From: Candidatus Hebobacterum abditum
GTDB lineage: Bacteria > Armatimonadota > Hebobacteria > Hebobacterales > Hebobacteraceae
NCBI GenBank assembly: GCA_029821875.1
Contig: JALGXW010000030.1
Location: 1 to 45,680 of the forward strand
DNA length: 45,680 bases
Reading direction: 5' to 3'
Made by a program: the position numbers and the translations under genes. A model generated the notes under the pieces. The model had not been told where the DNA came from. It saw only the letters and a program-made list of their open reading frames with translations, and searched no databases. Positions 1 to 45,680 of the stretch are shown here, piece by piece; the first letter of the stretch is position 1, and each line of letters begins with the position of its first letter.

Positions 1-1
1 A

Positions 2-277
2 ATAGCGACCGGTAGCTCCTTGATAGAAACCGTGGATATGCTGCGCGGCTTCGGGGTCGGGGACATCTACGTGGGCGTGACCCATGGCGTGCTCACCGGC
101 GATGCGGTGAAGCGGGTCGAGGACTCTCCCATCCAGCAGGTCGTCATCACCGATACCGTTCGGCTGCCCGAGGGCAAACGCTCGAAGAAGATCGTGCAGC
201 TCTCGGTCGCGCCGCTCTTCGCGCAGGCGATCCAGCGCATTCACACCGGCGAGTCCGTGAGCGCGATCTTCCAATAA
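2..277 (+). CDS. prs: ribose-phosphate pyrophosphokinase (PRPP synthetase), C-terminal part, 5' end outside window
   Basis: This is the 3' end of a gene that enters the window in frame. The visible 91 residues open with [16 protein letters not shown], which matches the ribose-5-phosphate loop region of PRPP synthetases (usually D-D-x-I-x-T-G-x-(T/S)-(I/L)). They end with [22 protein letters not shown], the family's usual C-terminus. The enzyme makes PRPP from ribose 5-phosphate and ATP in the cytoplasm and feeds purine, pyrimidine, His and Trp synthesis. It is followed 31 bp later by purE and purB on the same strand, which suits a purine operon. The family assignment is secure; the N-terminal catalytic part cannot be seen. 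Confidence 0.9.
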
Positions 278-308
278 CGCCAATACTCCTGCGAAAGGTC
301 CTTCCTGC

Positions 309-821
309 ATGGCGAATCAGGGGAATCCACTCGTTCTCATCGTGATGGGAAGCGACTCCGACCTGCCGGCCGTCAAGCCGGCGGCGGAGACGCTCGACGC
401 GCTGGGCATCCCACATGAGATGCACGTCGCCTCCGCCCACCGAACGCCCGAGCGCGCCACCGCGCTGGCGTCCGAGGCGCGGGGCCGCGGCCTCAAGGTC
501 ATCATCGCGGCCGCCGGCGGCGCGGCGCACCTCGCGGGTGTGTTGGCCGCGCACACCACGCTGCCGGTGATCGGGGTGCCGATCGCCTCCCCTTCCGGCA
601 CCCTCGACGGGATGGACGCGCTGCTGGCCACCGTGCAGATGCCCGGCGGCGTACCGGTCGGCACCGTCGGCATCAACGGCGCGAAGAACGCGGCTCTGCT
701 CGCGGCGGAGATCATCGCCACCAGCGATGAGGCGCTGGCGGCGAAGCTGGACGCCATGCGCAAGGAGATGGCCGACAAGGTGCAGGCCGCGGACGCGAAG
801 CTGAAAGAAGGCCGCCAGTGA
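309..821 (+). CDS. purE: N5-carboxyaminoimidazole ribonucleotide mutase (PurE class I)
   Basis: The 170-residue protein has the usual PurE length and motifs: GSDSD at residues 14-18 (phosphate and substrate loop), SAHRTP at 42-47 with the catalytic His, and [10 protein letters not shown] at 68-77. The stretch [13 protein letters not shown] is also typical. The enzyme converts N5-CAIR to CAIR in de novo purine synthesis; class I enzymes work with PurK, which is not in this window. The ATG follows a GAAAGG element about ten bases upstream. The gene lies between prs and purB, and its stop overlaps a possible GTG start of purB, so co-transcription is likely. Confidence 0.95.
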
Positions 822-841
822 TCGAGGAAGAGGACGAGGCG

Positions 842-2200
842 ATGATCGAACGCTACTCGTATCCCCAGATGAAAGCGATCTGGGAGCAGGAGAATCGCTA
901 CCGCAAGTGGCTCGAGGTTGAGCTGCTCATCGCCGAGGGGTGGGCCGAGGTCGGCCGCATCCCGAAGGAAGCGGCGGCGAAGCTGCGGGAGAACGGCGAC
1001 AAGCTGCTCGCCAAGGGCTTCGACTTCTCCCAGATCGTGCAGCGCACCCTCGAACTCGAAGGCGATGTCCCCGGCTTCGAGCCCAAGCCCGGCCAGCCGG
1101 TCATCCGGCACGACCTCGTCGCCTTTCTCACCGCGGTCTCCGAGCACCTCGGCGAGGAGAAGGCCTATCTGCACTTCGGCGTCACCTCCTATGACATCGA
1201 GGACACGGCGACGTGCATGATGCTGCGGGAGTCGTGCGACCTGATCGAGGAGGGCGCGAAGGCCTTGGCGGAGGCGATTCGCGAGCGGGCCCGTGAGCAC
1301 AAGTGGACGCCGATGATCGGCCGCACCCATGGCGTGCACGCGGAACCCATGACCTTCGGGCTGAAGCTGGTGGTGTGGCTGGCCGAGCTGGAGCGAGACA
1401 TCGAGCGGGTGGGCCAGGCGCGGGAGAGCGTCAGCGTCGCGCTGGCCTCCGGGGCGGTGGGCAGCTACGGCACGGTTGACCCACGGGTGGAGGAGTACGT
1501 CTGCAAGCGCCTCGGCGTTGGGCTGCCGAAGGCGACGAGCCAGATCGTGCAGCGGGACCGCTTCGCGCACTACGTGAGCGCGCTTGCCATCATGGCGGGG
1601 TCGCTGGAGCGGTTCGCCACCGAGGTGCGAAATCTCCAGCGCACCGAGATTCTGGAGGTGGAGGAGCCGTTCAAGAAGGGGCAGCGCGGGTCGTCGTCGA
1701 TGCCGCACAAGCGCAACCCGATGACGTGCGAGCGGATCACCGGGCTGGCGCGGATCGTGCGCTCCTACGTGATCCCGGCGCTGGAGTGCATGGCCCAGTG
1801 GCACGAGCGCGATCTGACCAACTCCAGCGTCGAGCGGATCACCCTTCCCGACAGCAGCGTGCTCATCGACTACATGCTGCGCAAGTTCACCGACGTGGTG
1901 AAGGGGATGGTGGTCTATCCGGATCACATGCGGGCCAACCTCGAGCGCATGAAGGGCCTGGTGATGTCGGAGCACGTGATGCTCGCGCTCGTTGACAAGG
2001 GCATGGCCAAGGAGGAGGCCTACCGGACCGTACAGGCGGTGGCGATGAAAGCCTTCGAATCAGATGGCGACTTCCGCGAACTCGTCGCGCAGGACCCCAC
2101 CATATCGGGCAAGCTGAGCGAGGCCGAACTCAGCGAGTGCTTCGATTACGAGAAGCACCTCAAGCGAGTGCAAGTGGTGTACGAGAGGGTGGGGATCTAG
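842..2200 (+). CDS. purB: adenylosuccinate lyase
   Basis: The 452-residue protein belongs to the fumarase/aspartase superfamily. It shows the three conserved regions of Pur[16 protein letters not shown] at about 109-123, [10 protein letters not shown] at 160-169 with a catalytic His, and the superfamily signature [11 protein letters not shown] at 283-293 with the mobile-loop Ser. It cleaves succinyl-AICAR and adenylosuccinate, releasing fumarate, in purine synthesis. I chose the ATG at 842 because it gives the canonical N-terminus [10 protein letters not shown] and follows a GAGGACGAGG element. An in-frame GTG at 818, overlapping the purE stop, would add eight acidic residues. The third gene of the prs-purE-purB block. 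Confidence 0.95.
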
Positions 2201-2226
2201 GGGCGGCCGTTACTAACCCAGGCTGG

Positions 2227-2248
2227 AGACAGGGCAGGTGCCGTGTCT
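2227..2248. terminator. possible bidirectional hairpin between convergent genes
   Basis: A short imperfect stem (AGACA, mismatch, GGC / GCC, mismatch, TGTCT) lies between the 3' ends of purB and the minus-strand TPR gene. There is no long T-run on either side, only TTCCCCC downstream on the plus strand. The position is right for a shared terminator but the structure is weak. Confidence 0.25.
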
Positions 2249-2270
2249 TCCCCCTCGTTCGATCCGCGTG

Positions 2271-3839
2271 CTATCGCCGCGTCCGCAGACGGGCGAGGTC
2301 CTGCTTCGCTTCCTCGGTCTCCCGCAGGCCCATCTCCTCGAACATCTGCGCGGCCTCTTCGATCTGCGCGGCCGCGTCGGTCAGGTTTCCTCGTGCCTCC
2401 GCCAGCAGTGCTAGCTGGTGAAGCGCCCGCGCCTCCGAGGGCCGGGCGTCACACTCCTGCGAGATCTCCAGGCTCTGCCGGTAAAGCTCCTCCGCCTGGT
2501 CGAGTTGCGCCCGCGCCTGCGCGACCATCCCCAGCTCTCGCAGGCTGTCGGCCTCGCCGACTCGATCCTCTGTCTCGCGGTCGACCGCCAGGCTCAGGGT
2601 GAGCAGTTTCTCGGCCTCGTCGAGCCGGCCGCGGATGCGCGCCAGCCTCCCCATGCCCCAGTGCACGGCTCCCTCGCCCCGCCGATCCTCGCTCTGCTGC
2701 GCGAGGGCAAGGCTCTGGCGGTAGAGGTCCTGTGCCTCGTCGTGCTCGCCGCGCAGCTCGGCCACACGCGCGAGCGCATAGAGGGAGGCGCCCTCCGCAG
2801 GCAGGTCGTCCAGCTCCCGGTCTATCGCGAGGCTCTGGCGATGGAGCTTCTCCGCCTCTTCCAGCTCACCGCGCGCCGCCAGCGCGCAACCTAGTGCGTA
2901 CAGCGCGCTGCTCTCGCCCTGGCGGATGCCGAGCTCCCTTGCGAGCGCGAGGCACTGGTTCAGCAGCTCCTCCGCCTCGTCGAGCCGGCCGCGGCCCACC
3001 GCTACCCCCGCGAGCCTGTAGCGAGAGATGGCCTCCCCCTCGGGATCGTCGAGCAGTTCGCCTATCGCGAGGCTCCGGCGATAGAGCTTGTCGGCCTCTC
3101 TCAGACGGCCGCGCGCTGCCACCACGCCCGCGAGTCCGTGCAGAGAGGATGCCTCCCCCTGGCGATCGCCGAGCTCCCGGTCGATGGCCAGGCTCTGCCG
3201 ATACAGCTCCTCCGCCTCCGCCAGCTCCCCCCGCATCTCCGCCACGTCGGCCAGGCCACACAGGGAAACGCCCTCCCCGTACCGATCGCCCTGCTCCTGG
3301 GCGAGCGCGAGGCTTTGGCGGTAGAGCTTCTCCGTCTCGTCAAGGTCGCCGCGCGCCTCCGCCACGCGCGCCAGGCCGGACAGCGGAAATCCCTCCCCAT
3401 GGGGATCCCCAGACTCCCTGTACATGTCCAGGCTCTGGCGATAGAGGCTCTCCGCCTCCTCTAGTTCGCCCCGTGCCTCCGCCACGCGCCCCAGTCCGTG
3501 AAGAGAAGAGGCCTCCCCCTCGCGATCGCCGAGCTCCCGGTCGATGGCCAGGCTCTGTTGATACAGCTCCTCCGCTTCCTCCAGCTCCCCCCGCATCTCC
3601 GCCACGTCGGCGAGGCCACACAGGGAAACGCCCTCCCCGTACCGATCGCCCTGCTCTTGCGCGAGCGTGAGGCTCTGCCGATAGAGCTTTTCGCCCTCGT
3701 CCAGCCTCCCCTCGTCCACCGCCAGCCACGCGAACTCGCACAGACGCTGGACCTCGCCCGCCGGCATCCACCACCACAGCGCGCCCACGGCGGCCGCGAT
3801 GAGGACCACCATGGCGATGATCGCAAGCGCAACTCGCAT
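2271..3839 (-). CDS. membrane-anchored tetratricopeptide repeat protein (about 12 tandem 40-residue TPRs)
   Basis: The 522-residue protein starts with a single hydrophobic helix (residues about 3-24) that can anchor it in the membrane. About twenty linker residues follow, then eleven 40-residue TPR-type units and a partial twelfth up to the C-terminus. Each unit begins L-x-E-A-E-x-L-Y-R-Q-S-L, continues with G-D-R-x-G-E and ends A-x-V-A-x-x-R-G. The type resembles the TPR_12/kinesin-light-chain repeats that mediate protein contacts. The gene has a plain 120-bp periodicity. Units 1-2 and 4-5 are nearly identical, which points to a recent duplication of a three-unit block. I chose the ATG at 3839 because GAGAGGGGG lies just upstream and the hydrophobic anchor follows at once; upstream in-frame sequence looks non-coding. 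Partner unknown. Confidence 0.85.
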   Translation of the reverse strand: MRVALAIIAMVVLIAAAVGALWWWMPAGEVQRLCEFAWLAVDEGRLDEGEKLYRQSLTLAQEQGDRYGEGVSLCGLADVAEMRGELEEAEELYQQSLAIDRELGDREGEASSLHGLGRVAEARGELEEAESLYRQSLDMYRESGDPHGEGFPLSGLARVAEARGDLDETEKLYRQSLALAQEQGDRYGEGVSLCGLADVAEMRGELAEAEELYRQSLAIDRELGDRQGEASSLHGLAGVVAARGRLREADKLYRRSLAIGELLDDPEGEAISRYRLAGVAVGRGRLDEAEELLNQCLALARELGIRQGESSALYALGCALAARGELEEAEKLHRQSLAIDRELDDLPAEGASLYALARVAELRGEHDEAQDLYRQSLALAQQSEDRRGEGAVHWGMGRLARIRGRLDEAEKLLTLSLAVDRETEDRVGEADSLRELGMVAQARAQLDQAEELYRQSLEISQECDARPSEARALHQLALLAEARGNLTDAAAQIEEAAQMFEEMGLRETEEAKQDLARLRTRR

Positions 3840-4040
3840 CGTCTGACCCCCTCTCTGCCGTGTCGGGAGCACACGCCCGCTCCCAGCTCGCGCCCATTCT
3901 ACACCACGCACGCCTGCACGCCAACCGCCGACTTGAGGGTGGGCGCTTTTGCTGCTTCGGTAGCCCTGCCCCCTCATCCCCGCCCCACCCCAAGTGCTCG
4001 GCGTTAGGCTGAGTGCGCTTCGAGAGGGGGAGGGACATCC

Positions 4041-4105
4041 GTTCGGCTTCGCTCACGATGACAGAGGCCAGAGCAGGAGCTTACCTTCTGCCCGAGGAAC
4101 AGGGG
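4041..4105. repeat. degenerate copy of an intergenic palindromic repeat
   Basis: The sequence at 4042-4065 (TTCGGCTTCGCTCACGATGA followed by CAGA) closely matches 5242-5264, and both are followed by a CAGGAG...CTGCCC element. This copy is degenerate: its second arm reads CTTCTGCCC. It lies just upstream of the kinase gene and makes long N-terminal extensions of that gene unlikely. Confidence 0.55.
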
Positions 4106-4132
4106 CAGCACCCACGGGGGGCGCGCACGACA

Positions 4133-5167
4133 GTGTCCGAGTCTGACCCTACCTGCGTCTTTGGTCTCTCTGAGACTCAGCTTCGGCCGATCGTCGAGGC
4201 GGCAGCAGGCGAATCGGTGGCCTCCTTCGACATCAGCATCGAGCGCCAGGTCGAGGGAGACTACGGATTCGCGGCGGAGAAGCTGATCCCGACGTTTAGC
4301 TACGTGACGACTGAGGGCCGTCGCGGGCGGATCACGGTCTTCGCGAAGCACTCCCACAATCCCGAATCTCCGGAGGCCGAGAAGTACGGCCTCTTAGCCG
4401 CGCACGGTGTGCCCATACCCGACGTGTACGGCGTGGTGCGCAGCCCGGAGGGCCGGCCGATCCTCTTCCTCGAATATCTGGACGTCAGCGAGGAAGCGCA
4501 GTCCGCTCGTTCCACCGAAGGTCTGCTGGAGCTGCTGTCGTTGAAGGCGCGGGTCAACGCGATACGGCCGACCCCCGAGCAGACCGCGCTCCTCCCGTCC
4601 TGGTGGGAGGGTCCGGCTGCGGAAGTGAGCACCCTGGAAGTCCTGTGGGAGGAGGCCGAGCGCGGCGACTTGGGCGAGGATCTCCAGCAGTTCTGCACCT
4701 CGCGGTGGCCCGATCTTCCCGGCCTGCTGGCCTTCTTCCGTCGCCTCGAGGAGCAGGCGCGAGCGATGCCGATGGGGGTGCTGCACAACGATTTCTCCAC
4801 CGGGAACACGGGACAGCGGGCCACCGGCGAGCGCGTGGTAATGGACCCGGAGCTGATGGGCAGGGGGCCTCGCTTCGGCGACGTCAGCGGCTGGCTGGGT
4901 TCCCCAGAAGACCTCAGGGAGCGTACGGAGAACCAGCGAGACCTGGCCGAGCACTACCTGCGCGAGTACGCCCGCTGGGGTGGCTCGCCTCCATCGCTGG
5001 AGGAGTGCCTGGACGAATGCCGCCTGCTCTGGGTCTATGGGCTGTGCAACCTCGACTTCGGCCTCGGGCTGGCGCGGGCGGACTCAGATACCTGCGAGGA
5101 ATACCGCGCCGCATTTCGCCGGGGCCTGCTGAAGCAACTGACGCTGCTGCTCGACCGGTGCTGCTGA
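4133..5167 (+). CDS. aminoglycoside-phosphotransferase-like (APH/choline kinase fold) protein
   Basis: The protein has about 344 residues from the chosen GTG. HNDFSTGN at 218-225 is the catalytic loop of APH-type kinases (H-x-D-x-x-x-x-N), and the Asp of VMDPE (D238) is in the place of the DFG Asp that binds metal. VFAKHS near 69-74 could carry the ATP-binding Lys. Such enzymes phosphorylate small hydroxylated molecules such as sugars, choline, homoserine or antibiotics; the substrate is not predictable here. The frame is open back to 4013, but that stretch carries a copy of an intergenic repeat, so I prefer the GTG at 4133 behind GGGGGGC. An ATG at 4058 is the alternative. It stands alone, divergent from the TPR gene. 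Confidence 0.7.
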   Translation: MSESDPTCVFGLSETQLRPIVEAAAGESVASFDISIERQVEGDYGFAAEKLIPTFSYVTTEGRRGRITVFAKHSHNPESPEAEKYGLLAAHGVPIPDVYGVVRSPEGRPILFLEYLDVSEEAQSARSTEGLLELLSLKARVNAIRPTPEQTALLPSWWEGPAAEVSTLEVLWEEAERGDLGEDLQQFCTSRWPDLPGLLAFFRRLEEQARAMPMGVLHNDFSTGNTGQRATGERVVMDPELMGRGPRFGDVSGWLGSPEDLRERTENQRDLAEHYLREYARWGGSPPSLEECLDECRLLWVYGLCNLDFGLGLARADSDTCEEYRAAFRRGLLKQLTLLLDRCC

Positions 5168-5216
5168 GGCTGGCCGGTGCGTGGCGCGCGATGGCCCTGT
5201 CGTGCCGGCCAAGATC

Positions 5217-5293
5217 CCATTCGGCAGGCTCAGGGTAGGCCTTCGCTTCGCTCAGGATGACAGATGTCGGGGCAGGAGGCACGCTCCTGCCCC
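5217..5293. repeat. intergenic repeat with 10-bp perfect hairpin
   Basis: The block contains TTCGCTTCGCTCAGGATGAC (5242-5261), a phrase I recall as a widespread dispersed intergenic repeat in unrelated high-GC genomes. It is followed by a perfect inverted repeat: GGGGCAGGAG (5269-5278), a 5-base loop, CTCCTGCCCC (5284-5293). A related copy lies at 4041-4105 and the hairpin alone recurs at 44137-44161. It may act as a REP-like or MITE-like element, or as a terminator for the kinase gene; there is no T-run. Confidence 0.6.
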
Positions 5294-5435
5294 ACACATT
5301 GTCGTGACTTCGGGCAGTTGATCGCGCCTTCATGTCGAAGTAAGGGGCAGAGGAACACGGCCCGCGAGCCGCCGCACAGCGGCTGCGCTCGGGGTCGATC
5401 GACGCATCATTGTTCCCAGGAGGAGAGAAGAGCGT

Positions 5436-6560
5436 ATGCAGTATCGCGATTTCGGCAACACCGGTCTCAAGATCTCGGCGCTGGGCTTCGGCTCCATGCG
5501 CCTGCCGGAGAAAGACGGCCACGTCGAGCAGGACAAGGCGATCGAGATGATCCGCCGCGCCTTCGAGCTCGGCGTGAACTACATCGACAGCGCCTACTTC
5601 TACAACAACCATGAGAGCGAGATCGTCGTGGGCAAGGCGCTCAAGGGGTGGCGCGACAAGGTGACGGTCTCCACGAAGAACCCCGATAGCTCCGCCGAGG
5701 CGGACAAGTGGCGAAGCGTGCTCGACGAGCAGCTCAAGAAGCTCGACGTGGACCGCATCGACGTGTACCACTTCCATGGCATCAACTGGAATGTGTTCGA
5801 GGAGAAGATGACCCGCCCGAATGGGTGTCTGAAGGCGGCGCGCAAGGCCCAGGACGAGGGGCTGTTCACCCACCTGAGCTTCTCCTTCCACGATAAGCCG
5901 GAGAACCTGATCCGGCTGGTGGACACGGGCGAGTTCACCTCGGTCACCTGCCAGTACAACCTGCTCGACCGCGCGAACGAGCCGGGGATCGCCCGCGCCC
6001 ACGAGCAAGGGATGGGCGTCGTCATCATGGGACCGGTGGGTGGCGGGCGGCTGGGCTCGCCCACGCCCGAGCTGATGGAGCTCCTCCCGGCCGGCACCTC
6101 CAGCAGTGCCGAGATCGCGCTCCGCTTCGTGCTGTCCAATCCGAACGTGAGCTGCGCTATCTCCGGCATGGAGAATCTGCAGATGGTGGAGGAGAACTGC
6201 GCCACCGCCAGCCGGGAGGAGCCGCTGTCGGCGGAGGAGCGGGCCACCATCGTGGCGGCCTTCGAGGAGAAGAAGAAGCTCGCCGATCTCTACTGCACCG
6301 GCTGCGGGTATTGCATGCCCTGCCCCCACGGCGTGGACATCCCGGCGAACTTCTCGCTGATGAACACCTACCGGATCTACGGGCTGCTCGACCACGCGCG
6401 GGAGGAGTACCAGGGCTGGCGGACGGACGAGAAGCACACCGCGGCCTTCTGTCAGGAGTGCGAGGAGTGCGAGCCGAAGTGCCCGCAGAAGATCCCAATC
6501 ATCGCCCAGTTGAAGGAGACGGAAGAAGCGCTGGGCAAGGGCGCCAAGAAGGAAGGCTGA
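5436..6560 (+). CDS. aldo/keto reductase with C-terminal [4Fe-4S] ferredoxin-like domain
   Basis: The 374-residue protein is an AKR barrel followed by an iron-sulfur tail. The catalytic tetrad can be placed at D51 and Y56 (IDSAYFY), K81 (STKNP) and H114 (VYHFHG). The tail has two cysteine groups: C287, C290, C293, C296 (CTGCGYCMPCPHG) and C339, C342, C345, C349 (CQECEECEPKCP), enough for two [4Fe-4S] clusters. Proteins of this architecture are common in anaerobes and are usually annotated as putative oxidoreductases; the substrate and electron donor are unknown. The ATG follows a strong AGGAGGAGAG. It is preceded by the repeat at 5217-5293 and followed 49 bp later by a GNAT gene. Confidence 0.93.
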   Translation: MQYRDFGNTGLKISALGFGSMRLPEKDGHVEQDKAIEMIRRAFELGVNYIDSAYFYNNHESEIVVGKALKGWRDKVTVSTKNPDSSAEADKWRSVLDEQLKKLDVDRIDVYHFHGINWNVFEEKMTRPNGCLKAARKAQDEGLFTHLSFSFHDKPENLIRLVDTGEFTSVTCQYNLLDRANEPGIARAHEQGMGVVIMGPVGGGRLGSPTPELMELLPAGTSSSAEIALRFVLSNPNVSCAISGMENLQMVEENCATASREEPLSAEERATIVAAFEEKKKLADLYCTGCGYCMPCPHGVDIPANFSLMNTYRIYGLLDHAREEYQGWRTDEKHTAAFCQECEECEPKCPQKIPIIAQLKETEEALGKGAKKEG

Positions 6561-6609
6561 GCGCCCGGGCGGCCGGAAGGCTGGGTAGGGACTTCTGCAT
6601 TCTGGGGAG

Positions 6610-7149
6610 ATGGCGACGATGGCCGAGCAGCGCGTCGTGCTGAGGCCGATTGCCGAGGCCGATCTCTCTGACTACGTGCACTGGCTCGACGATCCCGAGG
6701 TGACGGAGTTCATGGAGGTCGAGTCCGGCGGCCACACGCTGGAGAGCGCGCGGGCGTGGCTGGGCCAGTTCTCCGATCCGGATTCCGCGAGCCGTGTCTG
6801 GGCGATAGAGGCAAACGGCCGTCACATAGGCAACTGCAGTCTGACCGCGCGAGAAGCTGGGCACAGCGCCTACTTCGGCATTGTGATCGGCGACAAGACG
6901 GCTTGGGGAAAGGGCTACGGCACTGCGGCGACCCGCCAAGCCCTTCACATCGGGTTCACGGAGATGGGCCTGCACCGAATCTTCCTCCACACGGACGCGC
7001 GGAACCGCCGAGCCGTCCGCTGCTATGAGAAGTGTGGCTTCCGGCACGAGGGCGTGCTGCGCAAGGCCCGCCTGAAGCGGGGCACATGGGCGGACACAGT
7101 CCTGATGGCCATCCTGCGAGAGGAGTGGCGCGAGGACCAGAGCCAGTAG
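6610..7149 (+). CDS. GNAT acetyltransferase, RimJ/RimL type
   Basis: The 179-residue protein has the RimJ/RimL arrangement: an N-terminal VVLRPIAEADLSDYVHWLDD, a beta strand SAYFGIVIGD, then the acetyl-CoA pyrophosphate loop WGKGYGT (99-105), and NRRAVRCYEKCGFRHEG near the C-terminus (conserved N-x-R-x-x-x-x-x-E-x-x-G-F). Members acetylate ribosomal-protein N-termini or other amines, and the substrate here cannot be told. The start at 6610 follows CTGGGGAG closely; an ATG three codons later is equally possible. It reads in the same direction as the aldo/keto reductase and may share its transcript. Confidence 0.9.
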   Translation: MATMAEQRVVLRPIAEADLSDYVHWLDDPEVTEFMEVESGGHTLESARAWLGQFSDPDSASRVWAIEANGRHIGNCSLTAREAGHSAYFGIVIGDKTAWGKGYGTAATRQALHIGFTEMGLHRIFLHTDARNRRAVRCYEKCGFRHEGVLRKARLKRGTWADTVLMAILREEWREDQSQ

Positions 7150-7216
7150 GCCAGGATCGCCGCTCGTGCGTGACCTACAGAAGTGCAACGACGGGGCACG
7201 ACGCGGGAGTCCTGCG

Positions 7217-7411
7217 TTACGAGTTGCGTTTGTCTCGGAGGATAAACGGGTTCAGGCGTGAGGAATCGCAGGGGGCCGTGCCGCTGCGGGGAACGGCCGG
7301 GGCGATGTGGCGCTTCACGAAGTCGAGCGCGGCCTCGGGGCTTTCGTCGAGCAAGACCTCGTGCAGGGCAAGCAGCGCGTCTTCATCGAGGCTGATCGAT
7401 ATTCGGTTCAC
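7217..7411 (-). CDS. small hypothetical protein (about 64 aa)
   Basis: No family recognised. The protein starts NRISISLDEDALLALHEV after the initiator and has two likely helices (residues about 8-30), followed by a proline-rich middle and a basic tail ending RDKRNS. I chose the GTG at 7411 because GGAG lies eight bases upstream and the amino-acid pattern becomes protein-like from there. An in-frame ATG at 7456 would add 15 basic residues without a good ribosome site. It is convergent with the GNAT gene and alone on its strand. Confidence 0.45.
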   Translation of the reverse strand: MNRISISLDEDALLALHEVLLDESPEAALDFVKRHIAPAVPRSGTAPCDSSRLNPFILRDKRNS

Positions 7412-7581
7412 TGGTCGTTCTCCGAATCTGTATCGCGCGAGGAAGCGGGCACGCATGGCACACCGGCCCCAGGCGAGGCCGCTCCCATCACTAATCTTGC
7501 CATGCGGACACGAGTTGTGCAAGGGGCAAAGGAGTCAGTGCGACGGTAGTTCGCCTCCCGCCCTGCCCGAGAATGCGCAAA

Positions 7582-7613
7582 GACACGCCCGGCAGATGCC
7601 TGCCGGGCGTGTC
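7582..7613 (-). terminator. strong hairpin after the beta-helix gene
   Basis: A perfect 14-bp stem (GACACGCCCGGCAG / CTGCCGGGCGTGTC) with an ATGC loop lies 33 bp after the stop of the minus-strand gene at 7646. On that strand the stem is followed by only a short TTT, so it is a terminator with a weak U-tract, or a transcript-stabilising 3' hairpin. Confidence 0.65.
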
Positions 7614-7645
7614 GCTCCGTCGTCAATGCAGCCGACCGAAGTTGA

Positions 7646-8572
7646 CTACGGCGTCGGCATGGGGATGTTCGGCCCCAGCTCCTCGCGCTCTGGATTGCCG
7701 ACCACCTTTGCGTCGTCGGGCTCATATCCTGGCCAGACCCATAAGCCGTGCGCGGGCCAGCCGTCAACGATGCGTTCCTGGAACTTGTTTCCACTTATCT
7801 TGATCTTCCCCGCCATGAGACCACACATCGAAACGTCGGATGCGTACTCGAGCGGCCCTTCGTCGCTGTTGCCGTTCTGGTAGAAGTTGTTGCCGAAGAT
7901 CTTGGTGCCGGCGATGTCCCAAGAGATACTCCAGAAGTTGCTGCTGAACACGATCCCAATGCCGTCGTTCTGGTAGATCCCGTTGTTGACGACCTGCGTT
8001 CCGAGCGTCGGCAGGTAGCGGCAGTGACAGATCCTGATCCCGCCGGTATAACAGCAGGCTCCCCAGCCATGGTAGTCCTGGTTGCTGCGAATGGTGTTGT
8101 TGACGAGCATGGAACCGTCCGCGAGAGCCACCGATATACCTGTCTGATTGCTCTCGATGACGCACTTGCTCACCGTGACATCCGAGATGCCGGCGGTGAA
8201 CTCGTTCGCGCTCGCGTAGTCGTACCCGTCTATCCACACACCAGCTCCCCACCGATCAGTGGATCCGGAGATGGTGAAGCCGGAGAGAGTCACATCGCTG
8301 CTCGTGATGCGGACGACCGCGTCGCTGCTCGACGCAGCCGTCAGCGTCGTCACATCGGACCCCTGCACTCCGCGAATGACGACCGCCTTGTCGACGACGA
8401 TGTTTTCCGTGTAGATGCCGGGTGAGACGTTGATGAGGTCGCCGTCGGAGGCGGCAGCCACCGCCGCTCCAATGGTCGCATGGTCGCCGGGAACCGTAAT
8501 GGTCGCCCCAAAGCACGCGCTGGTCGCCAGCGCGAGGATACACACCAGTGCCGGCGTTGCAATACGCTTCAT
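7646..8572 (-). CDS. secreted right-handed parallel beta-helix protein
   Basis: The 308-residue protein has a signal peptide (MKRIATPALVCILALA, then TSACFGA) and then the typical opening of NosD/pectin-lyase-like helices, TITVPGDHATIGAAVAAASDGD, followed by IYTENIVVDKAVVIRG. Repeats of the N-x-I and G-I-x-V kind follow (VVRITSSDVTLSGFTISG, CVIESNQTGISVAL, VVNNGIYQNDGIGIVFS). Such folds bind or cleave polysaccharides, or act as surface proteins; no catalytic site can be assigned. The cysteine in TSAC could be a weak lipobox. The ATG at 8572 is set by a perfect AAGGAGG seven bases upstream. A strong hairpin follows the gene and a palindrome lies about 100 bp upstream. Confidence 0.85.
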   Translation of the reverse strand: MKRIATPALVCILALATSACFGATITVPGDHATIGAAVAAASDGDLINVSPGIYTENIVVDKAVVIRGVQGSDVTTLTAASSSDAVVRITSSDVTLSGFTISGSTDRWGAGVWIDGYDYASANEFTAGISDVTVSKCVIESNQTGISVALADGSMLVNNTIRSNQDYHGWGACCYTGGIRICHCRYLPTLGTQVVNNGIYQNDGIGIVFSSNFWSISWDIAGTKIFGNNFYQNGNSDEGPLEYASDVSMCGLMAGKIKISGNKFQERIVDGWPAHGLWVWPGYEPDDAKVVGNPEREELGPNIPMPTP

Positions 8573-9067
8573 CCTCGAACCTCCTTGGCCGTTCTCACAT
8601 GGTTGCTCAGCGAAACGATGGATAGACGACAGATCGGCAGATGCCACCTCCTTACTTGTCGTCGGGAGTACTGATGACACCATCATGGTGTCGTGGTCGG
8701 TCTCGCCCAGGGCGCCTACGGCCAAAGCAACAGCGTCGCGCACCAAACTCTCCTTCGTCGGTCAGGGGCTTGTTTCCTGCCGGCTCACGCTGCGTGCCTC
8801 AACGGGGCGGAAGCAGCCGACGCAAGGCGTGGTAGAGCACGGTCGCCGTGAAGAGGAGGTTGCGCGGGAGCAGCGCGGGCCAGAGGAGCGGAAGCGGGCC
8901 CGTCGCTTCTCTCCGGGCTGAGGCCGACTGTGCGAGGCGCTCGCCCAACTGCCGTGTCCTTGACGCCGCTCGATTGGCGTGGGAGGATGGGGTGATGTCC
9001 GGCGCGGTAGGGAGCGGAAGGCGAACGGCGACGGAGGTGGGCAAGGCCGCGTAGCTGGAGGGGAGAG
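8573..9067. other. 495-bp divergent intergenic region
   Basis: This region separates the minus-strand beta-helix gene from the plus-strand gene at 9068 and should hold both promoters. I see no convincing sigma-70 promoter. It holds the 17-bp palindrome at 8676-8692. On the minus strand, a frame ending at 8799 reads as a GC3-rich hydrophobic tail (PALLPRNLLFTATVLYHALR) with no plausible start, possibly a remnant of a membrane-protein gene. Otherwise nothing recognised. Confidence 0.4.
8676..8692. promoter_or_regulatory. 17-bp perfect palindrome, possible operator
   Basis: GACACCAT-C-ATGGTGTC is a perfect inverted repeat with a one-base centre. It lies about 104 bp upstream of the ATG of the secreted beta-helix gene, in non-coding DNA. 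Its size and symmetry suit a dimeric repressor or activator. No cognate regulator gene is present in the window. Confidence 0.3.
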
Positions 9068-11110
9068 GTGAACTTCGCGCGATTCCGGTTGCTGGCGACG
9101 GTGCTAATCCTGTATAGCCTCGCTGTGCGCGGCGAGGCACAGATGCGCCTCCCCCGGCCTGACGCGCCGGATCTCGTGATGTGGGAGGCCGGCCAATCGT
9201 ACGCTGGTGGTGAGCAGGCCGACCCGCGTCTCGATCGGCCGGTTGAGTTCTGGCGGGCCGGGATCAGCCTGGAGGAGGTCTTCGCCGACGTTGAGAGGCA
9301 GACGGGAGTCGCGCTTGGCTTCTACCCGGTGAACGATGAGAATCGCCGGGTGCCAGTGCATCTGTTCCTGAACCAACAGGACCCGCCGACGCTACGGGCG
9401 GTGATGGCCCAGTTGATGTGGGTAGTCGATTGCCCCTTCTTTGTCGGGGAGGAGCCGGGAGAGAAGGCGTACTATCTGATGTCCACCAGCATCGCGGGCG
9501 GGGCGGACAAGAGCCTGCAGGCCCGGGTGGCCGCGATCTGGAAGGCTCGCGAAGGCCGGTGGAAGGACATCGGGAGCAAGCTCGACGAGTATCAGCAGGC
9601 GCTGGATCTGTCACGGGAAGAGGTGATCGACAAGTACCAGGGCGTGGACGACCTCATGCTCCTGAACCTGCTCGACCCGGCCCGGCGGGCGGCAACACAG
9701 TTCACGTGCCGGCACATGTCGGAGATTCAGTCTTTCATTGAAGCTCCCCAGTTCCTCGCCGAGGGTGGGGAGCCGATGGGATTTGGGACGTCGATCCCTG
9801 CAAGCAGCTTCACCCCTGAAGATGTCGCCGACCTGAAGCTGGCGTTTGGCGTGTCGGAGAGCGTGCTCCGGGACCCCGCGATGATGTTCGACCTCAATGT
9901 TGAGGCGGTCGGGCGAATGCGTGTGAACGTATCTCCAGAGTACCCACAAGAGGAACGCTGGTCGAGCCTGGACCATCCCGGCCCCTATCTGCTGGCCGAC
10001 CTGACGGAGGACTTCGCGCTTTCGGCACCGGATGAACTCGCCTTGCGCCGGGCACTCGGGGAGAGGATTCCGCCGGACCAAGAAGCGGCCTACCTGAAGA
10101 AGCTGGAGGAGGAGATAGCCACGAGGAGGCGCGAGCGAGAGCGGATTCGCCTGGAGTCGGAGCGGAGCCTGTCGCCGCGCGCCACAGACCTCCTCGAGAG
10201 CACACCACTGGTGCTGCGCAACACAGTTCCAGGCCCTCCGCTGACGCCATGGGTGGCGCAGGAAGCGGTCGCGCGGGAGACCGGGATGAACGTCGTCTCC
10301 GACGGCCTGCTGTGGCTGGGTCGGTACAGCTACGGGCGCCCGTCCTACGGGGAGGAGAAGACGGCCACGTTGACCGCGCTGGCGGCACTCGACACCTTCA
10401 CCCACGCCCCGGCAGCCACAGGGATGCGCCGGCCGTCCTGGGAATGGGGAGACGCGGGCAACTTCCTGCGCTTCCGCACCGCAGACCGGGACATCTGGCG
10501 GGCGGCGATGCTGCCGCAGGAGTTCCTCGACTGGGTCGACGCGCTCCTCAAGCCTCACCTCCCTGACCCGGAGGACCTCGCGAAGCAGAAGTCACTTCAG
10601 TTGAGTACGCCGGTCGACCTGGTTCATCTGACGCGGAGGCCCGGGAGACTATCCGACCTGCAGATGAGATTCGGCGGCGACCTCAACTACGGCGACCCGA
10701 GAGAGCTGGCGAACATCGCCCGACATCAGGCAATCTGCCACCTTATCTACGGGGCCATGATGCGGCCCAAGCTCACGCGGTTTCTGGCCTCGCTGAGCGA
10801 TGCCCAATGGGAGCAGGTCAAAGGCATGGGCCTGCGGTGCGACTACGACCTGAGCCCGGACCAACAAGAGCTGCTGATCTCGGCGATGCAGCGCAGAGGT
10901 GCGCCGCCGCTCACGCTGGCGGACCGCGTGATCATCCTCGACCAGGAGGCGGAGGCGCACGGCTTCTACTCGATCCGATGCACTACGTCCGCGTCGGCCC
11001 GCGACGCCCGCGGGCCCCGCGGAGCTCGCGGGGCCCGCAGAACCGGATGGATTGGGGGCCTCCCCTACGCGAACAAGGAACTCCAAGTGGAGGCGGTAGC
11101 GCCTGATTAG
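9068..11110 (+). CDS. secreted protein of unknown function with N-terminal STN/secretin-like segment
   Basis: The 680-residue protein begins with a signal peptide (NFARFRLLATVLILYSLA, cleavage probably after RGEA). Residues about 66-125 (ISLEEVFADVERQTGVALGF ... VHLFLNQQ ... TLRAVMAQLMW) resemble the STN domain found at the start of secretins and TonB receptors. The rest, including a charged coiled-coil-like stretch near 340-375 (EEEIATRRRERERIRLESER), matches nothing I recognise. No beta-barrel or secretin core is evident. Near the C-terminus (647-657) the gene encodes an Arg/Gly-rich stretch from a perfect DNA palindrome. The GTG start is preceded by GGAGGGGAGA. The neighbours give no functional clue. 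Confidence 0.75.
   Translation: MNFARFRLLATVLILYSLAVRGEAQMRLPRPDAPDLVMWEAGQSYAGGEQADPRLDRPVEFWRAGISLEEVFADVERQTGVALGFYPVNDENRRVPVHLFLNQQDPPTLRAVMAQLMWVVDCPFFVGEEPGEKAYYLMSTSIAGGADKSLQARVAAIWKAREGRWKDIGSKLDEYQQALDLSREEVIDKYQGVDDLMLLNLLDPARRAATQFTCRHMSEIQSFIEAPQFLAEGGEPMGFGTSIPASSFTPEDVADLKLAFGVSESVLRDPAMMFDLNVEAVGRMRVNVSPEYPQEERWSSLDHPGPYLLADLTEDFALSAPDELALRRALGERIPPDQEAAYLKKLEEEIATRRRERERIRLESERSLSPRATDLLESTPLVLRNTVPGPPLTPWVAQEAVARETGMNVVSDGLLWLGRYSYGRPSYGEEKTATLTALAALDTFTHAPAATGMRRPSWEWGDAGNFLRFRTADRDIWRAAMLPQEFLDWVDALLKPHLPDPEDLAKQKSLQLSTPVDLVHLTRRPGRLSDLQMRFGGDLNYGDPRELANIARHQAICHLIYGAMMRPKLTRFLASLSDAQWEQVKGMGLRCDYDLSPDQQELLISAMQRRGAPPLTLADRVIILDQEAEAHGFYSIRCTTSASARDARGPRGARGARRTGWIGGLPYANKELQVEAVAPD
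11010..11038. repeat. perfect 12-bp-arm palindrome inside the coding sequence
   Basis: GCGGGCCCCGCG (11010-11021), loop GAGCT, CGCGGGGCCCGC (11027-11038). It sits near the 3' end of the unknown secreted protein gene and is translated as part of SARDARGPRGARGARRTG, which breaks the local amino-acid style. It looks like a small palindromic insertion tolerated in frame. Confidence 0.6.
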
Positions 11111-11248
11111 CTCCGTTGGGCGGGAGCTTCGTGTCGTGCCCCACGAGAAACGGTCAACGTTCCCTCCCCCCTTGCCCCACCTCCTGAGCAGGGACTCTCC
11201 CCCGCCCGGGAGAACTCGCAGGCACTTGCCTATGGGAGGTTCGAGCTG

Positions 11249-12403
11249 ATGAAGATCGTCGAGGTGCGGCCCATCGCGGTCGCGGTTCCGCCGCCTCACA
11301 AGGGCGGCTATCATTGGGTGTTCGTGAAGCTCACCACCGACTCCGGCCTGGTCGGCTATGGCGAGGCGCACTGGGTCCCGTTCCGGCCGCCGAGCGTGGT
11401 ACAGTTGATGAACGACATGGGCGAGCGCTATGTCGTCGGCGCGGACCCCTTCCGCACCGAGCAGCTCTGGCAGACGCTCTACGCGAGCGAGTACGGCCAG
11501 CATCCCGACCTTACCAAGGTGGGCGTCATCACCGCGCTGGAGATGGCCTGCTGGGACATCATCGGCAAGGCGCTGGAGCAGCCCATCTACAACCTGCTGG
11601 GCGGACAGATCTGGGAGAAGCTGCGCGCCTATACCTACCTCTACGCCACGCCCGACCAGCCCCAGGACGCCAACATCCACGCCGACCCGAAGCTGGCGGC
11701 CGAGAGCGCGGCCTGGTATGTGGGCCAGGGCTTCACCGGCGTGAAGTTCGATCCCATCGCGCAGGGCGGCATCACGCCCCGGCAGCTTTCGCTGGAGACG
11801 CTCGACAACGCGGAGGCCGTCACCGAAAGTGTGCGCAAGGCCATCGGCGGCAAGTGCGACATCCTCATCGGCACCCATGGGCAGATGACCACCTCCAGCG
11901 CGATCAGGCTGGCGAAGCGGCTGGAGCCATTTGACCCGCTCTGGTTCGAGGAGCCGGTGCCGCCCGAGAACGTGGACGAGATGGCCCGCGTCGCCCGCGC
12001 CACCAGCATCCCCATCGCCACCGGCGAGCGGCTGTCCACCAAGTACGAGTTCGCGGAATTGCTCGTCAAGCAGGCCGCGCAGATTCTACAGATGGACATG
12101 GGCCGGGTGGGCGGCATCATGGAGGCGAAGAAGATCGCGGGCATGGCAGAGGCGCACTACGCGGAGATCGCGCCCCATCTGTGGTGCGGCCCCATCGCCT
12201 GGGCGGCGGCCATCCAGCTCGACACCTGCAGCCCGAACTTCCTCATCCAGGAGGGCATCGAGGGCTGGGGCGGCTTCTACGCCGAGATCGTGAAAGAGGC
12301 GCCGCGCTTCAAGGGCGGATATATCATCCCTCCGACCGCTCCCGGCCTGGGCGTCGAACTCGACGAAGAGGTGTGCGCCAAGCACGCCTACCCGGGCACG
12401 TGA
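11249..12403 (+). CDS. mandelate racemase/muconate lactonizing enzyme family (galactonate/mannonate-dehydratase-like)
   Basis: The 384-residue protein belongs to the enolase superfamily: an N-terminal capping domain (MKIVEVRPIAVAV..., residues 1-120) and a barrel holding GVKFDP (164-169), WFEEP (E234), TGER (E260), PHLWCGP (H310) and IQEG (E335). These match the metal ligands and general acid/base of the D-galactonate/mannonate dehydratase subgroup. Where DgoD has the ligand-base pair D-x-H, this protein has G208-T-H210, so one classical metal ligand is not in its usual place. Likely role: dehydration of a sugar acid in the cytoplasm; substrate unknown. The ATG follows GGGAGG. No permease or regulator adjoins it. 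Confidence 0.88.
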   Translation: MKIVEVRPIAVAVPPPHKGGYHWVFVKLTTDSGLVGYGEAHWVPFRPPSVVQLMNDMGERYVVGADPFRTEQLWQTLYASEYGQHPDLTKVGVITALEMACWDIIGKALEQPIYNLLGGQIWEKLRAYTYLYATPDQPQDANIHADPKLAAESAAWYVGQGFTGVKFDPIAQGGITPRQLSLETLDNAEAVTESVRKAIGGKCDILIGTHGQMTTSSAIRLAKRLEPFDPLWFEEPVPPENVDEMARVARATSIPIATGERLSTKYEFAELLVKQAAQILQMDMGRVGGIMEAKKIAGMAEAHYAEIAPHLWCGPIAWAAAIQLDTCSPNFLIQEGIEGWGGFYAEIVKEAPRFKGGYIIPPTAPGLGVELDEEVCAKHAYPGT

Positions 12404-12552
12404 GCGGAGAGGGGGCTCCGGGCGCGGGCTGACGAAGCGCCAAAGCCCTCCCGCCCGACCGCCACGTAGTTCTCCCTATCGAGCAGCGGAGAACCATCGG
12501 GCAGATCAGCGCGTCTAATGCACAGCTCGACTGTCTGCATAAGGGGGGCAAG

Positions 12553-13020
12553 ATGAGACGATCTCGTGCGGCGACGCTGCCTTCTGTTCTCGTCCTTTCT
12601 ATCCTGGCCGCGGCTGCCGTGCTCAGCCAGGGCTGCGGCGGGCCCAGCGTGGCACTGGGGCCGAAGCCTGCTATCTACTCCGGCCAGGCGGCGGACCAGA
12701 GTCAGAGCGTGGATGAGATGCGCGCGTGGCTGGAGTCGCTCAGCGGCGAGGACGCTGGGAAGCTTGAGGAAAAGGGGAGGGTCACCTTCTCCTATCAAGA
12801 CCTGAAGAGATCTGACCCCGCTCACGCCCAGATCGTAGATCGCTACGTCAAGAAGGTGGAGGCAAGCCTGGCCGACGCGATGCGTGCCCAAGGCATGCAG
12901 GCTCCGCACTTCGACGTTCAGAGAGTCTCGTTCATCCGGAAGGCCCCCGGAGCGTACACCTTTGAAATTCGATGGGCTCCGAACGGCGGCACGGAGGTCG
13001 CGCTCTCCGACCCGCTGTAG
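12553..13020 (+). CDS. predicted lipoprotein of unknown function
   Basis: The 155-residue protein has a signal peptide with lipobox LSQGC (Cys28), so it is probably exported and lipidated. The mature part contains SVDEMRAWLESLSGEDAGKL, a helical middle (QIVDRYVKKVEASLADAMRA) and a beta-type end (AYTFEIRWAP). No family recognised. GGGGGGC lies just before the ATG. It is 149 bp downstream of the dehydratase gene on the same strand, and the next gene also encodes a small exported protein. Confidence 0.7.
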   Translation: MRRSRAATLPSVLVLSILAAAAVLSQGCGGPSVALGPKPAIYSGQAADQSQSVDEMRAWLESLSGEDAGKLEEKGRVTFSYQDLKRSDPAHAQIVDRYVKKVEASLADAMRAQGMQAPHFDVQRVSFIRKAPGAYTFEIRWAPNGGTEVALSDPL

Positions 13021-13077
13021 GCGGACCTTCGTCGCGCCGGTACGTGGCGGAGCCGCGCCGAAGGATACTTGGTTGAT

Positions 13078-13097
13078 ATGCAGACAGGGGTCTGCAT
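13078..13097. other. 8-bp-stem hairpin between two small exported-protein genes
   Basis: ATGCAGAC, loop AGGG, GTCTGCAT is a perfect inverted repeat 58 bp after the lipoprotein stop and 112 bp before the next start. No T-run follows, so it could be an operator, an attenuator stem or chance. Confidence 0.3.
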
Positions 13098-13208
13098 GGA
13101 CAAGCCGAACGGACACTGTGGCTGTCCTCGGCGGTGCCGTTGGGTCGCCATGGAGCACACTCACGCGTGGCCCGCGCCACTGCGGGCCGCGCCAGGAGGT
13201 CACCTGTC

Positions 13209-13469
13209 ATGCAAGTAGGAGCACGACTCACTTTGGCTGTGGTGGCGGCGGTGGTTGTCGGGCTGCTCCTCGGCAGCGCTCTGCTCAGAGCAGAGAGTCC
13301 GGTTGTCAGCCCTCCCGGCCGCTACCAGATCGCTAACTTCAGCGGCGTCGGCGTGAGCGTCCTGGACACGCACACGGGCGCGGTGTGGAGCTACAGGATC
13401 GTATCCAACGGCCCGGGGCCCTGGCGGGTCCTCGCGCCGCCCATTCCCCAGCAGCAACCCGCGCCCTAG
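13209..13469 (+). CDS. small exported or membrane-anchored protein
   Basis: The 86-residue protein has an N-terminal hydrophobic segment (LTLAVVAAVVVGLLLGSALL, residues about 7-26) and a short extracytoplasmic part. The motif VSVLDTHTGAVWSY resembles the L-D-T-x-T-G-x-V-W strands seen in many short periplasmic proteins and propeller blades. The end is Pro/Gln-rich. No family name can be given. AGGAGGT lies ten bases upstream of the ATG at 13209 and fixes the start; the frame is open further upstream but without hydrophobic or conserved sequence. Confidence 0.7.
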   Translation: MQVGARLTLAVVAAVVVGLLLGSALLRAESPVVSPPGRYQIANFSGVGVSVLDTHTGAVWSYRIVSNGPGPWRVLAPPIPQQQPAP

Positions 13470-13531
13470 GGTCGAACGGGCTGCGGGAAGGTCCCAGCTC
13501 TTATGCTCTGGCGATCGCCTGACGGCGACGG

Positions 13532-14314
13532 TCAGGTGAGCTTCAGCGCGGCTGAGACCGCCTCGGCGATTTCTTCCTTGGGAGCTTCGTAGCCCCAGCC
13601 GATCTCTTTGCCGTTGATGAAGATGCCGCGGGGGAGCTGATAACGCAGGAGCACCTCGCGATCTTCGGCGGGGAACTCGTGCAGCACGACCGCGTCGCCG
13701 AAGTCGGCCGCGACCTCGCGAACGCGCTGTGCCTCGATGTCACTGGTTTCGCAGAACGTGTTGTAGAACAGGTCGATGACGACCTTGCCGGGCATCGGGA
13801 CGAACTGGTAGCTGCGCTCGAGGAACTGCGGCGGCTGGGTCAGTGGCTCGAAGCGCTTCCAGAGGAGGGCCTCGTTGTCCCGCCGGCATGCCTGCGAGTA
13901 GCCGATCTTCTCGAAGAAGGTGGCCGGCATGAACCAGAAGTCGTGGTGCCAGCCCGTCGTCACGATGCCCTTGCGGCCCTGGCGGCGGGCCTCCTCTTCG
14001 GCCGCCTCCATCAGCGCGCGGCCGGCCCCGTGTCCCCGTGCATCGCCCACCACCGTCACACACGGTACGACGGCGAGGTCATGCCCGACTGGACCCCATG
14101 AGGACACCTCGATCGGCATCACGTAGACGAAGCCGATCTTCTTCCTCTGGCTGTGAGCCGTGAACACGCGCAGGCCCTGCCCGCGCATTGACCGCATCCA
14201 CTCCAGCCGCCTCTGGCCGCACTGGTCGATCTCCTCGGACTCGTTCACATGAGAGCAGGTGGAGACGAAGTACTCGTCCTCAGGGGCCATCTCTCGCACT
14301 TGGGGCGCGGCCAT
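13532..14314 (-). CDS. GNAT acetyltransferase fused to a YoaP-like C-terminal domain
   Basis: The 260-residue protein has a GNAT core with acetyl-CoA loop DARGHGAGRALME (91-103) and the end motif FFEKIGY (133-139). A second domain follows at about 176-258, IDLFYNTFCET ... RGIFINGKEIGWGY, which resembles the YoaP-like domain attached to GNATs, with a thioredoxin-like pattern and a single cysteine (C188). Substrate unknown. The ATG at 14314 has GGAGGG six bases upstream; upstream in-frame sequence looks non-coding. It lies 99 bp downstream of the creatininase-family gene on the same strand and may be in the same operon. Confidence 0.85.
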   Translation of the reverse strand: MAAPQVREMAPEDEYFVSTCSHVNESEEIDQCGQRRLEWMRSMRGQGLRVFTAHSQRKKIGFVYVMPIEVSSWGPVGHDLAVVPCVTVVGDARGHGAGRALMEAAEEEARRQGRKGIVTTGWHHDFWFMPATFFEKIGYSQACRRDNEALLWKRFEPLTQPPQFLERSYQFVPMPGKVVIDLFYNTFCETSDIEAQRVREVAADFGDAVVLHEFPAEDREVLLRYQLPRGIFINGKEIGWGYEAPKEEIAEAVSAALKLT

Positions 14315-14413
14315 GTCGCGGCCCTCCGTGGTGTTCTGGTGTTGATCTGGTAGCGTCTTCTTCGGGAGGAGGCCCAAGCCTGCGTCGGCGCGGCACCCCA
14401 ACGGCAGGGGCTG

Positions 14414-15142
14414 CTACACCATCCACCAGTGCTCGGGACTGATCGATTCGAGCGAGAAGGCACGTTGGCCCTCGGGCAGCGATGCGAGGAGCTGCTGCGC
14501 TTTACGCCCGATCGCATCGGCCGCAAGCTCGACGTTCCGCTCTCCCACCTGTGCTGAGGCGTGCTCCCTCGGATCGAGGCCGCCGATGCCGTGCGGCGGC
14601 TTCATGTCGAAGTTGATCGGCCCCTCGCCGAGTTCGGACAAGTCCACCAGCTCGGGATAGAAGAACATCATGTTGGCGGTCTCCCACTTGGCGGCATGAT
14701 CTGTGTCAGACTCCTCGCAGTGACTGAGAGTTATCTCCCACAGCCCGACGCCCGCGACGGTGCCGTCGGCCACGACGGGTTCGAGGGCGGCGTCGATCAG
14801 GTCGATCTGTCCCTGGATGTTGTGTCCCGAGACGCCGATGATGACGCGGAAGCCCGTCGCCTTCAGGCGTTCGAAGAGCTCCGTGATGACCGGCAGCAGA
14901 TGCGTTCGGTCGAAGTCGGCATGAAGGTAGACCGGCGGGTACACGACGCCGCCGTGCTTCTCGGCGCACTTCACCAGGATACCGTGAGCCTTCAGCGCGT
15001 CATTGCCCAGCGGGAGATGTCGGCCGTGCCACTCGATGAGGCCGAAGGGGACGTACACCGCCGGGAACTCGCGAGCGGCCTCTTCCAACTGACCCGGTCG
15101 CATGAACTGCATCTGCACCGTTGTAGACAAGCGTGAATCCAT
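14414..15142 (-). CDS. creatininase-family amidohydrolase
   Basis: The 242-residue protein has the creatininase signature: PFGLIEWHGRHLPLGNDAL (32-50) with E37, H39, H42 and D48, then GHN (106-108), and DHAAKWETAN with H149 and E154. These supply the two-metal site of creatinine amidohydrolases and of MftE/FAPy-deformylase-type relatives. Reaction: hydrolysis of a cyclic amide or formamide; real substrate unknown. The ATG at 15142 overlaps the upstream stop as TGATG, with AGGAGGAG a few bases upstream, so translation is probably coupled to the upstream tryptophan-rich protein. A GTG at 15148 is the alternative start. Confidence 0.88.
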   Translation of the reverse strand: MDSRLSTTVQMQFMRPGQLEEAAREFPAVYVPFGLIEWHGRHLPLGNDALKAHGILVKCAEKHGGVVYPPVYLHADFDRTHLLPVITELFERLKATGFRVIIGVSGHNIQGQIDLIDAALEPVVADGTVAGVGLWEITLSHCEESDTDHAAKWETANMMFFYPELVDLSELGEGPINFDMKPPHGIGGLDPREHASAQVGERNVELAADAIGRKAQQLLASLPEGQRAFSLESISPEHWWMV

Positions 15143-16272
15143 CAGCACTCCTCCTGGGCGAAGGGCGGGGCGCGCCCTCTCCTGGTGCGAGGCTGTGGCC
15201 TCGCCAACTTGGCGAGCCGCTCAGCTTCGCAGAATTCGAGCCTTCGGACGAGCAGCCTCACGAGCCACCTCTTGACAGGCGTTCTCTGCTCGAGGAGCTG
15301 CGCCGCCTCCCCTGAGTCCCTGCTGTCGCGCCACCAGGATCGGAGGGCGTCGAGGAACGAATGCCACCAGCGAGCGGTCTCCTCCGAGTTGGGATACGTG
15401 TCGTCGCACTGGAGGAACGCCGGGACGTCGCCAGCGGCGGGTCGCCCACTCCCGACCGCCCAGATCAGCCGCTCCAGGAATCGGAACGCCTTCGGCGCGC
15501 AGAGCCAGGACTCCTGAATCGCCGTGCGGAACCAGTCCCATTCCTCACACGTCTCCGCGAGTCGTTTCTCGACCCACGCGATTCGTGGCGATGTGTGCTC
15601 TGCAGACCAGGGGTCGCAGAAGTCCGGATTGCCGTAGTGATCGCCTTCGCAACGTATGTCGCCGAGGAACTCATCGCGGCACCACTGATCCCGGGCGTCC
15701 TCATCCCATACCATCGACTTGAGCCACCAGCGCTGGCGATGGAGTATGCGCTCCACGAGCAACTCCTTCGTCTCCGTGCGCTCGCCCAGCACATCCCAGA
15801 GTCCGGAGCAGACGCGGGGCCAATCGACCTGATCGCTGCCGATCACGTCGAGCTCCGCGGCCGCGGTGTTCGCGCTGGCCCCGGATAGCCACGCATCGAG
15901 GCACAACAGGTAGTCGGCCATCCGCTCCTTCCGGCTGCGCTCGACAGTGTAGCATCCGTGGATGAAGGTCGGCGGCGTCTCCGAGCCGATTGCGGCGGCC
16001 GCTTCGAGATACGATCGCGGGAAGAGGTAGTGGCCGCACGGAGGGAGCCACCGGATCGCGCCTCCGGCAACACGCCGAGCCCAGTCGGGGACTCCTTCGA
16101 GGGCCCGCTCCATCGCCACGATCTCCCTCAGCTCGGCGTCCTCGCGGAGATCCCTCCCGTGGCGGTGACTCTCGTCCCAGCCGGCGTCATAGGGAGTGAA
16201 CCACCAGCAAGTGCTCGAGGCGCTCTGCTCGTAGATGGTCTTCGTCCATTCGGAGTTGCTCGTGATGTTCAC
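15142..16272 (-). CDS. tryptophan-rich protein of unknown function
   Basis: The 376-residue protein is unrecognised. It has about 24 tryptophans (over 6%), many in pairs (CWWF, RWWL, RWWH, SWWR), no signal peptide and no membrane segment, so it is probably cytoplasmic. It is rich in acidic and basic residues and seems mostly helical. Scattered motifs include PPTFIHGCYTVER, DEFLGDIRCEGDHYGNP and DVPAFLQCDDTYPN, with several His, Cys and Asp residues that could form a site. The stop overlaps the start of the creatininase-family gene (TGATG), which implies equal expression. The start codon at 16272 is not well supported; later starts are possible. Confidence 0.65.
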   Translation of the reverse strand: MNITSNSEWTKTIYEQSASSTCWWFTPYDAGWDESHRHGRDLREDAELREIVAMERALEGVPDWARRVAGGAIRWLPPCGHYLFPRSYLEAAAAIGSETPPTFIHGCYTVERSRKERMADYLLCLDAWLSGASANTAAAELDVIGSDQVDWPRVCSGLWDVLGERTETKELLVERILHRQRWWLKSMVWDEDARDQWCRDEFLGDIRCEGDHYGNPDFCDPWSAEHTSPRIAWVEKRLAETCEEWDWFRTAIQESWLCAPKAFRFLERLIWAVGSGRPAAGDVPAFLQCDDTYPNSEETARWWHSFLDALRSWWRDSRDSGEAAQLLEQRTPVKRWLVRLLVRRLEFCEAERLAKLARPQPRTRRGRAPPFAQEEC

Positions 16273-16351
16273 CCCTTGTCGTCAAGGCATGGATGCAATG
16301 ATGGCGCGCGGCAACAGCCGCGGCCGTGTCGGCGCGGACCTGGCAGCGCGT

Positions 16352-17479
16352 TCAGACTTCCGGGTCGTTGTCCGCCGCCTCAATCTTGGCGAGCGCTCGG
16401 CCGACCTCATCGATGGCGAGGGCGTACATGGCGCGGGCGCGGGTGAGGAAGCCGGCCACCTGCACGCGTTCGTCTTCGGATGGCTTGTCCTCGAAGGCCC
16501 TGCGCAGATAGTGGGCCGCGGTCAACGCCTCCGCCTCCTCGAAGAAGTGGTTGCCGGCCATCTGCAAGTTCGCTCGCGCCTCGGGGTACTTCTCGGCCAG
16601 CTCCTCCATGAACTGCGAGGCGGTCCGCCGGGTGCTGGGGAGAATCGACAGCGGGTAGCGGTCGTTCGGGAGATCCTCTCGGCCCATGAAGCTGCCGAGG
16701 TGGCGGTAGGCGCTGATCCAGAGATCGTAGCACTCCAATCCTTCGTTGAGGGGCTTCTCTGATCGGCGATGGGCGTGCGCGACCGCCTCCCTGAGGGCCG
16801 CGAGTTCGGCCGCCCTCGCCTCGAATTCGCCGCTCTTCTCACCGATGAGCAGCGCGTACGGCCCGCCTCCGATTGCGGTCGCACCGAGGGCCCGCATCTC
16901 ATCGGCGCTGGCGTATTCGTCCACCCCGGCATATGAGCCGCGGCCGTAGAGCTCGCCCTTCTCCTCGTCGAAGCCGCAGACGACGTCGTACTCCCACACC
17001 GTGAAGGCCTGCACCAGCAGCGCGGGCCGGCCCGCACGGATCTCGTCTCTGATGCGTGCCAGAGCTCCTCGCATGCGCGCGTGACGTCTCTCGTCTCCGC
17101 TCCCCGACGCCGGCGCATCCGCGTCGTACGCGCCGCCCACCGCGAGGTGCTCGGCCTTGTAGCCGAACAGCTCGACCAGTTCGACCGGGCTCATAGCGGA
17201 GGAAGACGTCGGCGCGCAGGGGCAGGGGCCCGCGATGCGGAAGGCCGCGCCAGATATTCCCTGGACATAGGCCGGGGAATAGGACTCTCCCCGATAGGAC
17301 AAGATCACACGGACGCCCTCGAACAGCGGCTCCACCACCTGGTAGCGGTCCACGCCTTCGAGAACCACGCGGCCGCTCGTCTGCTCTTCTCCCGCCGCCG
17401 CGGAGCGGCCGCCCTGCAGCGAGACCCACAAGACGCACACAAACGCCAGCACAAGTACGCAGCTTCCGGTCCGGTTCAC
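16352..17479 (-). CDS. secreted protein with BtrH/C39-peptidase-like fold
   Basis: The 375-residue protein has a signal peptide (NRTGSCVLVLAFVCVLWVSL) and a GTG start behind AGGAGG. The mature part contains YVQGISGAAFRIAG and later RPALLVQAFTVWEYDVVCG followed by FDEEKGELYGRGSY. This order resembles BtrH-type and C39-type papain-fold domains (Q-x-x-x-G-x-A-F, then G-x-P-x-x-V and an E-x-x-V-V-x-G-Y-D segment). The usual nucleophile position after the Gln is not a Cys here (GISGAAF); the GPCPC pair comes slightly later. It may be an inactive or acyl-transferring relative. The C-terminal 150 residues are helical. It lies 79 bp upstream of the tryptophan-rich gene on the same strand. Confidence 0.55.
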   Translation of the reverse strand: MNRTGSCVLVLAFVCVLWVSLQGGRSAAAGEEQTSGRVVLEGVDRYQVVEPLFEGVRVILSYRGESYSPAYVQGISGAAFRIAGPCPCAPTSSSAMSPVELVELFGYKAEHLAVGGAYDADAPASGSGDERRHARMRGALARIRDEIRAGRPALLVQAFTVWEYDVVCGFDEEKGELYGRGSYAGVDEYASADEMRALGATAIGGGPYALLIGEKSGEFEARAAELAALREAVAHAHRRSEKPLNEGLECYDLWISAYRHLGSFMGREDLPNDRYPLSILPSTRRTASQFMEELAEKYPEARANLQMAGNHFFEEAEALTAAHYLRRAFEDKPSEDERVQVAGFLTRARAMYALAIDEVGRALAKIEAADNDPEV

Positions 17480-17652
17480 AGGCCGCCTCCTGTTCCGTTG
17501 TCTCGATACGCCTAGTTCATGCGTGCTGCCAGCAAGTGCTCTTCGTCGTCACACCACTCCTCTCCTCGGGCTCTGTCATGGCCCGCGCCGCGGTTGACCG
17601 GCATTCACGAGCGGTGCTACAGTGCTGCCAGTGTGGGAAATGGTCCCTTCCG

Positions 17653-18858
17653 ATGAATGGCATGGACGAACGAGAAGAGGCGAGGAGCCGAATACGAGAG
17701 GCCGCCGAGCAGGAGGAGACCTTCCTCCGCCTGGTCGCCAGCGGCCGCCTCCGAGGAGAGAGGCCTCCGTGGACGAAGGTCGTCGTCCGCCCGGTTGCCC
17801 TGAAGGGTGGGCGGCGCATGCAGTTCTCCTACTTCGACGGCAGGAAGGACATCACGAAGAACTACCGCCCCGACGAGGCGCGGGAGAGGCTGGAGGAGGT
17901 CCTCTCCATGCCGTTCCGCCAGTTCCACATGCAGTCAACGGCCGGCGACCTCTACGTGCGCGTCACGAAGAAGGGCAAGGTGTCGGTGGCGCGGACCGGA
18001 CCTTCCCGTCATGAGACAGAACCATCGCTGGTCCATGATCGCCAGAAGCTGTCCGTCCTGCCGGTCGACAAGTCGGATGCCTTCCTCCACAAGCTTGGGC
18101 TGACGGATGAGTCCGGCCGGCCGCGTCGGGCAACCTACGCGAAGTTCCGGCAGATCAACGAGTTTCTGAGGCTGTTGCTCCAGGTCTTTCCGCTGGATGA
18201 GCTGTCCGGCCAGACTGTCAACATCGTCGACTGCGGCTGCGGAAACGCATCCCTCACGTTTGCCGCCTACCATTATCTCGCCAACATCGAAGGTATCCGC
18301 ACGATGGTGACCGGTATCGATGCGAACGAGGAGATCATCTGCGGGTGCCGCGAACTGCGAGATGACCTCGGGTGGGAAGGAGTCGACTTCCAGGTCGCGA
18401 AGATCATCGACTTCGTCCCCGCCGCCACGCCCGATCTCGTGCTCAGCCTGCACGCCTGTGACACGGCAACAGATGAGGCCATCGCGCAGGGCATCTTGTG
18501 GGGGAGCCGGGCCATCCTCGCCGCGCCCTGCTGCCAGCACGAGCTTCACTCGAAGCTCGCCGCGCCGTCGTTCCGGCCCGTGCTGCGCCACGGCATCCTT
18601 AAGCAGAGAACCGCGGACATCCTGACAGATGCGCTGCGGGCCTCGGTCCTCCGCATCATGGGCTACCGCACGGACGTAGTCGAGTTCGTGTCACCGGAGC
18701 ACACCTCGAAGAACCTGATGATCCGCGCGAAGAAGGGGCTGAAGCCGGGCCACAAGGCCTCGGTCCAGGAGTACGAGGAGCTCAAGGCCTTCTGGGGCGT
18801 TGGGCCATGCATCGAGAAGCTGCTTGGGGACCGCATCGCGCGGTATCTGAGCCAATGA
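17653..18858 (+). CDS. SAM-dependent methyltransferase, Methyltransf_32 type
   Basis: From the ATG at 17653 the protein has 401 residues. An N-terminal domain (EEARSRIREAAEQEETF ... KVVVRPVALKGGRRMQFSYF) precedes a Rossmann methyltransferase with motif I VDCGCGNASL (192-201) and acidic GIDANEE. The later stretches LSLHACDTATDEAI and AAPCCQHEL are typical of the Methyltransf_32 family, where they recall tRNA- and RNA-modifying enzymes. The substrate is unknown. The frame is open back to 17536 but family N-termini begin near DEREEA, and no clear ribosome site marks either start. Confidence 0.85.
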   Translation: MNGMDEREEARSRIREAAEQEETFLRLVASGRLRGERPPWTKVVVRPVALKGGRRMQFSYFDGRKDITKNYRPDEARERLEEVLSMPFRQFHMQSTAGDLYVRVTKKGKVSVARTGPSRHETEPSLVHDRQKLSVLPVDKSDAFLHKLGLTDESGRPRRATYAKFRQINEFLRLLLQVFPLDELSGQTVNIVDCGCGNASLTFAAYHYLANIEGIRTMVTGIDANEEIICGCRELRDDLGWEGVDFQVAKIIDFVPAATPDLVLSLHACDTATDEAIAQGILWGSRAILAAPCCQHELHSKLAAPSFRPVLRHGILKQRTADILTDALRASVLRIMGYRTDVVEFVSPEHTSKNLMIRAKKGLKPGHKASVQEYEELKAFWGVGPCIEKLLGDRIARYLSQ

Positions 18859-18975
18859 CCGACGGCCGTCGTCACTCCGCGCCGGGGTCGCCTCCGCGCC
18901 GGCGACACGGCTCTTCCCTCTCTGGTGAGTCTATGCTACTGTATGTGCTCCCCTGAACAGGGCGAGGGGATCCCC

Positions 18976-21015
18976 ATGATCACGCGTAGAGGTATCGCGC
19001 ACAGCATTTGCCTGGTCGCACTCATAGCGACGGCCTTGTCTCTCGGCCTGGCGTGCGCGGCGGCGACAGAGGAGACGTCGGAGAAGGCGGGCCCGCCGCG
19101 CGTCGAAGCCGTCGTGGTGGAGACGCCGCCGGTGCTCGATGGTGTGCTGGATGACGCCTGCTGGGAGCAGGCCACTCACATCGAGGGCTTCTGGCGGCAG
19201 ACCACAGACGCGCCGGAGTACGAGCGAACCGAGGCCTGGATCTGCTGCGACGACAGCGCCATTTACGTCGCCTTCCGCTGCCACGACACCGAGCCGGAGG
19301 AGATCCGGTGCGACCAGAAGAAGCGGCAGGGCAGCCTGTGGCGGGATGACGTGGTGGAGTTCTGGCTGGACGTGACTGACGACGGACAGAGCTTCTACTC
19401 CTTCTGGGTCAACGCCGCGGGTACTCAGTGGGACCGTGTGCCCGGCGGCACCAACGAGAAGATAGAGTGGAAGGGCGACTGGCGGGCGGCCGCCCAGACC
19501 GACGAGGCCGGCTGGTCGGCGGAGATGGCCATCCCCTTCCACATCCTCCGGTATCCTCAGGGACAGACCACCTTCCGCTTCGACGTCTGTCGCCGCCTGG
19601 CCCGGGAGGAGGATCGATCCCTGTGGCCGGCTGAGTTCGCCCGGACCTTCGACTTCGATGAGTGCGCGAAGCTGACCGGGGTGCCCACGCCGCCGGTGCC
19701 CTTCCGCTATGTGTTGATGCCCTACGCGCTGAGCGTCGCCTCGGAGGGCGAGGAGGAGCGCGAACTCCTGACGGCCGGTCTCGACTTCAAGGGGACGTTC
19801 CCCAATGGTGTCGTCAGTCTCGCCACCGTCAACCCCGACTTCCGCAACCTCGAAGACGTGGTGGAGACCATCGACTTTACCTTCGTAGAGCGGTACCTGC
19901 CCGAGTACCGGCCCTTCTTCCAGGAGGGCTCCGGGTACTTCCCCTCCTCGCCGACCTTCTACAGCCGCCGCATCGAGGACTTCGATCTGGGGGCGAAGGC
20001 CTTCGGCAAGCTGGGCTCGCATAGCTTCGCCCTGCTCGACACCTACGGGCGGGGCGGCGAGAACCACCTGGTCTGGGAGTACGCCCATCACTTTGGGACG
20101 AGGGGCACGACCTGGTTCTCGAGGGTGGATCGACGGGTGCCCGACGACCCGAGAAACACCGCCGATACCCTCGCCGCCAACTGGGAGTGGCCCTTCGTGG
20201 GCGGCGGCCGCTCCGTATTCGGTGGTGTCTCCCGGAGCCATACCGAGGGCGAAGGTGGCGACGACACTACGGTCAGTTTCAGCGCGGGGGAGCAGAGGAA
20301 CCAGGGCCTGAGCTACTCGGCCAGCTACTCGGCCGTGGGAGACGACTTCCGGGCCGACGACGGGTATGTGCCCGAGACCGGTGTGAGGCGATTCGCAGTC
20401 GACCTCTTTGAGCACCGTTCCTTCGACGAAGGAGCGACCCAGGCGAGAGACTGGTGGTTCTCGGTAGACACCGGCGAGTCGCAGGAGGGCCGCCGCGGTG
20501 GCTTCTGGCTGGGCCACGACTACTACTGGCGCAGCGGCTGGGTCATGTGGGCCGGCACCAGCCACGGCGAGCGGGATGGCTTCGACGTGAAGGACGTCTA
20601 CATCGGCGGGCGCTGGAACCGCAAGGACATGTACCGCAGCGGCAAGATCGACTTCATGTGGGGGGAGCGCTACGGGGAGCCGTACCGGTACAACCGGCTG
20701 ATACAGGCCTTCCGCCCGGGTGAGCGATGGGCGGCCGAGCTGCGGGCCGAGCAGGTGTACGCGGCCGACCTCGATGATGAGGGAAACGTGATCCCGCCCG
20801 AGTGGTCGCGCCAGCTCGTGCTCACCACCACCTACGACATCAGCGAGGAGCGGAGCGCCAGCGGCCGTCTCGTCCGGACCGAGGGCGGGACGAACGCCTA
20901 CGCCGCCTATCGCCAGCGGGTCCGCCGCGGCATGGACCTGCTCGTAGTCGTGGGCGATCCGAACGCGGAGGAGTGGGTGAGCCGCCTCGCCATCAAGGCG
21001 ATCTGGTGCCTATGA
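18976..21015 (+). CDS. exported CBM9-like/DUF5916 protein, probable outer-membrane barrel
   Basis: The 679-residue protein has a signal peptide (ITRRGIAHSICLVALIATAL). It then has a family-9 carbohydrate-binding-like domain at about 35-215: VLDGVLDDACWEQATHIEGF, DDSAIYVAFRCHD, WRDDVVEFWLD, AGWSAEMAIPFHIL. The remainder is the DUF5916 part: FPNGVVSLATVNPDF, VERYLPEYRPFFQEG, then alternating beta-type stretches with many aromatics (YYWRSGWVMWAGTSHG, GRWNRKDMYRSGKIDFMWG) that suggest a membrane barrel. The family is found in diderm bacteria, sometimes near polysaccharide genes. GGCGAGGGGATCCCC precedes the ATG at 18976. Confidence 0.85.
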   Translation: MITRRGIAHSICLVALIATALSLGLACAAATEETSEKAGPPRVEAVVVETPPVLDGVLDDACWEQATHIEGFWRQTTDAPEYERTEAWICCDDSAIYVAFRCHDTEPEEIRCDQKKRQGSLWRDDVVEFWLDVTDDGQSFYSFWVNAAGTQWDRVPGGTNEKIEWKGDWRAAAQTDEAGWSAEMAIPFHILRYPQGQTTFRFDVCRRLAREEDRSLWPAEFARTFDFDECAKLTGVPTPPVPFRYVLMPYALSVASEGEEERELLTAGLDFKGTFPNGVVSLATVNPDFRNLEDVVETIDFTFVERYLPEYRPFFQEGSGYFPSSPTFYSRRIEDFDLGAKAFGKLGSHSFALLDTYGRGGENHLVWEYAHHFGTRGTTWFSRVDRRVPDDPRNTADTLAANWEWPFVGGGRSVFGGVSRSHTEGEGGDDTTVSFSAGEQRNQGLSYSASYSAVGDDFRADDGYVPETGVRRFAVDLFEHRSFDEGATQARDWWFSVDTGESQEGRRGGFWLGHDYYWRSGWVMWAGTSHGERDGFDVKDVYIGGRWNRKDMYRSGKIDFMWGERYGEPYRYNRLIQAFRPGERWAAELRAEQVYAADLDDEGNVIPPEWSRQLVLTTTYDISEERSASGRLVRTEGGTNAYAAYRQRVRRGMDLLVVVGDPNAEEWVSRLAIKAIWCL

Positions 21016-21063
21016 CACGATGCTGTCCGAGCCGCCTGCCCGGCCGGTGGGTGTGCGTCTCCG

Positions 21064-21594
21064 CTAGAGATCCCACCGCTTCTCTGGGACGTACGGCTTG
21101 GCCTCTTTGATACCCATGGCCCGGCGCATCTTCTCGTGGACTTCCCGCAGCTTGGGCGCGCTCAGGTCGTACCGTTTCCCCGTGAGTCCCGCCAGGTCCA
21201 CCCCGGCGGCCGAAGTCTGGCTCTTGATGGTGCCCTCGGCGGCCAGCTCTCGGATCGCTCGCCTAATCACGTGCTCGCCCAGGTTCCCCAACTTCTGCTG
21301 GTGGACCCCGGTGAAGAGGTCCTCGAGGTTGAGGAGCCGCTGCTCCGCCTCGGCCTCTGCCGCGAGAAGCTCCATCAGCTTCCGCTTTGCGGCCATGACG
21401 ACAAGTCTCTCTTGGACAACGCTCAGCAGGCGGTTCCTTCTTCGACGGAAGAAGTCCAACCTGAGCGGCCGCAGCAGCTGGGACAGCGCGGCCGCGGCTG
21501 CGATCGGCGACAGTCCCGACTCGATCAGTGCCCGCCGTATCTCCCGGTCGGAAGGCATGCGCGGCTTCGGTTGAGACGGCACACCAGTCGTCAT
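21064..21594 (-). CDS. hypothetical protein, basic and helical, possible DNA-binding
   Basis: The 176-residue protein is unrecognised. Residues about 15-40 (DREIRRALIESGLSPIAAAAA) and 115-130 (LGEHVIRRAIRELAAEGT) resemble short helix-turn-helix or winged-helix pieces, and the middle (RLDFFRRRRNRLLSVVQERL) is strongly basic and helical. The ATG at 21594 follows GGGAGG. It is 45 bp downstream of the FAD oxidoreductase on the same strand and may be expressed with it. Any regulatory role is a guess. Confidence 0.6.
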   Translation of the reverse strand: MTTGVPSQPKPRMPSDREIRRALIESGLSPIAAAAALSQLLRPLRLDFFRRRRNRLLSVVQERLVVMAAKRKLMELLAAEAEAEQRLLNLEDLFTGVHQQKLGNLGEHVIRRAIRELAAEGTIKSQTSAAGVDLAGLTGKRYDLSAPKLREVHEKMRRAMGIKEAKPYVPEKRWDL

Positions 21595-21638
21595 GTGACG
21601 ACCTCCCCCCAATACTATCCCGCCTACTTGCAGAGCGC

Positions 21639-23006
21639 TCACGCGCTGAGGATGGCCTTCTGCTCCCGCAGAGTCCGCTGCAGATGTGCCACGTCGAGGC
21701 CGCGGATTCCCCCGTCCCCCTGCGCAGCCAGGGCCGAGGCCGTCCCGGCGGCGTGGCCGGTGGCCATGCAGGTCGGCGCGCCGCGCAGGGAGGCGTGGGC
21801 CTCGTGGGTGCAGGAGATGCAGCGGCCCGCGGCGAGCAGGTTCTCCACCCGCCTCGGGATGAGCGCGCGCAGGGGAACGTCGTGGTGGCCCTCGATGAAC
21901 TCATACTCGAACTTGTCACCTTTGAGGTGGCGGTCGAGGCCGCGGCAGTTCAGCGCGACGACGTCGGGGAAGCGGGCCTGGCCACGGACATCGTCAACAG
22001 TGATGACATACTCGCCGACGATGCGGCGCGACTCGCGCACGCCAAGCGGAGATTCGGCGACGATGAACGCGTTCTCGAACCCCGCCACGTTTTCTTGGAG
22101 ATAGCGGAAATGGCGCATCGCCTTCCGACGGGCCTCGACCTCGGCGTGGGTGAGGCCGCGCACATCGGTCGTGTCGATCTCTACGGATCCCTGGGTGCGG
22201 CTGATCGACCGGCGGATGAGGAGCTTCATCGTCGGCATCACGCCGAGATGGTGGACGGTGCCGGCCTCGTCCTTTCCGCTCACTCCGCCCTTCACCACGA
22301 AGCTGAACCCGTCGCGCACGCCCTCGTCCCCCCGATCATCGGGGATGCTGACACTCAGACGGTCCTTGTTCTGCTCGGCCCACTCGATCACTCGCAGCGC
22401 GTCCACGTTGCAGATGGTCAGATCCACCGAAGTCTGCCAGAGGTCATCGGCGGCGAGCTTCTCCGTGGGCGCGCCTGCCGCCCCGGCAATATCGGCGTCG
22501 CCGGTGGCGTCTACGAAGGTCTTGGCGAGGATGGCCTGCCGGCCAGATTTGGTCTGGGCGATGACGGCCTTGATGAAGCCATCCTCAACAAGTACGTCCC
22601 CGGCCCAGCAGTGGAGCAGCAACTCGACGCCGGCCTCGGTGATTATGTCGAGGGCCAGGGACTTCGCGGCCTCAGGGAACGTCTGCACCTTCCAGCGTTC
22701 GCGGTCGATGCGGGCGGCCCCGCTCTGCTCCATTCGCTCCATGAACTCCCAAGGAATGCCGCCGATGACGCGTCGCCCTTCGGAGTCCCCGAACCCGTCT
22801 GGCCCCGTCCCATAGGTGCCGTTTAGGGCGCCCGCTAAGTAACCATGTCGCTCGACGAGCACGGTGCGCGCGCCCGCGCGGGCGGCCGCCACGGCGGCCG
22901 GCAGGCCGGCCGTCCCGCCCCCGACGACCACGACGTCGGACTCGGCCAGCACAGGGATGCTCGCCACGGGCACATCTACTGTGCGCGGTTGCGTCACGTC
23001 GGACAT
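21639..23006 (-). CDS. FAD-dependent oxidoreductase (FAD_oxidored family)
   Basis: The 455-residue protein starts with a dinucleotide-binding fold, SDVVVVGGGTAGLPAAVAAA (GGGTAG at 29-34, acidic end E52), and has a second FAD motif TFVDATGDADIAGAAGAP in the middle. The segment RVENLLAAGRCISCTHEAHAS near the C-terminus is typical of FAD_oxidored proteins, which occur beside glycoside-hydrolase and sugar-catabolism genes. The exact reaction is not known. No signal peptide is present. GGAGAGGG lies seven bases before the ATG. The last bases are followed by the small helical protein gene. Confidence 0.9.
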   Translation of the reverse strand: MSDVTQPRTVDVPVASIPVLAESDVVVVGGGTAGLPAAVAAARAGARTVLVERHGYLAGALNGTYGTGPDGFGDSEGRRVIGGIPWEFMERMEQSGAARIDRERWKVQTFPEAAKSLALDIITEAGVELLLHCWAGDVLVEDGFIKAVIAQTKSGRQAILAKTFVDATGDADIAGAAGAPTEKLAADDLWQTSVDLTICNVDALRVIEWAEQNKDRLSVSIPDDRGDEGVRDGFSFVVKGGVSGKDEAGTVHHLGVMPTMKLLIRRSISRTQGSVEIDTTDVRGLTHAEVEARRKAMRHFRYLQENVAGFENAFIVAESPLGVRESRRIVGEYVITVDDVRGQARFPDVVALNCRGLDRHLKGDKFEYEFIEGHHDVPLRALIPRRVENLLAAGRCISCTHEAHASLRGAPTCMATGHAAGTASALAAQGDGGIRGLDVAHLQRTLREQKAILSA

Positions 23007-23235
23007 GATCGGCCCTCTCCGCGCGGGGGCTCTGCCGCCGGCCGGAATCGCCCCCTAGCGAAGTCGCGTCAAGCACTACTCCCAGGTGCGGTCCTCGAAG
23101 ATGTCGCCCACGTCTTGGCTGAGCGAAAGGCGATTCCCTCTGCCCGCTTCGGGAGCAAGCGGGAGCACAAGTGGCCCTGCGCGGGGTGTTCTCCGAGATC
23201 ATTGCTGGTGATGACCGGACGCTCCGGCCGCGCGG

Positions 23236-24033
23236 TCAGAGTTCGTAGGTCATCCGATGGTACGTCCACACGTCTTCTTCGCTCATGCCCTTCTCGGCCA
23301 TCTGGGCGCGAACAATGGCCATGTCATCGTCAGACCACTCGTGCGGCCGATGCACTGTGCCGACAGAGCGGAATCCGGCCTTCTCCCAGAACGTCCGTCC
23401 CCCGCCGCCCCAAATGCCGTAGAAGAAGTCGAGGTCACAGTGGGCGATCTTCACGATCCGCTTCCACCCGTGCTCCCGCGCCCAGGGTACCAGCGCCTTG
23501 GCGAGGCTCAGCCCTGCGCCTTTGCGACCACCCGCCTCCTCGGCAGTTCGGAAGATCCGATCTCCGCCTCCCGTCGGGGGCACTTCCTTCCCGGTGCCGG
23601 TGTAGGGCCGAGAGGCCATCACGCACTGAAGCCACAGCGTCCCCTCGTCCTCCTCGGGCTCACATGCGAGCCGGCAGTCGAGGATCTCCTCCGGGTCGTC
23701 GTCGGGCGGCTGAGCTGCTTGCACCAGCCGGGCAATTCGCATGGGATAGAAGCGCAGGAAGCCTACGACTCTCTTCTCCTGCCAGGCCAGGAGCGCGCAC
23801 GTGCCATAGCGCTGTATCATCTCGCGCATGAACTCCCGGCTTGGTGGTTCTCCGCCATGGGTGATCCCACCGTGCTTCGCGGCGACCTCGCGGATCGTCT
23901 CATCGCTCCACGGATGCGGCGGCAACTCGAACCTGGCGACGTCGGAAGCCTGGGCAGCCGTCGCCTCGATCGGTCCCCCGTGCAGGCAGCGGGGCAGGAT
24001 GAAGTCCTCACCCATCGGCCTGATCTCGATCAT
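23236..24033 (-). CDS. GNAT-like protein
   Basis: The 265-residue protein has an atypical GNAT layout: LLAWQEKRVVGFLRFYPMR (81-99, a strand-turn-strand piece), then RKGAGLSLAKALVPWAREHGW (170-190, in the place of the acetyl-CoA loop and helix) and FWEKAGFRSVG (215-225, the usual end motif). The tail (RAQMAEKGMSEEDVWTYHRM) is charged. Substrate unknown. The ATG at 24033 has GAGGGGACC upstream; a longer in-frame stretch back to 24246 has neither a ribosome site nor protein-like composition. Confidence 0.75.
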   Translation of the reverse strand: MIEIRPMGEDFILPRCLHGGPIEATAAQASDVARFELPPHPWSDETIREVAAKHGGITHGGEPPSREFMREMIQRYGTCALLAWQEKRVVGFLRFYPMRIARLVQAAQPPDDDPEEILDCRLACEPEEDEGTLWLQCVMASRPYTGTGKEVPPTGGGDRIFRTAEEAGGRKGAGLSLAKALVPWAREHGWKRIVKIAHCDLDFFYGIWGGGGRTFWEKAGFRSVGTVHRPHEWSDDDMAIVRAQMAEKGMSEEDVWTYHRMTYEL

Positions 24034-24327
24034 GTCAGGTCCCCTCGCAGCCACTGTGTGCTTAGTACAGCGTACTCCGCTGCGTGACACGGCACCTTGC
24101 GGCGGCTCTCCGGGCGCGGGCTGCCAGGAAGGCGGTTCGGCGCCCACTTGAGGCAGAACTTCTTCCCCTCCAGCCGCGTCTAATATCTGGCCTTCCGCTG
24201 AGCTATCTCCTGGTGTGAGCCCAGGTGTATTCGTTCGTCCTATCAAGAGAGAAGAGCACCGCGGGACAGGGAGCTTGGATACGGCGCCCTGCAGTAGGGC
24301 GGCCGATGTCCGTCGCGAAAGGGCGAG
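24034..24327. other. intergenic DNA upstream of the GNAT-like gene
   Basis: No gene, RNA or convincing promoter was recognised here. It contains small inverted repeats, such as GCCCT-GCAGT-AGGGC near 24282. The promoter of the GNAT-like gene should lie in this interval. Confidence 0.4.
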
Positions 24328-24491
24328 TTACTCGGTCTTCGTGATCTTGTAGGCGACGTCGGTCGTGAGGTCGGAGGGGGTGTGTATCGTCAGCCTGCTG
24401 GCGAGGGCCTCGCCTCGGGTGACGCGGACGGGGCGGCCGGCATAGATGTCCCACTGCTCGACCTCGCGCTTACCGCGGCGCGTGCTCCGTT
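24328..24491 (-). pseudogene. 3' remnant of an unidentified gene
   Basis: On the minus strand a frame ending in TAA at 24328-24330 encodes about fifty protein-like residues (VEQWDIYAGRPVRVTRGEAL ... LTTDVAYKITKTE). Nearly every third codon position is G or C, as in the real genes around it. There is no ATG, GTG or TTG in this stretch, and it begins at the hairpin that follows the GHL10 gene. I read it as the tail of a gene whose front was lost. Alternatives: use of a rare start codon, or a chance open frame. The family is not recognised. Confidence 0.4.
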
Positions 24492-24525
24492 CACCCTCGC
24501 GCCGTCGAGTGGCGGCGCGAGGGTG
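24492..24525 (-). terminator. 12-bp hairpin after the GHL10 gene
   Basis: CACCCTCGCGCC, a ten-base loop, GGCGCGAGGGTG. The stem begins 8 bp after the stop codon of the minus-strand gene at 24533. There is no T-run, so it may end transcription with help from Rho or stabilise the mRNA. Confidence 0.55.
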
Positions 24526-24532
24526 CTGATGC

Positions 24533-26464
24533 TCAGCCCGTCTGCCCGAGCGTCTCGCTGTACGCCTCGATCAGCCGTTCGATCATCTGGTCGTCGCCGA
24601 TCACACTGAGACGGGCGCGCTCCCACAAGGCCCGAGCATCGACTTCTCCTCGCGCCAGGGCGGCGAAGTCGGCGGCCGAGGCCACGAGAGTGAGATCGGG
24701 ATTCTCTATCGTCCCGGTCCCCGCCTCACACTCGCCGTCCATGAAGCGCAGCCACCACTCGCCGCCGCCGGGGCCGGTGGCGCGGAACTGGACTGCCACC
24801 GGTGCGAGCCGGCGGAACACAGCGGCCTCCGGCCGGTCGCACCCTTCGTGGAGCATCTTCTCGAGGTCGGCGTGGCGCTCTTCGATCCCGAGTTCCTCCC
24901 GCAGTACCCCTATGAGCACGGGTCCGCGAATGACGAAGCCGCGCGTGCCCCTGCTGTTCCTGAGGTCGCCGTAGATCGCGAAGCGGAATGGACCCTCGGG
25001 AACGGCGAATGTCAGCTTGCGCTGGAAGCGGTAGGCGGTATCGAAGCCGCCCAGCACCATGCGGGAGCCTCCCTCCGGCGTCTCGACGACGATTCGGCCG
25101 GTGAGGCGCTCCTCCTCAATGGCAACGTCCGGAATGTGCCGCCGGTCATCGTACGTCTCGATGGGGTCGCGGATGTCCAGGGCGCGCTCGAGCATGGCTC
25201 CCGCCTCGGCCACGCTGGCGGCCTCTTCGTCGGGCTCTGGCGGCTCCCACCCGAGGACGATCTCGGCCTCGAGCTTTGCACCAGCGATCACCTGGCGCCC
25301 CGCGGCCGGGGGAGCGACGGCCTCACCCGAGAAGGCAAGTCGAGAGGGGGGATGTCCGTGTGGGGCGGGATTGGGATCGGCCGAGGCGACAGTGGCCCGC
25401 AGGTCGGGGAGCCACTCCGCGAGCTTGCCGCTCCCATAGGAGAAGGCGACAAAACCGTCGGCGCCCGCCGCGCGAGCGGCCTCGACCTGCTCGATCAAGG
25501 CCAGAAGGGATTTCATCTTGAAAGCGCCGAGTCCAGCGTATAGCGGGGCCGCGCCGCGCACTGCGTCCATCTGCTCCTCGACCAGGCGCACCAGCTCAAC
25601 GCGGTCCAACGTGTAGTTCATGGGACACACGAAGTCCACCACTCCGCTGCGCGCCCACGCGACCCAATCCTGCCCGTAGGCATCCCTCCCCACGTCCAGA
25701 TGCGGCCAGGCGGCCACCGAGACGTAGATGCCGGGGTCGGCGGCACTGGCCGCTCTGGCTATCTCCTTCGCCAGGGAGGTGAGTAGCTCTCGCCGCCAAT
25801 CCCGCCACTTCGCGCTCATCTCTCCGCTGAGCACATCGTCCGGCCAGCTGTCCACCTGCACGCCGGTCTGCTGCTGGAAACGCTCCTTGCATCCTTCGCA
25901 GAGGCAGTAGTCCTCGCCGGGGAATCGCATGTAGTCGAACTGAATGCCCGCGATGTCGTACTCGCGCACCAGCTCGACCATGGCCTCCTTTTCGAGCTTC
26001 CGGTTGTCGAGATCGGACGGACAGAGCCAATCCACCCCGACGTCTTCATCATCTCTCGCCAGTTCCCCACGGCTGTTGCGCTGAAGGCGGCCGGCCTGCT
26101 CGAGGTCGGCGATCTGCTCTGGCGTTGCGCCGTAGAGCGCCCAGTTGATGCGCCACACGTGCAACTCGATGCCGAACTCGCGAGCGGCCGCCGCAGCCGC
26201 TGCGAGCTCGTCGCCGGAGCGAGACGGATCCCGGGCGGGGAGCACCTGGCTCGGGTAGTAGGCGACTGCGCCGGTGCTGAAGTTGGGGAAGAGCGCGCTG
26301 AAGCCGTTGTCCTTGAGCGACTGCATGATAGTCGGCCAGTCGCGGTCATAGCCGGACCCCATCCAGACGCCGCGCAGCTCGGCGCGCCGCGACTGGGCGA
26401 ATGTCGGCAATGTGATGGCAAGCAGGCTGATCAGCACGGGGAGTACGACGCGCAACTGCCGCAT
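24533..26464 (-). CDS. exported GHL10-type glycosyl-hydrolase-like protein with C-terminal SCP2-like domain
   Basis: The 643-residue protein has a signal peptide (RQLRVVLPVLISLLAITL, cleavage near TFAQ). A GHL10/FenI-type TIM barrel follows at about 27-370: AELRGVWMGSGYDRDWPTIM, LHVWRINW, IAGIQFDYMRFPGE, GVVDFVCPMNY, GADGFVAFSYGSG. It contains a CLCEGC cysteine cluster after the barrel motif. The C-terminal about 110 residues end with DFAALARGEVDARALWERAR, the SCP2/sterol-carrier type. The family is thought to act on polysaccharides outside the cytoplasm. The joining of a GHL10 barrel with an SCP2-like tail is uncommon in my experience. The ATG at 26464 follows GGAGGAAGAGC. It is divergent from the URO-D-fold gene at 26589. 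Confidence 0.82.
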   Translation of the reverse strand: MRQLRVVLPVLISLLAITLPTFAQSRRAELRGVWMGSGYDRDWPTIMQSLKDNGFSALFPNFSTGAVAYYPSQVLPARDPSRSGDELAAAAAAAREFGIELHVWRINWALYGATPEQIADLEQAGRLQRNSRGELARDDEDVGVDWLCPSDLDNRKLEKEAMVELVREYDIAGIQFDYMRFPGEDYCLCEGCKERFQQQTGVQVDSWPDDVLSGEMSAKWRDWRRELLTSLAKEIARAASAADPGIYVSVAAWPHLDVGRDAYGQDWVAWARSGVVDFVCPMNYTLDRVELVRLVEEQMDAVRGAAPLYAGLGAFKMKSLLALIEQVEAARAAGADGFVAFSYGSGKLAEWLPDLRATVASADPNPAPHGHPPSRLAFSGEAVAPPAAGRQVIAGAKLEAEIVLGWEPPEPDEEAASVAEAGAMLERALDIRDPIETYDDRRHIPDVAIEEERLTGRIVVETPEGGSRMVLGGFDTAYRFQRKLTFAVPEGPFRFAIYGDLRNSRGTRGFVIRGPVLIGVLREELGIEERHADLEKMLHEGCDRPEAAVFRRLAPVAVQFRATGPGGGEWWLRFMDGECEAGTGTIENPDLTLVASAADFAALARGEVDARALWERARLSVIGDDQMIERLIEAYSETLGQTG

Positions 26465-26588
26465 GCTCTTCCTCCGTCTCACGGGGGAGGTTCGGCGGTG
26501 CGTTCGCCCCATCCTCTCCGAGGGCCGACAGGAGAGCGGCGGGCGCGTGCGGTAGCTGAGACGAACCGCCGCCGCGACGGAGGAGGCG

Positions 26589-27746
26589 ATGACATCGAGA
26601 GAGCGAGTCCTCACGGCGCTGCGCCACGAAGAGCCGGACCGTGTTCCGATCCACGAGCAGAACGTGTGCTGCCGAATCGCGTCCGAGATCATGGGGCGAA
26701 GGATGCGAACAGGGGGAGGGCGCCTGCGGTGGGAGGAGACGGCGGCGCGCTGGGAGAGCGAACAGGCCTGGCAGGACTACAGCGGGCACATCATCGAGGA
26801 TGTCGGGGATCTCGTGCGCGAGCTCGACTTCGACATCGCCGGGATACCGTGGCGACATTCGGCCCGGCCCAGTGAGAAGCTCGACGAGTACACCTTCCGC
26901 TACGAGGACCCGGCGTCGGCCCTCTGGTCGGTGTTTCACTACGACGAGGACACCGATGTGTTCGACCAGGTCGATTCGGCCGTGCGTCGGGAGGGCATTC
27001 CCGCCATCGAGCGCGCCGTCGCGGCGGCGGTGCGAGCGGCCGAGCAGGCCCAGCCGCCCTCGGCAGACGAGTTCGTGGAGCTGCGGGCGCTGGCCGCCCG
27101 CGCCGGGGACGAGCGCTCTCTGAAGCACGGAGCGGGGTTCCTGGCGATACCTCCGGAATCTCCGTGGCTGGAGGCGGCCGCGCTACGGCCGGAGCTGATC
27201 GAGCAGTACCTCGACGCCACGGTGGAACAGTCACTCATCACAATACCGGAGCTCCCGAAGCATGGCATCGACGTGCTGTGGGCGGGGGGCGACCTGGCGT
27301 CGAACGCGGGGCCCCTCTATTCGCCCGCCATGTTTCGCCGGTTCATGCTGCCGCGGCTGAAGAAGATAGTGGCGGCCGCGCACGAGGTCGGGCTCTTCTA
27401 CCTGTTCCGCACCGACGGGGACGTGTGGCCGATCGCGCAGGAGCTGTTCGTCGAGTCCGGCATCGACGCCTATGGGGAGATCGATATCGACGCGGGCATG
27501 GACGCGGCCGAGGTCAAGCGGAAGCTCCCTCATCTCACGCTCTGGGGCGGGGTGAGCTGCGGCCGCACGCTCGTGTTCAACTCTCCCGGGCAGATCGAGG
27601 AGAAGGTGCGGGCGGTGATGGCGGAGTGCAAGCCGGGCGGCGGGTACATCCTCGGCTCGTCCAACTCCATCCATACGGGCATTCCGACGCGGAACTTCCT
27701 TGCGATGCAGGAAGCGGCGCGGAACTTCGGAAGCTATTCTGCATAA
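26589..27746 (+). CDS. uroporphyrinogen-decarboxylase-fold protein (not heme synthesis)
   Basis: The 385-residue protein opens with TSRERVLTALRHEEPDRVPI, the usual start of URO-D/corrinoid-methyltransferase-like barrels, and holds AGGDLASNAGPLYSPAMFRR and IDAYGEIDIDAGMD further on. The H-x-C zinc motif of MtaA/MtbA-type methyltransferases is replaced by YLFRTDGD, so ordinary zinc-dependent methyl transfer is unlikely. A role in glycoside or methoxy-compound breakdown is often proposed for such proteins; unproven. GGAGGAGGCG precedes the ATG. First gene of a plus-strand run with the sugar isomerase and DUF5107-TPR genes. Confidence 0.8.
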   Translation: MTSRERVLTALRHEEPDRVPIHEQNVCCRIASEIMGRRMRTGGGRLRWEETAARWESEQAWQDYSGHIIEDVGDLVRELDFDIAGIPWRHSARPSEKLDEYTFRYEDPASALWSVFHYDEDTDVFDQVDSAVRREGIPAIERAVAAAVRAAEQAQPPSADEFVELRALAARAGDERSLKHGAGFLAIPPESPWLEAAALRPELIEQYLDATVEQSLITIPELPKHGIDVLWAGGDLASNAGPLYSPAMFRRFMLPRLKKIVAAAHEVGLFYLFRTDGDVWPIAQELFVESGIDAYGEIDIDAGMDAAEVKRKLPHLTLWGGVSCGRTLVFNSPGQIEEKVRAVMAECKPGGGYILGSSNSIHTGIPTRNFLAMQEAARNFGSYSA

Positions 27747-27826
27747 AAGGTGGGCGGCCGCGCCGCGGGGGCGGCGCGGTTGTGGCGCGGGGTGGGTGAA
27801 ATCATGGCCGTGAACGGAGGATGTGA

Positions 27827-28591
27827 ATGAAGTTCGGCGCGATGGATAACGTGCTGGTCAAGCCCTGGGCCGAGCTGTTCGGCGAGGCGGCCCGCCTCGG
27901 GTTCGACGGGGTCGAGCTTGACCTGCGGGTCGAGACCTACCGGGAGTCGGAGGTGTGGAGCGAGGAAGGCCGCCGGGCGCTGGCCGAGAGGAGCAAGGCC
28001 TCCGGGGTGGAGGTGGCCTCTGTCTGCATGGCGAGCGTCGCGGGCCTCATGACCGACCCCGAGACACATGAGCAGGGCGTTCAAGCGGTGGCCGACCTGC
28101 GGCGCTACTGCGACGAACTCGGAGCGGGCGTAATCCTCTTTCCCATGAGCAAGCAGGCGGACCAAAGCGAGGAGGAGGCCTTCGCACTCTGGCGGGACGG
28201 CCTCAAGGCCGCCTTTGCCGCGAGCGCGGCGGCCAAGGCCAAGGTAGGCATGGAGAGCGTGGGTCGCGTCGGGCGGTCGGCGGATCAGGCGCTGGCCATG
28301 ATCGAGGCGGTTGGCTCGCCGACGCTCGGCGTCTACTACGATGTCGGCAACGCGGCCTACCAGAGCTTCGATGGCATCGCGGAGATCAAGAAGCTGGGAA
28401 GCCACATCTTCCAGATTCACGTCAAGGAGATCGGCGCCGAGATGGGGGAGGGGGAGCTCGATTTCCCGGCCATCTTCGCGGCCATCAAGGGGATCGGATA
28501 CGACGGCTACCTCATCCTCGAGACCGAGGCGGGCGACGACCCGGCGGCGAACGCGGTCCGCAACCTGAACTTCATGAAGAGCCTGGCCTAG
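27827..28591 (+). CDS. sugar phosphate isomerase/epimerase-type TIM barrel
   Basis: The 254-residue protein is a xylose-isomerase-like barrel (AP_endonuc_2 family) with a plausible divalent-metal set: E143 (VGMESVG), D172 (VYYDVGN), H198 (FQIHVKE) and E232 (LILETEAG). It probably isomerises or epimerises a ketose or inosose in the cytoplasm; substrate unknown. The start of the barrel, MKFGAMDNVLVKPWAELF, is usual. The ATG follows GGAGGATGTGA. It is 80 bp after the URO-D-fold gene and 19 bp before the DUF5107 gene, a probable operon. Confidence 0.9.
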   Translation: MKFGAMDNVLVKPWAELFGEAARLGFDGVELDLRVETYRESEVWSEEGRRALAERSKASGVEVASVCMASVAGLMTDPETHEQGVQAVADLRRYCDELGAGVILFPMSKQADQSEEEAFALWRDGLKAAFAASAAAKAKVGMESVGRVGRSADQALAMIEAVGSPTLGVYYDVGNAAYQSFDGIAEIKKLGSHIFQIHVKEIGAEMGEGELDFPAIFAAIKGIGYDGYLILETEAGDDPAANAVRNLNFMKSLA

Positions 28592-28610
28592 GCCGTCAGG
28601 AAGGCACGCG

Positions 28611-31600
28611 GTGTCAGTTGAGATTCGGGAGGAGGCCCTCGACCTCTTTACCTATGAATGGGGAGACCCAGACCCCAATCCCCCCTTCCAGAGGTCGGCG
28701 CACTGGAGCATCTACCCTTACCCTCTGCTAGATGACATCCGGGAGGATGGGCGCTCCCGCCGCTACCGCGCGCTCGTGGTCGAGAACGAGTACCTCCGCG
28801 TCACGGTCCTGCCGGAGTTGGGTGGGCGTATCTACTCTGCGTCCGACAAGACGAGCGGCGAGGAGATCTTCTACCGCAACAACGTGGTGAAGCCGGGTCT
28901 CATCGGGCTTCGCGGGGCGTGGATCAGCGGCGGCGTGGAGTGGAACTTCCCCTGCGGACACTCGGTCACGACCATCTCGCCGGTGGACGCTCGGATGGTC
29001 GAGGAAGAGGACGGCAGCGCGGCCATCTGGGTCGGCAATGTCGAGCAGATATACCGCATGTCGTGGGCGGTCGGGATTCGGCTACGGCCGAACAGCAGTC
29101 TGATTGAGACCGAAATCCTGCTCGCCAATCGCACCGACATGCCGCATCCCTACTACTTCTGGGCGAACGCGGCCGTGCCGGCAAGCGATGACGTGCGCAT
29201 GATATACCCGGGCACGTGTGTGAAGACATGGGGCGGGCGGTATGCGTGGCCGGTCTACGACGGCAAGGATCTCGCCCGTTACACGGCCTTCGAACAAGCG
29301 AACGATGTGTTCCTCCTCGATAGTCTGGAGGACTTCTTCGGAGTCCACTACGAGGGCCGGGACTTCGGCGTCGTGCACGTCGCGGACGTCCACAGGGCCT
29401 TCGGCAAGAAGTTCTTCACGTGGGGCACGTCCGAACACGGCCGGATGTGGTCGGCCGCGCTGAGCGACGCCGACGGCCCCTATTGCGAGGTGCAGAGCGG
29501 CCGGTTCGTGGACCAGACGACCTGGCGGATGATGCACCCACACTGGGGCGAGCGCTGGGTGGAGTGGTGGTATCCGATCAAGGGCATCGGCAGGTTCACC
29601 TGGGCGAACAAAGAGGCGGCCGTTCGCGTCGCTGGCAGCGACGGGAAGATCGAGTGCGGCGCCGTGGTGACCCGGCCGCGGCCCGGGTCGCGGGTGCGCG
29701 TGATGGACGGCCGCCGTTTGCTCAAGGAGGTGAACGCAGACCTTTCGCCAGAGCATCCGCTTCGCTTGGACGTGCCTGCAGAGGAAGTAAGCGACAGTGT
29801 TACGCTCGTCGTTCTGGACGAGGACGATCGGCAGATCATTCGCCATACGCAGGATCAGGAGCCCAGAACGATCACGCTTCGCGAGGAGCAGAGGGGCCCG
29901 GACGAGAGCCCGGGCGAGCTGCTTCGGCGCGGGCTACGGGCGGAGGAGAGCGCGGAGCCTGACGCAGCGTGGGAGCTGTATGACAAGGCGCTGATGATCG
30001 ACTCGGCCTGCGACGCGGCAGCGCTGGCGCTGGGCCGGCTGGCGATCGAACGAAAGCCAAGCCAGGCGGTGCCGCGGCTGCAGGCTGTCGCCGCGGCCCT
30101 GCCCGACAGCACGGCGGCCGCCTACTACCTCGGGGTGGCGCTGGCGCGGACCGGTCGAGACGAAGAGGCCGAGGCGGCGCTCCGCCGGGCCGCCGGAGGG
30201 CCGGAGTTCGGGCACGCGGCGCGGGTCGAGCTGGGCCTTGCCGCGATGTGCCGGGGCGATTGGGAGGAGGCGGTGTCGCTGCTGTGGGAGGGCGCTGGGA
30301 CAGAGCGCGAGGACATGCGAGCGCGAGCCCTCCTCGCCGCGGCCCTGCGCAAGGCCGGGCGGCCGAAGGAGGCGGGCGCGACGCTCGATGCCGCGATCAA
30401 GCGCAGTCCGGTGGACCGGCTGGCGCTTGCCGAGGCGCACTTCTGCATGGCTGCGCTGTCGCGACCGCGGCTTGCGGCCGGCGCGCTGCGGCGGCTGCAC
30501 GAGATGGTGCCGGCGGAGCCCGATCCCTGGATCGAGCTGGCTCTCGACTACTGGGCCGCAGGGCTCTTCGAGGAGGCCGAGGGGCTGTTGACCTGGGCGA
30601 TGCAGCGAAGGGCGGCCATCAGGCGCTCGCCACTCGTGAAGTACCTCCTGGCGGCGGTGCTGGGCAGGCTCGGCCGCGACGGGGAAGCGGCCTCGGCCCG
30701 GGACAAGGCGGCGGCCCTGCCGCCGGACCTGGTCTTCCCCCATCACTGGGAGATGGAGGCTGTCCTCAGGGAAGCGGCCGAGAAGAATCCGGACGATGCG
30801 CGGGCGAGGTACTACCTGGGCAACCTGCTCTATGGCCAGGGCCGGCACGGGGAGGCGTTGGAGCAGTGGGAGGCGGCTGCGGAGCGGGGCGGCGGTTCCT
30901 CCGTCCTCCATCGGAATCTCGCGCTCGGCTACCGGCAAACCGAGGGCGACCTCGACCGCGCCGAGGAGGAGCTTCGGCGGGCGGTGGAGTTTGGGCCCGA
31001 CGACCTCCGTCCATACCTAGAACTCAACGACGTGCTGCTGGAGCGCAGCGCTCCGCCGGAGGTGCGGCTGGCCGCGCTCGACGCGGCCCCGAGCACACTT
31101 CAGCGCCGCGGCGCGCTGGCGGCCCATCAGACGATGTGCTGCCTCCGGCTCGAGGAGTGGGACCGCGCGATAGACCTTCTGTCGACACACACGTTCCATC
31201 GGTGGGAGATGGAGTTCCGCATGCGCGGCGTCTACGTGGACGCCTATCTGGGGCGGGGGATTGCCCGATTCGACGCTGGCGATCTCCCGGGGGCCCGGGC
31301 GGACTTCGAGCAGGCGCTCGAGTATCCGGTCAAGCTCCGGATCGGCCGCCCGCCCAGGACGTCCGATGCGCGGGCGAAGTGGTGCGCGGGCATTGTCTGC
31401 GAGGCCCTGGGCGATCTCGCGGCGGCCCGCGCCCACTGGGAGGCGGCCGCGGCCGAAACGCATCACCACCCGGGCAAGGAGTCGGCCATCTACCGGGCGC
31501 TGAGCCTCGAGCGGCTGGGGCGCTCCGCGGAGGCAGAGGCGCTGCTCAAGGAGATCCTGGAGCTGGCGCAGCAGTGCGCCGACCTGGCGCCTGAGGACGC

Positions 31601-31742
31601 AAACGCTCAGTTCTCACTCGGGCTTTCGCTCAGGGCGGCGGGCCAGTCCGAAGAGGCGGCGGCCGCGCTGCGCCGGGCCCTGAAACGCGATCCGGCGATG
31701 CGGCGGGCACAGCGCCTGCTCGACAGCGAGACCATCCTCTGA
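28611..31742 (+). CDS. DUF5107 protein with long TPR tail
   Basis: The 1043-residue protein has an N-terminal DUF5107 domain (about 15-400), marked by VENEYLRVTVLPELGGRIYS, GAWISGGVEWNFPCGH, NRTDMPHPYYFWANAAVPA and HPHWGERWVEWWYP. The fold resembles aldose epimerases and glycoside-processing proteins; its enzymatic role is not established. From about 430 to the end it is a run of TPR-like helices (AWELYDKALMIDSACDAAAL, YLGVALARTGRDEEAEAAL, FSLGLSLRAAGQSEEAAAAL). No signal peptide. The GTG start has AGGAAGG upstream. Last gene of the URO-D-isomerase-DUF5107 run; convergent, with a 2-bp gap, with the MFS gene. Confidence 0.85.
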   Translation: MSVEIREEALDLFTYEWGDPDPNPPFQRSAHWSIYPYPLLDDIREDGRSRRYRALVVENEYLRVTVLPELGGRIYSASDKTSGEEIFYRNNVVKPGLIGLRGAWISGGVEWNFPCGHSVTTISPVDARMVEEEDGSAAIWVGNVEQIYRMSWAVGIRLRPNSSLIETEILLANRTDMPHPYYFWANAAVPASDDVRMIYPGTCVKTWGGRYAWPVYDGKDLARYTAFEQANDVFLLDSLEDFFGVHYEGRDFGVVHVADVHRAFGKKFFTWGTSEHGRMWSAALSDADGPYCEVQSGRFVDQTTWRMMHPHWGERWVEWWYPIKGIGRFTWANKEAAVRVAGSDGKIECGAVVTRPRPGSRVRVMDGRRLLKEVNADLSPEHPLRLDVPAEEVSDSVTLVVLDEDDRQIIRHTQDQEPRTITLREEQRGPDESPGELLRRGLRAEESAEPDAAWELYDKALMIDSACDAAALALGRLAIERKPSQAVPRLQAVAAALPDSTAAAYYLGVALARTGRDEEAEAALRRAAGGPEFGHAARVELGLAAMCRGDWEEAVSLLWEGAGTEREDMRARALLAAALRKAGRPKEAGATLDAAIKRSPVDRLALAEAHFCMAALSRPRLAAGALRRLHEMVPAEPDPWIELALDYWAAGLFEEAEGLLTWAMQRRAAIRRSPLVKYLLAAVLGRLGRDGEAASARDKAAALPPDLVFPHHWEMEAVLREAAEKNPDDARARYYLGNLLYGQGRHGEALEQWEAAAERGGGSSVLHRNLALGYRQTEGDLDRAEEELRRAVEFGPDDLRPYLELNDVLLERSAPPEVRLAALDAAPSTLQRRGALAAHQTMCCLRLEEWDRAIDLLSTHTFHRWEMEFRMRGVYVDAYLGRGIARFDAGDLPGARADFEQALEYPVKLRIGRPPRTSDARAKWCAGIVCEALGDLAAARAHWEAAAAETHHHPGKESAIYRALSLERLGRSAEAEALLKEILELAQQCADLAPEDANAQFSLGLSLRAAGQSEEAAAALRRALKRDPAMRRAQRLLDSETIL

Positions 31743-31744
31743 GG

Positions 31745-32974
31745 TCAGGCCCGTCCTTCCTCTGTTGACTCAGGCGCGAGGCGGATCCCGGGAAGAGCAG
31801 CCGCGAACCCGGCCGCGAGGACTGCCAGCAGTGGTATGAGGTCCATCGCGTGCGTCAGGGCGACGAGCTCGCCCATGGGTGCCTTCCAGTAGTCGACGAG
31901 GGCGCCGAGCGCAATCGCACCGAGGCCGCCCACTCCCCAGGCAAACCCCATGATGATCCCGGAGACCGTGCTCGCGTGCCTCGGCAGGAGCTGCTGCCCC
32001 ATAACGATGTTGACGGGCAGGGCCGAGAAGAGACACCCGCCGGCCAGGAAGAGCAGGGCCGCCGCGACGGTGCCGCCGGTGTGGAGGAACAGATAGAGCG
32101 CGGGAGCGGTCAACAGAAGGCCGGCCACGGTGACCCTTCGTCCGCCCCAGGCTTCGGCCGAGCGCCCGCCGACGAACCCGCCCAGAGCGCCCGCAGCCGC
32201 GAACATGAAGAGAGCCACCGCGCCGCCGACGAGTGTGTCGCCGCGCAGCGTCAGGAGCATCGGCACGAAGGTCATGACCATCGTGGCTATGGCGGCGCGC
32301 AACATGACCACGAAGTAGAGCATCACCAGCGGGAAGAGCCACCGGCGGGGAACGGCCGAGGAGCGCTCCGCCGCCCTCGTCTCGGGCGACTCCACGGAGC
32401 GGGGGATGGCCGCGAGTAACAGCAGTGCCGCGATCACGCCTACGGGAGCGGTGAGCCAGGTCTGCGTATAGCCGAGATGCTGCACCACGACGGCGACCAG
32501 AACAGACCCGAATCCGAATCCGACATTCCCTCCGGCCGTGAAGGTGGCCATCGCCATGCCCGGCCGGCGCCGGGCCACGGCGGCGACGAGGGCCGCGCCC
32601 TGGGGGTGGAAGGCGGCCGTCGACACGCTGCCGACGACGAGGAGCGCGACGAGCAGGCCATACGTGGTCGCCAGGCCCAGCAAGGAAAGGGAGAGAGCGG
32701 TAACGGCCGGTGCGGCAATGGCGAGGCCGCGCCGGCCGATGCGGTCGCCGAGAAAGCCGAAAAGGGGCTGGGAGAACTGCGAGCTGAGCATCATGATGGC
32801 GACGAGCAGGCCCGCCCCCGTGTAGTCGAGCCCGAAGCGAGGGACGATGAGCGGGAGCAAGGGAGGCGGGAAGCCCATGTACATGTCGTTGGCACCGTGG
32901 CCGAAGGCAAGGGCCGCGACACCGCGCCAGGCGGGGGGCGAGGGGGCGCGATCTGTGGGGGAGCTCGGCTGCAC
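31745..32974 (-). CDS. MFS transporter
   Basis: The protein has about 409 residues from the chosen GTG and about twelve hydrophobic segments. The loop between helices 2 and 3, GFLGDRIGRRGLA, is the MFS motif A (G-x-L-a-D-r-x-G-r-r). The opening ALAFGHGANDMYMGFPPPL resembles the fosmidomycin-resistance type. Direction and substrate cannot be told. The start is uncertain: GTG at 32974 lies just after GGGGAGAG (very short spacing), whereas a GTG at 33034 would overlap the end of the upstream gene by 52 bp. Nine bases separate the upstream stop from the 32974 start, so the two minus-strand genes are probably co-transcribed. Confidence 0.85.
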   Translation of the reverse strand: MQPSSPTDRAPSPPAWRGVAALAFGHGANDMYMGFPPPLLPLIVPRFGLDYTGAGLLVAIMMLSSQFSQPLFGFLGDRIGRRGLAIAAPAVTALSLSLLGLATTYGLLVALLVVGSVSTAAFHPQGAALVAAVARRRPGMAMATFTAGGNVGFGFGSVLVAVVVQHLGYTQTWLTAPVGVIAALLLLAAIPRSVESPETRAAERSSAVPRRWLFPLVMLYFVVMLRAAIATMVMTFVPMLLTLRGDTLVGGAVALFMFAAAGALGGFVGGRSAEAWGGRRVTVAGLLLTAPALYLFLHTGGTVAAALLFLAGGCLFSALPVNIVMGQQLLPRHASTVSGIIMGFAWGVGGLGAIALGALVDYWKAPMGELVALTHAMDLIPLLAVLAAGFAAALPGIRLAPESTEEGRA

Positions 32975-32982
32975 CTCTCCCC

Positions 32983-35900
32983 TTACTGCTCGAAGATCGT
33001 ACCCGGGTAGGATGGGGGCGACGGCTCCGCCCACCAGCCGAGCAGGCTGCGCTGGGTGGCCCGATCGCGTGCCGCCAACCCATCTTCGCCGAGCACGGAG
33101 TAGGCCATTGCCCGCGTGGCATACAGCTCCGGCTCACCCGGATTGTTGGCTATCGCGGCCGAGGCAAGCGCGGCGAGTTCCTCCGCGTACGGCCGCACCT
33201 CCGAGCCGCGCTCCGCCGCCACGCATAGCTCGACGATGTCCTGGAGGGCTTCAAACCGGTACGTGGCTATCTCCAGAGATCGGCGGAAGTGCTCGTGAGC
33301 CGAGTCCCGGTGTCCCTGCCTCAGGTCGAGCAAACCGAGGCGGGCATGCAGCGGAGGCGACTCCTGGCCGTGGCCGGCCGCTTCCTCGAAGGCCTGCCTC
33401 GCGGCTTCGTAGTTGAGTCTCCCCAGCGCCAGCACGCCTTCGGACACCAGGTACTGATAGGCGCGCCGCTGCTCGTCCGAGGCCCGCGACATCATGTCCT
33501 CGGCGAGTATGGGATCGCCGATCTTCAGGGCGGCCCTCACCGCGCTGGTAAGGGCCATGAGGTTCTCTCCATCGTTGAGGTAGGCCTCTCGGAAGAACTC
33601 ATAGGCCATCTCCAGATCGCCACCGATCAGGCTCTGCTCTCCCATGATGTACTGAGCGTCGCCGACGGCCCGCCGGAGGAAGGTGTCGTTCGGGCGGAGG
33701 CCGAGGGCCTCGAGCGCGGCGTCCAGGCTCTCCTGCGCGTGGTCGTAGGAGATCAAGAGCTGGGATCGCATCAGCCAGCGCCCCGCGAGCCTCGCCGTCG
33801 CTGCGGTGAGGAGTGTCTGGGCGTCGAGCGGGCGGACCGACATCGAGTTCATCTGTCGGCGGACCTCCCCGGCCGAGGTCTGCTGGACCGCCGTCAACAG
33901 GGCCGGCATAGTGGAGGCGACACCTGCGAGCATAACGGACTTCGGCGCGCTGAACTCCAGGATGGGGAAGTCGGTGTGATTGCGAGGCGCTCCCATGCCC
34001 ATGTCCCGGAGCTCGTCGGGGCCGGCCACGTACCACCCGAGCACATCGGCGGGTGAGTGCACGCCCATCGACAGCAGATCGGCCATCACCGTCGGACTGG
34101 ACATGTGGACGCCCATGCGCTCCAGGTCGATCTTGAGGTCTCCCTTGGCCCCGATGAGAACGGTATCGATTCCGCAGAACCAGAGCGTGGCGTTGGGGAA
34201 GACGTCGACGAACGTACCGACGATCGTTGCGAAGTCGTACGGAGACAGGTGGTAGAGTGGCAGCCACTGCGCCAGTATGCCGCCCTCCCGCAGGCGCTCC
34301 TTGGACTTCTCCCAGTGCTCGCGGGAGTAAAGCGTTCCGGCGCCGGCGACGAAGGGGTGGATCGGATCACAGCTGATGAGGTCGTACTGCTTCCGCGTGG
34401 CCTTGACGTAGTTGGCCCCGTCGTTGATGACGAGCTCGAGCTTGTCATTGTCGAGGACGCTGTGATTCCACTCCGCGAAGTGAGCGGCGCCGCCGGGCAC
34501 CTCCTCGCAGAGCTCGACGGTTGTGACGTGCTCGACCGACGGGTAGCTCGCAATGATCCCGATGGAGACTCCTGCACCGAGGCCGATGATGAGGGCGTCC
34601 TTCGGGTCGGGATGAAGCAAGGCCGGCAGGTGGCCGAGCATCTTCAGCGCTCGCATGTCGTAGACATACGTTGTGGCCACGGGCTTCGCGTTAACGGAGA
34701 TCATCCTATCACCCCACGCGGTCTCCATGACATCCACCGAAGCTGTGACCCCCTCCTTGTGGTAGAGGAGCCGCTGCGTGTGCCGGTCCGTCACGTCGAC
34801 CGTGTAGCCCCCGAGACGGCTCACGTAGTATCCCCCGGCATACGGTCCCCAGCCCGCGAACAGAAGCTTGGTGTCGAAGCGGGGATGGTAGAAGGTGAGG
34901 GCGATAACGGCCACGAGCACCACCGCCGCGCCGATGCCGCGGCGACGTGCCGTCCAGGGCCTGGCGATGGCGAGCGCGAGCATCCCCCCCACAAGCATGA
35001 GTGTCAGAGCGGCCACCGTCAGCGACGGCTGGAGCCCGACGTACTTCACGAGCACGAAGCCGGCGACCAGAGAGCCCAGTATTCCGCCCAGCGTGTTGAT
35101 GGCATAGACGTCGGCAACGGTACGGCCCACGCTGTCCTCGCCGCGGGAGTACATGCGCACCAGAATGGGGAAGCTGGCGCCCGACAGGAACGTAGGGACG
35201 AACACCAGGAGGAAGCAGACCGCGAACTGCACCGCAATGACAAGGCCCCACACGCCATAGGCCCATTCGTAGAGGCGCAAGAACACGAACGGCAGGCGGT
35301 TGAGGATGGCCGGCCCGAGCACCGCAAAGCCGCCTCCCACGAACAGCAGGCCGGCGACCCAGGCCGCCCGGTTGCCGCTGCGGTCGGCGAGAGGGGCGAA
35401 CACCGCGCTGCCCAGCGCGATGCCGACCAGCACGGCGGTCAGCATTGTCGAGAAGGCATACGTGGTCGAGCCGAGCACGAGCACGAGGCTTCGCGTCCAC
35501 ACGACCTCCAGCGCGATGATGGCGAGCCCGGAGGTGAAGGAGAGAGCGAGGATCGCCTTCGCCGTCGACCCGAGCGGGGCCGGCGCCGCCTCCGGCGCTT
35601 CGGGGGCCTTCGCCGGCCGGACTGCGAGGTCCGGCGAGGTGCTGATGAGAAGGGCGACGAGGGCCAGCAGGAAGTTCCCCATGGCAGCCAACAGGGTCGT
35701 GGTCGCCACGCCAACCGTGGGGATGAAGAGGAAGCCGGCGCTGAAGGTGCCTACCACGGCGCCGAATGTGTTGACCGCGTAGAGACGGCCGACGCTGAGG
35801 CCGAGCACTTCCTCCCTGTCGACCATCAGCTTGCTGAGGACCGGGAGCGTGGCCCCCATCAGCGTGGTTGGGATGGCCAGCAGCACGAACGACACGACGA

Positions 35901-36303
35901 ACCGGAAGAGCGTGAACAGGGCAAAACTCTCGCCGGCCGTGGCGTAAACGAAGGGGTAGCTCGCCTCCACGCCTTTGAGGAAGAGCGGCAGCAGCAAGGC
36001 GTAGAGGCCGATGACGCCTTCGATTCCGCCGTAGATGATCAGGGGATGAAGCCGGGTGCGATCGATGATCCGTCCGGCCACGAAGCTCCCCACGGCGAGC
36101 CCCGCGAAGAACGCAGCCAGCACCGTACTTACAGCGTAGGTCGTGATGCCAAAGACGAGGCCGAACTTCCTGACCCAGATCACCTCGTAGATGAGGCTGG
36201 TCATGCCTGACAGGAAGAACAGAGTGAAGATGACGAGCGCCCAGGCGCTTACGGACCGGCCGGCGCGCTGCTGGCTTCCCGTTGCATTACCGGTGTGTGG
36301 CAT
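32983..36303 (-). CDS. polytopic membrane/spermidine-synthase-like/TPR fusion protein
   Basis: The 1106-residue protein has three parts. Residues 1-about 500 are hydrophobic, with two homologous halves, seen in the paired motifs SGMTSLIYEVIWVRKFGLV and SGLAIIALEVVWTRSLVLV. Residues about 530-740 are a spermidine-synthase-type Rossmann domain: ALIIGLGAGVSIGIIASY (glycine-rich loop), HVTTVELCEE, INDGANYVKA, YDLISCDPIHP. Residues about 800-1080 are TPR-like helices (ALGRLNYEAARQAFEEAAGH). Fused MFS/spermidine-synthase proteins are common; the long TPR tail is less so. The reaction is unproven. The aminopropyltransferase Asp-Ser/Ala-x-Asp site is degenerate here (SCDPIHP). The ATG at 36303 has AGGA eight bases upstream. 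Confidence 0.85.
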   Translation of the reverse strand: MPHTGNATGSQQRAGRSVSAWALVIFTLFFLSGMTSLIYEVIWVRKFGLVFGITTYAVSTVLAAFFAGLAVGSFVAGRIIDRTRLHPLIIYGGIEGVIGLYALLLPLFLKGVEASYPFVYATAGESFALFTLFRFVVSFVLLAIPTTLMGATLPVLSKLMVDREEVLGLSVGRLYAVNTFGAVVGTFSAGFLFIPTVGVATTTLLAAMGNFLLALVALLISTSPDLAVRPAKAPEAPEAAPAPLGSTAKAILALSFTSGLAIIALEVVWTRSLVLVLGSTTYAFSTMLTAVLVGIALGSAVFAPLADRSGNRAAWVAGLLFVGGGFAVLGPAILNRLPFVFLRLYEWAYGVWGLVIAVQFAVCFLLVFVPTFLSGASFPILVRMYSRGEDSVGRTVADVYAINTLGGILGSLVAGFVLVKYVGLQPSLTVAALTLMLVGGMLALAIARPWTARRRGIGAAVVLVAVIALTFYHPRFDTKLLFAGWGPYAGGYYVSRLGGYTVDVTDRHTQRLLYHKEGVTASVDVMETAWGDRMISVNAKPVATTYVYDMRALKMLGHLPALLHPDPKDALIIGLGAGVSIGIIASYPSVEHVTTVELCEEVPGGAAHFAEWNHSVLDNDKLELVINDGANYVKATRKQYDLISCDPIHPFVAGAGTLYSREHWEKSKERLREGGILAQWLPLYHLSPYDFATIVGTFVDVFPNATLWFCGIDTVLIGAKGDLKIDLERMGVHMSSPTVMADLLSMGVHSPADVLGWYVAGPDELRDMGMGAPRNHTDFPILEFSAPKSVMLAGVASTMPALLTAVQQTSAGEVRRQMNSMSVRPLDAQTLLTAATARLAGRWLMRSQLLISYDHAQESLDAALEALGLRPNDTFLRRAVGDAQYIMGEQSLIGGDLEMAYEFFREAYLNDGENLMALTSAVRAALKIGDPILAEDMMSRASDEQRRAYQYLVSEGVLALGRLNYEAARQAFEEAAGHGQESPPLHARLGLLDLRQGHRDSAHEHFRRSLEIATYRFEALQDIVELCVAAERGSEVRPYAEELAALASAAIANNPGEPELYATRAMAYSVLGEDGLAARDRATQRSLLGWWAEPSPPSYPGTIFEQ

Positions 36304-36455
36304 CTCGTCTTCCTGTCGACTGTTCTGGCTGCCCTCGCCCCATGAGAGCCCCGGCAGGTCAGAAGTGCCGCGGGCCGAAATGACTTCCCTGCGCCGGCGC
36401 CGGCTTCCTGCTGAGACCACGTCCTGCGCCGGCAGCGCACGGAGGAGGCAAAGCG

Positions 36456-37637
36456 ATGTTCGTGAAGGTAGGGCTCGATTCGGGCGACTTCCAGGGCGAC
36501 ACGAACGCCGTCATCCAGCAGGCCATCGATGCGGCGGGTGCATACGGCGGGGGAACGGTGGAGCTGCTGCCGGGCACATACACGTTGTTCGACTCGGTGC
36601 GACTCCGGCGCAACGTTCGTCTCGTCGGAGCGGGCGCAGACACGGTGCTCCGCAAGTGCGATGGAGCCGAAAGCGGGTTTGCGATAGATGCGGACTACGG
36701 CCAGAAGAAAGTGACGGCAAAGGATGCCTCTGGGTTCGGCGTCGGCATGGGCGTGGTGGTCGCCGATGATCGAGGCGGCGGCTGGAACGATACTGTGGCC
36801 ACCATCACTCTCATCCAGGGAGACGTGCTCTACGTGGACCGGGAGTTCGTCATGGACTATGACGCCGACTCCGGCGGCCTCGTGTGCAATTCATTCCCGT
36901 TGCTGTCTGGGATAGACGTGGACTCCGTTGTGATCGAAGGCCTTGCGGTTGACGGCTATCGCGAGGCCAATCGGCCGATCGATGGCTGTGTCGGTGGCGG
37001 CATCTACCTGCACCGAGCGCGTCGGTGCCGCATCGCTGACTGCGCTGTCATCGACTTCGCCGGAGACGGAGTCAGCTTTCAGATCACGCAAGACATCGAG
37101 GTGGAGCGGTGCGAGGTGAGGAACGCGACCGGCCTCGGCCTCCACCCCGGCACCGGATCGGCGCGGCCTGTGGTTCGGAACTGCAGGTCAATCGGCAACG
37201 ATCAGGACGGCATCTTCCTCTGCTGGCGGGTGCAGGAGGGCCGCTTCGAGAACAACGAGAGCTCCGACAATGGGCGGCACGGTATCTCCATCGGCCACAA
37301 GGACACGGATAATCTGTTCGTCGGCAACACGATCCGGGGCAACGGTGCGCACGGCATCTACTTCCGAGACGAGAAGGCGACCAATGCGGGGAGCCGGAAC
37401 CGCTTCGGACGCAATGTGGTCGAGGACAACAGGGGCTGCGGGGTGCGCGTCGAGGGGCACACGACAGACCTGCTCTTCGAGGACAACACGATACGGGATA
37501 CCCGCTCGGGTGGGGGGCGAACTCAGCGCATCGGCATCTCCGCCGGCGAGCACGCCGCTCGCGTCCGCGCGGTGCACAACCGGATCGAGAATCATCGGGA
37601 GGCGGCCATCGAGGGCGATGTAACTGTCGAGGAGTAG
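36456..37637 (+). CDS. right-handed parallel beta-helix protein (pectate-lyase superfamily)
   Basis: The 393-residue protein starts FVKVGLDSGDFQGDTNAVIQ, then GGGTVELLPGTYTL and NVRLVGAGADTVL, the usual opening of pectate_lyase_3/NosD helices. Many helix rungs follow (CRIADCAVIDFAGDGVSF, NRFGRNVVEDNRGCGVRVEG, DLLFEDNTIRDTRSGG). There is no signal peptide, which is unusual because relatives are mostly exported. No catalytic residues assigned. GGAGGAGGC lies upstream of the ATG. It is divergent from the large fusion gene and convergent with tatC. Confidence 0.85.
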   Translation: MFVKVGLDSGDFQGDTNAVIQQAIDAAGAYGGGTVELLPGTYTLFDSVRLRRNVRLVGAGADTVLRKCDGAESGFAIDADYGQKKVTAKDASGFGVGMGVVVADDRGGGWNDTVATITLIQGDVLYVDREFVMDYDADSGGLVCNSFPLLSGIDVDSVVIEGLAVDGYREANRPIDGCVGGGIYLHRARRCRIADCAVIDFAGDGVSFQITQDIEVERCEVRNATGLGLHPGTGSARPVVRNCRSIGNDQDGIFLCWRVQEGRFENNESSDNGRHGISIGHKDTDNLFVGNTIRGNGAHGIYFRDEKATNAGSRNRFGRNVVEDNRGCGVRVEGHTTDLLFEDNTIRDTRSGGGRTQRIGISAGEHAARVRAVHNRIENHREAAIEGDVTVEE

Positions 37638-37648
37638 CGCGGAGGCGA

Positions 37649-38407
37649 CTAGCCGGCCAGGCCGTCTTTCTCGCGGGCGCGGCGCTCGGCTCGCTCGATG
37701 AGCTTCACGACTCCTATCGTGCCTGCGTAGAGCGCGATCATCGGCGCGGCCGCGATGGTCAGGGTGATGGGGTCCCACGTTGGCGTGATGACAGCGGCGA
37801 GGACGAAGATGGCGATGACGGCCTCCCGCCATCTCCTTATAAGCATCCCGGAGTCCACTATCCCGATCTTGGCTAGCAGCACGATGACGATGGGGAGCTG
37901 GAAGCCCAGGCCGAAGGCAAGGTAGAACTTCAGCAGCAGCAGGATCGTATCGTTGAGCGTCAGCAAGGCCGCCGTGTCGGGTGGGATGAAGCGAAGAAGA
38001 GCCTTCACCGCAGGTCCGGTTATGAAGTAGCCCATCGTCACGCCTGCGATGAACAGGAGGATCGCCACGGGGATAAGCGGGCCGGCCGCCCGACGTTCGC
38101 TGCGCAGGAGGCCGGGCGCGACGAAGGCCCAGACCTCGTACATGATCAGGGGCAGTGCGATGATGACGCCTCCCACTAGGACGATCTCCAGCTTCACCAA
38201 CAGCCCTTCCAGGAGCATGCGCACCGTCAGCTCGCCGCCGTACTCCCGCAGGGGTTCCACGACGGGCCGCACCAGGAGGGTGTACAGCGGATCGAAGAAC
38301 ACCCACACGCCTATCATCGCGATCAGCGTGTAGATGATCGCGCGGATGAGCCGCGTCCGCAGCTCTCCCAGGTGGGTTACCAGATCGGCTCGGTCTTCGT
38401 CGCTCAA
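37649..38407 (-). CDS. tatC: Sec-independent protein translocase subunit TatC
   Basis: The 252-residue membrane protein has the TatC N-terminal motif HLGELRTRLIRA (residues 12-23) and six hydrophobic segments. MYEVWAFVAPGLLRSERR (about 89-106) is the conserved first-loop region of the family. The C-terminal charged tail is usual. TatC binds the twin-arginine signal of folded exported proteins. The gene is divergent from a molybdenum-hydroxylase pair whose large subunit has such a signal. No tatA/tatB was found in this window. The ATG at 38407 is followed at once by acidic SDEDRADL. Confidence 0.93.
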   Translation of the reverse strand: MSDEDRADLVTHLGELRTRLIRAIIYTLIAMIGVWVFFDPLYTLLVRPVVEPLREYGGELTVRMLLEGLLVKLEIVLVGGVIIALPLIMYEVWAFVAPGLLRSERRAAGPLIPVAILLFIAGVTMGYFITGPAVKALLRFIPPDTAALLTLNDTILLLLKFYLAFGLGFQLPIVIVLLAKIGIVDSGMLIRRWREAVIAIFVLAAVITPTWDPITLTIAAAPMIALYAGTIGVVKLIERAERRAREKDGLAG

Positions 38408-38530
38408 AAGGCTTCCTCAGGCTTCCTCGCTGCAGTGCACTGTCCCAATTCACCGGGGCCTGGTCGGTCTCCTGTGGCGAGCAATCGCAGGAGAATGGCG
38501 CGGCCGCGCGGAACAGCACCAGGCGGTGGA

Positions 38531-39016
38531 ATGCTCGTGGCAGAGCCGACCGAGCCAATCATAGTCAGCGTGAACGGCACTGAACACCGACTCGAGGTGG
38601 CCGGATCGCGCAGCTTGCTCAGCGTGCTGCGCGCCGAACTGGGCCTGACGGGCGCGAAGTATGGCTGCGGCGAGGGGGAGTGCGGTGTCTGCACTGTGCT
38701 TCTGGAGGGGCGGCCCGTGCGGGCGTGCACGACGCCCATTTCCCATGCCCACGGTCGCGAGGTCGTCACCATCGAAGGACTGGCGGAGCAAGGGGAGCTC
38801 CACCCGGTGCAAGAGGCCTTCCTCGAGGCGCAGGCGTTTCAGTGTGGATATTGCACGCCCGGCATGATCATGGAAGCTGTGGCCCTCCTACGGCAGAAGC
38901 CCCGGCCCAGTGAGCTGGAGATCAGAGAGGCGATGTCGGGTCATCTCTGCCGCTGTGGCACCTACTCGCGGATAATCAAGGCCATTCACCTTGCGGCCGA
39001 CGCGATGCGGCGGTAG
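38531..39016 (+). CDS. [2Fe-2S] subunit of a xanthine-dehydrogenase-family (isoquinoline-1-oxidoreductase-like) enzyme
   Basis: The 161-residue protein has two [2Fe-2S] sites: a plant-type site with C46, C51, C54, C66 (KYGCGEGECGVCTVLLEG) and a C-terminal site with C105, C108, C140, C142 (QCGYCTPGM and GHLCRCGTYS). This is the small subunit of molybdenum hydroxylases; it passes electrons from the molybdenum centre. No FAD (medium) subunit gene adjoins it, so the enzyme is the two-subunit IorAB type, which usually passes electrons to a cytochrome or other membrane carrier. ATG at 38531 behind AGGCGGTGG. The large subunit starts 13 bp downstream. Confidence 0.93.
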   Translation: MLVAEPTEPIIVSVNGTEHRLEVAGSRSLLSVLRAELGLTGAKYGCGEGECGVCTVLLEGRPVRACTTPISHAHGREVVTIEGLAEQGELHPVQEAFLEAQAFQCGYCTPGMIMEAVALLRQKPRPSELEIREAMSGHLCRCGTYSRIIKAIHLAADAMRR

Positions 39017-39029
39017 GGCGGAGCTATCG

Positions 39030-41132
39030 ATGCGCTCTGGCGTGGCGAGTGGAAAGACCGGCACGGGCAGACTTGGGCTCACGCGGCGCGAGTTCCTCCG
39101 GGCAGCCGGTGGGCTCGTCGTTGCTGTCAGCCTGTGGCCGGAGAGGCCGGCCGTCGGCGCGGCCGCCGGCGAAGGGGATCGCGCGGGCTGGCTGCGGGTC
39201 GGCGAGGACGGGCGCGTTACGGTCTTCGCGCCGGTTCCCGAGGCGGGGCAGGCGCTTCGAACCGAACTCGCCCAGCTTGCCGCCGAGGAGCTGCGCCTCC
39301 CGATCTCCGCGCTTGAGGTCATCCTCGGTGATACCCATCGCGTGCCCCCCGATATAACGGTCTGCGCTGGCTCGGCGATCTCGACCCTCGGCCCCGAGGT
39401 CCGCCGGGCGGCGGCCGAGGCGCGGGAGGCGCTGGCGAAGGCCGCCGCAGAGCAGTGGCGTGTGCCGCCGGAGCAGGTTCAGTTGAGAGAGGGCCGCGCT
39501 CTGCTCATCTCCGATACGGATACGGCTGTCCCGATAGGGGACCTGGCTCAGCGCGCGGCCGAGATGAGGCGGGCGGGGGGGCCTGCCGCGCTTACGCCCC
39601 CTGCGGAGCACCGAGTCGTCGGCAAGTCGGTACCCAGCTTAGACGGCCCCGCCTATGTCACAGGGGAGGCGAGGTACGCAGCAGACCTGCGTCCGCCTGG
39701 GCTCGCCTACGGAAAGGTATTGCGGCCCCCCTATCTGGGCGGGCGACTGCTTTCCTTGCAGACCCGAGCGGCTGCGGCGCAGCCGGGCGTCATCGCGGTG
39801 GTGGAGGAAGATGATCTCGTCGGCGTCGTGGCGACGCGCCCGGACGTGGCCGAACGGGCCGCCCTCAGCCTCCGGGCGACGTGGGGGCAGGGGTTGGCTG
39901 TGTCGGGAGCTTCTCTCTACGAGGACCTGAGAGCCTCCGCCGAGCTCGAGGCAGAGCTTGCCTCGCAGGGCGACGTCGAGGCTGCGCTCGCCGGCGCGCG
40001 GCAGGGCTACAGCGCGAGCTACCGGACGCCTTTCGTGGCCCACGCGCCGATGGAGCCGCACGCCGCTCTGGCGGCCCCCGAGGGCGAGCGGGTGGTCGTC
40101 CACGCGAGCACGCAGCGGCCCTTCCAGCACCAGGCGGCGGTGGCCGGCGCTCTGGGCATTCCGGCGGCGCGGGTGAGAGTCATCTGTCCGGCGGTGGGCG
40201 GCGCCTTCGGCGGGAAGGACTCACCCGAGGTATCGGTCCAGGCGGCGCGGCTGGCGCGGGCCGTGGGGCGGCCGGTTCTCGTCGCGCAGAGCCGAGAGGA
40301 GGAGCTAGGCTGGAACTACTTCCGTCCGGCGGCCGTGATCGACGTGCGCTGTGGGGTGGCGGGCGATGGCCGCATCGCGGCCTGGGACTGCGATGTGCTG
40401 AACTGCGGCTCCCGGGGTGCCCTCGCCCCGTACCGCTTTGAGAACCACCGCGTACGAGTCCACCGCTGCCGCGCGCCCCTGCCGCAGGGCCCTTGGCGGG
40501 GGATGGGCGGGGCCGCCAATGCCTTCGCTCGCGAGGTGCACCTCGACTACGTGGCGAGCCAGCTCGGCACCGATCCCATCGGGTTGCGCCTGCGTCACCT
40601 GGAGGAAGCTCCGCGGCTGGCGCGGGTGGTGTGCCTGGCCGCGGAACGCCACGGGTGGCGCGACCGGCGGCCCCCAACGGGATTGGGGAGTGGGTTTGCC
40701 TGCGCCGTCGACGCGGGGAGCTTCGCTGCGGTTATCGCCGATGTGGAGGTGGAGCGCACCAGCGGGCATGTCCGCGTTCGGCGCGTATTCGTCGTGCAGG
40801 ACAGCGGACTGGTCATCAACCCGGACAACATGCGGAGCCAGATCGAGGGGGCCGTGGTGATGGGCCTGGGATTCACGCTTCGCGAGGCCGTGCGGTACGA
40901 GCAGGGGCGGATCCTGACCCGCAGCTTCGCCTCCTACCCAATACCGACATTCTACGGCGCTCCGGCCATCGACATAGTGTTGGACTCGGATAGGCATGAT
41001 CTCCCGCGGGGCGGCGGCACGGCCGCGCTCTGCGCGATCGCGCCGGCGGTGGCGAACGCGATCTTCGACGCGGTCGGCAAGCGCCTGCGGGAGCTTCCGC
41101 TGTCGCCCGCCCGGGTCCGTTCGGCGCCTTAG
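39030..41132 (+). CDS. molybdopterin-binding large subunit (IorB-like) with Tat signal; catalytic Glu replaced
   Basis: The 700-residue protein has a twin-arginine signal, LTRREFLRAAGGLVVAVS (RR 19-20), so it is probably exported folded with its cofactor. Typical features: VTVFAPVPEAGQALRTEL, the GGAFGGK loop (from residue 390), QGPWRGMGGAANAF near 486, and PAVANAIFDAVGKRL near the end. In related enzymes the segment before PAxANA reads G-x-G-E-x-G, with an essential Glu. Here it reads RGGGTAALCAIAPAVANA, with Thr664 where I place the Glu. The enzyme may be inactive, act by another mechanism, or use another acid. GGAG precedes the ATG. Follows the Fe-S subunit by 13 bp; tatC is next door. Confidence 0.88.
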   Translation: MRSGVASGKTGTGRLGLTRREFLRAAGGLVVAVSLWPERPAVGAAAGEGDRAGWLRVGEDGRVTVFAPVPEAGQALRTELAQLAAEELRLPISALEVILGDTHRVPPDITVCAGSAISTLGPEVRRAAAEAREALAKAAAEQWRVPPEQVQLREGRALLISDTDTAVPIGDLAQRAAEMRRAGGPAALTPPAEHRVVGKSVPSLDGPAYVTGEARYAADLRPPGLAYGKVLRPPYLGGRLLSLQTRAAAAQPGVIAVVEEDDLVGVVATRPDVAERAALSLRATWGQGLAVSGASLYEDLRASAELEAELASQGDVEAALAGARQGYSASYRTPFVAHAPMEPHAALAAPEGERVVVHASTQRPFQHQAAVAGALGIPAARVRVICPAVGGAFGGKDSPEVSVQAARLARAVGRPVLVAQSREEELGWNYFRPAAVIDVRCGVAGDGRIAAWDCDVLNCGSRGALAPYRFENHRVRVHRCRAPLPQGPWRGMGGAANAFAREVHLDYVASQLGTDPIGLRLRHLEEAPRLARVVCLAAERHGWRDRRPPTGLGSGFACAVDAGSFAAVIADVEVERTSGHVRVRRVFVVQDSGLVINPDNMRSQIEGAVVMGLGFTLREAVRYEQGRILTRSFASYPIPTFYGAPAIDIVLDSDRHDLPRGGGTAALCAIAPAVANAIFDAVGKRLRELPLSPARVRSAP

Positions 41133-42923
41133 GTGCGGATCGTGCTGAGACACAGCCTCCGCTGCGGGGTCGCTGTTGCATCAATGTTACTACTCGCCGC
41201 GACTGGCGGCAGGGGTTCGCCGCCGGCCGCGGAGCCATCGAAGGAAAGGGTCACAACTATGCAGGTTCTCGTTGCCGACAGTCTTGCGAAGGTGCTGCGC
41301 GAGCCCGAGCGGGGGGAGAGGCCGCTGATGGAGGGGTCGGCTCGGATAAGCGCGGCCCGGAACGAGCGCGAATCGTTCCAGGTTGTGGTGGTGGCGGGGG
41401 GGCAGCCACTTCAGGGCGTAACGGTCGCGGGGTCGGAGGTTCGCCAGGAAGACGGCGACGGCATGATCCCAGCGAGCAGGATCGCAGTCAACCCGGTGGG
41501 CTATGTCGAGACCACGCGGCCGGCCTACGAGGTGGACCGCGTGGGCTGGTGGCCGGACCCGCTCATGCCGCCTGGCCCGGTGACGGTCGAACGGGGGCAG
41601 CGCCAGCCGTTCTGGGTGACCGTGTACGTGCCGGAGTCGGCCCCGGCCGGGGAGTATCGAGGTGCGATCACCGTTTGCGCGGAAGGGGAGACTGACCACC
41701 AGGTCCCGCTGGAGCTCAAGGTCTGGGACTTCACGCTTGCGCCGACGCCGGCGCTTCCGTCCGCCATTGCGATCTATTCTCATTCCCTGGCCGGCTTCTA
41801 CAATGAGGACCCGATCCCCGAGCCCGTGCTGCGCCGCTTCTGGGACATGCTCTTCACACACCGACTCAGCAGCGATGACCTCGGGAATCCGATCGAGGAG
41901 GGGGTCGGCGCCGTCATCGACGGCCGCGCCGAGCCGCCCTTCGATTATTCGACCTTCGACAAGCGGCTGGAGTACTGCTTCGCCCGCGGGCTGACCGCGG
42001 TGATGGCGGCCCGTCTGCCCGGATTCCTCGAAGAGGGCCCCGATCTGACGCCAGACGAGCAGGACAGGTTGGTCGCGTACTTGAACGATCTCGCGCAACA
42101 CCTCGACAGCCGCGGCTGGCTCGATCGCGCCTTCGTGATGGTGTGGGACGAGCCGCGGGAGCAGTTTGCCACGCACGTCCTCAAAGAGCTTCAGGTGGTG
42201 CGTCGCGCCCACCCCAAACTCCGGTCGCGGCTGGACGGGCCGGTGACAGGACCGCTCGTTGAGCGCTGCCAGCAGGAGGTGGACATCTGGGGCCTACACA
42301 TGCTCAACATCGCCCATGGCGCGGGCGAGGCCGAGGCGAACATCGAGCGCTGGCGGCGCGAGAACCGTGCGCTGTGGATGTACGTCGCCTGCGACACCCA
42401 CCATCCCTATCCCAACATCTTTATCGACTATCCGTTGATGGACTCCCGGATGCTGCCGTGGCTCTGCTGGAGGTACGATATTGGTTGCCTCCTCTACTGG
42501 AGCGCCAACTACTTCGGAGAGGGAAACGTGGTGGGCAACGACCCGCGGGAGAAGTGGCCGAAGCGGCCGTGGGTGAGCGGGAACTTCATCGAGGGCTGGG
42601 GTGGGCGCCGCAATGTCTACAACGGCGACGGCCATCTCATCTACCCGGGGCCGGACGGCATGCCGCTGTCATCGGTCCGGCTGGAGGCCCTGCGGGACGG
42701 CATGGAGGACTACGACTACCTGTGGCTGCTCGAGAGCGGGCTGAGGATGCTCGAGAAGGCCGGGGTGGAGCCGGAGGTGGCGGCGGAGGCACGGCGATGG
42801 CTCGAGAGCCAACAGGTCGTCACCTCGTTCACTGAATGGGAGCGCGACCCGGAGGCTCTGCTGAAAGCCCGAGCTGGACTGGCGGGCCTCGTCGAGCGCG
42901 TATATCAGTCGGCTCTGCACTGA
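41133..42923 (+). CDS. exported DUF4091 glycoside-hydrolase-like protein
   Basis: The 596-residue protein starts with a probable signal peptide (VASMLLLAATGG near residues 15-26) and continues with a beta-sandwich (RNERESFQVVVVAGGQPL) then a barrel holding VMVWDEPREQF, with the acidic pair typical of such hydrolases, WGLHMLNI, VACDTHHPYPN and DYPLMDSRMLPW. It ends with LRDGMEDYDYLWLLE, the DUF4091 hallmark. The family is glycoside-hydrolase-like; the substrate is not established. The GTG at 41133 directly follows the preceding stop codon and the true start may be a few codons later (GTG 41142 or ATG 41184). Confidence 0.85.
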   Translation: MRIVLRHSLRCGVAVASMLLLAATGGRGSPPAAEPSKERVTTMQVLVADSLAKVLREPERGERPLMEGSARISAARNERESFQVVVVAGGQPLQGVTVAGSEVRQEDGDGMIPASRIAVNPVGYVETTRPAYEVDRVGWWPDPLMPPGPVTVERGQRQPFWVTVYVPESAPAGEYRGAITVCAEGETDHQVPLELKVWDFTLAPTPALPSAIAIYSHSLAGFYNEDPIPEPVLRRFWDMLFTHRLSSDDLGNPIEEGVGAVIDGRAEPPFDYSTFDKRLEYCFARGLTAVMAARLPGFLEEGPDLTPDEQDRLVAYLNDLAQHLDSRGWLDRAFVMVWDEPREQFATHVLKELQVVRRAHPKLRSRLDGPVTGPLVERCQQEVDIWGLHMLNIAHGAGEAEANIERWRRENRALWMYVACDTHHPYPNIFIDYPLMDSRMLPWLCWRYDIGCLLYWSANYFGEGNVVGNDPREKWPKRPWVSGNFIEGWGGRRNVYNGDGHLIYPGPDGMPLSSVRLEALRDGMEDYDYLWLLESGLRMLEKAGVEPEVAAEARRWLESQQVVTSFTEWERDPEALLKARAGLAGLVERVYQSALH

Positions 42924-42992
42924 GCCCCGGGGCGCCATGGGCGCGACCAGATCGGCCACGGTGAGAGGCGGGGCGCGGCGGGGAGGGGGCGG

Positions 42993-44054
42993 CTAGGCCG
43001 GCTCCCCTCCGGCCTCGTCATTGATCGCCTGCGCGATCGCTGGGAGGTTGTCGGACCAGCGACCTTGCGGCAGGTCCTCGGTGATGCCGATGATGAACCC
43101 GTCGCCCGGCGCCGCCTCCCGGATGAGCTGCACGGTCCCATCGTACACGCCCTGCGGCGGCCGCAGGTGCCAGGCGCTGGGATAGTTGATCCAGAGGGCC
43201 TTGCCTGGCCAGGCGGCGCGGGCTTCGCTCACCGACGGGCTCATCCCCGCGTCGTAGGCCTCGATGTAGTCCAGGTCGGTCTGGGCGACCAGGTCCATGA
43301 TGGGCGTGTTGTCTGCGTCGAGGTGGGTGCCGATGAGCTTGCCGCGCCTGTGCAGGACCTCCGCGGCCTCGTTGTAGTGGGGCAGGTAGTGATGGCGGAA
43401 GACGGCCGGCCCGGTGATGTGTGGGACCACATTCCCGCCGTAGTTGCAGAACTCCAGCGGTCCCTCTGCCACGAGCGGGTAGATTCTTCTGGCGACGTCG
43501 GCGAGGGCCTCGTACAGTCTGAGTATCTCGTCCCGGTTCTCCATCCACTGTACGCAGAAGTCCTCCATGCTCATGTAGTCGGAGGAGATGAGGTTCTGCA
43601 GCGGCTCCAGCGGCAGGTTGTCGCGGACGACGAAGTCGTCGCCAACGTCTTCGTTCATACGCGCCGCGGTGTCGTAGTCCGGCTCGACCACCGTGTCCTC
43701 GATTAGGAACAGTAGCGCCTTGTAGTCGTCTGGGCTCTTGAAGAGGTACTCGTGCCGCCAGGAGGTGAACCCCGCGGGCTCCGCCACTGTGCTCAGCTCG
43801 CCGTGGGGGGTGGAGAGCAAAGCCCGGACCACATACCGTCCCCTCTCATCGACGTAGCGGTCCTCGCGGTGTCCTGCGTTCGGCGTGTGCGTCTTGTAGG
43901 ACCGGACCCGCTTCACGAGGCAGAGGCCGCGACGGCGCAGCTCCCTCGCCAGCGTGGAGCGCGGCAGCTTCTCCTCGTAGATGGTGAAGGGAGTCTTGTC
44001 CGTCGCCTCGCCGCGGAGCGCCCTCATCACCCTCTCGCGGGGGGTCATTCGCAT
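42993..44054 (-). CDS. second uroporphyrinogen-decarboxylase-fold protein
   Basis: The 353-residue protein starts RMTPRERVMRALRGEATDKT, again the URO-D-like opening. Other family-like pieces are CNYGGNVVPHITGPAVFRHH, HYNEAAEVLHRRGKLIGTHL and TDLDYIEAYDAGMSPSVSEA. Here the metal-motif region reads GTHLDADN: the His is kept but the Cys of H-x-C is absent. It is not closely similar by eye to the family member at 26589. Reaction unknown. The ATG at 44054 has GAGGCGAGGCC upstream; an ATG two codons later is equally possible. It is convergent with the DUF4091 gene and downstream of the SOD gene on the same strand. Confidence 0.78.
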   Translation of the reverse strand: MRMTPRERVMRALRGEATDKTPFTIYEEKLPRSTLARELRRRGLCLVKRVRSYKTHTPNAGHREDRYVDERGRYVVRALLSTPHGELSTVAEPAGFTSWRHEYLFKSPDDYKALLFLIEDTVVEPDYDTAARMNEDVGDDFVVRDNLPLEPLQNLISSDYMSMEDFCVQWMENRDEILRLYEALADVARRIYPLVAEGPLEFCNYGGNVVPHITGPAVFRHHYLPHYNEAAEVLHRRGKLIGTHLDADNTPIMDLVAQTDLDYIEAYDAGMSPSVSEARAAWPGKALWINYPSAWHLRPPQGVYDGTVQLIREAAPGDGFIIGITEDLPQGRWSDNLPAIAQAINDEAGGEPA

Positions 44055-44136
44055 GGCCTCGCCTCGGATGTTGACTGTGACAGGTCGTGTTCTGCGCCTC
44101 TCACGAGGGAACCTGGCGACGGGTGCCCCAAACACA

Positions 44137-44161
44137 AGGGCAGGAGCTGCGCTCCTGCCCT
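44137..44161. repeat. 11-bp perfect hairpin, same family as 5269-5293
   Basis: AGGGCAGGAGC, loop TGC, GCTCCTGCCCT. The stem repeats the GGGCAGGAG/CTCCTGCCC of the hairpin at 5269-5293. It sits between the SOD and the second URO-D-fold genes, downstream of the SOD stop on the minus strand. No T-run. Confidence 0.6.
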
Positions 44162-44214
44162 GCTCACTGGCCGCGCCCTCTGCGCGCCGGCGCCGAGGGC
44201 CATTGTGCCTGACG

Positions 44215-44778
44215 CTACTTCTTCGCCGCCGCGTATCGCTTGGCGACGTCGTCCCAGTTGACGAGGTGATCCATGAACGCCTGCGTCCACTCGGGTCGCT
44301 TGTTCTGGTACTTCAAGTAGTAGGCGTGCTCCCACACGTCGCAGACGAAGATCGGGATCTTGCCCCAGACGGCCAGGTTCTCGTGCTTCTCCGCCTGGAG
44401 CACACCGATCATGCCGGTCTCCGGGCAGCGCAGGAGGAGGCCCCAACCGGAGCCCTCTACGGCATTGGTGGTGGCGAGGAAGAGCCCCTTGAAGGCCTCG
44501 AAGCTGCCGAAGGTCTTCTTGATGGCGTCGGCCAGCTCTCCGGTTGGCTCGCCGCCACCGCCCGGCTTCATGTTGGCCCAGAAGATGCTGTGCAGAACGT
44601 GGCCGGAGCCGTGGAAGGCCAGCGCCTTCGCGGCCGCCTTCGCGCCGGCGAAGTCGCCGCCTGCCATAGGCTGTGCTTCTCCTTTCGGGCGATGGTCTGC
44701 TCGGCCGAGTCTCGCCAGCGAGCCGGAAACTGCTGTCACGCCGGCCAGCCTGAGGAATCCTCGGCGGTCGAGCTTCAC
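44215..44778 (-). CDS. Tat-type Fe/Mn superoxide dismutase lacking the N-terminal helical hairpin
   Basis: The 187-residue protein starts with a twin-arginine signal, DRRGFLRLAGVTAVSG, then goes within about 25 residues to the middle of the SOD fold (AFHGSGHVLHSIFWANMKPG). It retains the ligands H63, D147 and H151 (VCDVWEHAYYLKYQN) and the typical WGKIPI. The N-terminal hairpin that normally carries Y-x-L-P-x-L-x-Y and the H-H-x-x-H segment, with the first metal-ligand His and the gateway Tyr, is missing. The protein has three of the four ligands. An in-frame internal deletion, a specialised form, or an assembly error could explain it. The start is GTG. Divergent from the DJ-1 gene. Confidence 0.85.
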   Translation of the reverse strand: MKLDRRGFLRLAGVTAVSGSLARLGRADHRPKGEAQPMAGGDFAGAKAAAKALAFHGSGHVLHSIFWANMKPGGGGEPTGELADAIKKTFGSFEAFKGLFLATTNAVEGSGWGLLLRCPETGMIGVLQAEKHENLAVWGKIPIFVCDVWEHAYYLKYQNKRPEWTQAFMDHLVNWDDVAKRYAAAKK

Positions 44779-44934
44779 AGGCCCTGAATCCTCTCTTGAA
44801 GTGCTGTCCGGGCGAGCGGACGTCCAACCTCTTCCAAGCTGCCCTTTGCCCTTCCTCGCGCTTGACGCGACAAGGCTCGCAAGATTGTGCGACTACTCGG
44901 ACAGGCGGGAAGGTGGCGTGGGGCGCGTGTCACA

Positions 44935-44940
44935 TACAAT
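44935..44940 (+). promoter_or_regulatory. possible -10 box for the DJ-1/PfpI gene
   Basis: TACAAT lies 33 bp before the ATG at 44973 in the divergent region between the SOD and DJ-1 genes. It is one of the few AT-rich hexamers there. No good -35 box lies 17 bp upstream. Confidence 0.3.
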
Positions 44941-44972
44941 GCCCAGAGCAGTCTGGCTCAGGAGGCAGGGGA

Positions 44973-45491
44973 ATGGAACTGGATGGCAAGCGGATAGCGG
45001 TCCTCGCCGAGGACACCTATGAAGAGATGGAGCTGTGGTACCCGAAGATCCGGCTCACGGAGGCCGGGGCCGAGGTGCATGTCGTCGGTCCCGAGGCCGG
45101 GGCAACCTACACGAGTAAGCACGGCCTGCCGGTGACGGCCGATGTGGCCGCCGACGACATCGCAGCCGGAGAATACGACGCAGTAGTGATCCCGGGCGGC
45201 TACTCGCCGGACCGGATGAGGCGGCACGAGTCGATGGTGAAGTTCGTGCGGGAGATGAGCGACCAGGGGAAGGTGGTGGCCTTCATCTGCCACGCAGGCT
45301 GGCTGCCCATCTCGGCCGGCATCCTGAAGGGGAAGCGGGCGACCTCCTTCTTCTCCATTAAGGACGATATGGTCAACGCGGGCGCGAAGTGGGAGGACGC
45401 CGAGGTGGTCGTGGACGGCAACCTCATCTCCTCCCGCACACCCGATGACCTGCCCGCGTTTCTGAGGGCGATCATCGAGAAGCTGTCCTGA
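44973..45491 (+). CDS. DJ-1/PfpI-family protein
   Basis: The 172-residue protein is of usual PfpI length. It has the cysteine elbow VVAFICHAGWLPIS with C106 and H107 and an N-terminal acidic AEDTYEEME (E17/E18), the pair usual in this class. IPGGYSPDRMRR at about 73-84 is the family's substrate-loop motif. Members include protease, deglycase and chaperone-like proteins; the reaction is disputed in the family and unknown here. GGAGG is about eight bases before the ATG at 44973, which starts MELDGKRIAVLAED. Upstream in-frame sequence to 44796 is not protein-like. Confidence 0.9.
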   Translation: MELDGKRIAVLAEDTYEEMELWYPKIRLTEAGAEVHVVGPEAGATYTSKHGLPVTADVAADDIAAGEYDAVVIPGGYSPDRMRRHESMVKFVREMSDQGKVVAFICHAGWLPISAGILKGKRATSFFSIKDDMVNAGAKWEDAEVVVDGNLISSRTPDDLPAFLRAIIEKLS

Positions 45492-45500
45492 GGCGGATGC

Positions 45501-45680
45501 TCACTTCCAGCCAGGGGCGATGATGGGCGGCGGCTCAAAGTCGCCCGTGGGATCGGTCTTCAGTGTCACGCCAAGCGCCTTGCCGTCCTTGAAGTAGAGG
45601 GCCATTTCGAAGCTGCCGCGGTCGGCCTGAACGGTCCAGACAGTTACGGTACAGCCGCGCTCGTGCCCGAAGATGCCGGG
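45501..45680 (-). CDS. C-terminal end of an unidentified gene (5' end outside window)
   Basis: A minus-strand frame open to the window edge ends with TGA at 45501-45503. Its 59 visible residues include CTVTVWTVQADRGSFEMALY and, after FKDGKALGV, TLKTDPTGDFEPPPIIAPGW, with a G/C-rich third codon position like its neighbours. The alternating beta pattern and proline-rich end suggest an exported or beta-type protein. No family recognised. It is convergent with the DJ-1 gene, 9 bp apart. Confidence 0.6.
   Translation of the reverse strand, partial: PGIFGHERGCTVTVWTVQADRGSFEMALYFKDGKALGVTLKTDPTGDFEPPPIIAPGWK

Follow-up and report, generated by a model that had tools for sequence, protein, structure and literature searches.

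A truncated Fe/Mn superoxide dismutase gene in Candidatus Hebobacterum abditum, probably a recent deletion allele, and a predicted second translation start in its relatives

Fe/Mn superoxide dismutases (SODs) are defined here by a set of four metal ligands, namely His, His, Asp and His. The SOD fold also occurs in non-enzymatic roles, for instance in SOD-like mitochondrial ribosomal proteins. The Mn/Fe SOD of Aeropyrum pernix and human MnSOD both possess a complete hairpin and all four ligands, unlike the gene described here, and neither of them is known to carry a Tat signal. These two enzymes are the best solved relatives of this gene by sequence and by fold (PDB 3ak1-3ak3 for the Aeropyrum enzyme). 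Export of an SOD is documented in cyanobacteria, where Tat-type or membrane-targeted MnSODs have been described, including Chroococcidiopsis SodA2.1 and Anabaena PCC 7120 MnSOD (PMC8193680). In Anabaena, one gene is reported to give rise to soluble MnSOD both in the cytosol and in the periplasm/lumen (Raghavan et al. 2013, cited in PMC8193680). Bacterial genes within genes that rely on internal in-frame starts have been described, for example the Rpn nucleases (PMC10327210).

The gene under study lies in a 45,680-nucleotide stretch of Candidatus Hebobacterum abditum (contig JALGXW010000030.1), called the window hereafter, and its features are collected in Table 1. The closest relatives of its 187-aa open reading frame are Fe/Mn SODs. 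In a profile search, residues 78-181 matched Sod_Fe_C (PF02777) over the full profile length with 112.4 bits for a cut-off of 20.9, and the D-x-W-E-H-A-Y-Y signature is present as DVWEHAYY at residues 147-154. Sod_Fe_N (PF00081) was matched over profile positions 54-82 of 82 only, with 23.4 bits, which is below its 27-bit cut-off.

Table 1. Features of the truncated SOD gene and of its surroundings in the window.
Feature	Position	Strand	Remark
Truncated Fe/Mn SOD gene, long signal-bearing frame	44215..44778	(-)	GTG start, 187 aa
AGAGAGGA, Shine-Dalgarno-like, 10 nt 5' of the GTG start	44789..44796	(-)	sequence
Tat-type signal DRRGFLRLAG..., residues 1-25	44704..44778	(-)	models below curated cut-offs
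Internal Shine-Dalgarno AAAGGAG within the linker	44679..44685	(-)	
Internal ATG (Met38), predicted start of the cytosolic form	44665..44667	(-)	position at which signal-less relatives start
Deletion junction, 153 bp (51 codons, congener residues 41-91) gone	44658..44659	(-)	
Leftover N-terminal domain: helix 2 with ligand H63 (codon 44590-44592)	44566..44658	(-)	
Complete Sod_Fe_C, ligands D147 (44338-44340) and H151 (44326-44328)	44236..44547	(-)	
TatC (no second one found in the genome)	37742..38374	(-)	
Divergent neighbour, PfpI/DJ-1-like (named by sequence appearance)	44973..45491	(+)	syntenic in congener

The only congener compared is Candidatus Hebobacteria MAG M3-38_Bin_440 from the Armatimonadota, in which an intact SOD gene of 238 aa (L003 on G001:C382, the same as L034, JALGXV010000166.1) occupies the same locus and shares its neighbours, its signal and both start sites with the window copy. 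The DNA of window and congener is ~93% identical on either side of one clean gap, which shows that the truncation is not due to chance, and the two proteins are ~96% identical over the part that they share. The difference between the two genes is exactly 153 bp, in frame, close to the 150 bp or so that had been estimated in a first interpretation of the window made from its letters alone (the sequence-only reading). The explanation favoured here, with reasonable confidence, is that the gene is the orthologue of the congener's SOD and the sole SOD detected in its genome, and that it has undergone a recent in-frame loss-of-function deletion.

As a first step, the N-terminal loop was lost together with helix 1 in this recent deletion, as the alignment shows. 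The 51 residues that are present in the congener and gone from the window carry the first His ligand, the second-shell His and the active-site Tyr. The corresponding columns (His26-type ligand, His30-type and Tyr34-type) read H/H/Y in all 29 aligned relatives and are absent from the window SOD, in which three of the four metal ligands (H63, D147 and H151) are present, each at a ligand column of the alignment. The sequence-only reading had placed at 44215-44778 an SOD that lacks the first metal ligand and keeps the other three, and it was right in both respects. It had also taken the whole hairpin to be absent, which holds for the loop and helix 1 but not for helix 2, found entire in sequence (GDFAGAKAAAKALAFHGSGHVLHSIFW). 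Since helix 2 and the three ligands are retained, only one arm of the hairpin was lost.

The products are predicted to be inactive because the first His ligand, the second-shell His and the active-site Tyr are all gone. In a second step, from the established chemistry of Fe/Mn SODs, the predicted exported and cytosolic products would thus neither bind the metal nor dismutate superoxide. Three fates had been proposed for this protein at the outset. Loss of activity appears to be the best supported of them by the sequence, whereas nothing supports the use of another ligand, helix 1 having also borne the second-shell His and the Tyr. The AlphaFold model of the truncated SOD retains the alpha/beta core, and its best fold match is the Aeropyrum Mn/Fe SOD (131 columns aligned, 1.0 A). 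This core, the conservation of the frame and of both start sites, the low dN/dS and the known non-enzymatic roles of the SOD fold would all suit a retained pseudoenzyme or three-ligand metal protein, with a structural, metal-binding or regulatory role, that no longer dismutates superoxide. Such a protein is nevertheless improbable, as the case comes from a single genome with no independent second one among the matches listed, and a recent deletion accounts equally well for the low dN/dS. Moreover, the start of helix 2 (residues 41-60) loses AlphaFold confidence without helix 1, with a pLDDT of ~61 compared with 92-95 in the congener.

Over the shared SOD codons, window and congener differ by a dN of 0.012 and a dS of 0.160 (dN/dS ~0.07); the values for the divergent neighbour gene are 0.029 and 0.291. 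With three outgroups for polarising, the L-to-F change at residue 144 was the only replacement that could clearly be assigned to the window branch. The intact remainder had already been taken as an argument against long decay, and the low dN/dS agrees with it. On the other hand, the kept frame and a remainder without sign of relaxed selection are a counterpoint to loss of function, and both would also be expected of a short protein that remains in use. Either a young deletion or a remainder still in use would fit the data. Of these two readings the young loss is favoured, since catalysis in Fe/Mn SODs requires the deleted part and since the case stands alone.

The segment missing from the window is kept in the 29 aligned relatives and, among the ~130 other Armatimonadota SOD matches listed, in all except contig-edge fragments. 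Among the phylum matches listed (291 genomes), all others start at query residue 47 or before. A family of SODs devoid of helix 1 was rejected, since genome contigs, the class and the matches listed from the 291 phylum genomes yielded no second instance of the deletion; no related copies were found in viral contigs. The alignment against full-length Tat-type SODs that the sequence-only reading had proposed was run, and it points to a deletion peculiar to this genome and not to a new family.

That the deletion occurs in one assembled genome only (95% complete, 3.7% contamination), all others being intact, and that this assembly is of the metagenome type with 103 contigs, would also be expected of an assembly or binning artefact or of a minority strain variant. 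The true gene would then be full length, the contig having joined two points 153 bp apart. This is considered rather unlikely, though it carries more weight than the other alternatives. The reading frame is exactly preserved, although chance would give this in one case out of three, and the missing piece was not left on another contig. In addition, the two breakpoints in the congener have no 6-mer in common, so k-mer assemblers had no reason to collapse the site. Together with the absence of the missing piece from the rest of the assembly, this makes a repeat-driven misassembly unlikely, and a repeat-driven collapse was rejected for want of a shared 6-mer.

No second Fe/Mn SOD was found in the genome, which contains no other Sod_Fe_N domain above the cut-off. 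Neither a Cu/Zn SOD nor a superoxide reductase was detected in the genome, and the Ni-SOD model gave no match there, but likewise none in any control genome. The single weak Sod_Fe_N match, of 13.6 bits (C102), lies in an open reading frame that does not resemble an SOD. The missing peptide is absent elsewhere in the assembly (a search run without positive control), as is the DNA of the missing 153-bp segment. As this segment is nowhere else in the genome, no second chain supplies helix 1. Pairing with a second chain had been among the fates first proposed, and a split SOD, in which a separate chain provided helix 1 and its ligand, would have its four ligands restored. No support was found for it; being already largely refuted by the absence of peptide and DNA and by the nature of the C102 frame, it was rejected and is regarded as highly improbable.

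The class comprises dwellers of hypoxic or anoxic sediments that are likely anaerobes (PMC10290634). COX1 was not detected in the genome. SOD is patchy within the family, an SOD match being present in four of the six family-mates searched and none in G003 (91% complete) and G005 (87% complete). As a third step of the recent loss preferred here, the loss of SOD would probably be tolerated in this lineage, because it appears anaerobic and because SOD is patchy in the family. The lack of COX1, the anaerobic class and the two family-mates without SOD match make a loss without great cost plausible. Finally, the allele would likely be a pseudogene at an early stage, as yet without further damage.

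The first 40 residues of the window SOD are 93% identical in the congener, and the codons of the signal are under purifying selection (dN 0.012, dS 0.171), which argues that the signal is coding. The two Tat signal models gave 14.1 bits for a cut-off of 22.7 and 14.4 bits for a cut-off of 16.7, and the DRRGFLRLAG motif is accompanied by a hydrophobic stretch. The Tat-type signal of the sequence-only reading is plausible, but both model scores remain below the curated cut-offs. The genome has a TatC, whose gene is in the window at a distance of ~6 kb from that of the SOD and shares its strand. Another open reading frame of the window, 38991-41132 (+), resembles by eye from its translation the large subunit of a molybdenum hydroxylase (xanthine dehydrogenase/CoxL type) and bears its own twin-arginine motif (LTRREFLRAAGG).

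Downstream of the signal and ahead of the SOD domain, AAAGGAG is followed by an ATG at the point where signal-less relatives begin. An internal Met near the domain start was found in 24 of the 35 Armatimonadota SODs that count as signal-bearing under a simple rule based on motif and hydrophobicity, which may have misassigned a few of them. The carriers include L003, L004, L005, L006, L008, L011, L013, L019, L023, L026, L028, L031, L075, L077, L080, L098, L100, L101, L106, L109 and L112, among others. The 11 without it belong to other subgroups. The mean anti-Shine-Dalgarno energy in the 20 nt before the internal Met is -10.0 kcal/mol (n=24), compared with -9.4 kcal/mol at the genuine starts of signal-less relatives (n=40) and ~-4 in the gene background. 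The excess persists under synonymous shuffling with amino acids fixed (Fisher P ~3e-5, an inexact value as the sequences are related).

The simplest reading of this conserved internal start is that the gene may possess two starts, giving an exported and a cytosolic SOD. On balance, it seems likely from these sequence features that signal-bearing Armatimonadota SODs are commonly two-start genes and that the deletion in the window disables both forms at once; located just 3' of the internal start, it would affect both predicted products. The signal-bearing SODs that have no internal Met near the domain start are L027, L029, L030, L079, L082, L107, L108, L113, L121, L126 and L130. These would be export-only genes, a natural control set for a two-start model. 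A limited literature search, which is weak evidence of absence, found no description of a bacterial SOD with two translation starts.

The truncated allele is an annotation warning, as its C-terminal domain lets it pass as a "superoxide dismutase", and it is possibly a snapshot of early gene loss. Its biological novelty is modest, for it consists of a single deletion seen in a single genome and may be an artefact. The two-start architecture matters more and is the part worth testing. If the inner start is used, one gene would serve two compartments through alternative translation starts, and annotation pipelines that choose one start per gene would miss the second form.

Compared with the solved enzymes, the three ligands of the window SOD occupy positions equivalent to those of the Aeropyrum SOD and human MnSOD, and it shares with the Aeropyrum SOD a His at the water-binding Gln/His position. 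In the same way as the cyanobacterial MnSODs, it has a putative export signal ahead of the SOD domain. However, the Anabaena forms arise via N-terminal processing, whereas in the window two translation starts are predicted and helix 1 is missing. The predicted SOD layout resembles that of Rpn in that a second, shorter protein would come from an internal start in the same frame. The short form of Rpn is an inhibitor, while that of the SOD would be the same enzyme minus its export signal.
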